Assembly (NCBI RefSeq): GCF_017901135.1
Contig: NZ_CP072801.1
Coordinates: 1,240,001-1,304,000 of the forward strand
DNA from: Thiothrix litoralis
GTDB taxonomy: Bacteria; Pseudomonadota; Gammaproteobacteria; Thiotrichales; Thiotrichaceae
Length of the DNA stretch: 64,000 nucleotides
Reading direction: 5' to 3'
Position numbers and translations under genes: made by a program. Every line of letters begins with the position of its first letter. Position 1 is the stretch's first letter. Shown here piece after piece: positions 1 through 64,000 of this stretch. A model generated the notes under the pieces. That model was not told the origin of the DNA. It searched no databases and worked only from the letters and a program-made list of their open reading frames with translations.

Positions 1-358
1 CTTGGTCAACAACAACCTTAGCCCCTTCAGTTAGTGCAAGCGCTGGATTGCGCCCCTCCGGGTTCAACACGGGGCGATGACCCCCGACGCTTTTATAAGC
101 CTGATTCAGTGAAATACCGTTATCTTGCGCTACTTTCTTCATGGCTATTTCATTGGTAGCCCTCTCCTTGTTTGCCCCAAATACACCCTGAATTGACTCA
201 ATCAACGTCGGATCCCAATTACGTGCCTCCGGCCTCGCCACGGGCTGCTGATCAAACTGATCAAACTGATCAAACTGATCAAACACATTAGCCTGAGCTG
301 GCTTCGGTTGCGCCTTCTCTACTGGCTGCTCATCAAACTGGTCGAATACATTGCTCAT
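1..358 (-). CDS. Large phage internal virion protein, N-terminal part (runs off window)
   Basis: An open frame starts at ATG 358 and continues past the left edge, so only about 119 N-terminal residues are visible. It begins MSNVFDQFDEQPVEK and contains a run of FDQ triplets. N termini of this Asn-Phe-Asp-Gln-Phe type are common on large internal or ejection proteins of podovirus-like prophages; that is family knowledge, while the role here is inferred from position at the end of the structural operon. It follows two other candidate internal virion genes and is separated from them by a terminator hairpin. No catalytic motif is visible in the part present. Confidence 0.6.
   Translation of the reverse strand, partial: MSNVFDQFDEQPVEKAQPKPAQANVFDQFDQFDQFDQQPVARPEARNWDPTLIESIQGVFGANKERATNEIAMKKVAQDNGISLNQAYKSVGGHRPVLNPEGRNPALALTEGAKVVVDQ
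248..283. repeat. 9-bp tandem repeat, four copies
   Basis: Four perfect copies of CTGATCAAA, coding on the minus strand for repeated Phe-Asp-Gln in the virion protein starting at 358. Being in frame, copy-number change would lengthen or shorten the protein without a frameshift. Confidence 0.9.
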
Positions 359-374
359 AACGAATCCTCAAACG

Positions 375-410
375 AAAAAAAGCCCCGGCAAGCTAGTAGC
401 TTCCGGGGCT
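375..410 (-). terminator. Rho-independent terminator after the repeat-rich virion gene
   Basis: An 8-bp arm AGCCCCGG (381-388) pairs with CCGGGGCT (403-410), with an inner AAGCT/AGCTT stem. Read on the minus strand it is followed by a run of U (positions 380-375). It lies between the stop of the 435-1865 gene and the start of the next gene. Confidence 0.8.
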
Positions 411-434
411 TGAGTTAAATGGTTAATGCGGTAT

Positions 435-1865
435 TTAGGGCAAATAGCCGTACTTCTGCTGGAACATCGCCCGTACCGAGGGCGTATCATTCTGCTTCAA
501 ATAATTGACAGCAGACGCGGGTGCAGCAGGAACAGCCGCCCCACTCCCCGACAACGCCACCTTCGACGGGTCATACGCATTAGCCTTATCCCACGGACGG
601 AACATATTATATTCATTCGTGGAAACAGCAGGTTCCAATGACTGATAAGCCTGCTGCACAGCTACTGATGGGTCAGCACCGTTCCGCATCAAACCCTCTG
701 CCCGCGCTTGCAAATCAGTCTGCAACATCCCCAGTTCACTCTTTGGAAGATCAATGCCCTTATCCTTCAAATAGTTTTCCGTCATCGAATCCAACGTCAG
801 TGCATCCACGGGCAACTCAGCAGGCTTCTGCGCCTTCTGGTACAACTGCTTGGCCTCACCCGTCGCCCGATTCACAGCATAACCATCACCAGCACTTACC
901 CATTCACTCTGAACTGGCTTCACCACCTTCAAAAACGCATCCATCGACTCAAAACGCTTTACCCCACTCGGCCCCTGAATCTGCACACTGCCATCAGGCA
1001 TTTGATCTAGCTTCACATTCCCGCCGTAAGCCGCTGTGATCGACTGCTTCAACGGGTCAAGATTCCCCGTCGTCAGGTAATGATCAACACTATTCTGCAA
1101 CGCATTTTCATGCAAATCATCCTGCGTCTTCTGCAACGCCAGCGCATTCTCCGTTGGCGCCAACTGCTGCGCCGACTGCAACGCCAACCCCTGCTTAGCA
1201 TTCGCCTGTTTCTGCTGCTCCACCTGCAACGGGCTTAACTGGTAATTCTGGTAGTTCGACAAATCCCGCGCATAGTTCCCCTGCCTCTGCTGCGTCACCG
1301 TCAGCGGATTCATAGCCTCAGTCTGCTGATTCGACAAATCCCGCGCATAGTTCCCCTGTTTCTGCTGCTCCACCTGCAACGGGCTTAACTGGTAATTCTG
1401 GTAGTTCGACAAATCCCGCGCATAGTTCCCCTGCCTCTGCTGCGTCACCGTCAGCGGATTCATAGCCTCAGTCTGCTGATTCGACAAATCCCGCGCATAG
1501 TTCCCCTGTTTCTGCTGCTCCACCTGCAACGGGCTTAACTGGTAATTCTGGTAGTTCGACAAATCCCGCGCATAGTTCCCCTGCCTCTGCTGCGTCACCG
1601 TCAGCGGATTCATAGCCTCAGTCTGCTGATTCGACAAATCCCGCGCATAGTTCCCCTGCTTCTGCTGCGTCACCGTCAGCGGATTCATAGCCTCAGTCTG
1701 CTGGTTAACCAAACCCCGCTGATAATTCTGTTGCTGCAACGCCTGAATATCCAACGGATGCTGCGCCGCAATCCGCCGCTCCTGCGCCAATGCCAGCCTG
1801 TCCCGCATCGCCGCCCGCTGCCCATCCACAAACCCACTCAACGCCAAACCATTCACGATAGCCAC
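435..1865 (-). CDS. Repeat-rich phage virion protein (candidate internal/ejection protein)
   Basis: 476 aa. Residues about 55-220 are a Gln/Asn-rich array in which two 25-residue modules alternate, one ending NPLTVTQQRQGNYARDLS and the other containing YQLSPLQVEQQKQ. The flanks are also Gln-rich and likely helical. The C-terminal half is non-repetitive and has the motif PVDALTLDSMTENYLKDKGI. No enzyme motif is seen. It sits between a 256-aa glycine/alanine-rich protein and a large virion protein, the usual place for podovirus internal proteins. That role is inferred. The repeats could form an extended rod or coiled filament. Confidence 0.55.
   Translation of the reverse strand: MAIVNGLALSGFVDGQRAAMRDRLALAQERRIAAQHPLDIQALQQQNYQRGLVNQQTEAMNPLTVTQQKQGNYARDLSNQQTEAMNPLTVTQQRQGNYARDLSNYQNYQLSPLQVEQQKQGNYARDLSNQQTEAMNPLTVTQQRQGNYARDLSNYQNYQLSPLQVEQQKQGNYARDLSNQQTEAMNPLTVTQQRQGNYARDLSNYQNYQLSPLQVEQQKQANAKQGLALQSAQQLAPTENALALQKTQDDLHENALQNSVDHYLTTGNLDPLKQSITAAYGGNVKLDQMPDGSVQIQGPSGVKRFESMDAFLKVVKPVQSEWVSAGDGYAVNRATGEAKQLYQKAQKPAELPVDALTLDSMTENYLKDKGIDLPKSELGMLQTDLQARAEGLMRNGADPSVAVQQAYQSLEPAVSTNEYNMFRPWDKANAYDPSKVALSGSGAAVPAAPASAVNYLKQNDTPSVRAMFQQKYGYLP
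1206..1702. repeat. 150-bp tandem repeat array (two alternating 75-bp modules)
   Basis: Near-identical 150-bp units recur at 1261, 1411 and 1561, each made of two related 75-bp halves, with a partial fourth copy ending near 1702. The copies differ at very few bases (for example CTGCCTCTG against CTGTTTCTG), which suggests recent expansion or homogenisation. The array codes in frame for the Gln-rich segment of the virion protein. Confidence 0.92.
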
Positions 1866-1899
1866 CTTGCTTGCATACGCATATTCACCTGATTAAACC

Positions 1900-2670
1900 C
1901 TACTGACCACCAAAGCCACCATTGCTCCACGCATTCTTCAGCGTCCCCCACTCCGACACATACGGGTTAACCGCTGACTGATTCGCCGACGCCACAGTAT
2001 CCGGCTTGCGGTAAGCATCCACCAAATTCCCCGCAATCGTCCCAAACTCATACCCCGCCGCCGTACCAGCCCCAGCCGCTTGCGCACCATAACCACTACC
2101 CAGCGCACCAAACCCAGAAGCCGCGCCCGACATCATCCCCGACCCACGGTTCACCAGCCCAGCCCCATACTCCACCTGCTGATTGCGCCGAGTCCAATTC
2201 GTCTCCAGCGCACCCTGTCGCGCCTGATTCTGTGCGGCTGCCCTACTGCCCGACAACGCCAACGCATTCTGATCCTGCATCGCCAACCAACGTCCATCAG
2301 TGGCTGCAACGCCGTTACGCTCAAGATTGCGCTGCGCCGACTGCAACGCCAGCCCCTGATTCTGCACCACGCCACTATCCGCCAGCCCCGCGTAATAATT
2401 CGGATCAACCCCCGTCTGCGCCGCGTGCAACTGCGACAACGCCAACGGCTCATAATTATCCTTGTACTGGTCAAAGAAATGCTGCCCCATATCAGCCTGC
2501 TGCCCATACAACCGCGTCTGCTCCGCCATCATCGCATTCTGAGCATCACTCGCTTTGTTGGCGGTAGAATTCGCTGATAGCCCATCGACTATGCCACCAG
2601 CTGCCGCGCCAAGCGTTGGCACACCAAACGCCGACCCCACCACCGTCCCAATCGCTGAAAACAGTCCCAT
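1900..2670 (-). CDS. Glycine/alanine-rich phage virion protein (candidate DNA-ejection protein)
   Basis: 256 aa. It starts MGLFSAIGTVVGSAFGVPT, with a glycine-rich, weakly hydrophobic first 30 residues, then a helical Gln/Ala-rich middle (about 35-165) and a Gly/Ala-rich tail (about 170-215). This composition is typical of pore-forming or ejection proteins of podoviruses such as P22 gp16/gp20-like proteins. No sequence motif proves homology. It lies next to two other candidate internal proteins at the end of the head operon. Confidence 0.5.
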   Translation of the reverse strand: MGLFSAIGTVVGSAFGVPTLGAAAGGIVDGLSANSTANKASDAQNAMMAEQTRLYGQQADMGQHFFDQYKDNYEPLALSQLHAAQTGVDPNYYAGLADSGVVQNQGLALQSAQRNLERNGVAATDGRWLAMQDQNALALSGSRAAAQNQARQGALETNWTRRNQQVEYGAGLVNRGSGMMSGAASGFGALGSGYGAQAAGAGTAAGYEFGTIAGNLVDAYRKPDTVASANQSAVNPYVSEWGTLKNAWSNGGFGGQ

Positions 2671-2672
2671 AC

Positions 2673-3083
2673 TTATAATCCTTGGTTCAGTCTATTAATC
2701 ACTTCAGCGTTTTGACCCTGCAAATTCTTCACCACAGCCACCAACGCCGCCACATCACCCAGCAACTTGTTGTACTCACCGGCTAATGCCAGCAACGCCG
2801 CCTTATTCGCATTCGCAAGGGCAGCCATACTGTCAGGGTCAGCAGCCACCGCATCAACAGGCAGCGCCAACGCCACTGACACCGCTGTTACCCCAGCGCC
2901 ACCCGCCGAGCGCACCGGCAACTTTGCCGCCTTGGTCACGCTGTCATCCGCCGTCACCGCCGTGCTAGCACTAACCTCCAGCGCCCGGAACACCGCAATC
3001 TGGTTATGCCGCAACGCCTGTAAAATTTGCCGCAAATACGCATCCGCCACTAACGACGGGTCAGCCACCGCCACCTGCTTCAC
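2673..3083 (-). CDS. Small phage structural-operon protein of unknown function
   Basis: The frame is open from 3149, but the first 22 residues would lie inside the small membrane-protein gene at 3085-3201. GTG at 3083, one base after that gene's TGA stop, is the more likely start and gives 136 aa. The N-terminal part has VADAYLRQILQALRHNQIAVF, probably helical. An Ala/Val-rich middle and a helical C terminus with LQGQNAEVINRLNQ follow. No known domain is recognised. The alternative ATG start at 3149 cannot be excluded. Confidence 0.5.
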   Translation of the reverse strand: MKQVAVADPSLVADAYLRQILQALRHNQIAVFRALEVSASTAVTADDSVTKAAKLPVRSAGGAGVTAVSVALALPVDAVAADPDSMAALANANKAALLALAGEYNKLLGDVAALVAVVKNLQGQNAEVINRLNQGL

Positions 3084-3084
3084 T

Positions 3085-3201
3085 TCAATAAATTCCCGAC
3101 TTGCCAATGGCCATAATGACAGCCGCAATGCCACCAAGAATAATGCCAATGCCGCCCATGATCTTCAGTGCCATGCTGCCAATCGCCTCATACTTCATCA
3201 T
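3085..3201 (-). CDS. 38-aa single-span membrane peptide
   Basis: ATG 3201 to TGA 3085 encodes 38 residues starting MMKYEAIGSMALKIM. A glycine-zipper transmembrane segment rich in Gly, Ile and Ala (residues about 15-34) makes up half of the protein. An AGGAT sequence lies just upstream. It is packed between neighbours without gaps, which supports it being real. It could be a virion membrane-spanning peptide or a small holin-like protein, but no function is established. Confidence 0.5.
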   Translation of the reverse strand: MMKYEAIGSMALKIMGGIGIILGGIAAVIMAIGKSGIY

Positions 3202-3207
3202 TTTATC

Positions 3208-5115
3208 CTAAAGCTGGATATGCCCATCTGTCACCACCACCCGGTGCACCTCAAACAGGCTCAACACGCCCACCATCCAATGCTTCGCCCGTGGCAATAC
3301 CGGCAAATAAAACGGCTCATCATCATCCGTATCCTGCCGATAGACCTCCACGCCATCCGCAAACAGCAGCAACGTCACCGGATGCTCATCTGCCTCAATC
3401 TTTGCCCGCACAAACGACGCGGGGCGCGGATACTGGGTTTCCCCGCTACGCCACATTAATACCGCCTGTATCCCCTCGCCATGCTTCCACAGCTTGCCAT
3501 CCTCAGCCGTCCACAACGCATCCACCTCAGTATCCTGCCACAGTGCTGTGGGGAAATTGGTTTCTGTCGTCAGCAAGTCATCACCATCACGCAGGTGAAA
3601 CACCCAATGCACCAACCCCGACACCACATGCAGCCGCTCCTTATGCCAACCACAGCGCATTGTTTCAGGCGAATGATTACGCCACTGCTCCGGTGTAATC
3701 ATCGGCTCAGTAAACACCTCAGCCGACCCCGCCCGCACAATCACCAGCCCATTGGATGAAGCATACCCCACCCCATAAACCCCCATATCCACCAAGCTGA
3801 ACGCTGACAAACACGGCTCAAAGGCTGATACCTTCGTTGCCGTCATCGTGTCAGGTGTATAGCCGGTGACGATATACGGGTGCTTAGTAGTGGCTACCAC
3901 CAAGGAATTCTCAAACGCCCCGCAAATCCCCACAATGTTGCCGTCGATCTTGGTCAGCGTGTATTCAACAGGCCATGCATGAGGCTGATTGATTTCCGAA
4001 AAATACAAAACATTGCCAGCAAAACCAGCCATAAACCCATTGGGCATCCCGACAAGTCCCTGCAAGTCTGCGGGTGGTGGCTCCCACGTCGCCGAAGGCA
4101 ACACCTCGCCCAGCTCAGTATCAAGGTTATTATCCGTATAGACCGCCTGCGTATCCGGGAACTCAGCCACAAACCGGAAAGCCCCACTACTATCCGTGCG
4201 GTACAGCCGGATACGGTCAACATTTCCATGCGGTGACGCCACAAAACCAGACAGCACCACATCATTGCCCGCATCCACCAGCACCAGATCAGACGCATCA
4301 GACGGCTGTGATTCCTCGCCCCATGCCGTGACATAAGTATAAGCATACGCCCGCGTCAAGCTGGCACTGTCAGCCGCCGAATAGGTAAGCTTAAGCGCCA
4401 TCAATACCGGGTTTAACGTGCCATCATCGAATGCCGTGTCTGTGCCGCTGGTACGGTCAAACAACGAAGCAATCACCTGATTACCATTCAAATACAAATC
4501 CGAATTACCCGCCCGGTAGGTGTTGCTGCTGTACACAATGCCCAGCAGGTCAGCGCCCTTGAGCACCTCAACCGATACCCCGAATTCAGATTCAGCCGGG
4601 GCCGTAACCCGTGCCGGGGGTGCAAACGTGTATTCCTTGCCCGCATCCACCACCGCAGGCGTGATCGTAGCCTTGTCATACATACCGCCATCAGCCCCTT
4701 CATAGAAGCCCGAAAAACGGTAGGTGTAAACACTGTAATCCGTGGGGGAAGCCACGACAGCCAGCGCCGCCGCAGGTTTATTGATAGCCAGATTATAGGT
4801 AGTGCCATCACAATCACGCACCACAGGTTCACCATTGCCTGCAATGTAAAGGCGTTCGCCCGTCTCGCCGGGCATTACGCGTTGGGCAAAGTAGACTTTT
4901 CCCGGATACGACAGCCACGTGCCACAATGGCGGTAGAGAGACCGCGTACCCAATAACACGCCAATGCCCGCATCCAGCGGCAAACGCCCCGGCGCAACAT
5001 TGCCATGAAGGAGATAAACATTCTCAGCCACCGTTGCCATCGCCTCACGTAACAACCGCCGGGAAGTACGCGGGCTTAGCCCATTAAACACCGTCAAATC
5101 GAAACCGTTAGCCAT
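3208..5115 (-). CDS. Large phage structural protein, probably tail/head-neck component
   Basis: 635 aa, no signal peptide, no obvious transmembrane helix. The sequence is rich in beta-prone stretches with regularly spaced Gly, Tyr and Val (for example VYTDNNLDTELGEVLP and LYFSEINQPHAWPVEYTLT), consistent with a beta-sandwich or propeller structural protein. Size and place, after the adaptor-like and small neck genes and before the internal virion genes, fit a tail-tube or needle/stabilisation protein of a podovirus. I do not recognise a named family with certainty. Confidence 0.55.
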   Translation of the reverse strand: MANGFDLTVFNGLSPRTSRRLLREAMATVAENVYLLHGNVAPGRLPLDAGIGVLLGTRSLYRHCGTWLSYPGKVYFAQRVMPGETGERLYIAGNGEPVVRDCDGTTYNLAINKPAAALAVVASPTDYSVYTYRFSGFYEGADGGMYDKATITPAVVDAGKEYTFAPPARVTAPAESEFGVSVEVLKGADLLGIVYSSNTYRAGNSDLYLNGNQVIASLFDRTSGTDTAFDDGTLNPVLMALKLTYSAADSASLTRAYAYTYVTAWGEESQPSDASDLVLVDAGNDVVLSGFVASPHGNVDRIRLYRTDSSGAFRFVAEFPDTQAVYTDNNLDTELGEVLPSATWEPPPADLQGLVGMPNGFMAGFAGNVLYFSEINQPHAWPVEYTLTKIDGNIVGICGAFENSLVVATTKHPYIVTGYTPDTMTATKVSAFEPCLSAFSLVDMGVYGVGYASSNGLVIVRAGSAEVFTEPMITPEQWRNHSPETMRCGWHKERLHVVSGLVHWVFHLRDGDDLLTTETNFPTALWQDTEVDALWTAEDGKLWKHGEGIQAVLMWRSGETQYPRPASFVRAKIEADEHPVTLLLFADGVEVYRQDTDDDEPFYLPVLPRAKHWMVGVLSLFEVHRVVVTDGHIQL

Positions 5116-5123
5116 ATCACCTC

Positions 5124-5534
5124 TCAGAACGTCAGTTGCTGGAAGGCCATCCCCTCACAGGAATTGCCACCCGCCACCTCACGCCCACCCAACTTCGCCC
5201 CATCGGATAACGCATTGAAGATCATCTGCGAAATATTCGGCTCAAAATACACCATATCCCCCATCCGAAAATCCATCGCCAGCCGGTAACATTGATCCTG
5301 CACCCGCTGAATGCCCCACTTATCCCCGTCGGTGTTCACCACCTTCACGATTTCCTTGTATACCCCATTGCACCCCGTCGCCGGTCGCACAATCGCCACA
5401 AAGAAATAATCCCCTGAATCGGGCTTCACCGTGGGGAAACAAGCCGTCCCCGCCACAATCATCAAGCCCTCATTCGCATACAGGTCAGCCCGCAACTTCG
5501 TCTGCGCCGCATCCCCAAACAAAACCTTGCCCAT
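5124..5534 (-). CDS. Phage structural-operon protein, unknown
   Basis: 136 aa starting MGKVLFGDAAQTKLRADLYANEG. Mixed alpha/beta composition with four cysteines, no transmembrane segment. Its ATG shares one base with the stop of the upstream gene (TGATG), so the two are probably translationally coupled. It lies 8 bases before the large structural gene. It may be a head-tail joining or neck protein by position only. Confidence 0.55.
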   Translation of the reverse strand: MGKVLFGDAAQTKLRADLYANEGLMIVAGTACFPTVKPDSGDYFFVAIVRPATGCNGVYKEIVKVVNTDGDKWGIQRVQDQCYRLAMDFRMGDMVYFEPNISQMIFNALSDGAKLGGREVAGGNSCEGMAFQQLTF

Positions 5535-5857
5535 CAGAACGCACTCCTAAAACCATAACGTGTCGGCGGCTGATGCGCAGGCTGCCCATGCGAACGACAC
5601 CCGCAATCACTGCCCGACACCACCTGACCACACTCATGACAGCCACCACCGCAACCCCGATGATCAACCAACACATAATCCTGCACCTGCTGCTCCGGGT
5701 AAGCGGGGAAAATCTGATAAGCCTCCGCCGCATGATGCACCTCATGCACCGGCAACAACGCCACAGGCTGACGATGATACCCAGCACGATACCCGCACCC
5801 CTGCACCACCCGTGCCACCCGTGGGCGACATTCCACCACCGCAAATTGACAAGCCAT
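5534..5857 (-). CDS. Small cysteine- and histidine-rich phage protein
   Basis: 107 aa from ATG 5857, which overlaps the upstream stop as TAATG. Two residues could be added at 5863, but the overlap favours 5857. The middle has HHAAEAYQIF and the C-terminal part is Cys-rich: HRGCGGGCHECGQVV followed by DCGCRSH. The CxxxCxxC...CxC pattern could bind zinc or an iron-sulfur centre. Function unknown. Such a cluster is unusual in a virion operon. Confidence 0.5.
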   Translation of the reverse strand: MACQFAVVECRPRVARVVQGCGYRAGYHRQPVALLPVHEVHHAAEAYQIFPAYPEQQVQDYVLVDHRGCGGGCHECGQVVSGSDCGCRSHGQPAHQPPTRYGFRSAF

Positions 5858-6237
5858 TAGCAAACCTCCCCAACGTCAAACAATACCAACTCCTGCACCG
5901 GCATCTCACTGCCCTGGTACAACAGCACCACTTGCGCCTCATACAGACCATCAGGCCACGCCGCGAAAGGAACCCCCTCCAACAACACCGCCCGCTCATC
6001 AAACATCAGCGTCGCATCCAACAGCACCGGAAAACGCGTCACCCGTGTTTCGTCATGACACCCACGCCCCACGGCATGAGTCACCACATCCCCCACACGC
6101 GGCAACCCACAAGCCGACAGCCAACCACGCGGCGCAATCCGCACCCGTGCTGCCATCCCCTCAATCAGGTCAACGCCTTCCAGATAAAACACCGTCTGGG
6201 GCTGGTCAAACCGCAACCCCTCATTGATCACACCCAT
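5857..6237 (-). CDS. Phage head-tail joining region protein, unknown
   Basis: 126 aa starting MGVINEGLRFDQPQTVFYLEG. Predominantly beta-prone with no transmembrane segment. It overlaps the upstream gene by 10 bases and the downstream gene by one. Position between the adaptor-like gene and the neck/tail genes suggests a minor head-completion or joining role. No family is recognised. Confidence 0.5.
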   Translation of the reverse strand: MGVINEGLRFDQPQTVFYLEGVDLIEGMAARVRIAPRGWLSACGLPRVGDVVTHAVGRGCHDETRVTRFPVLLDATLMFDERAVLLEGVPFAAWPDGLYEAQVVLLYQGSEMPVQELVLFDVGEVC

Positions 6238-6785
6238 CGCAAACCTCGCATACGCGGCATAGCCACGCCCTTTTGCGCCCGCTCAGCCGCCGCACTGTCC
6301 GAAACCAACATCGCCTTAGCCTCCCGATACAACGCCATAAACGCCGACGCCAACGCCGGGTTACTCCAACGCTGCTGCGGAACCAGCAACAACCGCGCCA
6401 ACGCATGATTCACCACCGCATCCTGCAACGCCTGTGGTGCATCCATCAGCGCAGACGGTACAAGCTGAACCTCAGCCAGCAACACCGCCCCAACCTCCTT
6501 GGGCGCATCCTCCAGCCGAATCCCATCACGGGTACGCTGATAAGCCACCGGCGTTCCCGCCAATGTCACCCCCAACACCCCCGCCACCGCCCGACCCACA
6601 GGTGCATCCAACGGATACTCCCGACAACCCGACCGCGCCAATAAGCGCCGCTGAAACGTCTCCAGCCCAATAGCATTACCCACCGACCGCAAGGCACTAT
6701 CCAAATACGACCGCGCCAACAACGACGGGCACTCAGGTGCATGAAGCAACACCTCACCCAACGCCAACTCCAGCCAATCACTCAT
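6228..6785 (-). CDS. Phage head-completion region protein, unknown
   Basis: 185 aa starting MSDWLELALGEVLLHAPECPS. Helix-rich at both ends with a beta-prone middle. The C terminus (SAAAERAQKGVAMPRMRGL) is basic. It overlaps the preceding adaptor-like gene by four bases (ATGA) and the next gene by ten, so it belongs to the same operon. A neck or joining function is inferred from position only. Confidence 0.5.
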   Translation of the reverse strand: MSDWLELALGEVLLHAPECPSLLARSYLDSALRSVGNAIGLETFQRRLLARSGCREYPLDAPVGRAVAGVLGVTLAGTPVAYQRTRDGIRLEDAPKEVGAVLLAEVQLVPSALMDAPQALQDAVVNHALARLLLVPQQRWSNPALASAFMALYREAKAMLVSDSAAAERAQKGVAMPRMRGLRWV

Positions 6786-7444
6786 TCAGATTTTTGCCTG
6801 TCGTAATGGGTAACAGTGGGCGGCTTATCCCGCCCGCCCTGTACCTTAATCCCCGCCTTCTGCGCAAACGACTGCGCAAACGCCGCCGCCAGATTCACGT
6901 TATCCGCGTATTCCGCATCCTTCGCATAAGCTGCCGACACCACATAATCCACCAATGCTGCCCGGTACGAATCCTGCAACACCAACCGATCACCCAAGCC
7001 CACAATCTCCGGCTGATACACCGACACATAAGCGCGAACCCTCACGCCATCACGCGGCAACGGGAACACATAAAAATCTGTCCCCGCCACATCATCCTGC
7101 CAGTAATCCCACACCTCGCGGGCATACTTATAAAACGCATACTGGCGCTCAGCCATCTGCAACGCAAAACGGTCAGCACGGTTCACCGACCGCCCCATAT
7201 TCCCGTTCTCATCCACATTAGCCTCCAGCCGCAACAAGCGCCGCACACCCTCCGGCACTGCCTGACGGTGATCACCCACCATCACCAGCACCCGATGTGC
7301 CGCCGCCTCTTCCGGTTTCGCGTCGCCTACAGCGTCCACACCATCGCGCAACCACTGCAACAACTCGGCATCAGGCCAACGCTGCGAGCTGGTTTCATCC
7401 CGCAGCGTCACCCGAACACGAGTGATCACCTCACCCGCCAGCAC
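6782..7444 (-). CDS. Phage adaptor-like protein (head-to-tail connector)
   Basis: 220 aa. The N-terminal half begins LAGEVITRVRVTLRDE, followed by RWPDAELLQWLRDGVDAV. This pattern (early helix, then 'W.D.ELL.W..DG...V') is typical of phage adaptor proteins that sit under the portal. The C-terminal part has LQDSYRAALVDYVVSAAYAKDAEYADN, also typical of that group. Position downstream of capsid fits. The family assignment is from pattern memory, so alternatives in the neck remain possible. Confidence 0.6.
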   Translation of the reverse strand: MLAGEVITRVRVTLRDETSSQRWPDAELLQWLRDGVDAVGDAKPEEAAAHRVLVMVGDHRQAVPEGVRRLLRLEANVDENGNMGRSVNRADRFALQMAERQYAFYKYAREVWDYWQDDVAGTDFYVFPLPRDGVRVRAYVSVYQPEIVGLGDRLVLQDSYRAALVDYVVSAAYAKDAEYADNVNLAAAFAQSFAQKAGIKVQGGRDKPPTVTHYDRQKSE

Positions 7445-7637
7445 GTTTCTTACCAGCAGCAGGCTTCACTTCAACGGCGGGCGCTTCTTCAGCCGCCACC
7501 GCCACATCATCCGGCGTAGCAGCACCTTCCGGCACCACAAACACCTCAGCCCCTTTCGGCAACACCATTCCCGCCGAAAAGGCGTGAACAGTCCCATTCA
7601 CCGCACGAATCCACGTACCAACAGGTAAATCACTCAT
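7431..7637 (-). CDS. Small phage protein, unknown
   Basis: 68 aa from ATG 7637 (MSDLPVGTWIRAVNGTVHAF). A compact beta-prone N-terminal half is followed by an Ala/Glu/Pro-rich tail ending KPAAGKKRAGG. A longer open frame extends upstream to 7772 but lies inside the next gene, so 7637 is preferred. It overlaps the adaptor-like gene by 14 bases. Possibly a head decoration or linker protein. Confidence 0.45.
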   Translation of the reverse strand: MSDLPVGTWIRAVNGTVHAFSAGMVLPKGAEVFVVPEGAATPDDVAVAAEEAPAVEVKPAAGKKRAGG

Positions 7638-7638
7638 A

Positions 7639-8073
7639 TCAACCCCCGCCCATTCGCGTCCCCATCGGGGACACATCCGCCAGCCACAGCGCCACACCCA
7701 AAATCCCCTCATCCGCATCCGCGTCGAGGGTGATATAAACGGGCGTCTCCACCGTGACAAACTCACGCACATCCTTAAAGCCCTTCACGTTCTGACCCAC
7801 ATTCAAGTCAGAACTGAAATACTTATCCGGCACAGCCTCCGTCCCCACTTTGAAGGGAACAGACACGCTGGAAGGCGTCTCAACGATGAACGAAGCCCAA
7901 TCAATAAAATGACCCGGCATCAACAGCGTATCCGTCAACTGGAACTTCTCCCCTGCCTTCGCCGGGTGTTTGCAGAAATTCCGTACCCAATCCGCACGCC
8001 CAGCAATCGTGCTGTACGCCGGAATCGGCGGGTCACACGAAAACGCACACGGGTTACTCTTACAGCAACTCAT
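7639..8073 (-). CDS. Phage head protein with Cys-rich N terminus
   Basis: 144 aa. The start MSCCKSNPCAFSCDPP packs four cysteines into 13 residues. The rest is beta-prone (TPSSVSVPFKVGTEAVPD, VETPVYITLDADADEG) and reads like a small jelly-roll or decoration protein. It directly follows the major capsid gene (10-base gap), a common place for decoration proteins. Function inferred from position and composition. Confidence 0.5.
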   Translation of the reverse strand: MSCCKSNPCAFSCDPPIPAYSTIAGRADWVRNFCKHPAKAGEKFQLTDTLLMPGHFIDWASFIVETPSSVSVPFKVGTEAVPDKYFSSDLNVGQNVKGFKDVREFVTVETPVYITLDADADEGILGVALWLADVSPMGTRMGGG

Positions 8074-8083
8074 AACCTACTCC

Positions 8084-9055
8084 TTAACCTTTAGTGACAC
8101 GCGCCAGCGCCAAATACTCAGGGTTCGTTACCATCCAGTCATACACTTGCAGACCCCGGTAAATATCCCCAAACGTTTCTTGCGAACGCAACTTGCTTTC
8201 CGTCTTGGTCAACTGCGTGGCAAACGTAATCGCTGACGTATGCCCCGCCACAATGTCAAACACACGCTGACCGCCCAGATCATAGTTACGCACCAGGTTA
8301 GACATATACACTTCCATGCCGTCGATCATGCCGATCTTGCCATTACGCAACGGTGACTTGCTCTCACCCAGTGCCGACGCATCCTGAAAGCGCGGGTGCT
8401 TCAACACCAGATTCTTGAGCCACTGCGGAATCACCACAAACAGATTGCCCTCATCATTTGGCACATCGTTCTCTTCCAGCGTACTCATCAAGTCGATCAG
8501 CACATTGATTGCCGAGTTCTGGCAGTCGCTACCACCACACAGCAGTTCCAGCGGGTTGCAACCACCCGTACCCACACCACCAAGGTTATACGCGCCCGAC
8601 ACAGCGCCCGCCTCGCAGCCCTGATTGCACGGCGACACATGGAACGGCAAATCACACAGCAGCTCCGAGTCAATGCGCTTAGCACCGTTGATGGATGACT
8701 TCTTGATAGCCTTCATCGGCAACGACTTCTCGTTACGCTGCACGGTATCCACATCGTCATCCACAAACATAAAGTAATGGGCGCGATTCACATCCATCAC
8801 CACCGGCTCACTTTCCAGCTTGCCCGTCAGCTCCAGCTTCTGGCCTTTGTGGTACTTCGCCCACTGAATATCCGGCACACGCGGAATAATGACCTTATCG
8901 CCCTTGCCACGAATCTCGCCCTCGAAATCCGTGTTAGTAATGGAAGAAGCCACTGTCTGAGTATAAAACTCATGCAACCACTTACCACTCCATACCTCAG
9001 GGATATAACCGCTGGCTTTCTGGTCTTGAAAGCCCGGCGCACGTTGTACAGCCAT
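8084..9055 (-). CDS. Major capsid protein
   Basis: 323 aa, starting MAVQRAPGFQDQKASGYIPE. The pattern of an N-terminal arm, FEGEIRGKGDKVIIPR, a DVDTVQRNEK helix, LVVIPQWLKN-like beta segment (LFVVIPQWLKNLVLKHP), and a C-terminal VAGHTSAITFATQLTKTE is typical of HK97-fold major capsid proteins. It follows a scaffold-like gene and precedes a small head protein. An insertion between residues 134 and 178 carries six cysteines (134, 143, 147, 166, 173, 178) and glycines, which is unusual and may form a disulfide- or metal-stabilised surface loop. Expected to be the most abundant virion protein. Confidence 0.8.
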   Translation of the reverse strand: MAVQRAPGFQDQKASGYIPEVWSGKWLHEFYTQTVASSITNTDFEGEIRGKGDKVIIPRVPDIQWAKYHKGQKLELTGKLESEPVVMDVNRAHYFMFVDDDVDTVQRNEKSLPMKAIKKSSINGAKRIDSELLCDLPFHVSPCNQGCEAGAVSGAYNLGGVGTGGCNPLELLCGGSDCQNSAINVLIDLMSTLEENDVPNDEGNLFVVIPQWLKNLVLKHPRFQDASALGESKSPLRNGKIGMIDGMEVYMSNLVRNYDLGGQRVFDIVAGHTSAITFATQLTKTESKLRSQETFGDIYRGLQVYDWMVTNPEYLALARVTKG

Positions 9056-9077
9056 CTAAACACCTCTCAAAAAAACA

Positions 9078-10088
9078 CTAGGCAATGCCCATGTGCTTCT
9101 CAGACAAGTTAATGAGCTTCTCAATTTTGCCCCACTTGCCCCACATGGACTCATCCCGATACTTGCCGCGCCGGAAATCAGCGCGGTACTGCTCAATTTG
9201 TTGCGGGTTAAGGTATTGTGGGGTAGCCGGTTGGGTAGTCCCTGCCCGACTCCGACCCGGTGAAACTTGACTCTGTAACGCCTGCTTACGCTGTTGGGTG
9301 GTCTGCACGTCCGCCTTGAAACGCTGCATCATCCCAATCAACCTACCCGCCTGCATCTGAGTCTTCGCCTGCACCATCAGGTCATAGAACGTCGCGCCAC
9401 TGGTGCTATCCACCTGCTGACCCCACGACTGAAATTCAGGGTTACTGATAACCTCGGCATAATCCGGCACAGCCTCCAGCACATCCGTCTCGAACATTTC
9501 CGCACGCATCGCGTGAAGCTGTTCCATCGGCACAACCTGCTGGGTCTGGCTGTTGGCAACGGGTGTGGGCGCGGGTGCGGTTTCTGGTTTGGTTGACTGG
9601 TAATACTGATCCAGTGCCGTCAACGTATCTTCATCAAACGTCTCCAACACCTTGCTACGCGCCGCATGACGTGCCTGCTCTTTCTCGGCTTGCGCCTTCA
9701 GTGCCGTCTCACGTTGCGCAATCACCTGTTCAACCGTCTGCGACAAACCACTCTGGAACTGCGCCAACTGCTGACGCAATTGCGCCACCTCCTGACCCTG
9801 TGACCGCAACCGCCCCTCAGCAATCTTCGCCCTATGCTCCCAGTTATCACCACCCGCGCCCGTCGCCTCTGGCTTATCCACCAGCGGCACCGGCACACCA
9901 CCCTCACCTAAATCAGCCTGATCCTCTTCATGAGCCATGTCTGAGCCATCGCCCTCAAAGGCTTGGGATTCATCCAGGGAATCAACCAGCGGGGCTTCAT
10001 CAACCACATCCGCCTCAAGGTCAACCTCATCCAAATACTTATCAGTCTCCGCGTTCATTCTGAGAACACGTTCAGGAATTCCTGCCAT
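9078..10088 (-). CDS. Scaffolding protein
   Basis: 336 aa from ATG 10088 (MAGIPERVLRMNAE), chosen because AGAGG lies at the right distance upstream. An open frame extends to 10166 without a better site. The protein is highly acidic at the N terminus, then has a Gln-rich coiled-coil stretch (EVAQLRQQLAQFQS), then helical segments, and ends in the basic C terminus expected of scaffolds that contact the coat (KWGKIEKLINLSEKHMG). It lies immediately upstream of the capsid gene in the operon. Role: capsid assembly core, released or degraded later. Confidence 0.7.
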   Translation of the reverse strand: MAGIPERVLRMNAETDKYLDEVDLEADVVDEAPLVDSLDESQAFEGDGSDMAHEEDQADLGEGGVPVPLVDKPEATGAGGDNWEHRAKIAEGRLRSQGQEVAQLRQQLAQFQSGLSQTVEQVIAQRETALKAQAEKEQARHAARSKVLETFDEDTLTALDQYYQSTKPETAPAPTPVANSQTQQVVPMEQLHAMRAEMFETDVLEAVPDYAEVISNPEFQSWGQQVDSTSGATFYDLMVQAKTQMQAGRLIGMMQRFKADVQTTQQRKQALQSQVSPGRSRAGTTQPATPQYLNPQQIEQYRADFRRGKYRDESMWGKWGKIEKLINLSEKHMGIA

Positions 10089-10253
10089 ACAATACCTCTG
10101 TGTAAGCCCCAATCGGGGAGTTATCACGTCACGACGCAAGCCGTATCTGTATCGGCATGAAGCCAATCAGATGGGAATTACGCCTACAACTAACATGCAC
10201 ATCATCAAGAAGCCATGCGCCTGCGCTGACGCTGGGGTTCCTATTTTCAGGCA

Positions 10254-10282
10254 TAAAAAAAGCCCACTCCGCAAAGTAGGCT
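10254..10282 (-). terminator. Terminator after the 75-aa gene
   Basis: AGCCCACT (10261-10268) pairs with AGTAGGCT (10275-10282), one G-U pair, followed on the minus strand by seven U (10260-10254). It separates the fibre/lysis block from the scaffold-capsid transcript, so the latter probably has its own promoter in 10089-10253. Confidence 0.75.
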
Positions 10283-10312
10283 TTCGCTATGCAACACCAC
10301 CACCCTCAATCC

Positions 10313-10540
10313 TCAACTGCCCCGCACCACCCTTTCAGCCTCATCCAACAACGCCAACAACTTACGGTGACGGCGGCACTCCCCCTGCTGCCTGCGCAAC
10401 TCCACCTCATGCTCATTCACCATCAGCACCGACTGGCTGATAGCATCCATTTCACTCATGAGCTGGCTAAACACAGCAAAATCGTCATGCTGTGATAGCC
10501 GGTGGAGCGCGTTAGCTTGCTGCTGGTTCAATGGAAACAT
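10313..10540 (-). CDS. Small helical phage protein, unknown
   Basis: 75 aa starting MFPLNQQQANALHRLSQHDD. Almost entirely helix-prone and charged, with VELRRQQGECRRHRKLLALLDEAERV at the C-terminal part suggesting a coiled coil. It overlaps the stop of the fibre-like gene by one base. No signal or membrane segment. Possible fibre-assembly helper or chaperone by position; not demonstrated. Confidence 0.5.
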   Translation of the reverse strand: MFPLNQQQANALHRLSQHDDFAVFSQLMSEMDAISQSVLMVNEHEVELRRQQGECRRHRKLLALLDEAERVVRGS

Positions 10541-11472
10541 TATGCCTGGGTGAATACCGCAGTAAATCCGTACATGGTTTGGCCCGTGGCATCTACGCTG
10601 ATCAGCAATTCTTGCCCCGCTACCACTGTGCCTGTGACCGTGTGGGCGTTAAGGCTCACACTGCCCCCGGTTATCGCGACAGTACCGTTAAAGGGTGCGA
10701 TGACAACATGCCCCTGTTCAGTCCCGTAGGCAGATCCATATACCAGTCTGTACCCTGCCCCGAACTCACCCGTACCGGCAACAATCCCGTCATCGCTGAT
10801 GCCCGTCACAAACTGCAAACCCTCGTAAGTGGTCACAGTGGGCGTTGGCGTTGGCGTTGGCGTGGGTGTTGGCGTGGGTGTTGGACTCCCTGAGCATGAC
10901 TTCCATGTCGTACAGCCAAACAGGGCATCCAACGCACTGACTAACTGCGTCAAATCAAGCGCTAGTGGGCTGCCCACCGTACCATCACCGGTTAAGGGGG
11001 CCTCAGTGATAATACTCACCTTACCCCCCAGATCATCGGCAATTTCCTGCATGTCCAGGTGCAGTGGTGCAGCGACAGTCCCACTGCCTCCGAGTGGGGA
11101 ATTCACCACCACCACCACTTTGCCCGCTAGTCTTTCAACGAGCATCTGCACCTCAGCCCCGTCCAGCAGATCAACCCACGCCGGGTTCCCAGTGGTCGGG
11201 TCATTAACGCCACCACCTTCCAGTACAAGCTGGTAGATGTGACCATTTGAGCCAATCATGCGAGCGCCAACCGGAATGGGGATACCAGCACTGGCAAAGT
11301 AATCCTGCGCCGTTGACCAGAAACCGACGGGTGCGCCTATTGCCAGGCAGTTTGCAATATGCAAATCAACCGAACGAATAACAAACTCATCATTGGCGAA
11401 CTTTTCAATCGGGTCGTAAGAGCGTGCACCAGTGATGAAATCATCCATCGGCTTAATTTTATCGAGATCCAT
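10540..11472 (-). CDS. Tail fibre-like protein with (Pro-Thr)n linker
   Basis: 310 aa. Residues about 1-100 hold a domain with IGSNGHIYQLVLEGG and DPTTGNPAWVDL that is also found in the two neighbouring genes at 11484 and 12804. Next come two copies of a GDGTVGSPLALDL-like motif, then a Pro-Thr repeat linker (about residues 196-215), then a 95-residue C-terminal beta-rich domain, perhaps a receptor-binding head. The linker is encoded by a GTTGGC/GTGGGT repeat at about 10,846-10,885. A receptor-binding role is inferred. Confidence 0.6.
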   Translation of the reverse strand: MDLDKIKPMDDFITGARSYDPIEKFANDEFVIRSVDLHIANCLAIGAPVGFWSTAQDYFASAGIPIPVGARMIGSNGHIYQLVLEGGGVNDPTTGNPAWVDLLDGAEVQMLVERLAGKVVVVVNSPLGGSGTVAAPLHLDMQEIADDLGGKVSIITEAPLTGDGTVGSPLALDLTQLVSALDALFGCTTWKSCSGSPTPTPTPTPTPTPTPTVTTYEGLQFVTGISDDGIVAGTGEFGAGYRLVYGSAYGTEQGHVVIAPFNGTVAITGGSVSLNAHTVTGTVVAGQELLISVDATGQTMYGFTAVFTQA

Positions 11473-11483
11473 GCTTCACCACT

Positions 11484-12302
11484 TTAGTCGTAGTTATCCC
11501 CGAAACGTACCATAGCAAACGTAATGTTCACTTTATCGAGTACCGCCGTACAGGATGCCCCGCCCAGCGCCATCCGTATGGAGATACCCTTAAGTAGCGT
11601 TCCCCACAGCTCTTGCTTAGACGGGATATGCAGCGTCATGTTGAGGGATATGTATGTGCCCGTTACCGACAAGCCGTTTACCCCCGACTGAATCAGTGGC
11701 CCCGTATTACCGACTGCCCATGCATCTGTATGATCACCGTCAATGGCGAGGTATGCCGTAGGATTACAGTCTTGGTCGTTGGTGATGTGAAGCAGGACAC
11801 TCGCTGTCATGGTAATCTCATCACACCAATCGGCAATCTGCACCGTACCGTTTGGCGCATCAAAATCACCGTAAATATCAGATACTTCGGTATATGCCCC
11901 GTAGTTAACCGGATTGAACAGGCCAATGCCCGCAGGGATAGCTACGTTGGTCATCGTCGCCATACCAATGTGTCGAGCATTAGCGTACACATCAGCACTT
12001 TCAACCGTCCAGTTTGCCGCATCAGTGGTAGGGTCATTCGCCCCAGATGCCCCGGTGAGTTTGTACTGACGCCCGTTGCTACCAATAACGCGAGAGCCAA
12101 CCGTAAAAGTCTCGCCAGCCGCCGTCAACGCTGTTTTAACCGCCGACCAACTGCCCAATGGTGCACCCGTTGCCACTGCACTGGATAAGTAGTTAGTTAT
12201 CGGGTGGATAACAAACGGGTCGGAAACCTTCCCCGTTGCAGCGTTAAAAGTACGAGCGCCCGTCAGATAATCTACCGACGGGTTAAGTTTTTGTAATGCC
12301 AT
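11484..12302 (-). CDS. Tail fibre-like protein, paralogue of neighbours
   Basis: 272 aa. The N-terminal part (KLNPSVDYLTGARTFNAATG, then VIGSNGRQYKLTGASG and DPTTDAANW) matches the arrangement in the 310-aa gene downstream and the 166-aa gene upstream. The C-terminal part is beta-prone with no repeat (PNGTVQIADWCDEITMTAS; ALGGASCTAVLDKVNITFAM) and could be a jelly-roll tip or decoration domain. The gene is spaced 11 bases from the 310-aa gene. Probably a fibre or virion surface protein. Confidence 0.55.
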   Translation of the reverse strand: MALQKLNPSVDYLTGARTFNAATGKVSDPFVIHPITNYLSSAVATGAPLGSWSAVKTALTAAGETFTVGSRVIGSNGRQYKLTGASGANDPTTDAANWTVESADVYANARHIGMATMTNVAIPAGIGLFNPVNYGAYTEVSDIYGDFDAPNGTVQIADWCDEITMTASVLLHITNDQDCNPTAYLAIDGDHTDAWAVGNTGPLIQSGVNGLSVTGTYISLNMTLHIPSKQELWGTLLKGISIRMALGGASCTAVLDKVNITFAMVRFGDNYD

Positions 12303-12312
12303 AATATAAGCC

Positions 12313-12786
12313 TCAGATGGTCAATTCAGGCGCTGTTGCAAACTGGTCAACAGCAGCAACAGGGATAGTAGATACGATGGGCGGTCGGTCAAATTTAACC
12401 CCGTTCGGATTATCCAGATACCAGCATATTTTCAGCATGGTTCCAATGACGGAATACACACGGAAATCGTGCAGGTTATCCAGCGGGAAAATCACCGGGT
12501 TAAGCAGTGGCCCATTAACCCCAAGGTTTGAAAAATCAGTAGCGCCCGTCAATGACACAGCATAGTCACCCCGCATTGGGGTCATAACAGCAAACTGCGC
12601 CTTCTGATTAGTGTTGGGGTCAAAGGGAACGCTAACGATCTCCTCTGACTCCCCACCCACAATAATGAACTGGCAGTAATCCAGCGGGGTAAACTGCCGT
12701 GTCATAACGGGTCGATTGATAACCGGCGGTGAAGCCGAGATGTTGCCACGGCTGCCGTAACAGTCGCGTGTTCCTATAAGCTGCAT
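12313..12786 (-). CDS. Phage virion-associated protein, unknown
   Basis: 157 aa starting MQLIGTRDCYGSRGNISASPP. Beta-prone, no transmembrane helix, with FPLDNLHDFRVYSVIGTMLKICWYLDNPNG as the most structured part. Gap of 10 bases to the downstream fibre gene and 17 to the upstream one. Likely a fibre-associated or base-plate accessory protein by context only. Confidence 0.45.
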   Translation of the reverse strand: MQLIGTRDCYGSRGNISASPPVINRPVMTRQFTPLDYCQFIIVGGESEEIVSVPFDPNTNQKAQFAVMTPMRGDYAVSLTGATDFSNLGVNGPLLNPVIFPLDNLHDFRVYSVIGTMLKICWYLDNPNGVKFDRPPIVSTIPVAAVDQFATAPELTI

Positions 12787-12803
12787 ACAGCTACCCTCCT
12801 GTA

Positions 12804-13304
12804 TTAGACGGTCAATTCAATGGATGCACCCATCATTGCAGTAACAATCGCCTGTACACCCAGAATGACGTCGTTTCCATCCGCATTATTCATGAGCGCA
12901 ACCAAACCAGCCGCTGTCAGTGCTTGCGTATTATCGGTTGCATCCGGCGTCGCAGAGCCGTTCAGGATAGCGATTCCAGCAGCCGTTTCCGTTGCAGCGG
13001 ATACCGTCGCACCCGCCGCCCCGCCAAGATTCAGCAGCGTCCAGTTTGCCGCATCGCCCGAAGGTGCGTTTAAGCCTGTTGTACCCGTCAGTTGGTAGAC
13101 CTTGTTATCCGCATCGAATACCTTGATACCCACGGGTAAGTCCGCACTGGATGCGATATACAAGGGCTTGAGGACTGACCACAACCCAGCGATACCCCCC
13201 GCCGCTTCCATGCCGTCAGCAACCAGTACTTTCGGCATGACCTTTGCCATGCTTCCGCCCTGAAGCACCATTACTTTATCGGTCAATGAATCTAAACGTG
13301 CCAT
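12804..13304 (-). CDS. Short tail fibre-like protein sharing the NGxxYxLxG domain
   Basis: 166 aa. Residues about 55-95 contain FDADNKVYQLTGTTG and GDAANWTLLN, the same motif order as in the two other fibre-like genes. The C-terminal half (ATVSAATETAAGIAILNGSA, then TDNTQALTAAGLVALMNN) resembles the short repeat often found in tail-fibre shafts (ATETxxGI...TDxxxALTP). This second motif strongly supports a fibre assignment. A terminator precedes the gene, so it may start a separate transcript or depend on readthrough. Confidence 0.6.
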   Translation of the reverse strand: MARLDSLTDKVMVLQGGSMAKVMPKVLVADGMEAAGGIAGLWSVLKPLYIASSADLPVGIKVFDADNKVYQLTGTTGLNAPSGDAANWTLLNLGGAAGATVSAATETAAGIAILNGSATPDATDNTQALTAAGLVALMNNADGNDVILGVQAIVTAMMGASIELTV

Positions 13305-13317
13305 CGTGTTATTCCAT

Positions 13318-13337
13318 AAAAAAGCCCCAACCGGGGC
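13318..13337 (-). terminator. Terminator between lysis genes and fibre genes
   Basis: GCCCC (13324-13328) pairs with GGGGC (13333-13337) with a 4-base loop, followed on the minus strand by six U (13323-13318). Short stem, moderate strength. Confidence 0.6.
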
Positions 13338-13370
13338 ATAATCAAAAGAAGCCAGCAGGAAAGCCAGCGG

Positions 13371-13619
13371 TCAATTTGTAGGTAGCAACCCAAAAGCTGC
13401 TCTCATTGCATCGAGTGGACCAAAGGCCACCAGCAATAAAATAATCAGGAAAGTAGCGAGCACCCAGAGAATTGACGAAACAACCGTTTGTTGTTTTTCC
13501 GTAACGTTCTCAAGTTGCCCTAAATTCTTTTTCATTTCGTCCATATCCTGCCGGAAGCGGTTTTGACGCTCCTCAACAACCGCCAGCCGCGTAGCGTGCC
13601 CCAGTTCAGTTTCTGGCAT
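13371..13619 (-). CDS. XhlA-type holin-associated membrane protein
   Basis: 82 aa. Residues about 8-45 are a charged coiled coil (VVEERQNRFRQDMDEMKKNL), followed by a single transmembrane helix (about residues 48-68, ILWVLATFLIILLLVAFG) and a short tail. This coiled-coil plus C-terminal membrane anchor is the plan of XhlA-family lysis proteins of phages and defective prophages. The gene lies beside the endolysin in the lysis block. It could act with, or as, the holin. Confidence 0.65.
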   Translation of the reverse strand: MPETELGHATRLAVVEERQNRFRQDMDEMKKNLGQLENVTEKQQTVVSSILWVLATFLIILLLVAFGPLDAMRAAFGLLPTN

Positions 13620-13659
13620 TGGTATTCCCCTGTTTCAAAAAATTGCATTACTACAATGC

Positions 13660-13854
13660 CTAATCAGTTTGCGCTTCGCCTGTTCCAGCCAGCCCAAACA
13701 ATTCACCCAGATCATTATTGATTTTCTCCAGGCGTGATACATGCACAGCATCAAGCTCCTCTCGAAGTTCCAACATGTGCTTGTTAATAATCTCTTGTGC
13801 TTGCCCATAAAATTGCGCCTGCATCTGACTAAACCACTGATCAAGATTTTGCAT
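13660..13854 (-). CDS. Small coiled-coil protein in the lysis cassette
   Basis: 64 aa from ATG 13854 (MQNLDQWFSQMQAQFYG), overlapping the end of the endolysin gene by 14 bases. The frame is open further up to 13911, inside the endolysin gene. Almost wholly helical and charged (INKHMLELREELDAVHVSRL). No signal peptide, lipobox or membrane segment, so not an evident spanin. Unknown role in lysis or fibre assembly. Confidence 0.5.
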   Translation of the reverse strand: MQNLDQWFSQMQAQFYGQAQEIINKHMLELREELDAVHVSRLEKINNDLGELFGLAGTGEAQTD

Positions 13855-14815
13855 TGAATACCCCACTAATAAATGTTGTAGCGCGTGACCGTCCCCAGAC
13901 AGCACCCGCACCCATGACCGTCACAATCGCCGTCTCGATCAGCGGCTGCCACTCAGGCGGAATCGTCAGACCAAACCGCACCGCCAGAAACGAACTGATC
14001 CCCGCAATGACAAAGCGCGTGACAGTACTGGATACCGCTGGCTTCGTATTGTTGAGTCGGTACAACTCGTCGGCCTCTTCCGCCTGCTTCTGGCGCAACC
14101 ACTCAAGGTATTCAGGGTCGACATCGTTTACCACAACACCGCGAGTATCACCGCGTACCAGTGACGTGTTATCGCGTTCATTCATGACCACTGTATCGGT
14201 TTCATCATGCACCACAGCTTCTACCTCTTCGGTTGTTGTAATGTCTGTTTGCGCATCCTGCACCATCAGAGCCGACCGGAAAAACTGGAAGTAAGACGCA
14301 ATCATCATGCCCCGCGTTCCCCACCGCTTATCCCTGCTGGGGTAATCCTTATCTCCGTTGACGATAACCCGTGCATCATAAACACCCTTGCTTGTGCTCA
14401 GGTCGAATTGCTCCAGACGCTTACCCGTGAACAGCCCAAGCAGCATACCCTCGATGAGGATAGTCACAGAATAATCAAGCCGCATCGCCAGATCGGGCTG
14501 ATTCACCAGATCAACGCCAAGCCGCTTACCAAACAACTGGTAATTGCGTAACCATGTAATCCCCACCAACCCACGACCGTAATAAGGCGGGTACTTGTAA
14601 CCCCTGCCCTTGCCCACCTCTTCAACCGGATACATCGCCCGTCCAGTCTCATGGTAGGCAGTCGTCAGGATGTACGCCAGTTGACCAAGATCAGCCAACC
14701 CCCGTGCATCCCACTCAGTCAATATCGCTTCCATGCCATCAACTTGACGCTGTGTCAGCGCCCCGTCAAACAGCGGCATCCTTACCGCATCAAAAAAAGC
14801 CTTGCGGTCAATCAC
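13841..14815 (-). CDS. Endolysin: GH19-like muramidase/chitinase domain plus C-terminal membrane segment
   Basis: 324 aa. The N-terminal domain (about 1-195) carries AYHETG (53-58), with the likely catalytic Glu, and YYGRGLVGITWLRNY (78-92), the substrate-site motif of glycoside hydrolase family 19-type lysozymes. A charged acidic linker (about 200-255) follows. The last 60 residues are hydrophobic with two membrane-prone stretches (FVIAGISSFLAVRFGL; IETAIVTVMGAGAVWG), resembling a small holin. The enzyme would cleave peptidoglycan at the end of infection. A fused membrane domain is unusual and may anchor the enzyme. No signal peptide is present. Confidence 0.75.
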   Translation of the reverse strand: MIDRKAFFDAVRMPLFDGALTQRQVDGMEAILTEWDARGLADLGQLAYILTTAYHETGRAMYPVEEVGKGRGYKYPPYYGRGLVGITWLRNYQLFGKRLGVDLVNQPDLAMRLDYSVTILIEGMLLGLFTGKRLEQFDLSTSKGVYDARVIVNGDKDYPSRDKRWGTRGMMIASYFQFFRSALMVQDAQTDITTTEEVEAVVHDETDTVVMNERDNTSLVRGDTRGVVVNDVDPEYLEWLRQKQAEEADELYRLNNTKPAVSSTVTRFVIAGISSFLAVRFGLTIPPEWQPLIETAIVTVMGAGAVWGRSRATTFISGVFNAKS

Positions 14816-14827
14816 AACACGTTCCCC

Positions 14828-14853
14828 AAAAAAATGCCCTCACGAAGAGGGCA
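14828..14853 (-). terminator. Terminator upstream of the endolysin gene
   Basis: TGCCCTC (14835-14841) pairs with GAGGGCA (14847-14853), 5-base loop, followed on the minus strand by seven U (14834-14828). It ends the transcript of the 97-aa membrane protein, so endolysin expression needs readthrough or a promoter in the 13 bases to the start, which makes late antitermination likely. Confidence 0.75.
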
Positions 14854-14879
14854 ACCGCTAGGAGGAGTAGCAATGGAAA

Positions 14880-15173
14880 TCATTTTTTCTTCACTACTGG
14901 CTTGTTGTGGTAGTCCAAGCAAACCTGTGCCAGATGCTCAACATCAATTACCTGGGCAGGGCATGACACCACTGGCGCTACCACCGGATGCTGCACAGCA
15001 GGATTAATTCCGGCAGCACCGCCCACCAGCTGGGCAGTGTATAGACCCGCGACCGCCGCCAGCCACAATAAGAGCGCCCCAAAGAGCACCCCCATTGCAA
15101 AACTGCGGACTGTGCTACATGAACAGCAAACCGCAGCTTTGAGCGCATGGATAGCCTCAGCATCATCCCGCAT
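14880..15173 (-). CDS. Small membrane protein of the lysis region
   Basis: 97 aa. A Cys-containing N terminus (AVCCSCSTVRSF) is followed by one transmembrane helix (about residues 27-50, MGVLFGALLLWLAAVAGLY), and a C-terminal 45-residue soluble tail with two cysteines ending KPVVKKK. N-in type topology is possible. Beside the endolysin it could be a holin or inner-membrane spanin, but no heptad repeat typical of Rz is visible. Confidence 0.5.
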   Translation of the reverse strand: MRDDAEAIHALKAAVCCSCSTVRSFAMGVLFGALLLWLAAVAGLYTAQLVGGAAGINPAVQHPVVAPVVSCPAQVIDVEHLAQVCLDYHNKPVVKKK

Positions 15174-15178
15174 CAGCC

Positions 15179-15676
15179 TTAGACACCCGCCGCGCCGTGA
15201 TGGGTAAGCATCGCGGTGTTGACCGTGCTAGCCGCGTCACAGCTATCCAACATGCTATCCAGCTTGTCAGCATTCAGACCGAGGGAAATGACCTTGGTGC
15301 GCAATGCACCGCAACGCAGCATAGCCAGCAGCGCCTCGGTGTTTTCATTACCACGCGCCCACGCCTCGGCGGTGATACCCGTAGTCCCCAGCACCACATC
15401 CACATCGTTCAGGCATTCGGTCGCAGAACAGATCGCCAGCTCTAACGCTGCCAGCGCGTCCGCATCATTCGCCGCCTCGTCGATAGTCACTGGGGCATAG
15501 TCGGGGTTGATAGCATACATGCCCATCCCGTCCACGGTGAACATCGCAGTAGCGCCCGTGTTCGCATCCAGTAGTGCTTGAATGTCAACGGTGCTCTCGC
15601 CCGTGTTCATTGCAACGCTGGCGGCGGTACTGTTGCCGTTCATCTGAAGGTAACTGTAAAGTTCTTGTAGTGTCAT
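15179..15676 (-). CDS. Phage protein of unknown function in the fibre block
   Basis: 165 aa starting MTLQELYSYLQMNGNSTAAS, preceded by AGGAGAC. The first 50 residues look like a small winged or helical module (LYSYLQMNG...STVDIQALLDANTG). The remainder is Ala-rich and helical with four cysteines. It follows the 589-aa fibre gene after 20 bases. No family recognised. Confidence 0.45.
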   Translation of the reverse strand: MTLQELYSYLQMNGNSTAASVAMNTGESTVDIQALLDANTGATAMFTVDGMGMYAINPDYAPVTIDEAANDADALAALELAICSATECLNDVDVVLGTTGITAEAWARGNENTEALLAMLRCGALRTKVISLGLNADKLDSMLDSCDAASTVNTAMLTHHGAAGV

Positions 15677-15696
15677 CGTCGTGTCTCCTGTTTAGT

Positions 15697-17466
15697 TTAA
15701 TCTGCGTATTCAGTCGCAAACCCAAAAAAGTACTGAGGCCATGTGATAGCGTGATTGGTGATCTCAATGGCAAGGTATGAGATGCCTGAGTTAGCAGGCG
15801 TATCCGCTTTCGCCGCCACGGTTGCCGCCGGGATGATCATCGCTTGGCAGTTCTGCGAGGTCGCTGCCAGCATCACGCTGTAGGGGCTTTTCGTCGAACG
15901 GTTAAAGCGTCCCAACTCGACATCCCCCGACGCGTGCAGCAACGTGAGCGACACTTGTGCGGAATCCGTCAACGTCGTTTCACGGCCTATAAACGTCAGG
16001 ATGATGTCCTTGTCCGTTGCCATGATCGGGATGTACACCCGCGACTTGCCGTTAGCCGCCACGGATGCCGCCGCCGCTCTATTCAGCGTGCCGTACCATG
16101 TCAGATTGGGCGACGGGTCATCGTTACCGCTCCAAAACTGGTTGATGACCGGAGAGGTAATCAGACCAAAGGGGTTAGTCGCCATGCCCCACCCACCGAG
16201 ATAGAACACGTCTGTACCCGTGCTGTTCAAGCCGGGACGCAGCGCGATGGTCAGGCTGTTAGTCGCTGAGATATACGTGTCCACCAGTGCTTTGGGAATG
16301 CCGAAGGACATAAACGCAAAGTACACACTGACTTGTTCATGCCCATTGTCGGGGGCAAGGTTGATGCTCAGACGTTGGGTAGTGGACGCTGCTGACTGCG
16401 AGTTACTGTGCAACCGCATAACAGGGACTTTCGTCACCGGGTCACAGACCCACGCTTCAAGCAGCACAAAGTTAGCGCGGTCGGTCAGCGTAGAGCAGAA
16501 ATACGTATTGTCCTCACCCGGCGTAACCGCTAAGGTGTGCGAGACGTAGTTGGTCGGCGGGGTGTAGCGTGTCGCTGCAATTGCGCGTGTCGCGGTGCAG
16601 TTAATCATGGAATAACCATTATACGCTGCCCCGGCTGACCACGGGTTACAGGTAGCACCACCATGTGCCGCGAAGCCCTGCGCGGTGACTTGCGCCGCCG
16701 TGCTCACGTCCGTCTTGGTCATCAACAACATGTTCGACCGTACCGGATGATACGTGCGGGTCATGTTGGTGACGGTCGCTGCAACCCCTGTACGGGCATA
16801 CAGCCGTTGCCATGTGCCACCCACATAACGCCACTCTGCCAACAGGTTGCCCGTGTTCAGGCCGTTGTGCGTTTGCAGATACGTTTCACCCGCCACATAC
16901 GGCGCACCAACAGCGAACGTATCCACCGGAGCCGTGGTGTTCGGGTCAAGCCCACTACCCACCATGACCCGTGTCGCCAGCGGGGTGTATGCCTGCGACT
17001 TGCAGCGCCATGCAGTAGAGGTCTGATCATAAATCAGGTCAACCACACTGCCTGCCGTCACCGTCATATCCGTGTCATTGGGCAGTAGTAGCTTTTCCGT
17101 TGAAGCGGATGCAGCATGGGTGAGTTTCACCGTGCCCGTAGACGTGTTGATAAGCGTCAAGTACTTACCATCTTCCGCACCCGTAATCCCACCAATCGTC
17201 CCCGCCGTCGTGAGGCGGATGACTGACTTGTCCGTGGCATTCAGCGAGGCAGAGGTAGCCGCGTTCCCGCCGCTACGCACCGCGAAGGCTTGCTTGACCG
17301 CCACGTTGCCTGTGTGGTGTATCGCGTCAGTGGTCGTACTGGCCTGCGTGTCATCCGACTGTTTCAGCCACACCTTAGCGCCTTTGACGTTGACCTTCTG
17401 AGCAACTACATCAAGCGTAAAATCATCGCTAAGATTGCTAGTTGCTACGACTGATGTAGTTGTCAT
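15697..17466 (-). CDS. Large tail fibre/spike-like protein
   Basis: 589 aa, no signal peptide. The N-terminal region (about 1-180) is beta-prone with ITGAEDGKYLTLINTSTGTVKLTHA, a motif common in phage fibre and base-plate proteins that hold repeated small beta units. The C-terminal 350 residues contain carbohydrate-binding-like beta stretches (TWYGTLNRAAAASV, GKSRVYIPIMATDKDIILTF). Its size and location between portal and scaffold, in a block of fibre genes, suggest the main adhesin. Receptor specificity cannot be read. Confidence 0.55.
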   Translation of the reverse strand: MTTTSVVATSNLSDDFTLDVVAQKVNVKGAKVWLKQSDDTQASTTTDAIHHTGNVAVKQAFAVRSGGNAATSASLNATDKSVIRLTTAGTIGGITGAEDGKYLTLINTSTGTVKLTHAASASTEKLLLPNDTDMTVTAGSVVDLIYDQTSTAWRCKSQAYTPLATRVMVGSGLDPNTTAPVDTFAVGAPYVAGETYLQTHNGLNTGNLLAEWRYVGGTWQRLYARTGVAATVTNMTRTYHPVRSNMLLMTKTDVSTAAQVTAQGFAAHGGATCNPWSAGAAYNGYSMINCTATRAIAATRYTPPTNYVSHTLAVTPGEDNTYFCSTLTDRANFVLLEAWVCDPVTKVPVMRLHSNSQSAASTTQRLSINLAPDNGHEQVSVYFAFMSFGIPKALVDTYISATNSLTIALRPGLNSTGTDVFYLGGWGMATNPFGLITSPVINQFWSGNDDPSPNLTWYGTLNRAAAASVAANGKSRVYIPIMATDKDIILTFIGRETTLTDSAQVSLTLLHASGDVELGRFNRSTKSPYSVMLAATSQNCQAMIIPAATVAAKADTPANSGISYLAIEITNHAITWPQYFFGFATEYAD

Positions 17467-17476
17467 GTGCTACTCC

Positions 17477-17977
17477 TTACGTGCCAGCCTGCGCGATATG
17501 AACATTGAAGGCATCCGTCAGTTCAACGGGCAGCAGTAGCGTAGCATCCAGCTTCACACCCGCCGCTGAGGCAGTCAGGGAGGCATCAGATGCCGGGTCA
17601 ATCAACACGTCCACTTTCAGGGGCGCAGCATCCGAACCATCACCGCTCATCGTGGTGGCGATACCGTTGCTGATCGCAGCAGTCTGCAACTCACTGAGGT
17701 TGATGACGACATCCGCGCCGCCATTGGTCTGCTTGAGCGTGATCATATTAGTGGTCGCGTCATAGGCCGTGGTCAAATCGTCCACGAAAATGTCTAACGC
17801 TGCCATGCTGAGGACAACATCTGTGCCGTCCAACTGGGTCAGCGTCAGAGTCTTTGCTGTGTTGTCCTGTACTGCCGAAACGAAAAGACGACCGTCTAGG
17901 CTGATCTTATTCGCAACGCGACCGCCGATGTCAAAGTCGGGGGTGTTAAGGTTCGAGGGGGTGACTACTTGTGTCAT
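17477..17977 (-). CDS. Fibre-associated phage protein
   Basis: 166 aa. Contains GDGSDAAPLKVDVLIDPASD, similar to the GDGTVGSPLALDL motif of the 310-aa fibre gene at 10540, followed by LTASAAGVKLDATLLLPVE. Beta-prone and acidic. Gap of 10 bases to the 589-aa gene, so co-transcribed with it. Likely a shaft or connector element of a fibre. Confidence 0.5.
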   Translation of the reverse strand: MTQVVTPSNLNTPDFDIGGRVANKISLDGRLFVSAVQDNTAKTLTLTQLDGTDVVLSMAALDIFVDDLTTAYDATTNMITLKQTNGGADVVINLSELQTAAISNGIATTMSGDGSDAAPLKVDVLIDPASDASLTASAAGVKLDATLLLPVELTDAFNVHIAQAGT

Positions 17978-18001
17978 GTTCTATTACTCCAAAAAGGTTA
18001 T

Positions 18002-18394
18002 TTAAACAGGCAGGCCGACGTATTGCGGCACACCGAAAGCATCCACAACAGGTACAGCTACTGGATTCGCGGTCATTGACCGCATGAGGGTTTCAACATC
18101 ATCTGGGCTGGCAGCAATCGCATCCACGATAGCCGTGACCGTTGCCGCGTCAGTCAGATCAAGGGGCGTACTGGTAGAAAAGGTAGTGACAACACCACCC
18201 GCCGTATGGGTGTACGTGCCATCGCCATTATCCACCAGCGTAGAGACATCGTTGCCGTCCGCAGCGCCACCGCCGCCACCAGTGGCTGGAAGGCCAGACC
18301 CATAATTATCTAGTGTATGGTTATGGTCAGGAAATCTAGTGGCATTAACCCCAACAGGGTTATCGCTCTCGAATGATAAGGGTGTTGCCGTCAT
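18002..18394 (-). CDS. Small phage protein with glycine-rich linker, fibre-block
   Basis: 130 aa. The N-terminal part has FPDHNHTLDNYGSG, then a Gly-rich linker (ATGGGGGAADGND), then LVDNGDGTYTHTAGGVVTTF, a short motif seen in many fibre and structural proteins of prophages (DGTYTH...G.). The C terminus is helical. It is 8 bases from the portal gene. Probable head-fibre or tail-fibre N-terminal adaptor, inferred. Confidence 0.5.
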   Translation of the reverse strand: MTATPLSFESDNPVGVNATRFPDHNHTLDNYGSGLPATGGGGGAADGNDVSTLVDNGDGTYTHTAGGVVTTFSTSTPLDLTDAATVTAIVDAIAASPDDVETLMRSMTANPVAVPVVDAFGVPQYVGLPV

Positions 18395-18402
18395 AGTGAA
18401 CC

Positions 18403-20382
18403 TCAGAATTGATTATGTGATTGCCCACCCGCAGGTGAACCATCAGGGAGTAAAACGCCTTGTGGCGACTGCTGCGCCTGCGGTGGAAGCATCGGCGGCT
18501 GTTGCTGTGGTGGTGGCTGGTTCTTCTCCTGTTCCCGTCGCGCCAACTCCTGACGGCTCGGCACAATCCGGTCAGGCGGCATATCTAACCCCTTCACCAT
18601 CTCGCGCAACAGTTCCGCCCTGCCCTCAATCCCAACGATCTCCAGATCAACCGGGTTAGCCGTTGACGCCAAGAACTCACCGCGCCGCAACTGCAACTGC
18701 TCCTTCACCACCAAAGCTGCTGCGCCACGCGGCTTAATCATAATGTCGCCCTTCACCGAATCATCGTCGTGATACAACATGTTCCACACAAACTGCGCAT
18801 ACAGCACCGGCTCAATGATGTCGATGTCGATGTTATAGATAATCGAACGTATCCCCTTCGCCGCAGCGCCCATCAACATCGACAAACCTGAAGCAGTCTT
18901 ACCCGCCCCGCCAGCATTACCAATCCCCTGAGTATAAGCAGGCACGCCTGTCAGCTCATCCGCCAGATTCTTAAAATGTTGCAACACCCCAATCAACTCA
19001 TTCGAGTTCGACTGAGGCTGAAAAAACTGTATAGGGTTCGAGCTACCACCCGACTCATTCGGCCTAAAGTGCCAAATCTTCCACGGGTACATCAAATCGT
19101 TCTGATCTTCTTTCCTGACGCGCCCATCATCAATCGCCACCTGCGGCCCCGACGACATCCCCATGTTATTCACCAGATTGCGGGCTGACGCATTCGTCAC
19201 CTCCTGGCAATCCGTCATCAGCTCAGGAATCGACTGATGCCAAAACTGATCATTAACCTTCACCGCACCGGTATGGTAATAAGGCCGCAACCCCAGCGGG
19301 TGCTCATTCACCTTAGCCTTGATCACATGCTCACCGATCAGCCACACCTCCGCCTCGTGCCAGCGGTTCGGCGCAATCTCATCTGACCAACCCCAATCCA
19401 GCAACCACTGACCCCGCACCTTCCCAAAGAACTGCAACGCATCAATCTCACTCGAAGGGCTAGCCAACGTCGTACCACTCTCAAACTCAGAGCGCTGCAA
19501 ATCCTGCACATCATCCGACACATCCAGCCACTGGTAGCTGCCACCATCGAATTCATCCATCACCGCTTGCAGGGCCACATCATCAAATCCCGTCACGCCC
19601 AGCAGCATCTCCAAATCGCCCGGCTGAAGGTGGTGGTGCTCAATCACAAACGCTGCCCGCTGACAATCCGTCGCCCCAGGCGCAGGATAAAGGTCAAACG
19701 GTGACACGCGCTCAAAGCACATACTCACCTGCTCCTCCATCAACGGCTTAAAATCCCGTCCCCACTTCAAGCGCTTCTCATTGCGCAATACCGGGGCTTT
19801 CATCACCCCCGCCTTCAGCGTCACCACATCCGAAATAATCGCGCTCACCGCATTCCGAAACCCGCCCTCAACCTGCTGATCTTCACACAAGCGCTCCATA
19901 TTGCTGGCACGCTCATCCGCATCCTCCTGCAATGCCGTCAACACCGCATCACGCAGCGCATCAGCATCCTGTGGCCCCATACCCTGCTGAAACACCGTCA
20001 ACAACACCGCCTTGTCAAGCTCCACCGGCAAATCAGGCAACGGCGTAGCGTCCATCGTCCACGGCTTATCCCCAGCTGGTAACAACACATCCCGTATCCA
20101 CGACTCAGCCCCACGGCACTTGCTATCAGTCAGTTTCAGGTAAAGCTCAGACAACCCCTGCTTCTGAATCGCCGCGAGCTTATCCGGTGGATACTCCCCC
20201 CGGCGCTGGCGCAAGTTATCCAGCATCTGCTCTTCCACCAACCGCTTAGCCTCTTTCGCCTCGCGGTAACACTTACGCACATGCGCCGCCAGATCAGACA
20301 ACGCCTTAACCGACTGCCCAGACTCCAACAGTGCATCATCCACCACGGCATCATCAGGCTTACGCGCATCCATCACGCCCAT
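18403..20382 (-). CDS. Portal protein
   Basis: 659 aa, ten bases overlapping the end of the large terminase gene. N-terminal helical region with RKCYREAKEAKRLVEEQML and ESWIRDVLLPAGDKPW. The middle has CFERVSPFDLYPAPGATD, a 'sP.D..pdP.a' motif typical of P22- and N4-type podovirus portals. TGVPAYTQGIGNAGGAGKTASGLSM-like segment (starting LADELTGVPAYTQGIG) matches the portal loop found in this family. The C-terminal 50 residues are a Pro/Gln tail. Role: dodecameric DNA-entry channel at one capsid vertex. Position straight after TerL supports it. Confidence 0.8.
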   Translation of the reverse strand: MGVMDARKPDDAVVDDALLESGQSVKALSDLAAHVRKCYREAKEAKRLVEEQMLDNLRQRRGEYPPDKLAAIQKQGLSELYLKLTDSKCRGAESWIRDVLLPAGDKPWTMDATPLPDLPVELDKAVLLTVFQQGMGPQDADALRDAVLTALQEDADERASNMERLCEDQQVEGGFRNAVSAIISDVVTLKAGVMKAPVLRNEKRLKWGRDFKPLMEEQVSMCFERVSPFDLYPAPGATDCQRAAFVIEHHHLQPGDLEMLLGVTGFDDVALQAVMDEFDGGSYQWLDVSDDVQDLQRSEFESGTTLASPSSEIDALQFFGKVRGQWLLDWGWSDEIAPNRWHEAEVWLIGEHVIKAKVNEHPLGLRPYYHTGAVKVNDQFWHQSIPELMTDCQEVTNASARNLVNNMGMSSGPQVAIDDGRVRKEDQNDLMYPWKIWHFRPNESGGSSNPIQFFQPQSNSNELIGVLQHFKNLADELTGVPAYTQGIGNAGGAGKTASGLSMLMGAAAKGIRSIIYNIDIDIIEPVLYAQFVWNMLYHDDDSVKGDIMIKPRGAAALVVKEQLQLRRGEFLASTANPVDLEIVGIEGRAELLREMVKGLDMPPDRIVPSRQELARREQEKNQPPPQQQPPMLPPQAQQSPQGVLLPDGSPAGGQSHNQF

Positions 20383-21908
20383 GCAGCCCTCACAGAAGTA
20401 GAGCCAACCGACGCACTGCGCCTAACCTCATCCCGCGCCACCGGAAACGCAAACGTCAACGCCAGTGCATCACCCAAGTCCGGTGAGCGCCCCAAACGCT
20501 GCTGCAACGCATCCTTATCCTCCAGCTTCAAGCGCCCATTACTGTCATAGCCATACTCAGGCGCGGTCAAATCACCATGCAATTCATCACTATCGGGAAT
20601 ATTCACCGGCGCATCCTGCAACCACTCATTCAACAAGCCCCACATTTCCGCACGCTTATTCGTGTAAGACACCGCATTGCCCGCCCGCTGCCCAAACTGG
20701 ATCCCTGTTACCAGATCATCAAACCCAAGCTCCCGCGCCCGATCAACCACGCCAGCACCCAAACCGCCCACGTCAACGAACACCTTCATCGGCTTATGCA
20801 ACCTGACCCACTCCAACATCCTGCCCACGACCTCCATCGTATCCAGACGCTGAAACTTCTCAGTCGCCACAATTTCCCGACCACGCCGCAACACAAACGC
20901 CGTCGAATCCTTCCCAAAACGTGCAGGGTCAACCCCCATCACCAACGGTGCAGACGTATCCCGATAATCATCGACACGCGCCGCCATCACATGCACCGCC
21001 TTAATCAAACTCTTACTATCCGAGACCTGAAACGCCTCAGTCACCGTACACGGGTATTCTTGTCGGAACGAATGCGTACCATCCGCACCCCCAACCGACA
21101 ATTCTGCAATCTTCTTCCGTCGCCACACCAACTGACCATCATTCAGCCCATGCAGCCCAACCAATTCCTCTTCATCTTCAGAGCGCTTAAACCCAGCCTC
21201 AACCGCACTGAAATACTCCTGCTGCCAAAACCACGGGATAAACACCAACTGATAATCCGTCTCGCCCGCCTGAGCCGCCATACACTGCTGATAAAAGTAA
21301 TTCCCCAAGCCATTGGCGGTAGACTCCAACACCACCTCGGTTCCAGCCTGATCTGGTATCGCCTGCATAATCCCCTTCGCGTGTTCATCCGCATGAGGCC
21401 AGAATGCGGTTTCAGAACCATGAAAAAACTGAATCGTACTCGAACGCCCCACGCCCTTATTCCCAGCCGTGCCAACCTTGTACCCAGAATCCAGCCTGCC
21501 AAAGATCAACTCCCTGGCATTACTCGCATCAGTCGCAGGCTTAACCATCTCCAGATTATTCTCGTGATAGCGGGAAACCATATCGAACAGATTGTTCGTC
21601 GCCTCCTGCTCATGGGTCAAAATGAACGCCCTGACACCCTTGCGGTGAATGACCCGCCAGTAATAACGCGCCTCAGTGTAAGTAGAAACGCCCTGCTGCC
21701 GACCCTTCAACACCAGCGCCCGCACCTTATGGGTACGTAGCAACTGCTCCTCAAGCCGATCATGCAAATACCGCTGCGCCTGATTCATCACCAGCGGCTT
21801 AATCGCCCCGCTCTTGGTACGAATCTTCAAGCAATGAGACGCAAAAAAGAAAAAGTCACTCGACAATCTCTTACGCAACCCCATCTCACTCTCAAACACG
21901 CTATTCAC
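20373..21908 (-). CDS. terL: Terminase large subunit
   Basis: 511 aa. GTG 21908 overlaps the end of the small-subunit gene by eight bases; an internal ATG (MGLRKRL) is a weaker choice. ATPase domain: Walker A-like LKGRQQGVST (67-76) and Walker B-type EVVLESTANG (191-200). Nuclease domain: MGVDPARFGKDST with Asp327, FVDVGGLGAG with Asp379, and DLGDALALTF near 478-487 supply the acidic triad. It packages DNA into procapsids through the portal. Size and all motifs are in the usual range, so it appears intact. Confidence 0.9.
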   Translation of the reverse strand: MNSVFESEMGLRKRLSSDFFFFASHCLKIRTKSGAIKPLVMNQAQRYLHDRLEEQLLRTHKVRALVLKGRQQGVSTYTEARYYWRVIHRKGVRAFILTHEQEATNNLFDMVSRYHENNLEMVKPATDASNARELIFGRLDSGYKVGTAGNKGVGRSSTIQFFHGSETAFWPHADEHAKGIMQAIPDQAGTEVVLESTANGLGNYFYQQCMAAQAGETDYQLVFIPWFWQQEYFSAVEAGFKRSEDEEELVGLHGLNDGQLVWRRKKIAELSVGGADGTHSFRQEYPCTVTEAFQVSDSKSLIKAVHVMAARVDDYRDTSAPLVMGVDPARFGKDSTAFVLRRGREIVATEKFQRLDTMEVVGRMLEWVRLHKPMKVFVDVGGLGAGVVDRARELGFDDLVTGIQFGQRAGNAVSYTNKRAEMWGLLNEWLQDAPVNIPDSDELHGDLTAPEYGYDSNGRLKLEDKDALQQRLGRSPDLGDALALTFAFPVARDEVRRSASVGSTSVRAAWA

Positions 21909-22185
21909 TCACTCCAAGGTTTTCCATCAACTCAAGCCATTCCTCATGGCCCTTGCTCACCGTCGCATCAATCTCTTGCCGTGGCTTACCCATCCCCCGA
22001 TCAAGCACCTCACGGATAGCCATAATCCGAATGTTGTCTGGTTTCTTCGTGTTCTGCGCCAGCTTCACCAGGATGTTAATCATTGACGTGCTATGAGTGG
22101 CTGCAATATCCCTAACCTGCTTCTTTTTCTCATCCACAGTCCCCTTAGGACGACCAGCGCCACTACGCGCACCACCACGCGCCAT
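21901..22185 (-). CDS. Terminase small subunit-like protein
   Basis: 94 aa from ATG 22185 (MARGGARSGAGRPKGTVDEK). The opening 'GG.R.GAGRPKG' motif is a DNA-binding basic start seen in many small terminase and KGG-type phage proteins. A helical body with NIRIMAIREVLDRGMGKPRQ follows. An open frame extends upstream to 22245 but lacks a ribosome site. It is directly upstream of TerL, the normal place for TerS. The small size is below typical TerS, so it could be another DNA-binding partner. Confidence 0.6.
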   Translation of the reverse strand: MARGGARSGAGRPKGTVDEKKKQVRDIAATHSTSMINILVKLAQNTKKPDNIRIMAIREVLDRGMGKPRQEIDATVSKGHEEWLELMENLGVSE

Positions 22186-22253
22186 ATCAAATACCCCAAC
22201 GAAACAAAGCCGATAACCGTTTGAATTTATTTGAATATTAATCAAACGCCCAC

Positions 22254-22287
22254 AAAAAAGCCCGGACTGGAACGAACCAACCGGGCT
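22254..22287 (-). terminator. Terminator after the replication genes
   Basis: AGCCCGG (22259-22265) pairs with CCGGGCT (22281-22287), and on the minus strand A-rich sequence 22258-22254 gives a U tract. It ends the replication transcript ahead of the late packaging genes. Confidence 0.75.
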
Positions 22288-22382
22288 TTAAGAATCTTGC
22301 TTATTGCCACCTCTGGCAACAATGCCTGAACTGTACTGATTTCTGTGACATCCTGCAACAACAAAATTTATCGACCATCGAA

Positions 22383-23234
22383 TCAACTGTTACGATACGA
22401 ACCCCAGTTGAAAAGTATTGCCCTACGATCACCTTGGCGCAGACGGTCGAACGCCATCTCCCCCATATGTGCCTCAATCCCCTTGATCGGCAAATTTGAG
22501 ATCACCACTGTCGGCAACTCTGCCAGATACCGCGCATTGATCAGCGCGAAAAACTCATCATGCGCCGCTTTACCGCTGGATGTTTTCTCAATCTCATCAA
22601 TCACCAGCAGATCAACCCCGGTGAAACCGGCAATGAGAGCTTTCTTCTGGCTGAAATCCTTACCCCACACCTCCTCCAAATAATCGCGGGCCGTGATGAT
22701 CAGCGCGGAAAACCCCGCCTCGACCACCTGCCGAACCAGCGCAGTAGCCAGATGATTTTTACCGTTGCCGGGGTTGCCGTACAGCACCACGCAATTGCCC
22801 TCATCGCGGTTACGCTGGAAATCATCGGCATACGCCCGGCACTCATCCACCGCAACCTGTTGCGCCGGATTGCTGCAAACGTAATTCTCAAAGGTCGCAT
22901 GTTGGAAACGCTTAGGAACATTCACCGCCACAAGCTTGCTGGAAAGCGCCTTCAGCTTGCGATTCTGCGCACACGTCGGGCAATCGGGAACCCAGCACAC
23001 CACCCCATTGCGCAGGGCATTGGCAGGATACCGCCCATGGGTTTCGCAAGATTCCCACTCTTGCCGAAAGGCTTGCAGATCGGCAGGCACTTCCCCGGCG
23101 GGGGCATCTGGGAAGAAATCCCGCAACTGCACCACGTTGTCGGTAGGTTTGGCGGCTGGCTTAATCCCCTTGTCACGCAGGATTTCGGCTTGCACTTGGC
23201 GGGCGGATTGCTCAGAAACGGGTAACGGTTGCAT
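22383..23234 (-). CDS. DnaC-type helicase loader ATPase
   Basis: 283 aa, preceded by AGGAGG at a good distance. Cys63, His66, Cys80, Cys85 and Cys88 form a zinc-binding cluster ahead of the ATPase domain. Walker A is GNPGNGKN (153-160) and Walker B is LLVIDE (209-214). A sensor segment (VVISNLPIKGIEAHMGEMAFDR) is close to DnaC/IstB family usage, with the conserved 'FDRL' near the end. It would load the host DnaB helicase at the phage origin. It overlaps the initiator gene by 23 bases, as replication pairs usually do. Confidence 0.85.
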   Translation of the reverse strand: MQPLPVSEQSARQVQAEILRDKGIKPAAKPTDNVVQLRDFFPDAPAGEVPADLQAFRQEWESCETHGRYPANALRNGVVCWVPDCPTCAQNRKLKALSSKLVAVNVPKRFQHATFENYVCSNPAQQVAVDECRAYADDFQRNRDEGNCVVLYGNPGNGKNHLATALVRQVVEAGFSALIITARDYLEEVWGKDFSQKKALIAGFTGVDLLVIDEIEKTSSGKAAHDEFFALINARYLAELPTVVISNLPIKGIEAHMGEMAFDRLRQGDRRAILFNWGSYRNS

Positions 23235-24006
23235 GGCTGCCTCCTACGGTTGCAAAGTCGACAGGGGCGTATGCAGTAGCGCGAGATTGCGCGGCGGGTG
23301 GTGCTTTGCGTACTGGGTAGAAATCGGGGTAATTGGCTCGGATGGTTGCCATCACCACCTCCTGCAAATCCTCCCCTGCTGCGTGCAGGTGTGCCAGATG
23401 ATCAGCAACCGCTTCCAGTGCCAGTTGTGTTACAGGCTGTTTTTTACTTTTGCGGTGAGCGATAACGTTTTCCCAGAGTTTTGCAGGAATGAAACTCGGC
23501 ACTGCCACCTGAGCACTTGCCGCTTGCGGCTTTCTGGCTGGCTTTTCGGTGGTTGGTGCTATGTTATTATGGTTTGTTATTATGGTTTGTTTATTGGTTT
23601 GTTTATTGCCCCTGACCGAATCAGTCACCGTTTGATTGACCGAATCAGTCACCGTTTCTCGACTGAATCGGTCACTGTATCCGAACGAATCAGTCACCGT
23701 ATCCGAATCAGTCACCGTTTTGAGTAAAAGTTCTGGAACATGCAGTTTGTAAATTGCTGATCTGCTAAACCCTCCATTATTTTCTGCCTTTGAAAGCCAT
23801 CCCAGTTCGACCAGTTGTGACGTGGTGCGAGAAATAACCTCGGTTGAATAACTGCCGATGCGTGCGATCAGTGTATCCCGCTTGGGATGAATGGTGTTGC
23901 TGCTCTTGTTATCACGGAATGAAAATAGCGCCAACAGCACCCTAAGCTGTATTTTTGACAGCCTATCGTCTTGAAAAACTTCATTTGGACAAAATGTAAA
24001 AGACAT
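23212..24006 (-). CDS. Phage replication initiator (O-like, winged-helix) with iterons inside
   Basis: 264 aa from ATG 24006 (MSFTFCPNEVFQDDRLSKIQ), chosen for the AGGGG site six bases upstream; the frame is open to 24039. N-terminal region (about 15-85) is a winged helix-turn-helix: LRVLLALFSFRD, DTLIARIGSYSTEVISRTT, LVELGWLSKAEN. The middle is a low-complexity linker of repeated TVTDS units, encoded by the iteron repeats. The C-terminal 100 residues (LWENVIAHRKSKKQ...ALEAVADHLAHL) would contact the loader. This plan mirrors lambda O and P22 gp18: the origin lies inside the initiator gene. Confidence 0.75.
   Translation of the reverse strand: MSFTFCPNEVFQDDRLSKIQLRVLLALFSFRDNKSSNTIHPKRDTLIARIGSYSTEVISRTTSQLVELGWLSKAENNGGFSRSAIYKLHVPELLLKTVTDSDTVTDSFGYSDRFSRETVTDSVNQTVTDSVRGNKQTNKQTIITNHNNIAPTTEKPARKPQAASAQVAVPSFIPAKLWENVIAHRKSKKQPVTQLALEAVADHLAHLHAAGEDLQEVVMATIRANYPDFYPVRKAPPAAQSRATAYAPVDFATVGGSHATVTRF
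23561..23720. other. Putative phage replication origin: five iterons plus AT-rich region
   Basis: Core CGAATCAGTCACCGT occurs at 23617-23631, 23641-23655, 23686-23700 and 23704-23718, with a degenerate copy TGAATCGGTCACTGT at 23664-23678. Start-to-start steps are 24, 23, 22 and 18 bases, about two helical turns. Next to them, 23561-23608 is AT-rich with repeated TTATTATGGTTTG and TTTATTGGTTTG units, the likely unwinding element. The arrangement inside an initiator gene matches lambdoid origins. Confidence 0.75.
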
Positions 24007-24078
24007 AAAAACCCCTACCCCGCTGTAGCGGGACTTCAAAAATTCAAATTGTCGCGAGAATAAAAGCTTAAACCAAAC

Positions 24079-24237
24079 TCATTCCTTCTCCCTTCCCTGT
24101 TTCGGGCATTGAGCGGGGGTCAGCATGAAAGGTGGAGGTGGGGGAAGAATGGCAGTCATCCGCCCATCAGAGTATTTACGAGAACCATCTGGCAGCGTCT
24201 GCCAGATCACACGGGGAGTTGGTACAGTGTTGCTCAT
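24079..24237 (-). CDS. Small proline-rich phage protein
   Basis: 52 aa from ATG 24237 to TGA 24079, starting MSNTVPTPRVIWQTLPDGSR. The start overlaps the previous stop as ATGA, which suggests translational coupling. A run of five prolines (ILPPPPPFMLTP) lies near the C-terminal end. No transmembrane segment or domain is recognised. Its place between a DNA-binding-like gene and the initiator suggests an early gene. Confidence 0.55.
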   Translation of the reverse strand: MSNTVPTPRVIWQTLPDGSRKYSDGRMTAILPPPPPFMLTPAQCPKQGREKE

Positions 24238-24635
24238 ATCAACCCCCGCACACACGGCGCAAACACCTCAGGCAAATACACCACCCACCGAATATTCTCC
24301 TCCATCGCCAATTGAGCGCGTGCAGCCTCGTATTTCTGTTTGGCAGGGTTCTGGCAAGTGGTTTTACGCAAGGAAGCAGCAAAGAGCTGGGAAAGCGGGC
24401 GGCGCTCACTCACGCGACGTGACAGCAGCCCCTTATTGATACCGTGAAGCCTAGCCCACTCCGTCAGCGATTTAGTGTCAGCACCGACAGTAATCAGCAC
24501 CTGACGCTGCCTACCAATGGGAATATGCGCAACGCTATAGCCCAATTTCGCCTCAGTCGATAAATTATCGCCGTCTATCGCCTTATTGGCGTTGATTCTA
24601 TTGGGAATCTCAGTGTTTTTAGGTATACTGTTCAT
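24234..24635 (-). CDS. Early phage protein, possible HTH regulator
   Basis: 133 aa preceded by AGGGG. Residues about 65-85 (SLTEWARLHGINKGLLSRRV) fit a helix-turn-helix of the kind 'W....GIN.G.LSRR', and the following KYEAARAQLAMEENIRWVVYL is helical. It heads the replication-side transcript after a strong terminator, so it may control or antiterminate. This is inferred from fold and position; no family is named. Confidence 0.5.
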   Translation of the reverse strand: MNSIPKNTEIPNRINANKAIDGDNLSTEAKLGYSVAHIPIGRQRQVLITVGADTKSLTEWARLHGINKGLLSRRVSERRPLSQLFAASLRKTTCQNPAKQKYEAARAQLAMEENIRWVVYLPEVFAPCVRGLI

Positions 24636-24652
24636 TCAATTCTCACCCCTGT

Positions 24653-24698
24653 AAAAAACCCACGAGGTGCTTGTAACACCGTTTGAGTGGGTTTTTTT
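24653..24698. terminator. Strong bidirectional terminator in the early leftward operon
   Basis: AAAAAACCCAC (24653-24663) pairs with GTGGGTTTTTTT (24687-24698), and an inner GGTG/CACC stem sits in the loop. Both directions end in T-rich runs. It lies just before the 24635 gene and after the Cro-side genes, so the replication operon needs a separate promoter or antitermination. Confidence 0.75.
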
Positions 24699-24975
24699 AC
24701 GCCTATCAAAAACCCAGCGCCTGCCCTACTCAAAAGGGATTAAAACGCTGGCACTATCAGCAAACTGCTTTGAAGGACTCCCCCAGTGCTTGCGTATCCG
24801 CCGGGTAGAGTGTTGGGCTTATACCCAGAGGTCAGGGAAGTCCATCAAAACATTCAAAAGGGATTCTGGCTGGACGGTGCAAGTTGTCATCCCCTGCACA
24901 TCTCCCTTAACGTCAGCTTCCGATGGGCTAATACCGGAAGTCGCCAGCTATCTGCCGGTGAGTGTTCAAAAAATA
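24699..24975. other. Stretch without a confident gene
   Basis: No convincing long frame on either strand. A 23-residue frame (24819-24890, minus, MTTCTVQPESLLNVLMDF) with a GGGAG-like site is possible but weak. TCAAAAGGGATT occurs twice (24730-24741 and 24852-24863). This leader between a terminator and the Cro-side genes may hold a promoter or antitermination site. Confidence 0.35.
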
Positions 24976-25107
24976 CTAAATTCTATCCCATAGCCGCAGC
25001 GCAAAAACGAGCACTACGCCGACTACCGCCGCCACTGCCAGAAACCCCAGCACCAACAGCACCAACACAAAGCACTCAAGCGAAAAGTAGGCCGATGTGG
25101 CGCTCAT
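24976..25107 (-). CDS. 43-aa membrane protein coupled to the Cro-like gene
   Basis: ATG 25107 to TAG 24976. Its start overlaps the stop of the Cro-like gene as ATGA. One strongly hydrophobic helix fills residues about 12-36 (FVLVLLVLGFLAVAAVVGVV), followed by a short basic tail. Could be a small exclusion or toxin-like peptide. No homologue recognised. Confidence 0.5.
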   Translation of the reverse strand: MSATSAYFSLECFVLVLLVLGFLAVAAVVGVVLVFALRLWDRI

Positions 25108-25400
25108 GCTTTCGCCCCTTCCGAAGACCGACCATCAGCCGCTAAAGACCGCTGATCATCATCCGCTGGCTTTTCCATCAACACTGGCGTAGCGATTGAG
25201 TCAGCGTCAAACAAATCAGGACGCAAGCGACCTCTTGTTATCGCGCCACCCGTCATCTCTTCAATCTGAATAGCGCGAAACGGAGGAACGCGACCATTCA
25301 ACACCCACTTTGCCACCGCCTGTTGGCGTAGCTTGAGGTGTTTTGCCAGTGCAGCCTGTGAGCCTGCAATAGAGATTGCTTCAAGGAGTGCTTCATTCAT
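25104..25400 (-). CDS. Cro/YdaS-type transcription regulator
   Basis: 98 aa from ATG 25400 (MNEALLEAISIAGSQAALAKH); the frame is open to 25436. A helix-turn-helix occupies about residues 10-45 (SQAALAKHLKLRQQAVAKWV), with the turn sequence 'L..RQQAVAKW..G..PP..A..IE...GG', which is the hallmark of the YdaS/Cro family. It is divergent from the CI-type gene with an operator region between, as Cro is in lambda. It should bind the same operators and drive lytic choice. Confidence 0.8.
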   Translation of the reverse strand: MNEALLEAISIAGSQAALAKHLKLRQQAVAKWVLNGRVPPFRAIQIEEMTGGAITRGRLRPDLFDADSIATPVLMEKPADDDQRSLAADGRSSEGAKA

Positions 25401-25412
25401 TACTATAAGATA

Positions 25413-25472
25413 ACAACTTAAGTGGTAATTAGTCAAAACTTTTGTTTGATTGTATCAACAACCTTTGGTTGT
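25413..25472. promoter_or_regulatory. Repressor operator region (OR-like, three sites)
   Basis: Between the divergent repressor genes. A perfect inverted repeat ACAACCTTTGGTTGT lies at 25458-25472. Weaker relatives lie at 25413-25426 (ACAACTTAAGTGGT) and 25435-25448 (AAAACTTTTGTTTG). Steps of 22 and 23 bases put them on the same face of the helix, as in lambda OR. The same core recurs three times upstream of the rightward operon. Confidence 0.7.
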
Positions 25473-25483
25473 AAAATTGCTTT

Positions 25484-25873
25484 ATGGAAATGAAAGACCG
25501 AATCAAAGAAAAAATGCAGGAGCGAGGATACAGCCAAGATGATCTTGCGTTGCGGGTTGGCGTGTCACAAACATCAATCTACAAAGTCCTAAACGGATTG
25601 ACGCGCAAGCCGCGCTTTATTGGCGAGATTGCTGGGGCATTAGGGGTATCGGTTGAGTGGTTGTTGACGGGCAAAGATATGTTACCCCCTGCCCCGCCTG
25701 ATCAGGCAAGCAATGAAGAGCTGCCAGCGTCACCGCAGGAAGTAGTGCTGCTAGGGTTATTCCGAGGGCTAACGGATGACCAGAAAACCGAGATCGTGCG
25801 CTCGCTTGAAGCTCAGAAACAGCAAAACAAAGTGATCTGGGAGCAATTGAGCAAGGTCATGGGCAAGAAGTAA
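25484..25873 (+). CDS. CI-type phage repressor (HTH_3, short form)
   Basis: 129 aa. The N-terminal HTH spans about residues 5-60: KEKMQERGYSQDDLALRVGVSQTSIYKVLNGLTRKPRFIGEIAGALGVSVEWLLTG, a classic XRE/CI pattern (quoted in pieces: SQDDLALRVGVSQTSIYKVL). The C-terminal half (about 75-129) is a helical domain with EIVRSLEAQKQQNKVIWEQL. There is no LexA-type Ser/Lys autoprotease domain, so prophage induction must use another route, such as an antirepressor. It is divergent from the Cro-like gene and must maintain lysogeny. Confidence 0.85.
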   Translation: MEMKDRIKEKMQERGYSQDDLALRVGVSQTSIYKVLNGLTRKPRFIGEIAGALGVSVEWLLTGKDMLPPAPPDQASNEELPASPQEVVLLGLFRGLTDDQKTEIVRSLEAQKQQNKVIWEQLSKVMGKK

Positions 25874-25896
25874 CACCACAACCAGGGAGAAACCTT

Positions 25897-26193
25897 ATGG
25901 CAAATAATCTACGCCCCACGCATCTTTTGATGGCAGTGGAAGCCGCAACCGCTGGGCAACTGGCAGATATACTGACATTACAGAACATCGCACGAACGGT
26001 AAAAAGTGCATTACAACCGCATAACGCCAAAAATTGCACCATGTTGAACGAAACTCTTTACCAAATTGACGTAACTCATGGGCTAGATGCTTTTGTTCAA
26101 ATCTACGTCGCTCTACAAAACCGAGGCGTATCCGTGCGTATTCTGTTTTTCGATCAAGAGCCATCGTGGGTTTTTCCAGAAGAGAATCACTGA
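25897..26193 (+). CDS. Small phage protein downstream of CI
   Basis: 98 aa starting MANNLRPTHLLMAVEAATAG, with an AGGGAG site upstream. 23 bases after CI, so likely co-transcribed with it. Helical N-terminal half, beta-prone C-terminal part (VSVRILFFDQEPSWVF). No known domain. A lysogenic accessory function (immunity or exclusion) is possible from being next to CI; no motif supports this. Confidence 0.5.
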   Translation: MANNLRPTHLLMAVEAATAGQLADILTLQNIARTVKSALQPHNAKNCTMLNETLYQIDVTHGLDAFVQIYVALQNRGVSVRILFFDQEPSWVFPEENH

Positions 26194-26423
26194 AGCGCCA
26201 AGCATACCAAATTGGGAAGCCGACGACTCCACCACGTTACCGCGTGGTGGCTCGTTGGCAAAACCCCTAGCGGGCTGCGCGACCCACTAGGTGACGGCAA
26301 AGCAGCTTCCCCCTCTTGAACACCGACTTGCGGTAACAAGCACGGCTCAAGACACAGCAGCAGCGTAACCGTCATAAGAGACCGATCAACCGATCAGTCG
26401 ACAGCGCTGTTGGCGGTCACAAC
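26194..26423. other. Gene-poor stretch with a hairpin
   Basis: A perfect 8-bp hairpin CCACCACG/CGTGGTGG lies at 26229-26250 without a T run. A short minus-strand frame (26187-26375) lacks a ribosome site and looks spurious. Nothing else is seen. Confidence 0.35.
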
Positions 26424-26531
26424 ATGGAAACATCCATGAAAACGACGCTAACAATAAAGGTGAATGTCAACATCGACCTTGCAAAGGTGGTTTCGGCCAT
26501 CGCCGCAATAGTCGCACTGTTGATATTGTGA
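26424..26531 (+). CDS. 35-aa hydrophobic peptide (possible)
   Basis: ATG 26424 (METSMKTTLTIKVNVNIDLA) or ATG 26436 to TGA 26531. The C-terminal 16 residues (VVSAIAAIVALLIL) form a short membrane helix and the N-terminal part alternates polar and hydrophobic residues as in a strand. No clear ribosome site. A 10-bp hairpin follows at once. Low-confidence small gene. Confidence 0.35.
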   Translation: METSMKTTLTIKVNVNIDLAKVVSAIAAIVALLIL

Positions 26532-26539
26532 CCTGAGGC

Positions 26540-26566
26540 GGTCAGCCTGTTTAACGCAGGCTGACC
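26540..26566. repeat. Perfect 10-bp inverted repeat
   Basis: GGTCAGCCTG (26540-26549) and CAGGCTGACC (26557-26566) with a 7-base loop. No T run follows, so it is either a weak terminator or an RNA-stability hairpin after the small peptide frame. Confidence 0.6.
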
Positions 26567-26611
26567 AACCCAACCAACCCCAATAGCATAACAAACTACG
26601 CCGTCGCACGT

Positions 26612-26686
26612 CTAACCCACCCAGATCTCAACCACCAACCCCGGCACACGCTCAAACTCACGCACATTGTTTGACACCAGCACACC
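26612..26686 (-). pseudogene. Remnant of a VapC-type PIN toxin (C-terminal end)
   Basis: Read leftward, about 24 codons ending in TAG (26612-26614) encode LVSNNVREFERVPGLVVEIW plus VG. This is the C-terminal signature of VapC PIN-domain toxins (T/S-N-N-x-R-E-F-x-R-V-x-G-L-x-x-E-x-W). The rest of the toxin and the antitoxin are absent here, so it is a decayed fragment in the otherwise gene-poor stretch before the rightward operon. Confidence 0.65.
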
Positions 26687-26708
26687 AGGGAAACAACCAC
26701 CCGCAACC

Positions 26709-26730
26709 ACCCGCCCACGCGGGTTTTTTT
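26709..26730 (+). terminator. Terminator before the OL-like region
   Basis: CCCGC (26710-26714) pairs with GCGGG (26719-26723), 4-base loop, then seven T (26724-26730). It would stop rightward readthrough from the CI transcript, insulating the early rightward operon. Confidence 0.7.
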
Positions 26731-26812
26731 ACGCCAACCCTTCCCGCCATGTTCGCTCTCCGCTCGATCTAACCGCGCTAGATCCAGTCATAAACAAAAA
26801 GTTTTGCCAATA

Positions 26813-26874
26813 ACAACTTTGGTTGTTTACAACAATACAACTTTGGTTGTTTACAACAATACAACTTTGGTTGT
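26813..26874. promoter_or_regulatory. Repressor operator array (OL-like, three perfect repeats)
   Basis: ACAACTTTGGTTGT repeats at 26813-26826, 26837-26850 and 26861-26874, exactly 24 bases apart, with TTACAACAAT between copies. Each site is an inverted repeat ACAAC...GTTGT. Its core matches the site beside CI (one base shorter spacer). It precedes the rightward early operon, so CI should shut that operon off here. A promoter probably overlaps, but the -10 cannot be placed. Confidence 0.8.
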
Positions 26875-26941
26875 AGTCTTTATTCACTGCCTCAAAATAA
26901 GGCGGCAACCAAAACCGACAAACGTTACCAAGGAAACAACC

Positions 26942-27172
26942 ATGGCAAACCCACACCTCAACGAAGCGCTAGCACTGGCAATCACCAACTGGGTCGACTT
27001 CAAAATACTCAATGGCAACGAAACTCACCTGTACAACGATTTCCGCGCCGTTGCCATTCCAGCACTCCTCAACACCGTGCTGGTACACACCCACACAAGC
27101 CAAGTGAAAACGTCCATCGTGCTAGGCATCACCCGCCACACCCTGCGTGCTTGGCTCAAACAATACAACTGA
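26942..27172 (+). CDS. Fis-like DNA-binding protein
   Basis: 76 aa from ATG 26942 (MANPHLNEALALAITN), preceded by AAGGAA; the open frame runs upstream through the operator repeats and should not be used. The C-terminal half, with FRAVAIPALLNTVLVHTHTS followed by VLGITRHTLRAWLKQY, closely follows Fis (helix, then 'N...AA..LGI.R.TLR.KL..Y'). Fis bends DNA and helps phage recombination and replication. First gene of the rightward early operon, consistent with a regulator or recombination helper. A Fis-fold HTH is clear; identical function is inferred. Confidence 0.7.
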   Translation: MANPHLNEALALAITNWVDFKILNGNETHLYNDFRAVAIPALLNTVLVHTHTSQVKTSIVLGITRHTLRAWLKQYN

Positions 27173-27184
27173 AGGAGAACGATC

Positions 27185-27331
27185 ATGACAACCAAACAGC
27201 AACAGCAACTGGAACTGGAAGAATCTGAAACCGAAGATGGCGAGCCTTGCTACCGCCTCGCAATTAGTGAAGAAGATTCTGTCTGGCTGGACGGCGACGG
27301 CAACGAAGTCACCGAATATTTATCCGTATAA
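27185..27331 (+). CDS. Small acidic early phage protein
   Basis: 48 aa (MTTKQQQQLELEESETEDGE ...), with GAAGGAGAA upstream. Very acidic (about a third Asp/Glu) with YRLAISEEDSVWLDGDG in the middle. Acidic, DNA-mimic-like composition is common among phage inhibitors of host enzymes, but that is only a possibility here. Spaced 12 bases from the Fis-like gene. Confidence 0.5.
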   Translation: MTTKQQQQLELEESETEDGEPCYRLAISEEDSVWLDGDGNEVTEYLSV

Positions 27332-27345
27332 CAGGAGATTTGAAA

Positions 27346-27672
27346 ATGGCACAAGCAAAACCCGTATATATCCAAATCAACGGTTATGACTTTCTTTGCA
27401 AGGACTTGAAATCAGCACAAAAATTGCTGACCGCACTCGACGAATCAGAACTCATCCCACTCAGAATGGTTAAAAAAGGCGACGAATACATTTACACAAA
27501 AGCGTATCACACCTACGAAACAAGCCTGAGCATAGGAAAAAAAGAAGTTGATTTCGACTGGAAAGACCCAGAAGACGAAATGACAGAAACACCGGATATG
27601 CCAGAAATCGTCAACATCGACGCGATGGATGAATACCCACCCGCCGATCACGACAGTCACAACGCCGAATAA
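27346..27672 (+). CDS. Early phage protein, unknown
   Basis: 108 aa from ATG 27346 (MAQAKPVYIQINGYDFLCKD), with AGGAG 8 bases upstream; a TTG six bases earlier is less likely. N-terminal beta-alpha-beta-like start, C-terminal acidic low-complexity tail with many Asp, Glu and Pro. No recognised domain. Part of the same operon, 14 bases from the preceding gene. Confidence 0.5.
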   Translation: MAQAKPVYIQINGYDFLCKDLKSAQKLLTALDESELIPLRMVKKGDEYIYTKAYHTYETSLSIGKKEVDFDWKDPEDEMTETPDMPEIVNIDAMDEYPPADHDSHNAE

Positions 27673-27691
27673 CACAGGAAGGGCTTAGAAA

Positions 27692-28213
27692 ATGAAAACA
27701 CAAAACACAATGTCATTGAAATCAGCACTGACAGGCGCAGCAGCAACCGCTACTGCCCTGCTCTTAATCATCAACCCCGCCGCCGCCGCTGCCAAGTTTG
27801 CCGACAACAAACTGCCAGTGATCATCAAAACCGAATGCAGCGTGTTCCTCAACAGGGAGCATTGCATTTATACATTCGAGGATGGAACAACCAAAACAGA
27901 AATCAAGCCACTGGGGACACGCCCGGAAAACTTCCCTGCTCCAAAAAAGACGGCAGCAAGTGACCAAGCATGTACCGTTTTTTTCCGCGCAACCGTTGGC
28001 GGTCAGCCAGCAATGAGACCAACCACAATCCGGGTAATGCAATCAGGGATAGTCGTGATGGAGATACACGGACACTCTGCAACGACAAAAGAGCTGACAT
28101 GCTGGGGTAACTACACCGCATATTTCACGACCACCATCGCGGAAAAAGAAGTGACCAAAACCCGGACATTTACCGTCCTGACCACAACCAAGGCCATTGT
28201 CGCAATGGATTAA
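27692..28213 (+). CDS. Secreted phage-encoded protein with signal peptide
   Basis: 173 aa. A signal peptide covers about residues 1-34 (SALTGAAATATALLLIINPAAAAA, cleavage likely after the Ala run). The mature part is beta-rich with four cysteines (TECSVFLNREHCIYTF; DQACTVFFRATVG; ELTCWGNYTAYFT), which may form disulfides in the periplasm. It is not a known lysis or virion family. In an early operon under repressor control it could modify the cell envelope, for example to block other phages. That role is speculative. Confidence 0.55.
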   Translation: MKTQNTMSLKSALTGAAATATALLLIINPAAAAAKFADNKLPVIIKTECSVFLNREHCIYTFEDGTTKTEIKPLGTRPENFPAPKKTAASDQACTVFFRATVGGQPAMRPTTIRVMQSGIVVMEIHGHSATTKELTCWGNYTAYFTTTIAEKEVTKTRTFTVLTTTKAIVAMD

Positions 28214-28215
28214 AA

Positions 28216-28237
28216 AAGCCCCTCTTGCGAAGGGCTT
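28216..28237. terminator. Weak hairpin after the secreted-protein gene
   Basis: AAGCCC (28216-28221) pairs with GGGCTT (28232-28237). A-rich sequence to the left and no T run to the right, so it fits a leftward or attenuating site better than a rightward terminator. Confidence 0.35.
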
Positions 28238-28296
28238 CCACCTCAATCAACGACCCACCAATGTTTCGACGCTGCGGTGGGTCAGGAGACACATAA

Positions 28297-28485
28297 ATGT
28301 TACAACAAACTACACATCTTAATCCCTTTTCAACAGGGCAAAAACAGTCTAAAGCACGTCACTGGAAGAAGCAATCCGCATACAAACCAGCGGCTGAAAT
28401 CCAAATCTGGCTGAAGAACATCGAAATCCGCCACTGGCTCACCAACGGCCTGCCCCGCCCTACCCGCGCAGGAGGTGCAGCATGA
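28297..28485 (+). CDS. Small basic phage protein
   Basis: 62 aa (MLQQTTHLNPFSTGQKQSKA ...), preceded by CAGGAGAC. Basic, with KARHWKKQSAYKPAAEIQIW and no transmembrane segment. Its stop overlaps the next start as ATGA. Unknown, possibly nucleic-acid-binding because of the charge. Confidence 0.5.
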   Translation: MLQQTTHLNPFSTGQKQSKARHWKKQSAYKPAAEIQIWLKNIEIRHWLTNGLPRPTRAGGAA

Positions 28486-28679
28486 ACCGTTCCGTTGAAG
28501 CCATCTTGAAACAAATTCACGGCGAGTCGATCATCCTTGAAATCTTCACCGATGCAGCAGCCGCCGACCGCCATGACGAATGCTCCAAGCACAAAATGCT
28601 GGACGCGGCTGTGTTGGTACTGGAAAGCCTGCAAGCGCTTCATACCGACCTGAAACAGGCGATGGAGGTGCAACCGTGA
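28482..28679 (+). CDS. Small helical phage protein
   Basis: 65 aa (MNRSVEAILKQIHGESIILE ...), entirely helix-prone, acidic. Overlaps the previous gene by 4 bases and the next start by 4 (GTGA). No family recognised. Confidence 0.5.
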   Translation: MNRSVEAILKQIHGESIILEIFTDAAAADRHDECSKHKMLDAAVLVLESLQALHTDLKQAMEVQP

Positions 28680-28852
28680 GACAGCAACCCCTGTACCAGC
28701 CACTGCCCCGCAAACGGGCGCGTCAGGCTAACCACCAAGGCCGGGTAATTAAGATCGGCATCACTATTTTGCTTGCGGTCTTGATCATCCCACCCGTGTG
28801 GATGACCAACACCATCCAGTATCTGGGCTATGTCATCGGGAGTTTCAAATGA
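28676..28852 (+). CDS. Small single-span membrane protein
   Basis: 58 aa from GTG 28676, which overlaps the upstream stop. A basic N-terminal part (RQQPLYQPLPRKRARQANHQ) is followed by one transmembrane helix (IKIGITILLAVLIIPPVWM, about residues 25-43), so the N terminus should be cytoplasmic. Unknown function in the early operon. Confidence 0.5.
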   Translation: MRQQPLYQPLPRKRARQANHQGRVIKIGITILLAVLIIPPVWMTNTIQYLGYVIGSFK

Positions 28853-29322
28853 GCAATCTAAGCAAACCTTTCTCACTGTCCGATCTTGTCGCCCTGCAAG
28901 CTGAAAACCAGACCGCGCAAGCCAACTTGAAAACTGTTACAGAAATCAAGTTAGACCAAATCCAGCTATTTGACCTACCCGCCCCACACGGCGGCAACCG
29001 TCAAGGCAGTGGGCGCAAATCCGTAGCGGAAAAAACGGCAGTTGTTCGCGTACCGGTGGGGTGTTTGGCAGCGGTTCAGCAGTTGATTGCTGATTACCGT
29101 CATCCAGACTTGAAAACTGTTACAGAAATCAAGTTGCCCGAAGGCTTGCCACACGCCAGACGAGCACCACCCCGTTACCGCCTGATCGTGGGTGGCGTGG
29201 AATGCTTGTGGTCTGGTCGTGGGCGCTTGCCGATGGAATACCAGCAATATGCAGCAAAGCACGGCTATCAAGGTCGTGAGTATCTGGAAGCCATGCTGAT
29301 CGAAGGGGGCAGTCATGAATAA
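28849..29322 (+). CDS. H-NS-tail-like phage protein with an internal duplicated segment
   Basis: 157 aa from ATG 28849 (ATGA overlap). LKTVTEIKL occurs twice (about residues 27-35 and 87-95). Residues about 45-75 have GGNRQGSGRKSVAEKTAVVR, a basic stretch. The C-terminal part (LWSGRGRLPMEYQQYAAKHG) resembles the H-NS DNA-binding loop (W.G.GR.P), although the family link is weak. A nucleoid-modulating or regulatory role is a guess. Co-transcribed with its neighbours. Confidence 0.45.
   Translation: MSNLSKPFSLSDLVALQAENQTAQANLKTVTEIKLDQIQLFDLPAPHGGNRQGSGRKSVAEKTAVVRVPVGCLAAVQQLIADYRHPDLKTVTEIKLPEGLPHARRAPPRYRLIVGGVECLWSGRGRLPMEYQQYAAKHGYQGREYLEAMLIEGGSHE
28925..29135. repeat. 28-bp direct repeat within one gene
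   Basis: ACTTGAAAACTGTTACAGAA plus ATCAAGTT occurs at 28925-28952 and 29108-29135, identical and both in frame. The 183-base spacing is a multiple of three. Identity at DNA level suggests a recent duplication or a DNA site under selection. Confidence 0.85.
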
Positions 29323-29686
29323 CCCACTCTTAAGCGCAGCCGAACAGGCGCATATCGACGCAGCACGGGCATTACACGATCAACCCTACCCCACCCTCCT
29401 CCAGCCCCACACTGCATGGGAATCGCTCAAGCAACGCGCTGCCGACATTGACTACTGGCGCTGGTTCAAGGTTGCCGCCACGATCTTGAACCTTGCCGGT
29501 TTCACCTACCTCCTCGGCATGTTTATGACGTATGCCGAGGCGTTTGGGTGGCATTCCATCTACAGCGTTGGCTTGCTGCTGATGGGCATCTACCACCTCC
29601 ACGCGGTGTGGACGATGGAAGCCGATGACGGCATCAAAACACTACTGCACAGCACGGGGATGTATGTCCTCGTGATCGCATACTAA
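29315..29686 (+). CDS. Membrane protein, three spans, unknown
   Basis: 123 aa. A soluble N-terminal helix (about 1-45, AEQAHIDAARALHDQPYPTL) precedes two hydrophobic stretches (FKVAATILNLAGFTYLLGMF; IYSVGLLLMGIYHLHAVW) and a third near the C terminus (LLHSTGMYVLVIAY). Overlaps the upstream gene by 8 bases. Possibly partners the large membrane protein that follows. Confidence 0.5.
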   Translation: MNNPLLSAAEQAHIDAARALHDQPYPTLLQPHTAWESLKQRAADIDYWRWFKVAATILNLAGFTYLLGMFMTYAEAFGWHSIYSVGLLLMGIYHLHAVWTMEADDGIKTLLHSTGMYVLVIAY

Positions 29687-29699
29687 CAGGGGAATCATC

Positions 29700-31592
29700 A
29701 TGAGTAACAACACAGCATCTGCTTACAAAATCAACCAGCGCCTCAAGCTGCTGGAAACCGACCTGTCCGACTACCGAGCCGCACTAGATCACTCCATTGT
29801 TAACCTCAGCATTGCCAAGTGGGTCACATTCATCCTGTATTTCACCGCTGTTTGGACGTTGTACGTCTATGACGTGTGGGGTGTCGCTGACTTCCTGAGC
29901 AGCAACATGGGTGACGCACCCGCCTTCATCATCTTCGGCACCGTTTCCGTCATGCTCCCCCGCTTCCTGTCCAGGACAAAGGAAGACCGTTACAAAGACA
30001 TCGCGGAAACCACCGCCAGCGGCTACCGACTAAACATCGTCGCCATCCTGACGCTGATTTTTTTCGCGTGTTCCGGGCTGTTTTTCGAGTTGTTTACCGC
30101 CACCTCGCAACAGCAACACATCACCACCACAGCGGCTGAAAATAGCCAATCGTTCAAGCAGACCGAAAGCACCATTACCATTGCCAGCACCAGCGGCTCA
30201 GAATTGGCAGCGGCTGAGCGCCGGGTTGCTCTCTGCTATGCAAAAAAGGAGAAAACCTGCGTGGGTGATGAAGCCCGTGCCAATTCACTCAGAGAACAGC
30301 AAGCGCGTGATGCTCAGCAACAGATCGCCGCCAGCACTGCCCTATTCGCTGAGCAACACAAGGCACGCGAAGAACTGAAAGAAGACGCTAACAAACCGCT
30401 GTTCAAAATGATTCGCGACACGTTTGACGTAACCATTAACACGGGCATGATTATCGGCGTAGCAATCATGATTACGATTTTTGAATTAACCCACATCATC
30501 AATTTATTTACTTACGCCAGCCGTTTACGCCGCTGGAGAGAAACCAACAACGAATTAATTGAAATGAACGGTGAATATATGGAACTCACAGGCCACATTG
30601 TTTCCTCAGACGATTTCGACGACATGAAAAAACCTGTATCACGTCAACCGATGCAACCAGTAATGCCGCAGGACTTTAAAAAGCCATCTCAATCAGCAGC
30701 ACCCATTAAATCACCTGCATTTAATGATACTGCCACAGCATTGAATAACCGCCCTACCCCATCGTCTATTTCCAGCACCATTAAAACCATCGTGAACGGT
30801 GTTGACCTGAGCAAAGCAAATACGGCGGGCGATATTAAAAAAGCGGTCTACAACGCTTATTCCGTTATCCCCAACCCTGCCCCGCTGAATGATACCGATC
30901 TGGACAAAGTGGCTGAAAAGATCACCCAAGATCGTGGCATCCAACCGCCAGCCATCGCTGCTGAGCAACACCCTGCCCCTGCCCCTAAAAAGGTATCGTT
31001 CGGCATGATCCCAGAACGCCCCAGCAATCAATACATCGGCGGCACAGGCATCAAAAACCCAGCACTGGGCAAAGCTGAAGCCATCTATCCCCTCCCGCTC
31101 CCCACCGATGATATGGTCAAAAATGACGCGGTGCAGCAATCTGGAACGGATGGCGGAACGGATGGAACGGATAGAAGCGTTCCGAACGCTACGGAACGGA
31201 ACGCTATGGAACGGGTTGGAACGGGTGAAATAGAAGCGTTCCATAGCGTTCCAATCCGTTCCGTTGAGAAGGGCGGAAGCGTTCCAAGCGCTGCGGAAGA
31301 GGGTGATACCGCCAAAAATGACACAGAAAACTTTGAAAGAATGCGCAAGGTTTTTGAAGAAAATGAACTACTTGAGAAGGGAAGGGAAGTGTTCTGCCCA
31401 GTATGTGCCGTTCCGTTCCTGAAGAAGCGTTCCAACCAACGGTTCTGCTGTGTAGAAGACAAAGCGCATTACTGGAAACTCGCAAAACGGAACGGATACC
31501 GTGGCAAGGAACTGGATGGAACGGATGGTGGAACGGATGGAACGGATGGTGGAACGGATGGAACGGATGGTGGAACGGATGGAACGGATTGA
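29700..31592 (+). CDS. Large phage-encoded membrane protein with C-terminal zinc-finger-like tail
   Basis: 630 aa, the largest gene of the accessory operon. Predicted spans near 40-60 (AKWVTFILYFTAVWTLYVYD), 72-90, 113-133 (IVAILTLIFFACSGLFFELF) and 245-268 (GMIIGVAIMITIFELTHIIN). Between spans 3 and 4 is a charged helical domain (about 135-240). After span 4 comes a 340-residue disordered, Pro-rich region, then EVFCPVCAVPFLKKRSNQRF with further Cys, like a zinc ribbon, and finally a repeat tail of Gly-Thr-Asp units. No family is recognised. Position suggests envelope or exclusion function. Confidence 0.55.
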   Translation: MSNNTASAYKINQRLKLLETDLSDYRAALDHSIVNLSIAKWVTFILYFTAVWTLYVYDVWGVADFLSSNMGDAPAFIIFGTVSVMLPRFLSRTKEDRYKDIAETTASGYRLNIVAILTLIFFACSGLFFELFTATSQQQHITTTAAENSQSFKQTESTITIASTSGSELAAAERRVALCYAKKEKTCVGDEARANSLREQQARDAQQQIAASTALFAEQHKAREELKEDANKPLFKMIRDTFDVTINTGMIIGVAIMITIFELTHIINLFTYASRLRRWRETNNELIEMNGEYMELTGHIVSSDDFDDMKKPVSRQPMQPVMPQDFKKPSQSAAPIKSPAFNDTATALNNRPTPSSISSTIKTIVNGVDLSKANTAGDIKKAVYNAYSVIPNPAPLNDTDLDKVAEKITQDRGIQPPAIAAEQHPAPAPKKVSFGMIPERPSNQYIGGTGIKNPALGKAEAIYPLPLPTDDMVKNDAVQQSGTDGGTDGTDRSVPNATERNAMERVGTGEIEAFHSVPIRSVEKGGSVPSAAEEGDTAKNDTENFERMRKVFEENELLEKGREVFCPVCAVPFLKKRSNQRFCCVEDKAHYWKLAKRNGYRGKELDGTDGGTDGTDGGTDGTDGGTDGTD

Positions 31593-31632
31593 ATGGAACG
31601 GATGGAACGGATGGAACGCTTCATCCGTTCCG
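31143..31632. repeat. Dense GGAACG/CGTTCC hexamer cluster
   Basis: About 27 copies of GGAACG or its complement CGTTCC in 490 bases, ending in three 21-bp units (GGAACGGATGGAACGGATGGT type, 31518-31588) and continuing past the stop codon to about 31632. It encodes the repeated Gly-Thr-Asp tail but keeps both hexamer orientations, so the DNA itself seems selected. Confidence 0.8.
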
Positions 31633-31673
31633 CTCCAAATACACAACATCATCAACAACGACGGAGAAAACAC

Positions 31674-31850
31674 ATGAAACATTACATCTTGGATAACCAA
31701 GGATTCATCACTTATTTTGCAGATGAAGGGCTAGTGTGCAAGGTTCGCCTTGATACCCAAACAATCGCAAGACTGCTCGCACTTCGCCACGACAACAGAG
31801 GCGACCCTGAGTATCTGGAGGCGGCATTTGGAACAACAATACTTCATTGA
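31674..31850 (+). CDS. Small phage protein, unknown
   Basis: 58 aa from ATG 31674 (MKHYILDNQGFITYFADEGL), with CGGAGAA upstream. A longer frame from 31593 only translates hexamer repeats. The protein has a compact beta-alpha look (VRLDTQTIARLLALRHDNRG). Unknown. Confidence 0.5.
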   Translation: MKHYILDNQGFITYFADEGLVCKVRLDTQTIARLLALRHDNRGDPEYLEAAFGTTILH

Positions 31851-31944
31851 TTACTGGTCACGTCCGAATACAGAAAACAACGAGCCTGAATCTGCAATCG
31901 CTTAACCACCAACCCCCCGGCAATGCCGGGGAAGGAAACACAAA

Positions 31945-32103
31945 ATGAAAACAGCAGAACAAATTATTATCCTGATCGGCCTATTAATCGGCGGCGCAAT
32001 AGCCGCGCAATTAGGAATAGCTGGCGGATGGGAAACATACAAAGCCTTCGCGCCTTTAATTATTGTTTTATTTATCGCAGCTAAAGCCGCCATTTCACTC
32101 TAA
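31945..32103 (+). CDS. 52-aa two-span membrane protein
   Basis: ATG 31945 to TAA 32103, with GAAGGAA upstream. Two hydrophobic segments (IIILIGLLIGGAIAAQLGIA; APLIIVLFIAAKAAISL) separated by a short loop, a holin-like plan. It lies outside the lysis block, so an exclusion or toxin-like role is equally possible. Confidence 0.5.
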   Translation: MKTAEQIIILIGLLIGGAIAAQLGIAGGWETYKAFAPLIIVLFIAAKAAISL

Positions 32104-32116
32104 ACAGGAGATAACC

Positions 32117-32323
32117 ATGCAAACACCTACCCAACAAAAAACCCAAACACTAAACCCCGAAAAACTCGCCGAGGCAGTAGACCTTTGCATTGCCATCCTC
32201 GACGACCTTGAAACCGAAATTGAATACTCCAACGCCACCCATGGCATGAGCTACCGTACCGCGCTCGAATCAGCCCAACAACTACTCGAAACCCTCAAAG
32301 AAGCAGGGGAGGCAACAGCATGA
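32117..32323 (+). CDS. Small helical phage protein
   Basis: 68 aa from ATG 32117 (MQTPTQQKTQTLNPEKLAEA), with CAGGAG upstream. Helical and acidic (AVDLCIAILDDLETEIEYSN). Overlaps the next gene by four bases. Unknown. Confidence 0.5.
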   Translation: MQTPTQQKTQTLNPEKLAEAVDLCIAILDDLETEIEYSNATHGMSYRTALESAQQLLETLKEAGEATA

Positions 32324-32538
32324 CCACACTCATCACCTACGCCGAACTCAAACGCACCGTCGGCGGCAACACCCCCGAAAGTGTCGTAGCCAACCTTGAA
32401 GTGCTACGCATCCGCTACATCCTACCGCCCAGCGGAAAACCCTTTACCATCCTAAGCGCCATCGAATCCGCTATGGGGCTACGTCGTCGCCAAGACCACG
32501 ACACCAACCTCAAACCCCAACAAACCATCGAGCTATAA
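32320..32538 (+). CDS. Putative excisionase / DUF4224-like protein
   Basis: 72 aa (MTTLITYAELKRTVGGNTPE ...). A small winged-helix-like pattern: LITYAELKRTVGG, then NLEVLRIRYILPPSGKPFTI, similar in order to phage DUF4224/Xis proteins that read DNA as 'ELR.LTG...Q...L...G'. It ends two bases before the integrase ATG, the usual place for an excisionase. Assigned by position and weak pattern. Confidence 0.5.
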   Translation: MTTLITYAELKRTVGGNTPESVVANLEVLRIRYILPPSGKPFTILSAIESAMGLRRRQDHDTNLKPQQTIEL

Positions 32539-32540
32539 CC

Positions 32541-33662
32541 ATGCCAAGACCACGCCAGCTACGCGCCACACTCCAATACCCACCCTATGTCAGCGTCAGC
32601 TATGGCGTGGTCGTCTTCAGACCCTACGTCCCAGCCGAAAAAAGGGCAGGGCTAGACGTAGGCAAAAACGGCCTACTCAAACACAGCATCCGCCTGGGCA
32701 CACCACTGGATGACCAAGACGCCATCTACCGCGCCTACCTTGCCGCCCGCGAATCACTACGCCTACAAATGACCAGCGCCCGCAACACCCTAGGCTGGCT
32801 CACCGAACAATACCTCGCCTCACGCCAATTCCGTGACCTCGCCATCAGCACCCAAAAACGTGCCTTCCAACTATCCCGCATCCTCGAACACCCCCTCAAG
32901 ATCAACGGCACACCCAGCACCCTCGCCATGCTCCACATCACCAACCTCAGCCAACCGCTATTACACCAGATCGCCGACAAACGCCTCAGCGACTACCAAC
33001 GCAACGGCAAAAAAGGGGTTGTCCAGGTCAACCGTGAAACCACCTTTCTCAGTGGCGCACTCAGTTGGGCGTGCAACTACATCCCCGACATCGGCATCAC
33101 CACCAACCCCTTACGCGGCTTCAGCGGCATCCCCGAAACACCCATCACCCGCTACATCACCGACGACGAATACCAAATCGCCTACGACCACGCCGCCAGC
33201 ATCCGCCCCTGGCTACAACCCCTCATGGAACTCACCTACCTGCTAGCACTACGCGGCATCGAAACCCTCACCATCCGCCTCAGCGACTGCACGGAAGAGG
33301 GCATCCGCACCCACCGCCGCAAAGGCTCCCGCGACAACATCATCCGCTGGTCACAACGCCTGCGCCAAGCCCACCAAGCCGCCCTAGTACTCCACCAACC
33401 CGACAAACAAACCGTGCGTGACCCCTACCTGATTTGCTACCGCAACGGCGAAGCCGTCAGCCGGGGCGCAGCCCACATCGCCATGCGCGAACTCAAAGCA
33501 AAACTCGACGCAGCAGAGCAGGGCGAAACCTTTTTCAACCTCCACGCCCTCAAAGCCAAAGGCGTCAGCGACAGCAAAGACAAACACATTGCAGGCCATC
33601 GTAGCGAAGCCATGCGCAACCGCTACGACCGCAAATTACCCACCACCGACCCCGCAAAATAA
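32541..33662 (+). CDS. int: Tyrosine integrase
   Basis: 373 aa. N-terminal arm-binding region (about 1-60), core-binding helices (about 80-190), then the catalytic domain: Arg238 (LLALRGIET), Lys261 (HRRKGS), His335 with Lys338 (HALK, an HxxK variant of the HxxR box), His353 (AGHRS) and Tyr362 nucleophile (RYDRK). All catalytic positions are present, so it looks active. It would insert and, with excisionase, excise the prophage. It ends the rightward operon, as int does in lambda-like phages, so an att site should be close by. Confidence 0.88.
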   Translation: MPRPRQLRATLQYPPYVSVSYGVVVFRPYVPAEKRAGLDVGKNGLLKHSIRLGTPLDDQDAIYRAYLAARESLRLQMTSARNTLGWLTEQYLASRQFRDLAISTQKRAFQLSRILEHPLKINGTPSTLAMLHITNLSQPLLHQIADKRLSDYQRNGKKGVVQVNRETTFLSGALSWACNYIPDIGITTNPLRGFSGIPETPITRYITDDEYQIAYDHAASIRPWLQPLMELTYLLALRGIETLTIRLSDCTEEGIRTHRRKGSRDNIIRWSQRLRQAHQAALVLHQPDKQTVRDPYLICYRNGEAVSRGAAHIAMRELKAKLDAAEQGETFFNLHALKAKGVSDSKDKHIAGHRSEAMRNRYDRKLPTTDPAK

Positions 33663-33747
33663 TCACACAAGAAAAAACACCGCTTGCCGATAAGCCGCAC
33701 AAATGGAACAATGGCGGCATTCAATGAAAACCGGACTCCCGAAAACG

Positions 33748-33777
33748 TTTTCAGGAAGAGAACATTTTTTTCAGGAA
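33748..33777. repeat. Pair of TTTTCAGGAA sites downstream of int (arm-type site candidates)
   Basis: TTTTCAGGAA at 33748-33757 and 33768-33777, 20 bases apart, about two helical turns. An equal pair lies next to the tRNA at 38,715. Paired short repeats beside the integrase gene fit integrase arm-binding sites. AT-rich sequence surrounds them. Confidence 0.55.
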
Positions 33778-33841
33778 ACCCGGTTTACATTTTCTGTATG
33801 GCACACAGACGCCACTTTAAACCGTTGATTTAAATAAATTC

Positions 33842-33864
33842 ACCAAGGGATTCATAATCCCTTG
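33842..33864. other. Possible att core: palindrome matching the tRNA anticodon arm
   Basis: CAAGGGATT (33844-33852) and AATCCCTTG (33856-33864) form a perfect palindrome around CAT. With the two preceding bases, ACCAAGGGATT is identical to 38834-38844 in the tRNA, and TCATAATCCCTTG on the opposite reading also matches the anticodon arm. Anticodon arms are known core sites for tyrosine integrases. Confidence 0.5.
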
Positions 33865-33901
33865 ATGATTCATAAAAAACACCCATAAATCCATGCAACA
33901 T

Positions 33902-34282
33902 TCACAACTTGCATGACAACGACCTCAGCCAATCCGCTAAGCCCAATTCATCCACCTCACCCAGCACGACCTTAACGATCATGCCACCAGCATCCTCTGG
34001 GCTACCGTAATCCAGTTCCACGCCGTTGAGTGCCAGCAACGTATCCAGCGCCGCGAACGCGGTACGCTTATTAGCATCATTAAACGCATGGGCAACCGCA
34101 ATGAAAGCCGCATAACACGCCGCCAGCTCAAACACATCCCCAATCAGCCCATACTCCAGCCGATTCAACACCCGCGCAATTACCGATTCCACCGACTTAT
34201 CCGGCGCTTCACCTTGCAACTCATGGGCATTGATCACGCTATCATGAATCAGGATAACGTCCGGTGCAGACAAGTACTTCAT
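33902..34282 (-). CDS. doc: Doc/Fic-type toxin
   Basis: 126 aa from ATG 34282 (MKYLSAPDVILIHDSVINAH); the frame is open to 34297. The Fic motif HAFNDANKRT (65-74) is intact, with the His and the Asn-Lys-Arg required for phosphoryl/AMP transfer. Doc phosphorylates elongation factor Tu and stops translation. It follows the Phd antitoxin gene after a one-base gap and is transcribed with it, the standard order. Confidence 0.88.
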   Translation of the reverse strand: MKYLSAPDVILIHDSVINAHELQGEAPDKSVESVIARVLNRLEYGLIGDVFELAACYAAFIAVAHAFNDANKRTAFAALDTLLALNGVELDYGSPEDAGGMIVKVVLGEVDELGLADWLRSLSCKL

Positions 34283-34283
34283 A

Positions 34284-34532
34284 TCACTTGTCCTCAAGGT
34301 ATTTCAGCGTAGCCGCAATCGCAGTGCGGCGGCGTGCCAACACAGCGCCTAACTCATCAGCGCCCGCCGTCACCAACGGCGCAGGGCTAATAGCGGCCAC
34401 TGGTACAAAGTACCCCACCACCTGACTACGATTGAGAATAGCAACAGGGCAGTTACCCGCCTGCGCAATGACCTTGGCAGGCTCACGCAACTCCGTCATA
34501 GAAATAGACTTACGGGAAAGTAGGGTTTGCAT
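34284..34532 (-). CDS. phd: Phd/YefM-type antitoxin
   Basis: 82 aa. The N-terminal part (SRKSISMTELREPAKVIAQA) is the usual start of Phd DNA-binding domains, with 'S.TELR...A.V...A...PV.I..R...VGYFVP' following. The C-terminal helix (ELGAVLARRRTAIAATLKYL) would wrap and block the toxin. Upstream lies a palindrome that should be its operator. Confidence 0.85.
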   Translation of the reverse strand: MQTLLSRKSISMTELREPAKVIAQAGNCPVAILNRSQVVGYFVPVAAISPAPLVTAGADELGAVLARRRTAIAATLKYLEDK

Positions 34533-34552
34533 ACATCATCTCCGGTTACTGT

Positions 34553-34580
34553 TTAAGTGTGCTGTTATTGTCACACTTAA
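34553..34580. promoter_or_regulatory. Operator palindrome for the phd-doc operon
   Basis: TTAAGTGTG (34553-34561) and CACACTTAA (34572-34580), perfect inverted repeat with a 10-base spacer, 20 bases upstream of phd. Autoregulation by Phd-Doc through such sites is standard. Confidence 0.75.
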
Positions 34581-34828
34581 CAACACACAAAACCAGACAT
34601 TTACAGTTAGGAGCAGCCTCTGACTTTTCCTAGGCATTCACACCGGGGATTTCTTCCACCCGTGACAGTTATCACGTTAAATTTACTTAACGTATAGTAG
34701 ATTCAAATCTCTGATTGCGAAATATATGGGCATCTCTATGCAAGTCCTAGCTACTCATTCACCCCACTAAAAACCCTAACCCATTGATCACATTGTCCCT
34801 CACTAATAACGACGGGCAATGAGATCAA

Positions 34829-35047
34829 CTACTTAGAAATAACCCCACTCTCAATCAACACCTCCCGCATCAACTCCTTCATCCGCCTTTCCGTAATCGG
34901 CTTGGTTTCCGCTTCCGGCAAAGACTGGGCAAGCCGAAGCCTTGCGATGACTTCCGCATTCATAGATCGGCTGCCTTCATCTGCTGCATCCATTAATTCT
35001 TGATGCAGATCAAGGGGTATACGTAGTGTGATTCGCTGATATTCCAT
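34829..35047 (-). CDS. Ribbon-helix-helix repressor (Mnt-like)
   Basis: 72 aa, starting MEYQRITLRIPLDLHQELMD. This is the Arc/Mnt pattern: a beta strand RITLRIP, then helices DLHQELMDAADEGSRSMNAEVIARL. The C-terminal helix (RRMKELMREVLIE) may form a tetramerisation coil as in Mnt. Divergent from the next RHH gene with three operators between, as in the P22 immI region, where Mnt blocks the antirepressor promoter. Confidence 0.8.
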   Translation of the reverse strand: MEYQRITLRIPLDLHQELMDAADEGSRSMNAEVIARLRLAQSLPEAETKPITERRMKELMREVLIESGVISK

Positions 35048-35084
35048 GACGCAATGTTACATCAGAATGCTGTCATTTTTCACC

Positions 35085-35167
35085 TGACAGAGTTTTACTG
35101 TCATTTTGTTATTGACAGTAAAACTCTGTCACATTAACATATCCACACTGACAGAGATTTACTGCCA
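35085..35167. promoter_or_regulatory. Three RHH-repressor operator sites in the divergent promoter
   Basis: TGACAGAGTTTTACTGTCA at 35085-35103, its exact reverse complement TGACAGTAAAACTCTGTCA at 35113-35131, and TGACAGAGATTTACTGCCA at 35149-35167. Each half site contains TGACAG. The sites fill the gap between the two divergent repressors and overlap where their promoters must lie. Confidence 0.85.
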
Positions 35168-35182
35168 CTTAAGGAGAAAAAC

Positions 35183-35350
35183 ATGCAAAGGATGACCATC
35201 AGAGTTCCAGATGAATATCGGGAATGGCTGGAAACAGCAGCCAAGAGCAACCACCGCACACTGAACGGCGAAATCATTGAAATTTTCAGGAAGTTGAAGG
35301 AGGAATGGGCAAAGCAACAAGAACCGCTGGAAACAGCATCAGCAAAGTAA
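35183..35350 (+). CDS. Ribbon-helix-helix repressor (Arc-like)
   Basis: 55 aa from ATG 35183 with AAGGAGA upstream. MQRMTIRVPDEYREWLETAA contains the beta strand (MTIRVP) and first helix, followed by NHRTLNGEIIEIFRKLKEEW. Arc size and pattern. Stop at 35350, 63 bases before the inserted IS element. In P22 Arc limits antirepressor synthesis from the same promoter. The same job is inferred here. Confidence 0.78.
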   Translation: MQRMTIRVPDEYREWLETAAKSNHRTLNGEIIEIFRKLKEEWAKQQEPLETASAK

Positions 35351-35412
35351 TCGGGGAAGAGGGTGGTGACACACCCGCAACCCCTAACCACTCAATATTG
35401 AATAGGACTACA

Positions 35413-36489
35413 TGTCATGTCCCATGGGATCATATTCCCTCAAGGAGCTACCCATTATTCAAAGCACGGGCTATCCTTGAAGGCATCTTATCCACCCATG
35501 GCTACAAGGCAAAGCGTACATGAAACTGCATCCCGAAGCACGGACAACCCCGAAATTACGGAGTGAAATCAAGGCATCGCCGCTCACACAAGCAGAACTG
35601 GCGAAACAATACAATGTCAGCCGCCTGACGATCCGCAAATGGCAGAACCGTGAGGAGATGACCGACAAATCGCACCGTCCCGATACGCTGCACACCACGC
35701 TGACTGAGGTACAGGAATGGTTGGTGGTGGAGCTACGTAAGACCCTGCTGCTGTCGCTGGATGACCTGACCCACATCACCAAAGAATATATCAATGCCGC
35801 CGCCAGCCGTTCGGGTATAGACCGCTGCCTGCGTCGTCATGGGATCGCCAACCTGGCGGTAATGAAGCGGGAACTGTATGGCGAGGAGCCGCCACCGAAA
35901 AAGGTGTTCAAGGACTACGAACCCGGCTATATCCATATTGACATCAAATACTTGCCGAAGATGCCCGACGAAAAGGAACACCAATACCTGTATGTCGCCA
36001 TCGACCGTGCCAGTCGTATGGTGTGCCTTGCCATTTACCCCGACAAAGCGGCTGCCAGTACAGCGGATTTTTTGGGTAAAGTAGAGCAGCGCTTCCCCAT
36101 CAAGGTGCAATACGTGCTGACCGACAATGGGAAGGAATTCACCGACCGCTTTACCCGTAAAGGGGAACGTGACCCCACAGGCAAGCATAAATTCGACAAA
36201 GCCTGTGAGCGCATCAAGGCTGAACACCGCCTCACCAAGCCACGCCACCCCCAAACCAACGGCATGGTAGAACGCTTCAACGGACGTATCAGCGACTTGT
36301 TGCAAACCACCCGTTTCGCCTCATCCAATGAATTGGCTGACGCGATCAAACATTATGAACGGCTCTACAACCACTGCATTCCCCAGAAAGCACTGGGATA
36401 CAAAACCCCTATTCAAGCACTCAAGGAATGGCAGAAAAAGAAGCCAGATTTATTCAAAAAGAAAGTATATGATCTATCGGGACTTGACA
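35413..36489 (+). mobile_element. IS481-family insertion sequence
   Basis: About 1,077 bp. The left end TGTCATGTCCCATGGGATCA matches the inverted right end TGTCAAGTCCCGATAGATCA in most positions. One transposase gene fills it. CTACA lies immediately left of the element (35408-35412) and again two bases beyond the right end (36492-36496), so a target duplication is possible but not clean. It has inserted between the Arc-like gene and the antirepressor-like gene. Confidence 0.8.
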
Positions 36490-37283
36490 ACCTACATCTA
36501 ATGGCTATGCAAGATAATATCAACATCAACATCACTGTCAACCAGCCAACCGCACCAGCGGTAGCGGTTGCCCCAAACGCGTACAACTTCGGTGGAAACG
36601 CCATTCGCATCATCACTATCAATGGTGATCCGTGGTTCGCAGTTGCTGATGTCTGTGATGTACTGGGCTATACCAATAGCCGAAAAGCCCTAGCGGATCA
36701 TTGCCGGGCGGATGGTGTAACGAAACGTGACACCATCGACAGCATGGGAAGAACTCAGTCACTCACCTACATCACCGAAGGCAACCTTTACCGCCTGATC
36801 ATCAAGAGCCGCAAACCGGAAGCAGAAAAGTTTGAAAGCTGGGTTTGTGATGAAGTGCTACCCAGCATCCGCAAAACCGGCAGTTATACCGCAGCATCCA
36901 AACCCGCAGTGGAATACATCACCGCCACCCAAATGAACCACCTCGCGTGCTTGGTTGGCGCAATGCAGGAAAACTTCCACTACAGGAATGCAGCCTCTCA
37001 CGCCGCCTATGCCAGTCTTCGCAAAGCGTTCAACGTCGAAGACAGCATCAAAAACCTGCCAGCGTCACAATTCAACAACGCACTGGCACTGATCACCGAC
37101 ATGGGAAAGCTCGCCTTCGCCTTCCGCAGCGCCGTAATGGAAGCCGAGAAAAGGTTCTTCCGCGAAGTCATCCGCAACGGCAACGGCTTCGACAGCCGCC
37201 GCCTCGAAGCCGAACTCTACGCCGAAGTAGCCAAACTCACCGCCAACCGCCAACAATCCCTAATGTGGAGCGCAGCAGCATGA
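35520..37283 (+). CDS. IS481-type transposase reading through into a Bro-N domain (fused frame)
   Basis: 587 aa in one uninterrupted frame. Residues 1-325 are a DDE transposase: an N-terminal HTH (TQAELAKQYNVSRLTIRKWQ), Asp141 (IHIDIKYLP), Asp202 (VLTDNGKEF) and Glu251 (MVERFNGR). The transposase would normally stop at the right inverted repeat, but no stop occurs and translation would continue into the Bro-N protein from about residue 328. The fusion is a product of the insertion. The transposase may still work from this frame, and a chimera could be made. Confidence 0.75.
   Translation: MKLHPEARTTPKLRSEIKASPLTQAELAKQYNVSRLTIRKWQNREEMTDKSHRPDTLHTTLTEVQEWLVVELRKTLLLSLDDLTHITKEYINAAASRSGIDRCLRRHGIANLAVMKRELYGEEPPPKKVFKDYEPGYIHIDIKYLPKMPDEKEHQYLYVAIDRASRMVCLAIYPDKAAASTADFLGKVEQRFPIKVQYVLTDNGKEFTDRFTRKGERDPTGKHKFDKACERIKAEHRLTKPRHPQTNGMVERFNGRISDLLQTTRFASSNELADAIKHYERLYNHCIPQKALGYKTPIQALKEWQKKKPDLFKKKVYDLSGLDNLHLMAMQDNININITVNQPTAPAVAVAPNAYNFGGNAIRIITINGDPWFAVADVCDVLGYTNSRKALADHCRADGVTKRDTIDSMGRTQSLTYITEGNLYRLIIKSRKPEAEKFESWVCDEVLPSIRKTGSYTAASKPAVEYITATQMNHLACLVGAMQENFHYRNAASHAAYASLRKAFNVEDSIKNLPASQFNNALALITDMGKLAFAFRSAVMEAEKRFFREVIRNGNGFDSRRLEAELYAEVAKLTANRQQSLMWSAAA
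36501..37283 (+). CDS. Bro-N family antirepressor-type protein
   Basis: 260 aa from ATG 36501 (or ATG 36507). The Bro-N domain covers about residues 25-125: AIRIITINGDPWFAVADVCD, LGYTNSRKALADHC, LTYITEGNLYRLIIKSRKPE and WVCDEVLPSIRKTGSY, all family hallmarks. The C-terminal part is helical. Proteins of this family often act as phage antirepressors that inactivate CI. Its place after the RHH pair parallels P22 ant. The IS has cut it from the promoter upstream, so expression may be altered. Confidence 0.8.
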   Translation: MAMQDNININITVNQPTAPAVAVAPNAYNFGGNAIRIITINGDPWFAVADVCDVLGYTNSRKALADHCRADGVTKRDTIDSMGRTQSLTYITEGNLYRLIIKSRKPEAEKFESWVCDEVLPSIRKTGSYTAASKPAVEYITATQMNHLACLVGAMQENFHYRNAASHAAYASLRKAFNVEDSIKNLPASQFNNALALITDMGKLAFAFRSAVMEAEKRFFREVIRNGNGFDSRRLEAELYAEVAKLTANRQQSLMWSAAA

Positions 37284-37501
37284 GCGACTTACAATACACC
37301 GACCTAACCGGCTGCGTTGTCAAAGTCCCCATGCTCGACTGGCTCGAAGATGGTAGTTACTACGATGAAGACCAGGCCGACGATGAAGACACCTTCGGAA
37401 TATTACCATGCAGCCGGTACTGCATTGGTCACGAAGACGGCGACGGAATCAGCGTGTGGCTGAATGATCAAATGCAGGAAGTAGAAGAAGGTATAGCATG
37501 A
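37280..37501 (+). CDS. Small acidic phage protein
   Basis: 73 aa from ATG 37280, overlapping the Bro stop as ATGA. Strongly acidic (DGSYYDEDQADDEDTFG). Followed by the next gene with another ATGA overlap. Longer frames starting at 36947 are inside the Bro gene and not credible. Unknown function. Confidence 0.5.
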   Translation: MSDLQYTDLTGCVVKVPMLDWLEDGSYYDEDQADDEDTFGILPCSRYCIGHEDGDGISVWLNDQMQEVEEGIA

Positions 37502-37734
37502 AAAACAAACTCGTCGACTTAAACAACCACCTCTTTGCCCAACTGGAACGGCTAGGGGATGAAGACCTCAAAGGTGACGCACTCACCACCGAGATCGAGC
37601 GCAGCCGCGCCATCACCGGCGTTGCCAAACAACTCGTACAGATCGGGCAACTGGCACTGGATGCCGAGAAGTTCAAACAAGAACATTCCAATATCCCCAT
37701 GACCTGCCTACCCGAGATGCTGGAATCAAAGTAA
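37498..37734 (+). CDS. Small phage protein of a common prophage family
   Basis: 78 aa (MKNKLVDLNNHLFAQLERLG ...), with ATGA overlaps at both ends. The order 'L.NHLFAQLERL.D......L..EI.RA.AI..VA..LI...' is a frequent hypothetical family in prophages, often beside an HNH endonuclease gene as here. Function unknown. Confidence 0.6.
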   Translation: MKNKLVDLNNHLFAQLERLGDEDLKGDALTTEIERSRAITGVAKQLVQIGQLALDAEKFKQEHSNIPMTCLPEMLESK

Positions 37735-38399
37735 TGACCGAAAGCCATGAAAAATGGCTGGAAACCAAGCTCAGGGAAGAGCTTGGCATCCCTGCCAACC
37801 GTGAAAAAACCTACACATACCAACAATTGCTCTTCGTCAGCAACAACCGCCACCTGCCACGCGCCGAACTCACCAGTCAGTACAACCAAACCTTCGGAAC
37901 AAATGTACCCGTGACGCAACTCCAATCCCTCTGCAATCGTCGCAACTGGCAAACCGGGCGCACAGGTCACATGGAAAAAGGTCACGCCACCTGGAACAAA
38001 GGCATGAAAGGGCTAAAGCTGAACAACGGCAAAGGCTGCTTCCAACCAGGCCACACACCACATACTCACCGACCCATTGGCAGCACCCGGATGCGTAGCG
38101 GCTACCAATTGACAAAAGTTGCCGAACCCGGGACATGGAAGCCCACCCACCGGCTAATCTGGGAACAAGCCCACGGCAAAATCCCCAAAAGCCACACCTT
38201 AAAGTTTCTCGACGGCAACAAGGCCAATCCCACCCTAAGCAATCTCACCCTAGTATCCCGCGCCGAACTTGCCCAACTCAACCGCAACCACTACAACACC
38301 ATGCCCAACGACCTAAAACCAACTATTCTGCTAATCAGCAAGCTCGAAACCAAATACCACCAGCACTCAACAACTTACCGAACCGATAAGTCAAAGTAA
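37734..38399 (+). CDS. HNH endonuclease-type protein
   Basis: 221 aa. N-terminal region (about 1-80) is helical. The nuclease core lies at about 140-190: HRLIWEQAHGKIPKSHTLKF, then DGNKANPTLSNLTLVSRAE, typical of HNH_3 endonucleases of phages and mobile genes. A homing-type or packaging-related nicking role is possible. It is the last gene of the module before an AT-rich gap. Confidence 0.65.
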   Translation: MTESHEKWLETKLREELGIPANREKTYTYQQLLFVSNNRHLPRAELTSQYNQTFGTNVPVTQLQSLCNRRNWQTGRTGHMEKGHATWNKGMKGLKLNNGKGCFQPGHTPHTHRPIGSTRMRSGYQLTKVAEPGTWKPTHRLIWEQAHGKIPKSHTLKFLDGNKANPTLSNLTLVSRAELAQLNRNHYNTMPNDLKPTILLISKLETKYHQHSTTYRTDKSK

Positions 38400-38682
38400 G
38401 CTGTTGTTTTTATTGCAACTACTACTATTTTCTTTTTCTGCATATGATAGGATTTGATGTGAAAGACAGTGAAGATAAACAGGAAATTATTTGTTGATTC
38501 TTTTCTGCATTTAAAAGACATAAACAACTAAAAACATAATCAAGTTATTGATATAATTAGAAACTTATTTGTTGATTACTGGAGGAGTTATGTTGAAATG
38601 TCGGTAGCATCTGCGGTCTAACACTGTGATATACAGCGTGCTGTGAATATTGATATTCCTGCCCGATTCCTATTCTGGAAAT
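38400..38682. other. AT-rich gap with direct repeats
   Basis: No gene of credible length. TTATTTGTTGATT occurs at 38487-38499 and 38575-38587, 88 bases apart. A strong GGAGGAG site precedes a five-codon frame (38600-38617), which may be chance. AT-richness and repeats beside a tRNA suggest integrase or host-factor binding. Confidence 0.4.
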
Positions 38683-38706
38683 AGTCCACCACGAGTGGGC
38701 TTTTTC
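38683..38706 (+). terminator. Terminator for the HNH transcript
   Basis: AGTCCAC (38684-38690 region) pairs with GTGGGCT around ACGA, followed by TTTTT at 38701-38706. It stops rightward transcription before the tRNA/rpoD region, which reads in the opposite direction. Confidence 0.65.
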
Positions 38707-38714
38707 ATGGCTAA

Positions 38715-38745
38715 TTTTCAGGAAAGCCCCATTTATTTTCAGGAA
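38715..38745. repeat. Second pair of TTTTCAGGAA sites, next to the tRNA
   Basis: TTTTCAGGAA at 38715-38724 and 38736-38745, 21 bases apart, mirroring the pair beside the integrase gene (33,748-33,777). Distance to the tRNA anticodon core is about 100 bases, to the palindrome in the other copy about 75. Confidence 0.55.
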
Positions 38746-38753
38746 GCCAGAAA

Positions 38754-38787
38754 CAAAAAAGGCTCACATTCATTACTGTAAGCCTTT
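38754..38787 (-). terminator. Terminator of the tRNA gene
   Basis: AAAGGCT (38758-38764) pairs with AGCCTTT (38781-38787). On the minus strand the stem is followed by U from 38760-38754. It lies 18 bases beyond the tRNA CCA end. Confidence 0.65.
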
Positions 38788-38804
38788 GATGTTTTAGGGG
38801 GATT

Positions 38805-38881
<77 letters not shown>

Positions 38882-38895
38882 GGAAAACGTTACGG

Positions 38896-40770
38896 TTAGT
38901 TCGTCGGCAAGACGCCCGGCTCGTATTCAAGGAAGCTGCGAAGCATATCTGAACGGCTCGGATGACGCAACTTGCGCAAGGCTTTAGCTTCAATCTGACG
39001 GATACGCTCACGGGTTACGTCAAACTGCTTGCCCACTTCTTCCAGCGTATGGTCAGTATTCATGTCGATACCGAAACGCATCCGCAGGACTTTGGCCTCA
39101 CGCGAAGTCAGGCTGGAAAGCACTTCACGGGTGATTTCCGACAAGCTCGACGTGGTGGCAGACTCAATCGGCGACAGGATATTGCCGTCCTCAATGAAGT
39201 CACCCAGATGCGAATCTTCATCGTCACCAATCGGGGTTTCCATTGAAATCGGTTCCTTGGCGATTTTCAGGACTTTGCGGATTTTGTCTTCCGGCATATC
39301 CATCGCTTCGGCCAATTCTTCTGGGGTCGCTTCACGGCCTTTTTCCTGCAACAATTTGCGCGAAATGCGGTTGAGCTTGTTGATGGTTTCGATCATGTGC
39401 ACCGGAATACGGATGGTACGTGCCTGATCCGCAATCGAACGGGTAATCGCCTGACGAATCCACCAGGTCGCGTAAGTCGAGAATTTGTAACCACGGCGAT
39501 ATTCAAACTTGTCGACCGCTTTCATCAGGCCAATATTGCCTTCCTGAATCAGATCGAGGAATTGCAGGCCACGGTTAGTGTATTTCTTGGCAATGGAGAT
39601 AACCAAACGCAAGTTGGCTTCGACCATCTCTTTTTTGGCACGGCGGGCTTTGGCTTCGCCGACTGACATGCTGCGGTTGATGTCTTTGATTTGCGAGATC
39701 GACAGGTTGCATTCGCGCTCAATATCCAGCAATTCTTTTTGGGCTTCCTGCGTTTTGGGCAAGAATGCCAGCAAACGGCTGCTATCCCCACGCTTGGTGG
39801 CACAGTAATTAGTCAACCATTCCAGATCGGTGGAATTGTTCGGGAAGCTGTCGATGAAGTCCTGACGCGCCATGCCGCCTTTTTGCACGCACAACTTCAT
39901 AATGTGGCGTTCGTTCTGGCGAATACGATCAACGATTTCATTCAATTGTATGGTCAACTGCTCAATGATCGGCTGAGCCAGACGGAATTCCATGAATTTG
40001 GTAGCGACGGCATCACGAGTGGCGGTATAGGCCAATTGGTCATTACCCAGACTCGCGGCTTTCGAGGCTTCATACAGTTCGCGCAGTTCCGCAAACTTGA
40101 GACGCGCCTCTTCAGGATCCGGGCCTGTGTCAACCGGGTCTTCAACGTCGTCGTCATCTTCCTCTTCAGCTACCGCTGCTTCATCTTCAGCGACAGCTTC
40201 CACCAGAACCTCTTCCACAACCGCTGCGACCGGGAAAGCACTCAAGTCTTCGTCAGGGTTCACAAAGCCGTTGATGACATCGGTCAGGCGCATCTCTTCA
40301 GAGTCAACGAGCGTAGCCTTCTCCAACAAGAGTTCGGTTGATGCTGGGTATTGCGCCAACGCCCGCAGAATTTCGTTCAAACCCTCCTCAATACGAATGG
40401 CGATCTGGATTTCACCCTCACGGGTCAACAACTCGACTGTGCCCATTTCACGCATGTACATACGCACTGGGTCAGTTGTCCGCCCGAAATCACCGTCAAC
40501 GTTCGCCAACGCTGCTGCTGCTTCCTCAGCGGCTTCGTCATCCGCCTGAGGCGCGTCGTCATTCAGCAACAGGGAATCCGCATCCGGGGCATGTTCAAAC
40601 ACCGTAATGCCCATATCGTTGATCATGGCAACGATATCTTCAATCTGCTCGGGGTCAACGATGGTATCTGGAAGATGGTCGTTGACCTCAGCATAGGTGA
40701 GGTAGCCCTGCTCCTTACCTTTGGCAATTAACTCTTTCAAGCTTGACTGCTGCTGCTCTTCTTGACTCAT
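38896..40770 (-). CDS. rpoD: Primary sigma factor RpoD (sigma-70)
   Basis: 624 aa, close to the gammaproteobacterial length. Acidic region 1.1 and the non-conserved segment (about 80-270, with an Asp/Glu-rich run), region 2 with [26 protein letters not shown] (in pieces: [13 protein letters not shown]), region 3 with [20 protein letters not shown], and region 4 with [20 protein letters not shown]. It directs core RNA polymerase to housekeeping promoters. It follows dnaG in the macromolecular-synthesis arrangement, 71 bases downstream. Confidence 0.97.
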
Positions 40771-40841
40771 GCCCTAAAACTCTCTGGAAAAAAGGTCGGT
40801 AAGTATATCACATTTTTATAAAATGCAACCACGGTGGGTTA

Positions 40842-42605
40842 TCACGCCCCCGGACTTTTATAGTCCTGAAGTAGTAGATAAGCCAAATCACTACGCTCTT
40901 GCTCACTTAACACCTGGGTTTGACCACGGTGTAACAGTATTTCTAGCTGCTTTTGACGCGACTGACGCCTGATTTGTTGCAGACAGTCGGCAAATTCACG
41001 CCGTATAACAGCTTCATCATCCGTTTCAAGCCGCCAGTTGGATAGCCGTTGCACAACACTCTCATGCTCTGTTTGGCGAAACTGCTCCAGCAGACCTGCG
41101 AGATGTATATGGGGATTCTCCTCGATATTTTCAATGATGGCTGCTAGTAAACCCGTGTACTTCAAATCATAATCGAGAATCTGTTCAGCACTATCAGCCA
41201 CTTCCACCAATACCGGATTGTGCAATAACAGCGCAATAGCATGTTCTATTGGGGTACGGCGTACATCCTGATCACCGAGCCGCGCCTGATTATAGGCCGG
41301 GATTATCTCGCCCGCTGAATTTTTTTTCAGATGACGGCGTACCACTTCCAATGGCGTGTCCGTGAGTGTAGACAATTCTCCGAGAATTTGCTCCCGGAAC
41401 AAAATAACCGGCATGGTAACCAGTAATTTCAGGCCATCATTCAACAGGCGTGCCTTGCCTTCTTTGGTGCTGATATTGAAACGCTCCTTCAAACCGGCAA
41501 TCAAATAAGCACTCAAGGTCAGCGCCTCGGCTACTTGCGCTTCAAAAGCATCCTTGCCAATGCTGCGGACTTGCGTATCCGGGTCTTCCCCCTGCGGCAG
41601 GAACAGGAAACGGATTTCCTTATCATCACGCAATTCCGGCAAAGCATTTTCCAGCGCACGCCAGGCGGCGTCCCGCCCTGCCCGGTCGCCGTCGAAACAG
41701 AACACCACTTCCGGCACTAAACGTAGTAACTGGCGGATATGTTCCGGGGTTGTGGCTGTTCCCAGCGTTGCCACTGCGTAAGTGATGCCATATTGCGCTA
41801 GGGCGATCACATCCATGTAGCCTTCCACCACCAGCAAACGCCCCAGCTTGCGGGTATCGTGACGCGCCTCAAACAGGCCGTAGAGTTCAGCCCCCTTGTG
41901 GAATATGTCGGTTTCGGGGGAATTCAGGTATTTGGGCGTCCCATCGCCAATAATCCGTCCGCCAAACCCAATGACCCGCCCGCGCCGGTCACGAATAGGG
42001 AACATAATGCGTTCACGGAAACGGTCATACACTCGCCCGGCATCATTGCGGATAGACATGCCGCTCGCCACCAGCTTGTCTTCGCCGTACTGGTGCAATT
42101 CACGCCCTAGATTGCTGTTGACCGGGGCATAGCCCAAACCAAAGCGGGTAGAAACTTCCCCGCTCAAGCCGCGCTGCTGTAAATACCCAGTCGCATCAGG
42201 GTTTTGTTTCAATTGTGCCTGAAACCAGACAGCAGCCTCTTCCAACAAGGTATACAGATTGGGGTCTTTACGCTTACGCGTTGGTGCATCCGCTGCACCT
42301 TCACGGGGCACTTGCACCCCAATAGTGCGTGCTAGTGCCTCAATCGCCTCTGGATACTCCAGATGTTCGTATTCCATCAAAAAAGAAATGGCGGAACCGT
42401 GTACCCCACAACCAAAACAATGGTAGAACTGTTTCGTCGGACTAACCGTAAACGAAGGTGTTTTTTCATTATGAAAAGGACAGCACGCCATGTACTCACG
42501 CCCCGCCTTTTTAAGGGGTACGCGCGAACCTACCACGTCGATAATGTCGACACGGGCAAGAAGCTGATCAATAAATTCGCGAGGAATGCGGCCTGCTGTA
42601 CTCAT
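40842..42605 (-). CDS. dnaG: DNA primase DnaG
   Basis: 587 aa. N-terminal zinc finger CPFHNEKTPSFTVSPTKQFY followed by CFGCGVHGSAISFLME; TOPRIM metal motif VVEGYMDVIALAQYG; C-terminal helicase-binding domain is shorter and divergent. It makes RNA primers at replication forks together with DnaB. rpsU, which often precedes dnaG, is not beside it: the next gene is the divergent gltB. Confidence 0.96.
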   Translation of the reverse strand: MSTAGRIPREFIDQLLARVDIIDVVGSRVPLKKAGREYMACCPFHNEKTPSFTVSPTKQFYHCFGCGVHGSAISFLMEYEHLEYPEAIEALARTIGVQVPREGAADAPTRKRKDPNLYTLLEEAAVWFQAQLKQNPDATGYLQQRGLSGEVSTRFGLGYAPVNSNLGRELHQYGEDKLVASGMSIRNDAGRVYDRFRERIMFPIRDRRGRVIGFGGRIIGDGTPKYLNSPETDIFHKGAELYGLFEARHDTRKLGRLLVVEGYMDVIALAQYGITYAVATLGTATTPEHIRQLLRLVPEVVFCFDGDRAGRDAAWRALENALPELRDDKEIRFLFLPQGEDPDTQVRSIGKDAFEAQVAEALTLSAYLIAGLKERFNISTKEGKARLLNDGLKLLVTMPVILFREQILGELSTLTDTPLEVVRRHLKKNSAGEIIPAYNQARLGDQDVRRTPIEHAIALLLHNPVLVEVADSAEQILDYDLKYTGLLAAIIENIEENPHIHLAGLLEQFRQTEHESVVQRLSNWRLETDDEAVIRREFADCLQQIRRQSRQKQLEILLHRGQTQVLSEQERSDLAYLLLQDYKSPGA

Positions 42606-42763
42606 AAAATAGCGAAATGATAGTGTTCTGTTATCCGGGCAAGGTAGTATACGCCATATCGTGATAACACCTTCTGTTCATATCGACAAAAACGCGCTAA
42701 GGTTCTAGCCCTAAACTGGCATTTTAGTCCATAATACTCACCCTTTTATCGCCTGAGACTACG

Positions 42764-45700
42764 ATGAGATACACTGAATTACCCCCATCGCAAGGGCTTT
42801 ACGACCCTGGCTTTGAACACGATGCATGTGGCATGGGCTTTGTGGCTCACCTGAAAGGTGTCAAGTCACATGAAATCGTCCAACAGGCGTTAAAAGTCTT
42901 GACCCACATGGAGCACCGAGGCGCTTGTGGCTGCGAAGAGAATACCGGCGATGGCGCGGGCATCTTGCTCCAGCTCCCGCATACCTTTCTTGCAGCCGAG
43001 TGCAAATCACTCAACATCAAATTACCGGAACCCGGTCATTATGCCGTAGGCATGGTCTTCTTGCCACAAGATGCCGACGCACGCGCTGATGTTGCCTCCC
43101 TGTTCGCCCGCATTGTAGAAGAGGAAGGCCAAACCCTGTTGGGCTGGCGTGACGTGCCCACCAACCCGACACCGATTGGCAAAACGGCGTTGAAAGGTAT
43201 GCCCTTCATCCGCATGGTGTTTATCGCCAAGTCGGATGATGTCGCAGCAGGCATTGATTTCGAGCGCAAGCTGTACGTGATCCGCAAGCGCACCCAAAAC
43301 CTGGTGGGCAGCCCGGATGTCACCGGTCATATTTATTTCCCCAGCCTGTCTTCGCGCACGCTGGTCTATAAAGGAATGCTCACCACCGAACAAGTTGGGC
43401 AGTTCTACCGTGATTTATCCAACCCACACATGGAAACTGCCATTGCGATGGTACACTCGCGGTTTTCCACCAATACCTTCCCAAGCTGGGAGCGGGCGCA
43501 TCCCAACCGTTACCTGATCCACAATGGTGAAATCAACACCATGCGCGGTAACGTCAACTGGATGAATGCACGTCAGGGCATGATCAAAACCGACGTATTC
43601 AACACCAGTCTGGATAACGTTTTCCCGGTCATCAACCCTGACGGCAGTGACTCAGCGATGTTTGATAACACGCTGGAATTCATGTACCTATCAGGCTACT
43701 CCCTGCCCCATGCCATGATGATGATGGTTCCCGAACCGTGGTCAAACCATGAAAGCATGAGTCCTGAAAAGAAAGCCTTCTACCAATACCATAGCTGCCT
43801 GATGGAGCCGTGGGATGGTCCTGCGGCGATGGGCTTCACCGATGGCACGATTGTCGGTGCAACGCTTGACCGTAACGGCTTACGGCCTTCACGCTATTAT
43901 GTAACCAACGATGACATGATCATCTTGGCCTCCGAAGTCGGCGTGCTAGATGATCTTGACCAAAGCACCATCGTGTCCAAGCAACGCCTGCAACCAGGGC
44001 GCATGTTGCTGGTGGATACCGCCCAAGGACGCATCATCGCTGATGAAGAAATCAAGCTGGAAATGGCAGCCGCTAAGCCATATCAAGATTGGCTGGCCAG
44101 CAACCTGATTGAACTCAACGATCTACCGGAAGCGCCACACAGAGCCTTGCCAGAACACGAAACGCTGGTACAACGCCAGAAAATGTTCGGCTACACCTAT
44201 GAAGACGTGCGTAAAGTGCTCGTGCCAATGGCACTGACCGGCATTGATCCGCTGGGTGCAATGGGTATCGACTCACCGATTGCAGTGCTATCGAATCAGG
44301 CACAACCGTTGTTCAACTATTTCAAGCAGTTGTTCGCGCAAGTCACCAACCCGCCGATTGACTCAATCCGTGAAGAAATCGTCACCTCGTCTTACACCAC
44401 CTTGGGTTCTGAGGGCGATGTTACCGCACCGACAGCGGCCAGTTGCCAACAAATCCAACTGCAAACCCCGATTCTGGGCAATGCTGAACTGGACAAGCTG
44501 ACCCATATTCAGCGCGAAGGCTTCAAGTGCATCACCCTGCCGATTACATTCCGTGCTGCCGATGGCGAAGCGGGACTGAATGCGGCAATGGAACACTTGT
44601 TTGCAATGGCCGATCATGAAATCGACAATGGAGCAAACCTGATCGTGCTGTCCGACCGGCTGGCGGATTCTGACAATGCACCGATTCCGTCATTATTGGC
44701 AGTCGCAGGCTTGCACCATCACCTGATCCGTGATGGCAAACGTACTCGTGTCAGCTTGATCCTCGAATCCGGCGAACCGCGTGAAGTACATCACTTTGCG
44801 GTCTTGTTGGGTTACGGTGCACAAGCCATCAACCCGTATCTGGCGTTTGAATCGCTGGATGACTTAGGGCGTGAAGGCTTGTTGCCTAACCTCAAGTACG
44901 ATTACGCGGTACAGAAATACATCAAGGCTGTTACCAAAGGCGTGGTCAAGGTTATGTCGAAAATCGGCATTTCCACCATTCAATCTTACCGTGGTGCACA
45001 AATCTTTGAAGCGCTCGGCATTAATAGCACTGTCATTGATAAGTATTTCACCGCGACAGCTTCCCGTATCGGCGGCATAGATCTCGGTGTCATTGCTAAG
45101 GAAACACTTATCCGTCACCAAATGGCGTATGACCACCACGATGCTGAACAACGCTCATTAAAAGCGGGCAACGTGTTCCAATGGCGCAATGAAGAAGAAG
45201 AGCACCAGTACAACCCATCCACCATTTACACCTTGCAAAAGGCCGTGCGGATGGGTGACTACAAGCTGTATAAAGAGTACAGCAAGCTGATGCACGAAGA
45301 TGCTGAGGTTAAGTTCAACCTGCGTAACCTGCTCGACTTCAACTACGCTGACCAAGCCATTCCGTTAAGTGAAGTCGAACCCGCCAACGCTATCGTCAAA
45401 CGTTTCAAGTCTGGCGCAATGTCCTTCGGCTCGATCAGTCAAGAAGCACACGAGGCATTGGCCATCGCCATGAACCGCTTAGGCGGACGCTCCAACTCTG
45501 GCGAAGGTGGCGAAGATCCGGCACGCTTCACTCCGGATGCTAACGGCGATTCCCGCAACAGTGCTATCAAGCAAGTCGCTTCCGGGCGTTTCGGCGTGAC
45601 CAGTTATTACCTGAACAATGCGCAAGAAATCCAGATCAAACTGGCACAAGGCGCAAAACCGGGTGAAGGCGGTCAGTTACCGGGCAAGAAAGTTTACCCG

Positions 45701-47359
45701 TGGGTAGCACGAGTGCGTGGCACAACACCGGGCGTTGGCCTGATTTCACCACCGCCTCACCATGACATTTACTCAATCGAAGACTTGTCACAGCTCATCC
45801 ATGACCTGAAAAACGCCAACAAACGTGCGCGGATCAACGTCAAACTGGTTTCCGAAGTCGGCGTCGGCACGATTGCTGCCGGGGTTGCCAAAGGCAAGGC
45901 TGATGTCATCCTGATTTCAGGTTATGACGGCGGCACCGGCGCTTCCCCGAAAACCAGCGTACAACACGCCGGTTTACCGTGGGAACTGGGTCTGGCAGAA
46001 ACACACCAAACCTTGTTGCTCAACAACCTGCGTAGCCGCGTGCGTCTGGAAACCGATGGCAAGCTGATGACTGGCCGTGACGTAGCCATTGCTGCCTTGC
46101 TGGGTGCGGAAGAATACGGTTTCGCAACACTGCCACTGGTCGCGCTGGGTTGTGTCATGATGCGCGTTTGCCATCTGGACACCTGCCCGGTAGGCATTGC
46201 CACCCAGAACCCGGAACTGCGCAAGAAATACGCTGGCGACCCACAATACGTGGTCAACCTGCTGATGTTCATTGCCGAAGAGTTGCGTGAATACATGGCG
46301 AAACTCGGCTTCCGTACCATTGATGAAATGGTGGGTCGTGTCGACAAATTGCGTCAGGATCCGGCACAAGGCCACTGGAAAGCCAGCATGGTCGACATGA
46401 GCAAAATCCTGTTCACACCTAAATTGGAAGAGTGCGACGGCGTATTCTGCACCCGCGAACAGGATCACGGCATTGCTAACTCACTGGATGAGCAACATAT
46501 CCTCAAGGCTTGCCAGCCTGCCATCGACAACGGTACACCTGTTACCGCTGAATTTGCGATCAAGAACATTGACCGCGTAGCAGGCACGATTACTGGCTCG
46601 GAAGTTACCCGCAAATACGGCGCAGCAGGCTTGCCGGAAGACACCATCCGCCTGAAATTCAACGGTTCGGCGGGTCAAAGTTTCGGTGGATTTGTCCCTA
46701 AAGGCATGACACTGGAGCTGGAAGGTGATTCCAACGACTACATCGGCAAAGGTTTGTCGGGTGGTAAGATCATCGTTTACCCACGTAAAGATGCGCAATT
46801 CGCCGCTGAGGATAATATCCTGATCGGTAACGTCGCGTTCTTCGGGGCGAGTGACGGTGAAGCCTACATCCGTGGTGTCGCAGGCGAACGTTTCTGTGTG
46901 CGTAACTCCGGTGTGCGCGTCGTTGTCGAAGGCACCGGCGACCACGGCTGCGAATACATGACCGGCGGACGCGTGGTCGTGCTCGGCAAGGTTGGGCGTA
47001 ACTTCGGCGCGGGCATGTCCGGCGGCGTGGCTTACGTTTACGACCCGACGGGCATCCTCGCGATCAGCGGCAACACCGAAATGGTGGCCTACAGCCCGTT
47101 GAGCGATGCGGCAGAAATGGCGGAAGTCAAAGCCATGATCGAAAAGCATTTGCTGCATACCGGCAGTACTCGCGCCAGCATGATTCTGGCCGATTGGGAC
47201 AAGCTGGCGGGCAGTTTCGTGCGCGTCATGCCCAATGACTACCAACGGATGCTGGAAGCGATCCGTTCCTTCGAGGAACAGGGGCTTTCCGGTGAAGAAG
47301 CGCTGATGGCAGCCTTTACAGCAAACAATAGTGATGCGTCGCGCGTCAGCGGCAACTAA
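42764..47359 (+). CDS. gltB: Glutamate synthase large subunit
   Basis: 1531 aa. The N-terminal glutaminase begins after a short propeptide at Cys22 ([13 protein letters not shown]), the nucleophile that hydrolyses glutamine. FMN domain with [17 protein letters not shown]-like segment ([16 protein letters not shown]) and [14 protein letters not shown]. The [3Fe-4S] motif is [16 protein letters not shown]. The C-terminal beta-helix has [20 protein letters not shown]. Converts glutamine plus 2-oxoglutarate to two glutamate with electrons from GltD. 16 bases ahead of gltD, one operon. Confidence 0.97.
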
Positions 47360-47375
47360 GGAGAACGAGTAAGTC

Positions 47376-48866
47376 ATGGGAAAACCTACAGGATTCCTCG
47401 AATACCAACGCGAGTTGCCAGCCGACCGCGCCCCGATGGAACGCATCAAGGACTGGCGTGAATTTCACCTGCATTTCGAGCGCGAAGTCGAAAGCCGTGA
47501 ACAAGGCGCACGTTGCATGGAATGCGGCATCCCCTTCTGCCAAACCGGGAAAATCTTACCCGGTGGCGCAAGTGGTTGCCCGGTACACAACCTGATCCCC
47601 GAATGGAACGACATGATCTTCCGGGGTTTGTGGAAGGAAGCCTACGAACGCCTGCGCATGACCAACAACTTCCCGGAATTCACCGGGCGGGTGTGTCCAG
47701 CGCCGTGCGAAGGCTCTTGCACCCTCGGCATCAGCGAACCACCTGTCACCATCAAGCTGAACGAAGTCAGCATTATTGACAAGGCGTTTGAAGAAGGTTG
47801 GGTTAAACCAGAGCCACCCACTGAGCGCACCGGCAAAAAAGTTGCCGTGGTCGGTTCCGGCCCTGCGGGCATGGCGTGTGCCGACCAGTTGAATAAGGCA
47901 GGCCACGAAGTCACTGTATACGAACGTGCTGACCGCATTGGTGGCTTGCTGATGTACGGCATCCCCAATATGAAGCTGGACAAGCAAGAAGTGGTGCAAC
48001 GCCGCGTTGACCTGATGGCAGCCGAAGGCGTGAACTTCGTGACCGGCGTGGAAGTGGGCAAAGACATTGCCGCTGACACCTTGCGCAACGATTTTGATGC
48101 TGTGGTGTTGTGCGCAGGCGCAACCCAGCCACGTGACCTGCCGGTTGAAGGGCGTAACCTCAAGGGCGTGCATTACGCGATGGAGTTCCTCACTGCCAAT
48201 ACCAAGAGCCTGCTGGATTCCAATCTGGAAAATGGCAACTACATTTCGGCTAAAGGCTTGGACGTTATCGTGATTGGTGGTGGCGATACTGGCACTGACT
48301 GCGTGGGCACTTCCGTGCGCCACGGCTGCAAGTCCGTCAATCAACTGGAAATCATGCCGCGTGCGCCGGATGCGCGGGCGGCGGATAACCCTTGGCCAGA
48401 ATGGCCACGTGTCCACAAAATCGACTACGGTCAGGAAGAAGCAGCGGCGGTGTTCGGGCGTGACCCACGTGATTACCTCATTTCCACCAAGAAACTGGTG
48501 GGTGATGAGAATGGTCATGTGACAGCCATCCATACCGTTGGAGTACGCTGGGAACAGGGTTCAGGCGGGCGCATGAACCTGGTCGAAGTTGAAGGCACGG
48601 AAGAAGTGTTACCTGCCCAACTGGTGTTGCTGGCCATGGGCTTTACTGGGCCTGAAAAAACCCTGATTGATGCGCTGACGCTGGCAACTGACCCGCGTGG
48701 TAACGTGCAAGCCGACTATGGCAAGTACACCACCAACCTGCCGGGCGTTTTTGCCGCCGGGGATATGCGTCGTGGTCAAAGCCTGATCGTTTGGGCGATT
48801 AACGAAGGCCGCGAAGCCGCCCGTGAATGTGACCGCTTTTTGATGGGCAAGACTTACTTGCCGTAA
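47376..48866 (+). CDS. gltD: Glutamate synthase small subunit
   Basis: 496 aa. Cys-rich N-terminal iron-sulfur region ([24 protein letters not shown]), then FAD binding ([19 protein letters not shown]) and NADPH binding ([19 protein letters not shown]). It moves electrons from NADPH through FAD and Fe-S to GltB. Length normal. A repeated hairpin follows the gene. Confidence 0.97.
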
Positions 48867-48882
48867 TACGCCTCAAACTCCC

Positions 48883-48914
48883 CCCGTTCCCTGAGCGAAA
48901 TCGAAGGGAACGGG
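48883..48914. repeat. REP-like palindrome (CCCGTTCCCT ... AGGGAACGGG)
   Basis: A perfect 10-bp stem CCCGTTCCCT/AGGGAACGGG around a 12-base loop GAGCGAAATCGA. The core CCCTGAGCGAAATCGAAGGG is a dispersed palindrome type seen in many bacterial genomes between genes. Here it may also end gltD transcription, though no T run follows. Confidence 0.65.
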
Positions 48915-48944
48915 AGAGAGCACTTAATTCTACAAAGCCATATT

Positions 48945-49505
48945 ATGTTTCTGTATATCCACGGCTTCAATTCCTCTTCACAAGCTGGCAAAGCGCAAGA
49001 ACTCAAGCGCTGGCTGGAAGCACGCCATCGTGGACACGAATGGATTGCCCCCGACCTGCCTGATCGTCCGGCACAAGCCATTGCCCTGCTCTCGGAACTG
49101 ATCGAACGTGCGGAAACCCCGCCCAAATTGATTGGTAGTTCCCTCGGTGGTTTCTATGCGACCCATCTGGTTGCCCAATACAAACTGAAAGCAGCACTGA
49201 TCAACCCCGCCGTGCATCCGGGGCTGTTGTTACGGCCTGTGGTCGGGACTGTGCAGAAAAACTGGCATGAGGAAAGCCAGACTTATACCTTCACCCAGGA
49301 TCATCTGGATGAATTAATCGCGCTGGATCAACTTTCCCCCCAGCACCCGCAAAACATGCTGCTCATGCTGGAAAATGGTGACAAGACATTGGACTGGCGG
49401 GACGCTACCGGCTATTACCGTGATGCCCACCAACTGGTATTTCAGGGGGGCAACCACGGTTTTACCCGTTTCAGAGATGTAATCGACCTGATCGACCGTT
49501 TTTAA
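48945..49505 (+). CDS. yqiA: YqiA/YcfP-family alpha/beta-hydrolase
   Basis: 186 aa. The alpha/beta-hydrolase core starts FLYIHGFNSSSQAGKA. The nucleophile elbow is GSSLGGFYA (Ser), and a late His lies in GGNHGFTRF. UPF0227/YqiA esterases cleave short acyl esters. The last four bases overlap the tail of the next gene on the other strand. A housekeeping esterase of unknown natural substrate. Confidence 0.88.
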   Translation: MFLYIHGFNSSSQAGKAQELKRWLEARHRGHEWIAPDLPDRPAQAIALLSELIERAETPPKLIGSSLGGFYATHLVAQYKLKAALINPAVHPGLLLRPVVGTVQKNWHEESQTYTFTQDHLDELIALDQLSPQHPQNMLLMLENGDKTLDWRDATGYYRDAHQLVFQGGNHGFTRFRDVIDLIDRF

Positions 49506-51814
49506 AGGGCGGGCGACAGGTTCAAGCCCTTGCGCTTACCCTTTGCCTTAGCTGCACTACTAGCTGCGGGCTTACTGGGAATGCGGGTCTGATAGCGGTC
49601 ATGGTAACGATAGTCGATGGTTTCTTCTTGTGACTTGACCATCAGGAAGCCCACTACATTTTGTCTTACCCGACGCAGTTGCTCGATCGCCGTCACTAAA
49701 CGTTTGCGGTTGATACGGTCTTCATCTGCAACAATCACGGTGGCTTCCGCCATCGACGACAGATAAATCGCATCCGCAAACCCCGCTGTCGGCGGTCCGT
49801 CAATGATAATGCTGTCAAAGTGTTTGGTAGCAAGGTTCAACAATTGCGCCATCGCCGGGCTAGACACCATGCGCACCGGATCGGATGCAATCAGGCTTCC
49901 CGCCGTAATCAGGTACAAGCCTTTAACCTCGCGGGAAGGGTGGGTAACGCTGGCGATGTCCACCTCGCCATTGAGGAAGTTGCTCAAGCCGCGTGCATTG
50001 GGCAAACCCAGCTTGGTATGCACTGATGGGCGGCGTAAGTCAGCATCTACCAGCAACACTTTTAAGCCCTGCTGTGCCTGACTGAGCGCAATATTGACCG
50101 CTGAAGTCGATTTACCTTCTGCCGGATTGACGCTGGTAATCAGGGTCACACGCGGTGCACACCCGCCGGGCAACACAAAGCGCAAGTTAGCCGTCATCAC
50201 CCGGTAGGATTCCGCCAGTAGCGAACCCGCATCACGCACTGTTGCCAGTGCCAGATTACTCTCGGACAAATGGCGTACATGCGGAATCGTCCCCAGCACC
50301 GGCAAACCACTCAGCGCCTGCAACTCCGTCACCGAACTAATGCTTTGGCTCAGGGTTTCACGCAACAAGGCCGCCCCAACGCCCAGCATCAAGCCCACCA
50401 AACCACCGAGAATCAGGTTAAGTGCCTTTTTTGGGCGGAAAATATTGTCGTCAGGGGCAGCCGCATCCACTACACGAATATTGCTGCTGGTGACATTGGA
50501 GGCGACACTCACCTCTTTCATGCGCTGTAACAAGCCATCGTAAAGGTTGCGGCTGGTTTCCACTTCACGCTTGAGGGCATTGTACTCAATGCTGCTATCA
50601 CGCAACGCGACCAGCTCACCCTTGTAAGCATCGACCTGCACACGTAAATCGTCTTCCAGCTTTTTCGCTGACAAAAAGTCGGCACGTCTGGCGGAGCTAT
50701 CATCGGCTTGCAGGGATTGTCTAATACGTCCGGTTTCGCTATTCAACTGACGCCGCAATTCTTCAATGCGCTCCCGTAAACTCACCATATCGGGGAATGC
50801 GGGCTTGAACTGCTTGAGCTTGTCCTGATACTCGGCTTCCAGCGTGCTCAGGTTTTGCTTGATACCTTCCAGCATCGGATTGTTGATCACCTCACGGGCG
50901 TTGCTACGCTTACGCCCCTGAATCATCTGGCTTTCTGCTTGAATACGAGCGCGTTCGGCTTCCCCCAAGGCTGAATACAGCTCATCCAGTTTGCGTTCCT
51001 GACTGGACTGGCTGTTATTGACTTCCAGAATACCGTTTTGCTTGGCGTACTCAATCTGCTTGGCCTCCTGCAAAGTCAGGCGTTGCCGGGCTTTTTCCAT
51101 CTCCTGTTCCAGAAAAGCTTTTGCATAAGTGTCTGTTTCACTTTGGGAACTGATATTGTCCTTGATAAAGGCATTAATCAGGGCATTCACAATGTCGGCT
51201 GACAACACCGGATCAGGGCTTTCAAAAAAGACTTTGACCAAATGGGTTTTTTCAATTGGCTCAACGTACAGTTTCTGCGAAAAATCAGTGGCATAATCAG
51301 CACTTTTCAATAATCCAGTCCCTTGTTGCGCCGGAAACAAGGATGAAAATAGTCCCTTGAGAATCACCTTGAACGACGTTAGCAAGCTGAACGGCTCGGG
51401 GCGCTCAAACAAACGGCTTTTCAAATCCAGATCGGCAATAACCTGTGTCGCCAGCTTGCGGCTTTTTAACTGCTCGTATTGGGTGCGAAAGAAAGGGTCC
51501 TGCTCCCCCATATCAGGCGCAGCACTGTTCAGCGTGCCGAAATTGACGACTTGCACACCTTCCTTTTCAATCTGGATGGTTGCTCCTGCACGGTAGCTCG
51601 GCGGTGTTGTCCAAGTGATATAAGCTGTTAACAATAGAATGGAGAGTGCCGTTAACAGCAACGTCCATTTTTGCCGCATCAGGCGTTTCCACACATCTTC
51701 AAGTGTCAGTGTGTGGTTAGCGACTCCGCTAGCAGGCACCGCAAGATACGGCACTGGTTCGCTGACGGGAGAATGCTGATAGGTAACACTGCTTTTATTA
51801 TTAACTGTTAACAT
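49502..51814 (-). CDS. Polysaccharide chain-length determinant with tyrosine autokinase (Wzc-type)
   Basis: 770 aa. Wzz domain with membrane segment about residues 50-72 (LLLTALSILLLTAYITW), a long coiled-coil periplasmic part, and a second span near 485-505 (LILGGLVGLMLGVGAALL). The cytoplasmic kinase has Walker A TSVNPAEGKSTSAVN, Walker A' LLVDADLRRPSVH and Walker B DSIIIDGPP, with a Tyr-containing tail (DYRYHDRYQTR). Such proteins control polymer length by self-phosphorylation. Divergent from three polysaccharide genes, so it belongs with them. Confidence 0.92.
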   Translation of the reverse strand: MLTVNNKSSVTYQHSPVSEPVPYLAVPASGVANHTLTLEDVWKRLMRQKWTLLLTALSILLLTAYITWTTPPSYRAGATIQIEKEGVQVVNFGTLNSAAPDMGEQDPFFRTQYEQLKSRKLATQVIADLDLKSRLFERPEPFSLLTSFKVILKGLFSSLFPAQQGTGLLKSADYATDFSQKLYVEPIEKTHLVKVFFESPDPVLSADIVNALINAFIKDNISSQSETDTYAKAFLEQEMEKARQRLTLQEAKQIEYAKQNGILEVNNSQSSQERKLDELYSALGEAERARIQAESQMIQGRKRSNAREVINNPMLEGIKQNLSTLEAEYQDKLKQFKPAFPDMVSLRERIEELRRQLNSETGRIRQSLQADDSSARRADFLSAKKLEDDLRVQVDAYKGELVALRDSSIEYNALKREVETSRNLYDGLLQRMKEVSVASNVTSSNIRVVDAAAPDDNIFRPKKALNLILGGLVGLMLGVGAALLRETLSQSISSVTELQALSGLPVLGTIPHVRHLSESNLALATVRDAGSLLAESYRVMTANLRFVLPGGCAPRVTLITSVNPAEGKSTSAVNIALSQAQQGLKVLLVDADLRRPSVHTKLGLPNARGLSNFLNGEVDIASVTHPSREVKGLYLITAGSLIASDPVRMVSSPAMAQLLNLATKHFDSIIIDGPPTAGFADAIYLSSMAEATVIVADEDRINRKRLVTAIEQLRRVRQNVVGFLMVKSQEETIDYRYHDRYQTRIPSKPAASSAAKAKGKRKGLNLSPAL

Positions 51815-52029
51815 AATTCTCTAATGGAGATAATTGTTAGTATGTCGTCTATTCTCCAACAGCCGCTGCCATACCGCAAAGTTTAGCCTGCATTCGCGGG
51901 CATTTTCTAGATAAGCGGGCACCGTTACCGCCCACCCTGTCAAGCACCCCCGTTAATCTGCCCATACTGGCGCGTCTTTTCCCAACGTCATACAAATAGC
52001 GCATCATAAAAACAAGACCCCCGTGAAAC

Positions 52030-53016
52030 ATGAGCATAACCATTACAACGGAGCACCCGGTCACGCCAACACCTGCTGTAGGCGATATATTCTCCAGCCC
52101 AGCCTTCCGGGCAATTTTAGCGCGTGAATTCCGGCTAGAATCCGTGCAGGTGTTCATGGAGGCTATCACTATCCCGGCGTTTCGCCGCAACCCATTGTTT
52201 GGCAAACAAACGCTGATTTTAGGGGCTGGTTTTGACAAAACCGGCCTGATTACCGCGCTTGCCGACAACGATTATGCTGTAACCATTGAACAACTGGCGC
52301 GTGAATTGGCAACAACCCGCGTGAAGTCATTGGAAATACGCACTGCACAGCATATTCCCTGCCTGACCGACCAATCCGACAAAGTTGAACTGAATGTCGA
52401 TATCCAACCCTCTGTAGACGCTATCTGGAACAAACTATCAACTAACACTCGAAAAAATATCCGCCGCCCTTTGAAACAGGGATTTACCTCCACAATTGGC
52501 TTGAATACCACGCTGCTGGACGAGTTTTACCAGCTTTACCGCATGAGCCTGCATGATATTGGTAGCCTACTCCATCCTAAACAGTTCTTTACTGACCTAA
52601 TGATGCAATGCCCAGCCCACATGGAGATCTTTGTTGGGTATATGGATGGCATTCCCGTGGTATCGTCGGTGAGCTTTGTTAGTCAGGATGAAGTCTACGG
52701 TGCATGGTCGGGCATCCATACCGATTATAAAAAGCATAATGTTTTCCTCGCCATGCTCTGGCAAATGATCGAGTATTGTGGTGCCAGTGGGCGTAAAACC
52801 TACAATCTAGGGCGCTCTTCAGAAGGCAGCAATCCACACCAATTCAAACTAAAACTCGCCAACCGCAGCCACAAAATTTACTACTACCAAATGAATATTG
52901 CTGCATTACCCCGCAGCCGCTCAAGCGTGCAGGACGCCGCCTCTTGGTTAATACGCAACACCCCCGAAGTGGTGATGAATGGCCTTTCTCGCGCCCTAAT
53001 CCACAAATTTTACTGA
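52030..53016 (+). CDS. FemAB-like/GNAT acyltransferase of exopolysaccharide locus
   Basis: 328 aa. The C-terminal GNAT_6/FemAB pattern appears in MEIFVGYMDGIPVVSSVSFV, YGAWSGIHTDYKKHNVFLAM and YNLGRSSEGSNPHQFKLKLA, matching the FemAB-related proteins in exosortase and exopolysaccharide clusters. It would transfer an acyl or aminoacyl group to a carbohydrate or lipid-linked precursor. Starts 215 bases from the divergent Wzc-type gene and 17 bases ahead of the glycosyltransferase. Confidence 0.8.
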   Translation: MSITITTEHPVTPTPAVGDIFSSPAFRAILAREFRLESVQVFMEAITIPAFRRNPLFGKQTLILGAGFDKTGLITALADNDYAVTIEQLARELATTRVKSLEIRTAQHIPCLTDQSDKVELNVDIQPSVDAIWNKLSTNTRKNIRRPLKQGFTSTIGLNTTLLDEFYQLYRMSLHDIGSLLHPKQFFTDLMMQCPAHMEIFVGYMDGIPVVSSVSFVSQDEVYGAWSGIHTDYKKHNVFLAMLWQMIEYCGASGRKTYNLGRSSEGSNPHQFKLKLANRSHKIYYYQMNIAALPRSRSSVQDAASWLIRNTPEVVMNGLSRALIHKFY

Positions 53017-53033
53017 ATAATGAAAACAGCCCC

Positions 53034-54182
53034 ATGAAAGATAATCGCTTAAAAATTCTGGAAGTTTGCACCGTCAGTAGCTCAGCCTACGCACTGGTAT
53101 TCCACCGTGCACACGCGCTCAACCAGCGCCATGCTGGGAAAATGCGGGTGGATGTATTATGCAGCGCAGGCTTAGAAGTCACCCTCATGCAAGAACAAGG
53201 CATGAACGTGGTAGTCGAAACCATGCACCGCAGCCTGAACCCCTTACAACTGGCACGCTCTGCTTGGAATTTGCGCCGCGCCATTAAACACGGTGGCTAT
53301 GATGCTGTACACCTGCACTTTGGCATACCTGGCTTGGTTGGACGCTTCTTGGCATTTTTCGACTCAAAAACCGTATGGATTTACCAAAGTCACGGCTACA
53401 GTATTGCCGAAAATACCGGTTCATTGGCACGCAAAGCCTATATCCTGATCGAAAAAGTGCTGAAGAAAACCGTGCGCTATTCGCTGTTCCAGTTGCGTGA
53501 AGACATGGAACTGGTGCGAGAACACCAATTACTGAATGAATCGCAAATGGTGTTTCTGGGCAACGGGATCAATCTGAACAGATTCGTACCCGACTTTACA
53601 CCTCGTCAAACACCCACCACGTTTGGCATGGTCGCCCGCTTTGAACCTATCAAAAACCATGTTTTGCTGCTGGATGCCGTTGAATTACTGACGAAAAAAA
53701 CCCGCGACTTCAAGGTGAAACTGATTGGGCAGGGCTATTTGCAAGCCGAGGTCATCGCAGCCATCCAACAAAAAGGGCTGGCTGATGTGGTAGAAATCGT
53801 CGAATACAGCAACGACATGCCCGCGTTTTACCAAAGCATTGATGTCGGGTTACTCACCTCATTTGCCGAAGGCATCCCCCGTGCCCTGATCGAACCGATG
53901 GCATCCGGCAAACCCGTCATTTGTACCGATGTCAAAGGCAGCCGCGAAGCCATTATTGACCAAAAAACCGGCTTCAAAACACCGCTTGATTCCCCGCAAG
54001 CACTCGCTGAACACATGCTCTGGTTCATCAATAACCCGGAACTGCGCCAGCAAATGGGCAAAGCCGCCCACGAACATGCCAAGCAGCAGTTTTCAGAGGA
54101 ACGCATCCTCGACATTCTGGGTGATCTATATCTATCTTGTACCCGCAGCACCCCTATTGACATTGGAGAGGCCACCGCATGA
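53034..54182 (+). CDS. Glycosyltransferase family 4 protein
   Basis: 382 aa from ATG 53034 (MKDNRLKILEVCTVSSSAYA); an earlier in-frame start at 52944 overlaps the previous gene. Two GT-B domains. The C-terminal nucleotide-sugar site is visible in GMVARFEPIKNHVLLLDAVE and EGIPRALIEPMASGKPVICT (the E..P....EPMA.G.PV motif). It adds a sugar to a lipid-linked chain. Overlaps the following gene by four bases, ATGA. Confidence 0.88.
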   Translation: MKDNRLKILEVCTVSSSAYALVFHRAHALNQRHAGKMRVDVLCSAGLEVTLMQEQGMNVVVETMHRSLNPLQLARSAWNLRRAIKHGGYDAVHLHFGIPGLVGRFLAFFDSKTVWIYQSHGYSIAENTGSLARKAYILIEKVLKKTVRYSLFQLREDMELVREHQLLNESQMVFLGNGINLNRFVPDFTPRQTPTTFGMVARFEPIKNHVLLLDAVELLTKKTRDFKVKLIGQGYLQAEVIAAIQQKGLADVVEIVEYSNDMPAFYQSIDVGLLTSFAEGIPRALIEPMASGKPVICTDVKGSREAIIDQKTGFKTPLDSPQALAEHMLWFINNPELRQQMGKAAHEHAKQQFSEERILDILGDLYLSCTRSTPIDIGEATA

Positions 54183-55018
54183 TTTTCACGGCTGATATTG
54201 AAGACTGGCAACAATCGGTTTACGACTTCGACAGAGATGTTTCCAGTCGTGTCGTCCGCAACACCAGCCGTCTGCTGGATATTCTGGACAGCCATAACAT
54301 CACCGGCACATTCTTTGTGCAAGGTATGGTTGCCGAAAAATTCCCGCGCCTGATCAAAGCCATTGCCAGCGCTGGGCATGAACTGGCCTGCCATTCCCAT
54401 AGCCATCGCATGATTTACAACCTGACCGAAGCGCAATTCCGCGCCGAAATGCAACGTTCAGTCGGCTTGCTGGAAGACATCAGCGGGGAAAAAGTCATCG
54501 GCTTCCGCGCCCCGACGTTTTCGGTACGGGATGATATTCTTGACTGGTACTGTGACGCGCTGCGGGAACGGGGGATTATTTACGACTCGTCCATCATGCT
54601 CGCGACCGTGCGCAGTTGCTACGGGTTTACCGATGACAGTATTTTGCAACGCATCGCCGAACGTGGGCTGGATTGTTACCCAATGAGTGTCAGTCGGGTA
54701 TTGGGCAAAAACCTGCCGGTCATGGGTGGCGGCTATTTCCGCATTTATCCTTACTGGCTCTCACGCTGGCTGGCACGCGATCTAAATCACACGACCAGCA
54801 TCTTTTACATGCACCCTTACGAGCTGGATACCCACGAATACCGGGAAGTTTCGCAACAAGTCACCATCCCACTCAAAATGGCGGTTCACCAGTTTGCCCG
54901 CCGGGGCAGTATCCAACCCAAGCTGGACAAACTATTACAAGACTACCCCTTTCACTCCTTCCGGGAACACTACTATCCCGACAAGGTGGAAACTATGGCA
55001 GGAAACGTGAGCCAATAA
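54179..55018 (+). CDS. Polysaccharide deacetylase (NodB-type, PEP-CTERM/exopolysaccharide locus)
   Basis: 279 aa. Motif 1 has the acidic metal site (FTADIEDW), motif 2 CHSHSHRMI with two metal His, motif 3 GFRAPTFS, and later GGYFRIYP and FYMHPYELD. These match carbohydrate esterase 4 deacetylases of the DUF3473 type. It would de-N-acetylate the polymer in the periplasm or cytoplasm. It ends inside the convergent YdjM-like gene, overlapping by 26 bases. Confidence 0.88.
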   Translation: MIFTADIEDWQQSVYDFDRDVSSRVVRNTSRLLDILDSHNITGTFFVQGMVAEKFPRLIKAIASAGHELACHSHSHRMIYNLTEAQFRAEMQRSVGLLEDISGEKVIGFRAPTFSVRDDILDWYCDALRERGIIYDSSIMLATVRSCYGFTDDSILQRIAERGLDCYPMSVSRVLGKNLPVMGGGYFRIYPYWLSRWLARDLNHTTSIFYMHPYELDTHEYREVSQQVTIPLKMAVHQFARRGSIQPKLDKLLQDYPFHSFREHYYPDKVETMAGNVSQ

Positions 55019-55685
55019 TCCGGTAGGTATCAGCGCTCAACAATGTATCCCAAAAAGCACGTGATTCAGGTGTAACTGCCCACGCAAGAATCGTGGCGAT
55101 GACCAATAGGGTAGATTTTTCACGTTTTTTCCAGTCGAGAATTTTGAAGGCTGTTCCAAAAGAGCGCTTGATTCTAGCATTCATGAAATCAACGCTATAC
55201 AGCTCATCCAGTAGCAAATGCAGTATAAACCCCAAAAACACAAACAACCCAAACAGCCAAGCCATAAAGGGTATTTTCTCCATCACATGGTAAGCAAACG
55301 CGGTGGTTAACAACATAAACAACACGGCTGCCACTAATGAATGGATAGAACCACGGTGATGGGTATATTGATGAAAGACCGTCCAGATTGGGAAACGAAT
55401 CATGCCAAACGTGATCAAACCAACGCCCCATAACTCCACAATCGACAAGTCATTTTTCTTGGAAAATACCAGCATAAAGGCTGCGACAATGCCGAATAAT
55501 GAAAACATGATACGGCTAGGGTAAGCATGTTGCAGGTCAATATCCGGTAAAATACCCCCCATCGTGCCAAGCAACGCCAACATCAACGCCTCTTGCGGGT
55601 CAGCTAAGCCAACCTGCAAGCAGAGAACAGACAGCAAACCAGCCCCAGCGGCTGCTACCGTAATATGAGTACTAAAATTTGCCAT
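54993..55685 (-). CDS. YdjM-like membrane metal-dependent hydrolase
   Basis: 230 aa, five or so hydrophobic segments (about 10-30, 35-50, 58-76, 85-100, 115-155). Conserved metal residues are visible: THITVAA (His7), GILPDIDLQHAYPSR, and THHRGSIHSLVAAVLF followed by LHLLLDELYS, the PF04307 pattern. Overlaps the end of the deacetylase in tail-to-tail fashion. The substrate is not known for this family; LexA or DNA-repair links exist only for some members. Confidence 0.85.
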   Translation of the reverse strand: MANFSTHITVAAAGAGLLSVLCLQVGLADPQEALMLALLGTMGGILPDIDLQHAYPSRIMFSLFGIVAAFMLVFSKKNDLSIVELWGVGLITFGMIRFPIWTVFHQYTHHRGSIHSLVAAVLFMLLTTAFAYHVMEKIPFMAWLFGLFVFLGFILHLLLDELYSVDFMNARIKRSFGTAFKILDWKKREKSTLLVIATILAWAVTPESRAFWDTLLSADTYRIIGSRFLP

Positions 55686-55701
55686 TGTATTTGTTATGTA
55701 G

Positions 55702-55726
55702 GGGCGTATTGAATACGCCCTTTTTT
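55702..55726 (+). terminator. Perfect terminator hairpin, oriented rightward
   Basis: GGGCGTAT (55702-55709) pairs with ATACGCCC (55713-55720), then six T (55721-55726). It faces rightward although genes on both sides read leftward, so it would stop readthrough of the polysaccharide operon into the antisense of thrC. Confidence 0.8.
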
Positions 55727-55732
55727 GTTATT

Positions 55733-57163
55733 TCACGCGGTTTTTTCGACCAGGAAGCGTTTGATAGCCTCCGCATCGGCATCCATCACCACAAAACGCT
55801 GTGGCAGGCTTTCCAGATCTTGCATACTTGCAGGCCGCACCGGGTCACGCCCCAAGGCTTCGCGGATAGAATCCTCGAATTTAGCAGGTAAAGCCGTTTC
55901 CAGTACCAACATCGGCACATCGGCCTCACGCTGTTCCAGCGCCACCTTCAGACCATCGGCGGTATGCGTGTCGATCATCACCCCATAGGTTTCCCATGTA
56001 TGACGGATAGTCTCCATGCGATGGGCATGAGAGCTTGCCCCTGACTGGAAACCAAACTCAGGTACTTTGGCCAATAAGCCTTCCGCATTCAAATCAAATG
56101 CTCCGCCCTTGTCGACTTCCGTCCACAGGCCACGCACTTTGTCACCATCACGCCCGACCAGATCAAACACGAAACGCTCAAAGTTGGAGGCTTTGGAAAT
56201 ATCCATCGACGGGCTGCTAGTGTGGTAAGTATTCGCCGAACCACGCGGGCGATAAACCCCGGTACGGAAAAACTCATCCAGCACATCGTTTTCATTGGTG
56301 GCAACCAGCAAATGCTTGATCGGCAAGCCCATCATCCGCGCAATATGCCCGGCACACACATTACCGAAATTGCCGGAAGGCACTGCAAAACTCACTTGCT
56401 GACTATTGTCGGCAGTCGCCGCAAAGTAGCCTTTGAAGTAGTACACAATTTGTGCCGCTACTCGCCCCCAGTTGATCGAATTGACCGCCCCAATTTTATT
56501 GGCTGCCTTAAACGCATGATCATTGGAAACCGCTTTCACGATGTCCTGACAATCATCAAACACACCCTTGACGGCGATATTGAAAATATTCGCGTCTTGC
56601 AGGCTGAACATTTGCGCAGTCTGGAAACGGCTCATCTTGCCGTGTGGTGACAACATGAACACATTCACGTTGTGCTTGCCACGCATCGCGTATTCAGCGG
56701 AAGAGCCGGTATCACCTGAGGTTGCCCCCAGAATATTGATATCCTGCCCCGCCTTGTCCAGCACGTACTCGAACAAATTACCAAGCAACTGCATGGCCAT
56801 GTCCTTGAAGGCAATGGTCGGGCCATTCGACAAGCACAGCAAATGCAGATTGGGTTCCAGCGTATGCAGCGGGGTAATGTCTTCCGCGTTTTCACCTTCG
56901 CGCACATTGCAGTAAACGTCTGCCGTGTAGGTTTTGTCGATAATGGCTTTCAGGTCATCTGCCGGAATGTCGGTCGCAAAGCGCGACAACACTTCAAACG
57001 CCAGTTCGCGGTAATTCATGCCGCGCATCCGGCTTAAATCATCGGCACTGAAATGCGGGTACGTTTCCGGCAAATACAGCCCGCCATCCGGCGCAAGGCC
57101 GCCCAGCAGGATTTCACTGAAAGATTGCGCAGGCGATTGCCCGCGAGTTGACAGGTATTTCAT
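55733..57163 (-). CDS. thrC: Threonine synthase
   Basis: 476 aa. N-terminal KYLSTRGQSPAQSFSEILLG and PDGGLYLPETYP are the usual start; the pyridoxal lysine is in SNGPTIAFKDMAMQLLG; phosphate-binding GATSGDTGSSAEYAM follows. Converts O-phosphohomoserine to threonine. Follows hom after four bases, so the threonine branch is one operon. Confidence 0.96.
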   Translation of the reverse strand: MKYLSTRGQSPAQSFSEILLGGLAPDGGLYLPETYPHFSADDLSRMRGMNYRELAFEVLSRFATDIPADDLKAIIDKTYTADVYCNVREGENAEDITPLHTLEPNLHLLCLSNGPTIAFKDMAMQLLGNLFEYVLDKAGQDINILGATSGDTGSSAEYAMRGKHNVNVFMLSPHGKMSRFQTAQMFSLQDANIFNIAVKGVFDDCQDIVKAVSNDHAFKAANKIGAVNSINWGRVAAQIVYYFKGYFAATADNSQQVSFAVPSGNFGNVCAGHIARMMGLPIKHLLVATNENDVLDEFFRTGVYRPRGSANTYHTSSPSMDISKASNFERFVFDLVGRDGDKVRGLWTEVDKGGAFDLNAEGLLAKVPEFGFQSGASSHAHRMETIRHTWETYGVMIDTHTADGLKVALEQREADVPMLVLETALPAKFEDSIREALGRDPVRPASMQDLESLPQRFVVMDADAEAIKRFLVEKTA

Positions 57164-57167
57164 AGTC

Positions 57168-58478
57168 TCAGCCCAAAGTCTCTACACGGATACGGGTAAC
57201 GCTGCTACAGATAGCCTCCAGCGCTTCAATCGCCGCAATCGCTTCGTTCATATTGCCTTCGCGTACCCGCTGGGTCAGCATGATGATGTCCACCTTGTCC
57301 ACGCCGCTGCTCGGTTCTTTCTGGATGAAGGCTTCGATACTGATGTGGCGATCACCCAGAATTCGGGTCACATCCGCCAACACACCGGGGCGATCCAGCG
57401 CACACATACGCAGGTAGAACGCCGTTTCCACTTCTTCAATCGGTAGGATAACCGTATCGGCAAGCTGACCAGACTGGAAGGCCAAATGCGGCACACGGTT
57501 TTCCGGGTCAGCCGTCAACGCACGGGTCACGTCGACCAGATCGGCAATCACGGCGGAAGCGGTGGGTTCAGCGCCTGCGCCTGCGCCGTAATACAGCGTT
57601 GGGCCGACTGCATCGCCTTGCACCAATACCGCATTCATTACCCCGTCCACATTCGCAATCAGACGGCGGTGTGGAATCAGGGTCGGGTGTACGCGCTGTT
57701 CGATGCCTTTAGGTGTGCGTCGTGCAATCCCCAAATGCTTGATGCGATAACCCAGCTCAGTGGCATAGGTCACGTCTTCAGCAGTGATTTTGGTGATGCC
57801 TTCGGTATAGGTTTGCTTGAATTGCAGCGGAATACCAAACGCGATGGAAGACAAAATGGTCAGCTTATGACCAGCATCAATGCCTTCCACGTCGAAGGTC
57901 GGGTCAGCTTCGGCATAGCCCAACGCTTGTGCTTCAGCCAATACATCGGCAAACGCACGGCCTTTGTCGCGCATTTCAGTCAGGATGAAGTTACCCGTGC
58001 CGTTGATGATGCCCGCCAGCCATTCAATACGATTAGCAGCCAAGCCTTCACGCACGGCCTTGATCACCGGAATACCACCCGCAACGGCGGCTTCAAACGC
58101 CACTACAACGCCCTGCTCTTGTGCAGCCGCGAAAATCTCGTTGCCGTGCAGCGCAATCAGTGCCTTATTAGCCGTGACGACGTGTTTGCCGTTACGGATA
58201 GCCTGCAACACCAAGTCGCGTGCTACGGTATAGCCGCCGATGAGTTCAACCACGATCTGAATATCCGGGTCGTTAACCACCTCGAAGGCGTCTTGCGTCA
58301 GGCGCACACTGCCCAAACCCAGCTCTTCAGCACGGCTGAGGTCAAGGTTGGCGGCATAATCAATCACAATGCCGCGACCAGCACGGCGGGCGATTTCTTC
58401 CGCGTTACGCTTCAACACAATGGCAGTACCGCCACCGACAGTCCCCAGCCCCAGCAGGCCAACCTTGACGGGATCCAT
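57168..58478 (-). CDS. hom: Homoserine dehydrogenase
   Basis: 436 aa from ATG 58478 (MDPVKVGLLGLGTVGGGTAI); AAGGAG lies five bases upstream, which favours this over the GTG at 58484. NAD-binding GLLGLGTVGGG, catalytic region with GNFILTEMRDKGRAFADVL, AEADPTFDVEGIDAGHKL, and a C-terminal ACT domain (CALDRPGVLADVTRILG) for feedback by threonine. Reduces aspartate semialdehyde to homoserine. Cotranscribed with the aminotransferase upstream and thrC downstream. Confidence 0.96.
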   Translation of the reverse strand: MDPVKVGLLGLGTVGGGTAIVLKRNAEEIARRAGRGIVIDYAANLDLSRAEELGLGSVRLTQDAFEVVNDPDIQIVVELIGGYTVARDLVLQAIRNGKHVVTANKALIALHGNEIFAAAQEQGVVVAFEAAVAGGIPVIKAVREGLAANRIEWLAGIINGTGNFILTEMRDKGRAFADVLAEAQALGYAEADPTFDVEGIDAGHKLTILSSIAFGIPLQFKQTYTEGITKITAEDVTYATELGYRIKHLGIARRTPKGIEQRVHPTLIPHRRLIANVDGVMNAVLVQGDAVGPTLYYGAGAGAEPTASAVIADLVDVTRALTADPENRVPHLAFQSGQLADTVILPIEEVETAFYLRMCALDRPGVLADVTRILGDRHISIEAFIQKEPSSGVDKVDIIMLTQRVREGNMNEAIAAIEALEAICSSVTRIRVETLG

Positions 58479-58480
58479 GC

Positions 58481-59674
58481 TCACTCCTTTAAACCTTGAT
58501 CTTTACGAAACATTTGTTTGATATTGCGAATAGCCTGACGGGTACGGTGTTCGTTTTCGATCAGGCTGAAACGCACATGGTCGTCACCGTATTCACCGAA
58601 ACCAATCCCCGGCGATACGGCAACTTGTGCCTCTTTTAACAATTTTTTAGCGAATTCCAGCGAACCCATCGCCGCGTAGTGTTCAGGGATTTTAGCCCAG
58701 ACGAACATGCTGGCCTTGGGGCGTTCAACCGCCCAACCGGCTGCATTCAAACCATCGCATAATACATTGCGGCGGCTTTCATACATTCCGCTGATTTCCT
58801 TGACGCAATCTTGTGGCCCTTCCAGCGCAGCAATCGCAGCAATTTGGATCGGCGCAAACATGCCGTAGTCGAGATACGACTTGATACGTTCCAGCGCTTT
58901 CACCAATACTGGGTTGCCGCACATGAAACCTACGCGCCAACCGGGCATATTATAGGTTTTGGACAGGGAATAGAATTCCACAGCAATGTCTTTCGCACCC
59001 GGCACTTGCAGAATCGACGGTGCTTCATAGCCATCGAAACAGATTTCACCGTAAGCAATGTCATGGATAACCCAGACATCATGCTCTTTGGCAACCTTGA
59101 TCACGCGCTCGAAGAACTCCAAATCCACGCACTGCCCGGTCGGGTTGGCGGGGAAATTGATGATCAGCATCTTGGGTTTTGGCCAAGAATTCTTGATTGC
59201 TGCTTCCAGTTCCGCAAAGAAATCTTTGCCTTCCACCAAGGGCACGTGGCGAATATCTGCGTCTGCAATAATGCTGCCATAGGGATGGATTGGGTACGCC
59301 GGGTTGGGAACAAGTACCGTGTCGCCACGGCTCAGTGTCGCCAGCGCCAAATGCGCCAAGCCTTCTTTCGAGCCGATGGTGACAATGGCCTCGGTTTCCG
59401 GGTCAATATCCACGTCAAATTTGCGCTTGTACCAATTGCTGATAGCCTTGCGTAAACGCGGAATGCCACGCGACATCGAATAACGGTGCGTGTCGCTGCG
59501 TTGCGCCGCCTCCACCAATTTGTCTACAATGTGTTTAGGCGTCGGCTGGTCAGGGTTGCCCATCCCAAAGTCGATAATATCTTCGCCCTTGGCACGTGCT
59601 TCCCGCTTGAGAGCGTCCGTGATTTTGAACACGTAGGTTGGAAGCCGGTTTATTCTTTGAAAATCGTCTTGCAC
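58481..59674 (-). CDS. alaC: Alanine transaminase-type aminotransferase (AlaC-like)
   Basis: 397 aa if GTG 59674 is the start ([20 protein letters not shown]), which aligns with AlaC-type proteins; the frame is open to 59710. PLP lysine in [15 protein letters not shown], and [15 protein letters not shown] and [14 protein letters not shown] are class I/II motifs. AlaC-type enzymes exchange amino groups between alanine and glutamate. Adjacent to hom and thrC, an arrangement common in gammaproteobacteria. Confidence 0.9.
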
Positions 59675-59761
59675 GGTTCTGAATGTCCTGATTGCTAATG
59701 CCAGCCACATTACAATTCACCATGCAGACTGTCAATTACAGAAAAGGCTACGGGAGCGGAA

Positions 59762-60133
59762 ATGAAGTTTAGTGAAGACATGGGTGGAGCCAGTTACCGC
59801 ATCACTGGTTATGACAAAGGCTGGGTTCGTGTGAATCAGGACAAGCTGACCAACAGCTTCCTGATTGGGCCGCAAGCCCTGATTAGCGACTGGCAACCCC
59901 AGTCCATCCAGACGTTACAACCCGAACATTTGCAAGCCTTGTTCGACATTGGGGCAGAGGTTATTTTGATTGGTACGGGGGAGAATCAGCATTTCCCCAC
60001 ACCAGAAACCTGGAAGGCTTTGGTAGAACATGGTGTTGGTTTTGAAGTCATGACAACCGCTGCTGCCTGCCGAACTTATAATGTATTGTTGTCTGAGGCA
60101 AGGCGCGTGGCGGCGGCATTTTTTCTGGTTTAG
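59762..60133 (+). CDS. Mth938-like domain protein (DUF498)
   Basis: 123 aa with the family pattern [33 protein letters not shown], and [18 protein letters not shown]. This fold is shared with NDUFAF3 and small bacterial proteins; its enzymatic role is not settled. Reads rightward and ends over the last four bases of rpoS. Confidence 0.85.
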
Positions 60134-61161
60134 TGAATACCTAACAGGTTCTCGCCGGACAGACCCTTGTTTTCGAGAATCCGGCGCAAGCGCTTGAGTG
60201 CATCCATCTGAATCTGGCGTACCCGTTCGCGGGTCAAACCCAATGCTTCACCCACCTGTTCCAGTGTGGCGCGTTCATGACCATGCAACCCGAAACGACG
60301 CACAATCACTTCTTTTTGCTTGAATTCAAGCTGACCTAACCAGTTGTCCACGGATTGGGTAATGTCTTCATCTTCCAGCTTACTGTCAGGCTCATCGCTG
60401 GTTTCCGCGCTGACAAAATCGACCAGCGGGCTATCACTATCTTTTCCCACCGTCACATCCAGCGAGGTAATCCGTTCGTTGAAATCCAGCAGCTTACGCA
60501 ATACTTCAACCGGTTTATCGAGTGCTTCCGCCACTTCAGGCAGTGAAGGCTCATAACCCAGCTTTTGGGTCATTTCCCGCATCTTGCGCATGTACGCATT
60601 CAATTCTTTATTGACGTGAATGGGCAGACGGATGGTGCGGGTCTGGTTCATCAAGGCACGTTCAATATTTTGACGAATCCACCAAGTCGCATACGTTGAA
60701 AAACGGAAGCCGCGCTCCGGGTCAAATTTTTCTACGGCATGAATCAACCCCAGATTACCCTCTTCAATCAAATCAGGCAAAGGCAAACCACGTCCCATAT
60801 AGCGGCGGGCAATTTTTACCACCAGCCGCAAATTGCAGGTAATCATTTTCTTCCGGCCGAATTCATCACCCTGACGGGCAAGACGACCATACAAAACTTC
60901 TTCTTCGGGGGTTAACAACGGAGAAAATTCGATTTCCCGCAGGTACATTTGCGTGGCATCAATGTCGCCCGAAAAAGCCGCTGCTCCCGTAGTAACTTTG
61001 ACGATGGCTACGTCTTCATCTGTATCAGACAGGTCATCGCTACTGTCATCCTCAAGATCATCTTCCAGCTCAGCAGCATCCAATGTATCAACATCCGACA
61101 CCTCATCTGATACTAAGGGCATCACTTTCTGACTACGTACATGGGTCTGTGGTCTTGACAT
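60130..61161 (-). CDS. rpoS: Stationary-phase sigma factor RpoS
   Basis: 343 aa from ATG 61161 ([20 protein letters not shown]), with CAGGA and AGGAG before it; the frame is open to 61191. [20 protein letters not shown], then region 2 [40 protein letters not shown] and region 4 [19 protein letters not shown]. Directs stationary and stress transcription. The RpoS assignment over another group 2 sigma rests on the conserved order and length. Confidence 0.93.
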
Positions 61162-61489
61162 TCCTGAGACTCCTTTTTTATAAAGGTGCAAGCACCTTCA
61201 GGTATTTTCAGCATTAACAAAAATAAATACTCGCACCGCTGCGTCAGTATGAGTAAGTTTTACCCCAATTGAATGAGCGCTCTAAAGATTATTATGTATA
61301 CACATTAGCACAAATCCACACCAACGAAAAGACCTTAACGCAAACTTAACGGAGCAAATAAGCCATTGTTTTTTAAGCAACTTATGAATTTATAAAAAAA
61401 ATTGATCAAAACTTAACCTGAATGGAACCTGAATCTTTCACAAATAATTCGGTATAAACTCAGGAAATCCATTTATTTAATAGAACGAA
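61162..61489. other. AT-rich gap upstream of rpoS
   Basis: About 330 bases between the rpoS start and the DUF3106 gene end, strongly AT-rich. It must hold the rpoS promoter and leader. No coding frame and no clear terminator for the ECF-sigma operon is seen. Confidence 0.5.
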
Positions 61490-61972
61490 CTAGCGCTTCC
61501 CGTATTTTCCCTGCAACGCTTTCATGTAAGCCCTACGCTCTGCATCATTCATGCCTGACCACTGCTCACGTAATTTTTTACGCTCTGCTTCCGGCAACTT
61601 TTTAACCCATTCATGCCATTGCCTGATGCGGGCTTTCTGCTCGGCCGACATTGCCCGGTAACGTTTCAACTGTTTGACAACATTCTGTTGTTGCGATTGG
61701 GAAAGCCGCTTCCAATCCCCGAAGCGCTGCTTGATCTTCGCCCGCTCTGCGGCGGGTTTGGCTGCCCAGCGGCGTAGAGCACTTTGGGTTTTATCCGGCA
61801 AGGATCCCCATTCCCCCTGAAAAGCCTTCAATACAGACTGTTCAGTGTTGCTCAATGCCTCCCACTTGACTGATCCTGCCATCACGCTCCCACTTGCCAA
61901 CAGTAGCGTCCACGCCGTCAATAACGCTACTAGAAAACCGATAAAACGACAGTTATTGCTGCTGCTGTTCAT
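61490..61972 (-). CDS. DUF3106 protein (exported)
   Basis: 160 aa from ATG 61972 (MNSSSNNCRFIGFLVALLTA); the frame is open to 62101. Signal peptide about 1-33 ending near SGSVMAGS. The mature part is the DUF3106 helical repeat: SVKWEALSNTEQSVLKAFQG and QSQQQNVVKQLKRYRAMSAEQ. Such proteins occur beside an ECF sigma and DUF3619 gene, as here. Function unknown, periplasmic. Confidence 0.85.
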   Translation of the reverse strand: MNSSSNNCRFIGFLVALLTAWTLLLASGSVMAGSVKWEALSNTEQSVLKAFQGEWGSLPDKTQSALRRWAAKPAAERAKIKQRFGDWKRLSQSQQQNVVKQLKRYRAMSAEQKARIRQWHEWVKKLPEAERKKLREQWSGMNDAERRAYMKALQGKYGKR

Positions 61973-62189
61973 CACTGCTCTCCACCGTGTTACTTGCCAA
62001 CTGGTACTCTTTATCCGTACCGGCAAATTCAATGAAGGCTTCAGCTTTTTCCCAATCGCTGCCAACTTCATCCCACCATGTGAGCATTGTTGCAATATCA
62101 TCAGCCGTCTCGGCGGCAGCCACAGGCACTACCCCGCTTAACGACACCCAAAATATAATATTCCACAGGAATCCTTTCCCTATCATCAC
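61953..62189 (-). CDS. Small exported protein of the ECF operon
   Basis: 78 aa with a signal peptide (MMIGKGFLWNIIFWVSLSGV ... VAAAETADD). Its 3' end overlaps the DUF3106 start by 20 bases. The mature part is short and acidic with a Gln tail. Probably part of the same envelope-stress operon. Unknown. Confidence 0.6.
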   Translation of the reverse strand: MMIGKGFLWNIIFWVSLSGVVPVAAAETADDIATMLTWWDEVGSDWEKAEAFIEFAGTDKEYQLASNTVESSDEQQQQ

Positions 62190-62209
62190 TATCTCCTTGA
62201 GATTAAGAA

Positions 62210-62617
62210 CTAACCATATTCAGCATCGAGCCATTCATACATATCCAGATTTTCCAGCAAATCCATGTCTTCACCGGACATCAGGACATCCATAACGCTA
62301 ACATCCAAATTTGCTGCTGACGCATCCGTCAGGGTATCACTGGACAATGCCAACACCCCCGGATGCCTACCCCCCCTATCTGGCAACAGCCAAAAGGTTG
62401 CTGCCAATGTAACAGCGGTTGCAACGGCAAACCCCCGCGCAAGCGATGAAAAACTAAAACCAGCAGACGAAGGATCAAGCTGATCCAGTGCCTGTAAATG
62501 TAAGCGCGTCAATTTGGCTTGTGTCTGCCAGTCCAAGTTTAAGACTGAATGTTCCATCCCCTGCTTGACGACCCCCATCACTAAACGTTCAGTCATCTCT
62601 TGTGTCATGTTTGTCAT
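62210..62617 (-). CDS. DUF3619-type membrane-anchored protein
   Basis: 135 aa from ATG 62617, sharing the A with the previous stop (TAATG). Cytoplasmic N-terminal region with LTRLHLQALDQLDPS, one transmembrane helix (about residues 65-82, GFAVATAVTLAATFWLLP), acidic C-terminal tail. It may be an anti-sigma-like partner of the ECF factor because of its position and membrane span. That role is inferred. Confidence 0.7.
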   Translation of the reverse strand: MTNMTQEMTERLVMGVVKQGMEHSVLNLDWQTQAKLTRLHLQALDQLDPSSAGFSFSSLARGFAVATAVTLAATFWLLPDRGGRHPGVLALSSDTLTDASAANLDVSVMDVLMSGEDMDLLENLDMYEWLDAEYG

Positions 62618-63222
62618 TAATGATCTCCCAGTTTTTCCCGCAAACTGTGGATAGCCCTTGAGTAATGTGTTTTTACACTCCCTGCGGAGCACTTCATGAT
62701 TTTGGCCGTTTCTGCAATGTCGTACCCTTCCCAACCACGCAATAATAAGGCTTGCTGCTGACGTAATGGCAACTGCCCGACCGCCTCTTGCACCAAAACA
62801 CTCATTTCGTCTTGTAGCAATTGGCGCTCTGGCTCCAAAAACTGGGTTTGAGCGACTTGATCTTCGGGTGCAGAATTATCCTCATCATCATTTTTCGAAA
62901 AAAACACCCGCCAACGGTTACGCACTTTCTGGCGACGATGCCAATCGTTAATCCTGCTGTGCAGAATGGTATGAAACAATGCACCCCATTCACCATGAGG
63001 ACTTCCAGCGTATTTTTGCACCAGTTTGAACATCGCATCCTGCACAATATCCATTGCCTCATCTTCATCATGAGTTGCCAGACGTGCGACCACGAAGGCA
63101 CGCCGACTCACTTCCCGCAGGAAGGTGTCCAAGCGTGTCGTATCATCCAAACCATCATCCTTGTGCGAATCTCTCTCCAACCGCTCGTTATGATCGGTTA
63201 TCAATGCCGCCATTCTCATCAT
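62617..63222 (-). CDS. ECF RNA polymerase sigma factor
   Basis: 201 aa. Region 2 with DEAMDIVQDAMFKLVQKYAG and LFHTILHSRINDWHRRQKVR; region 4 with YDIAETAKIMKCSAGSVKTH and YSRAIHSLREKLG, standard sigma-70 family ECF features. It heads the operon containing DUF3619, the small exported protein and DUF3106, a set that recurs in proteobacteria. The signal it answers is not visible. Confidence 0.9.
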   Translation of the reverse strand: MMRMAALITDHNERLERDSHKDDGLDDTTRLDTFLREVSRRAFVVARLATHDEDEAMDIVQDAMFKLVQKYAGSPHGEWGALFHTILHSRINDWHRRQKVRNRWRVFFSKNDDEDNSAPEDQVAQTQFLEPERQLLQDEMSVLVQEAVGQLPLRQQQALLLRGWEGYDIAETAKIMKCSAGSVKTHYSRAIHSLREKLGDH

Positions 63223-63374
63223 ATTCCTTTGAGCGCCCCTCTTTCCCCTGCCAATACCGGAGACTCCAGTGTATTAACGCTGTAGCCATTTATAAGTTGA
63301 CAGATGTAATACAATTAGCTTTAGTTCAGTAAAAGGCGAAATAATTCCTGCGAATATTTTTATGGAGAATCAAA

Positions 63375-64000
63375 ATGCGTTGGAGAACAGGACGGCAAAG
63401 CAGCAATGTGGAAGATCGACGGGGTGGGAAGAGCGGGGGTGGTAGAATGAAAATCGGCCTGCTCGGCACCGTCGCCGCCGTCCTGATTGGCTGGTACATG
63501 GGTTTTAACCCGATCCAGGTGCTTGGGCTGGTCGGCGGGGCAAATACCATCCTCGGTGGGTTTGGTGGCAGTACTCAAACCGTGTCTACTGGCGCACCCC
63601 AAGACGAGTTGGGGCAATTTGCCTCCTCGGTACTGGCTTCGACCGAAGATGTCTGGAACCCAGTATTCCGCCAGCTTGGTGGGCGCTACGTAGAGCCGAA
63701 ACTGGTGCTGTTTGAAGACGGCACGGATTCCGTTTGCGGCTATTCCAGCTCAGCCACTGGCCCGTTTTACTGCCCCGGCGACCAGAAGGTTTACATCGAC
63801 CTCGGCTTTTTTCGCGAACTCCAGAATCTGGGGGCATCCGGTGATTTTGCCCAAGCGTATGTCCTGGGGCATGAAATCGGTCATCACGTCCAGAACCTGA
63901 TGGGCACGACCGATAAAGTTACCAACCTGCAAGCCCGTGCCAGCAAAAGCGATAGCAATGGCTTGTCAGTAGCACTGGAACTGCAAGCAGACTGTTACGC
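63375..64000 (+). CDS. Neutral zinc metallopeptidase (YpfJ-type), N-terminal part
   Basis: Starts at ATG 63375 (MRWRTGRQSSNVEDRRGGKS) and runs off the right edge; about 208 residues seen. A transmembrane anchor (about residues 27-45, IGLLGTVAAVLIGWYMG) follows the basic start. The zinc site HEIGHH is present in AYVLGHEIGHHVQNLMG, and the C-terminal ELQADCYA segment of the family begins. Membrane-anchored, function in the cell not established. Confidence 0.88.
   Translation, partial: MRWRTGRQSSNVEDRRGGKSGGGRMKIGLLGTVAAVLIGWYMGFNPIQVLGLVGGANTILGGFGGSTQTVSTGAPQDELGQFASSVLASTEDVWNPVFRQLGGRYVEPKLVLFEDGTDSVCGYSSSATGPFYCPGDQKVYIDLGFFRELQNLGASGDFAQAYVLGHEIGHHVQNLMGTTDKVTNLQARASKSDSNGLSVALELQADCY

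Follow-up and report, generated by a model that had tools for sequence, protein, structure and literature searches.

A probable 434-type immunity region with a short CI-like repressor in a Thiothrix litoralis prophage

In a 64-kb stretch of the Thiothrix litoralis genome at positions 1240001-1304000 (the window), short dyads lie between a CI-like gene and a divergent Cro-like gene and again downstream of the CI-like gene, raising the question of whether these dyads are the operators of a phage immunity switch and, if so, of which type. The locus is probably the immunity region of a 47.7-kb prophage, in which CI would act on 434-type sites at OR and OL, Cro would act within the gap shared by the two genes, and induction would proceed through an anti-repressor (Ant). 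The genes around the proposed operators are given below.

25104..25400, minus strand: Cro-like protein, 98 aa, P22_Cro / YdaS family
25484..25873, plus strand: CI-like repressor, 129 aa, with a 434-type HTH (by Pfam and structure matches) and a predicted long C-terminal helix
25897..26193, plus strand: 98-aa ORF between cI and OL, at the position of rex in lambda
26942..27172, plus strand: Fis-like HTH protein, 76 aa, the first gene past the array, scoring below the curated Fis cut-off
32541..33662, plus strand: integrase closing the rightward gene run, with a match to phrog_1 integrase at 1e-20 and a score under the cut-off of Pfam Phage_integrase

The CI-like protein scored 44.3 bits against HTH_3 (cut-off 23) and its DNA-binding domain is of 434 type. 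The best solved-structure matches were to the 434 repressor at 1.1e-14 (2r63) and 5.4e-14 (1per/2or1), with 434 Cro at 5.5e-7, and identity to the 434 repressor domain was 49% over the aligned stretch. In a model built from the one sequence (mean pLDDT 73), a 434/P22-like domain was predicted at about residues 1–65 and a helix at 98–126; alignment of this model by VIA-align gave a Z of 10.2 to 2or1_L, tied with P22 c2 (10.9) and 434 Cro (10.7). The initial annotation had described the repressor as lacking the protease domain of lambda CI, in agreement with Pfam, where no peptidase model was present among the 15 families listed at E ≤ 0.1. CI accordingly differs from the self-cleaving repressors of lambda, P22 and 434 type in having no recognised S24-type peptidase, and at 129 aa it is not one of the repressors of about 210 aa with a C-terminal peptidase/oligomerisation domain. 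The Cro-like protein exceeded the gathering score of P22_Cro (PF14549; 44.6 bits, cut-off 30.2), with the Cro protein 3bd1 as its best solved-structure match. Both proteins fell below the NCBIfam DicA/DicC subfamily scores, CI with 41.5 bits against a DicA cut-off of 101 (residues 3–124 on 6–127 of 135) and Cro with 18.9 bits against a DicC cut-off of 130. The other 15 genomes of the genus gave no CI match at E ≤ 0.001 and a set of 56 relatives gave one weak match (4.8e-4); Cro was found among 63 genomes of the family in its own genome only. For the 98-aa ORF at 25897..26193, neither a family nor a phage match was found. The stretch from the cI operon to the array contains a hydrophobic 35-aa ORF (26424-26531), a possible small membrane peptide, and after it a perfect 10-bp inverted repeat (26540-26566).

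In lambda, cro and the replication genes run one way, and cI, an accessory gene, OL and an integrase run lie in the other direction. The gene topology of the window is alike, in mirror image. To the left of cro and on the same strand are genes for a replication protein O-like product, a DnaC-like loader, terminase, portal and major head proteins; to the right of the array are the Fis-like gene, several genes without clear family and the integrase. The likeness to lambda OR and OL claimed in the initial annotation holds for the layout, with the CI-like gene flanked by site clusters and set between a divergent gene of the Cro family and a rightward run ending in the integrase, but not for the operator sequence, the array sites being 434-type, nor does CI have a recognised peptidase. 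A 630-aa ORF in this part of the window (29700-31592) ends in GTDGGTDGTD repeats.

The clearest sites form the array downstream of cI, termed OL here.

26813..26826, no strand: OL site 1, ACAACTTTGGTTGT, 14-bp dyad, 434-type, joint best match of the 434-operator matrix
26837..26850, no strand: OL site 2, identical to site 1, by exact match and matrix
26861..26874, no strand: OL site 3, identical to sites 1 and 2, by exact match and matrix
26850..26877, plus strand: possible rightward promoter, weak, TTTACA-16-TGTAGT, overlapping OL site 3
26804-26833: alternative rightward promoter, weak, TTGCCA-18-TACAAC

The three sites at 26813, 26837 and 26861 are free of mismatches and stand at a pitch of 24 bp, just as first annotated, and both spacers between them are also identical to each other. 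All three have the exact 14-bp ACAA-N6-TTGT form of a 434-type OL downstream of cI. Within the whole genome (4,284,843 bases, single contig) the sole copies of the exact 14-mer are those of the array. The form ACAAC-N4-GTTGT occurs at five genome places, three of them in the array, and ACAA-N6-TTGT at 47, again with three in the array and none elsewhere in the window. Matches to the array 14-mer at up to three mismatches numbered 14 in the window (shuffle mean 6.6; 14 reached by 1 of 100 shuffles), and those to the 15-mer of the cro-cI gap numbered seven (shuffle mean 2.0; seven obtained in 2 of 100). Such loose matches say little, and the signal sits in the exact copies. The search for a strong sigma-70 promoter at OL found none and a separate promoter scan returned no candidate there; the two rightward candidates scored 8.9 and 9.5, where the 95th percentile of 150 random stretches was 9.0. 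Among 16 genomes of the genus, the array DNA and the Fis-like protein were each found only in the genome of the window itself. The array pattern was absent from the viral contigs, and the DNA of 25000-27200 had no match when compared with phages.

On the other side of cI, the start codons of cro and cI are separated by 83 bp, within which three candidate OR sites and two predicted promoters lie.

25413..25426, no strand: OR site at -71, cro-proximal, ACAACTTAAGTGGT, 9/10 half-site bases, between the -35 and -10 of the predicted cro promoter
25435..25448, no strand: OR site at -49, middle and weak, AAAACTTTTGTTTG, 7/10 half-site bases
25458..25472, no strand: OR site at -26, cI-proximal, ACAACCTTTGGTTGT, 15-bp dyad overlapping the predicted cI promoter
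25407..25436, minus strand: predicted cro promoter, TTGACT-18-TATCTT
25450..25477, plus strand: predicted cI promoter, TTGTAT-16-TAAAAT, missed by a separate promoter scan

A motif at 25458 and two weaker copies had initially been annotated in this gap. The motif at 25458 is present, but as a 15-bp dyad (N5), one base longer than the 14-bp (N4) sites of the array. Its two companions are of unequal quality, that at 25413 being good and that at 25435 poor, with a half-site score reached by 217 of the 63,987 window positions. The distance of 1.35 kb given between the two site sets is correct (1355 bp), and their phasing of about two helical turns is better put as about 2.1–2.3 turns for spacings of 22–24 bp. 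Ranked by the 434-operator matrix over the same 63,987 positions, 25413 came 18th, 25435 came 871st (269th one base on) and 25458 came 888th and 1,080th in its two 14-bp registers. The gap contains no exact ACAA-N6-TTGT: 25413 departs from the eight fixed bases at one, 25458 has N7 and 25435 is poor. The array is thus of 434 type and the cro-proximal site nearly so, while 25435 and 25458 are poor 434 sites. None of 20,000 dinucleotide shuffles of the gap gave three equally good sites at -71, -49 and -26 (±1), these offsets having been taken post hoc; an unbiased three-site search of the same gap gave a z of 1.6 at 14 bp and was best at 13 bp (z 2.1). Of the two clusters the one at cro-cI is the weaker, and the unbiased search there is not striking. 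The middle site was kept because two selected relatives have a site near that offset, and the three OR sites are retained, with less confidence, as candidate operators. Elsewhere, ACAAC-N5-GTTGT has three of its five genome places in the window (13480, 25458 and 61677), above the window's 1.5% share of the genome. The place at 13480 is inside the prophage and that at 61677 outside, and by eye no second site was seen near either (361 and 451 bases inspected, respectively).

The 434-operator matrix was derived from viral loci. A scan of viral contigs, with the window CI aligned to the 434 domain as query, found 97 loci, of which 80 were kept, 71 with a QQSI recognition helix and nine with other helices. 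At least two exact ACAA-N6-TTGT sites were present upstream of cI in 70 of the 71 QQSI loci and at least three downstream in 68, and none was found at the nine loci with other helices; these counts come from loci far from independent, one HTH sequence being common to 53 of the 71. Three downstream sites lie at +1.08 to +1.15 kb in 14 of 15 loci among those listed. The matrix was symmetrised and drew on 20 distinct operators from 15 loci, one of which (L104) has a stop in cI, with the window sequence excluded and the nine non-434 loci left out. Scored by this matrix, the input of which was confined to exact ACAA-N6-TTGT sites, a pattern picked after seeing that the array fits it, the three array sites were joint first of all 63,987 window positions at 12.8 bits. 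At the 434-type loci the OR sites are at about -90 and -68, as against -71 and -49 in the window, and the repressor is mostly 210 aa long. A corresponding scan of genome contigs gave 16 loci, three of which entered the comparison of gaps described next, and ACAA-N6-TTGT was not found near cI at any of the 16. Redundancy among the 434-type loci, together with the weak unbiased result for the window gap, lowered confidence in the immunity-region reading slightly, to the level of probable.

The comparison covered 45 cro-cI gaps including that of the window, several of them nearly identical and the listed locus L029 absent. As best dyad length, 14 bp was commonest (12/45) and 15 bp rarest (1/45), with z ≥ 3 at 14 bp in only 11 of the 45 gaps. 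Averaged over the gaps, z was 1.38 at 14 bp, 1.19 at 16 bp, 1.07 at 18 bp and 0.28 at 15 bp, the even lengths sharing a centre and not being independent. Relatives with offsets matching those of the window were hand-picked from this set: L154 has -71/-49/-26, as in the window; PP9W2 has -74 and -26 and also a site at +1013, to which a looser pattern adds +1038; and in G412, where CI has 115 aa and a divergent 90-aa frame looks like Cro by eye, three clean 14-bp dyads stand at -70/-48/-25. The class search had matches in 16 of 369 genomes, that of the window included, and G412 was chosen for dyads visible by eye. With the patterns tried, a second array was not found within 15 kb in G412 (one isolated match), and its CI had no relatives in the viral contigs. 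At the G412 locus (L147, CI at 5240) the neighbours look like host genes by eye, and it is perhaps a remnant or a domesticated switch. In the window, and less cleanly in L153 and L154, a lysine at 434 position 33 accompanies ACAAC half-sites; G412 also has this lysine and shares the inner AC/GT. A lysine-ACAAC recognition code is not claimed, all 18 SQTA(I/V)HK loci being without a clear array (best z ≤ 2.1).

A second regulatory module and the right limit of the prophage lie to the right of the integrase.

34829..35047, minus strand: Arc-like RHH gene of the immI-like module
35183..35350, plus strand: divergent Arc-like RHH gene of the immI-like module
35086..35166: three 17-bp sites GACAGAGTTTTACTGTC between the Arc-like genes, at 35086 (plus strand), 35114 (minus strand) and 35150 (plus strand, 2 mismatches)
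35413..36489, plus strand: insertion sequence whose transposase has an rve domain, placed after the second Arc-like gene and before ant
36501..37283, plus strand: Bro-N anti-repressor (Ant), phrog_130 anti-repressor Ant, 1.7e-46
38742..38851, no strand: right attachment repeat, 110 bp, overlapping tRNA-Met

An identical 110-bp copy of the right repeat was found at genome positions 1231157-1231266, 8.8 kb to the left of the window, and these perfect direct repeats are the likely attachment sites bounding the 47.7-kb prophage at tRNA-Met. P22 carries c2 and cro in immC and mnt, arc and ant in immI. Inside the end repeats of the present prophage, two Arc/Mnt-like RHH genes (24.9 and 30.1 bits against PF03869, cut-off 20.4) likewise lie near an anti-repressor gene, and the layout of this module resembles P22 immI. 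The 17-bp sites between the Arc-like genes were the only three found at up to three mismatches, where the shuffle mean was 0.08. Judged by its family, Ant is the best candidate for an inactivator of CI. The insertion sequence (1077 bp) has three other genome copies at 98–100%, and the transposase frame runs into ant with no stop between. This element separates the Arc-like genes from ant, so that the inducing arm may function differently from that of P22. Other genes within the prophage include a Fic/Doc-family gene with an overlapping 82-aa antitoxin-like gene, the latter without a Pfam match (33902-34532), an HNH endonuclease gene between ant and the right attachment repeat (37734-38399) and, between the end repeats but left of the window, a 2468-aa ORF (L180, 12574-19980).

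The array may be explained without CI. The first gene of an operon often autoregulates, and since the Fis-like gene is the first past the array, the array could be the autoregulatory site of that 76-aa protein, leaving only the cro-cI gap to CI and Cro. The array, however, is at the top of the 434-operator matrix and shares its half-sites with the cro-cI gap, and the best matches to the generally known Fis consensus in 26781-26960, from which the specificity of this protein may differ, have four mismatches and fall outside the array (438 window positions match at four or fewer). Autoregulation by the Fis-like protein was set aside with no good match to that consensus, and is highly improbable. 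Repetition of an exact 24-bp unit, spacer included, suggests a recent duplication, and the array might then be a tandem repeat made by slippage with no regulatory role. Yet the repeated unit is a dyad that fits an independent operator matrix, its 14-mer recurs nowhere else in the genome and it lies to the same side of cI as the OL of 434-type loci, which makes such an origin as the whole account extremely improbable.

With the array assigned to CI, as preferred here, the sites might still be divided by half-site spacing, CI taking the 14-bp sites (OL and -71) and Cro the 15-bp site (-26). The one-base difference between the two site types, the separate families of the two proteins (434-type and P22_Cro) and the rarity of 15-bp dyads among the 45 gaps compared with 14-bp dyads all favour such a division, which is possible if unlikely: CI and Cro use common sites in both 434 and P22. 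Furthermore, the 434-like 933W repressor is reported to use 15-bp sites, so that an odd length is no sign that a site belongs to Cro (PMC3317979). The initial annotation considered it plausible that CI binds cooperatively and loops the DNA between the two arrays, as in lambda; the separation of the clusters by 1.35 kb and the 22–24-bp spacing fit this, and the helix at 98–126 of the single-sequence model could oligomerise. Cooperativity in lambda and 434 comes from the C-terminal domain, however, and no domain of that kind was recognised in CI; three identical perfect sites at OL would also need less cooperativity. The 933W repressor is also reported not to bind adjacent sites cooperatively (PMC3317979), and lambda-like cooperativity and looping by CI are unlikely. 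A more unusual design is quite unlikely as a whole. In it, a 434-type CI that has no peptidase would read 14-bp sites and a P22-type Cro 15-bp sites of the same gap, the identity of the three OL sites would stand in for cooperativity, and the sole route to induction would be the immI-like anti-repressor module, its wiring now changed by an insertion sequence. The regulatory design is ordinary, of a sort long familiar in other phages as a means of keeping the prophage dormant, and most likely combines 434-type sites, a repressor of DicA length, a P22-type Cro and a P22 immI-like partner.

The closest plans are those of phage 434 and the dicA/dicC locus of E. coli Qin. As in 434, the HTH is near that of 434 CI, the array sites are ACAA-N6-TTGT, spacing is mostly 22–24 bp, and candidate sites upstream of cI are accompanied by an array after the cI start (about 1.1 kb in 434-type loci, 1.33–1.38 kb here). 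Unlike the 434-type loci, the window has a CI of 129 aa with no recognised peptidase, and its recognition helix reads SQTSIYK in place of TQQSIEQ. It further differs from 434 in having a Cro of the P22_Cro family, three identical OL sites, a 15-bp cI-proximal OR site and an OR about 20 bp closer to cI. P22 is approached in the family of Cro and in the Arc-like RHH genes and anti-repressor that share a prophage with cI and cro; its c2 operators differ from those of the window, and the window prophage has an insertion sequence between the Arc-like genes and ant. P22 c2 has 216 aa according to PMC10448788, again longer than the 129 aa of the window CI. With Qin, the window has in common a short repressor (135 aa in DicA, 28 of 122 aligned residues or 23% identical) and the layout of a divergent small Cro-like gene. 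According to PMC10448788, three operators are predicted from sequence in the dicA-dicC gap and in the dicA-dicBp region, and DicA has no cleavage site and is countered by an anti-repressor. According to PMC3441716, the DicA site is a 20-bp inverted repeat, differing in sequence from the window sites, and of three sequence-predicted OR sites DicA bound Oc in vivo but not Om or Oa. Qin is cryptic, whereas the window prophage has head, portal, terminase and integrase genes.

In the proposed switch, a CI dimer would bind 14-bp 434-type sites of the form ACAAC-N4-GTTGT. Bound at OR, CI would cover the cro promoter and keep cro and the leftward replication and late genes off; at OL, it would cover the start of the rightward run ending in integrase and keep that run off. 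Cro would bind within the 83-bp gap and shut off cI after induction, the cI-proximal 15-bp site being the likeliest Cro-favoured or low-affinity CI site. Since CI is without a recognised peptidase, induction probably does not occur via RecA-stimulated self-cleavage, and self-cleavage of CI is itself unlikely. Induction would instead proceed via Ant of the immI-like module, perhaps held off by the Arc-like proteins on the 17-bp sites. LexA-controlled induction was also considered and set aside; the window has five loose LexA-like boxes.

The prophage would thereby join 434-type sites, a short repressor and an anti-repressor module in one element, and would add to the dicA-like case in which lysogeny need not end by self-cleavage of the repressor. 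Together, the window, L154, G412 and PP9W2 offer recognition helices paired with likely sites, a small natural series in which 434-type recognition may be tested.
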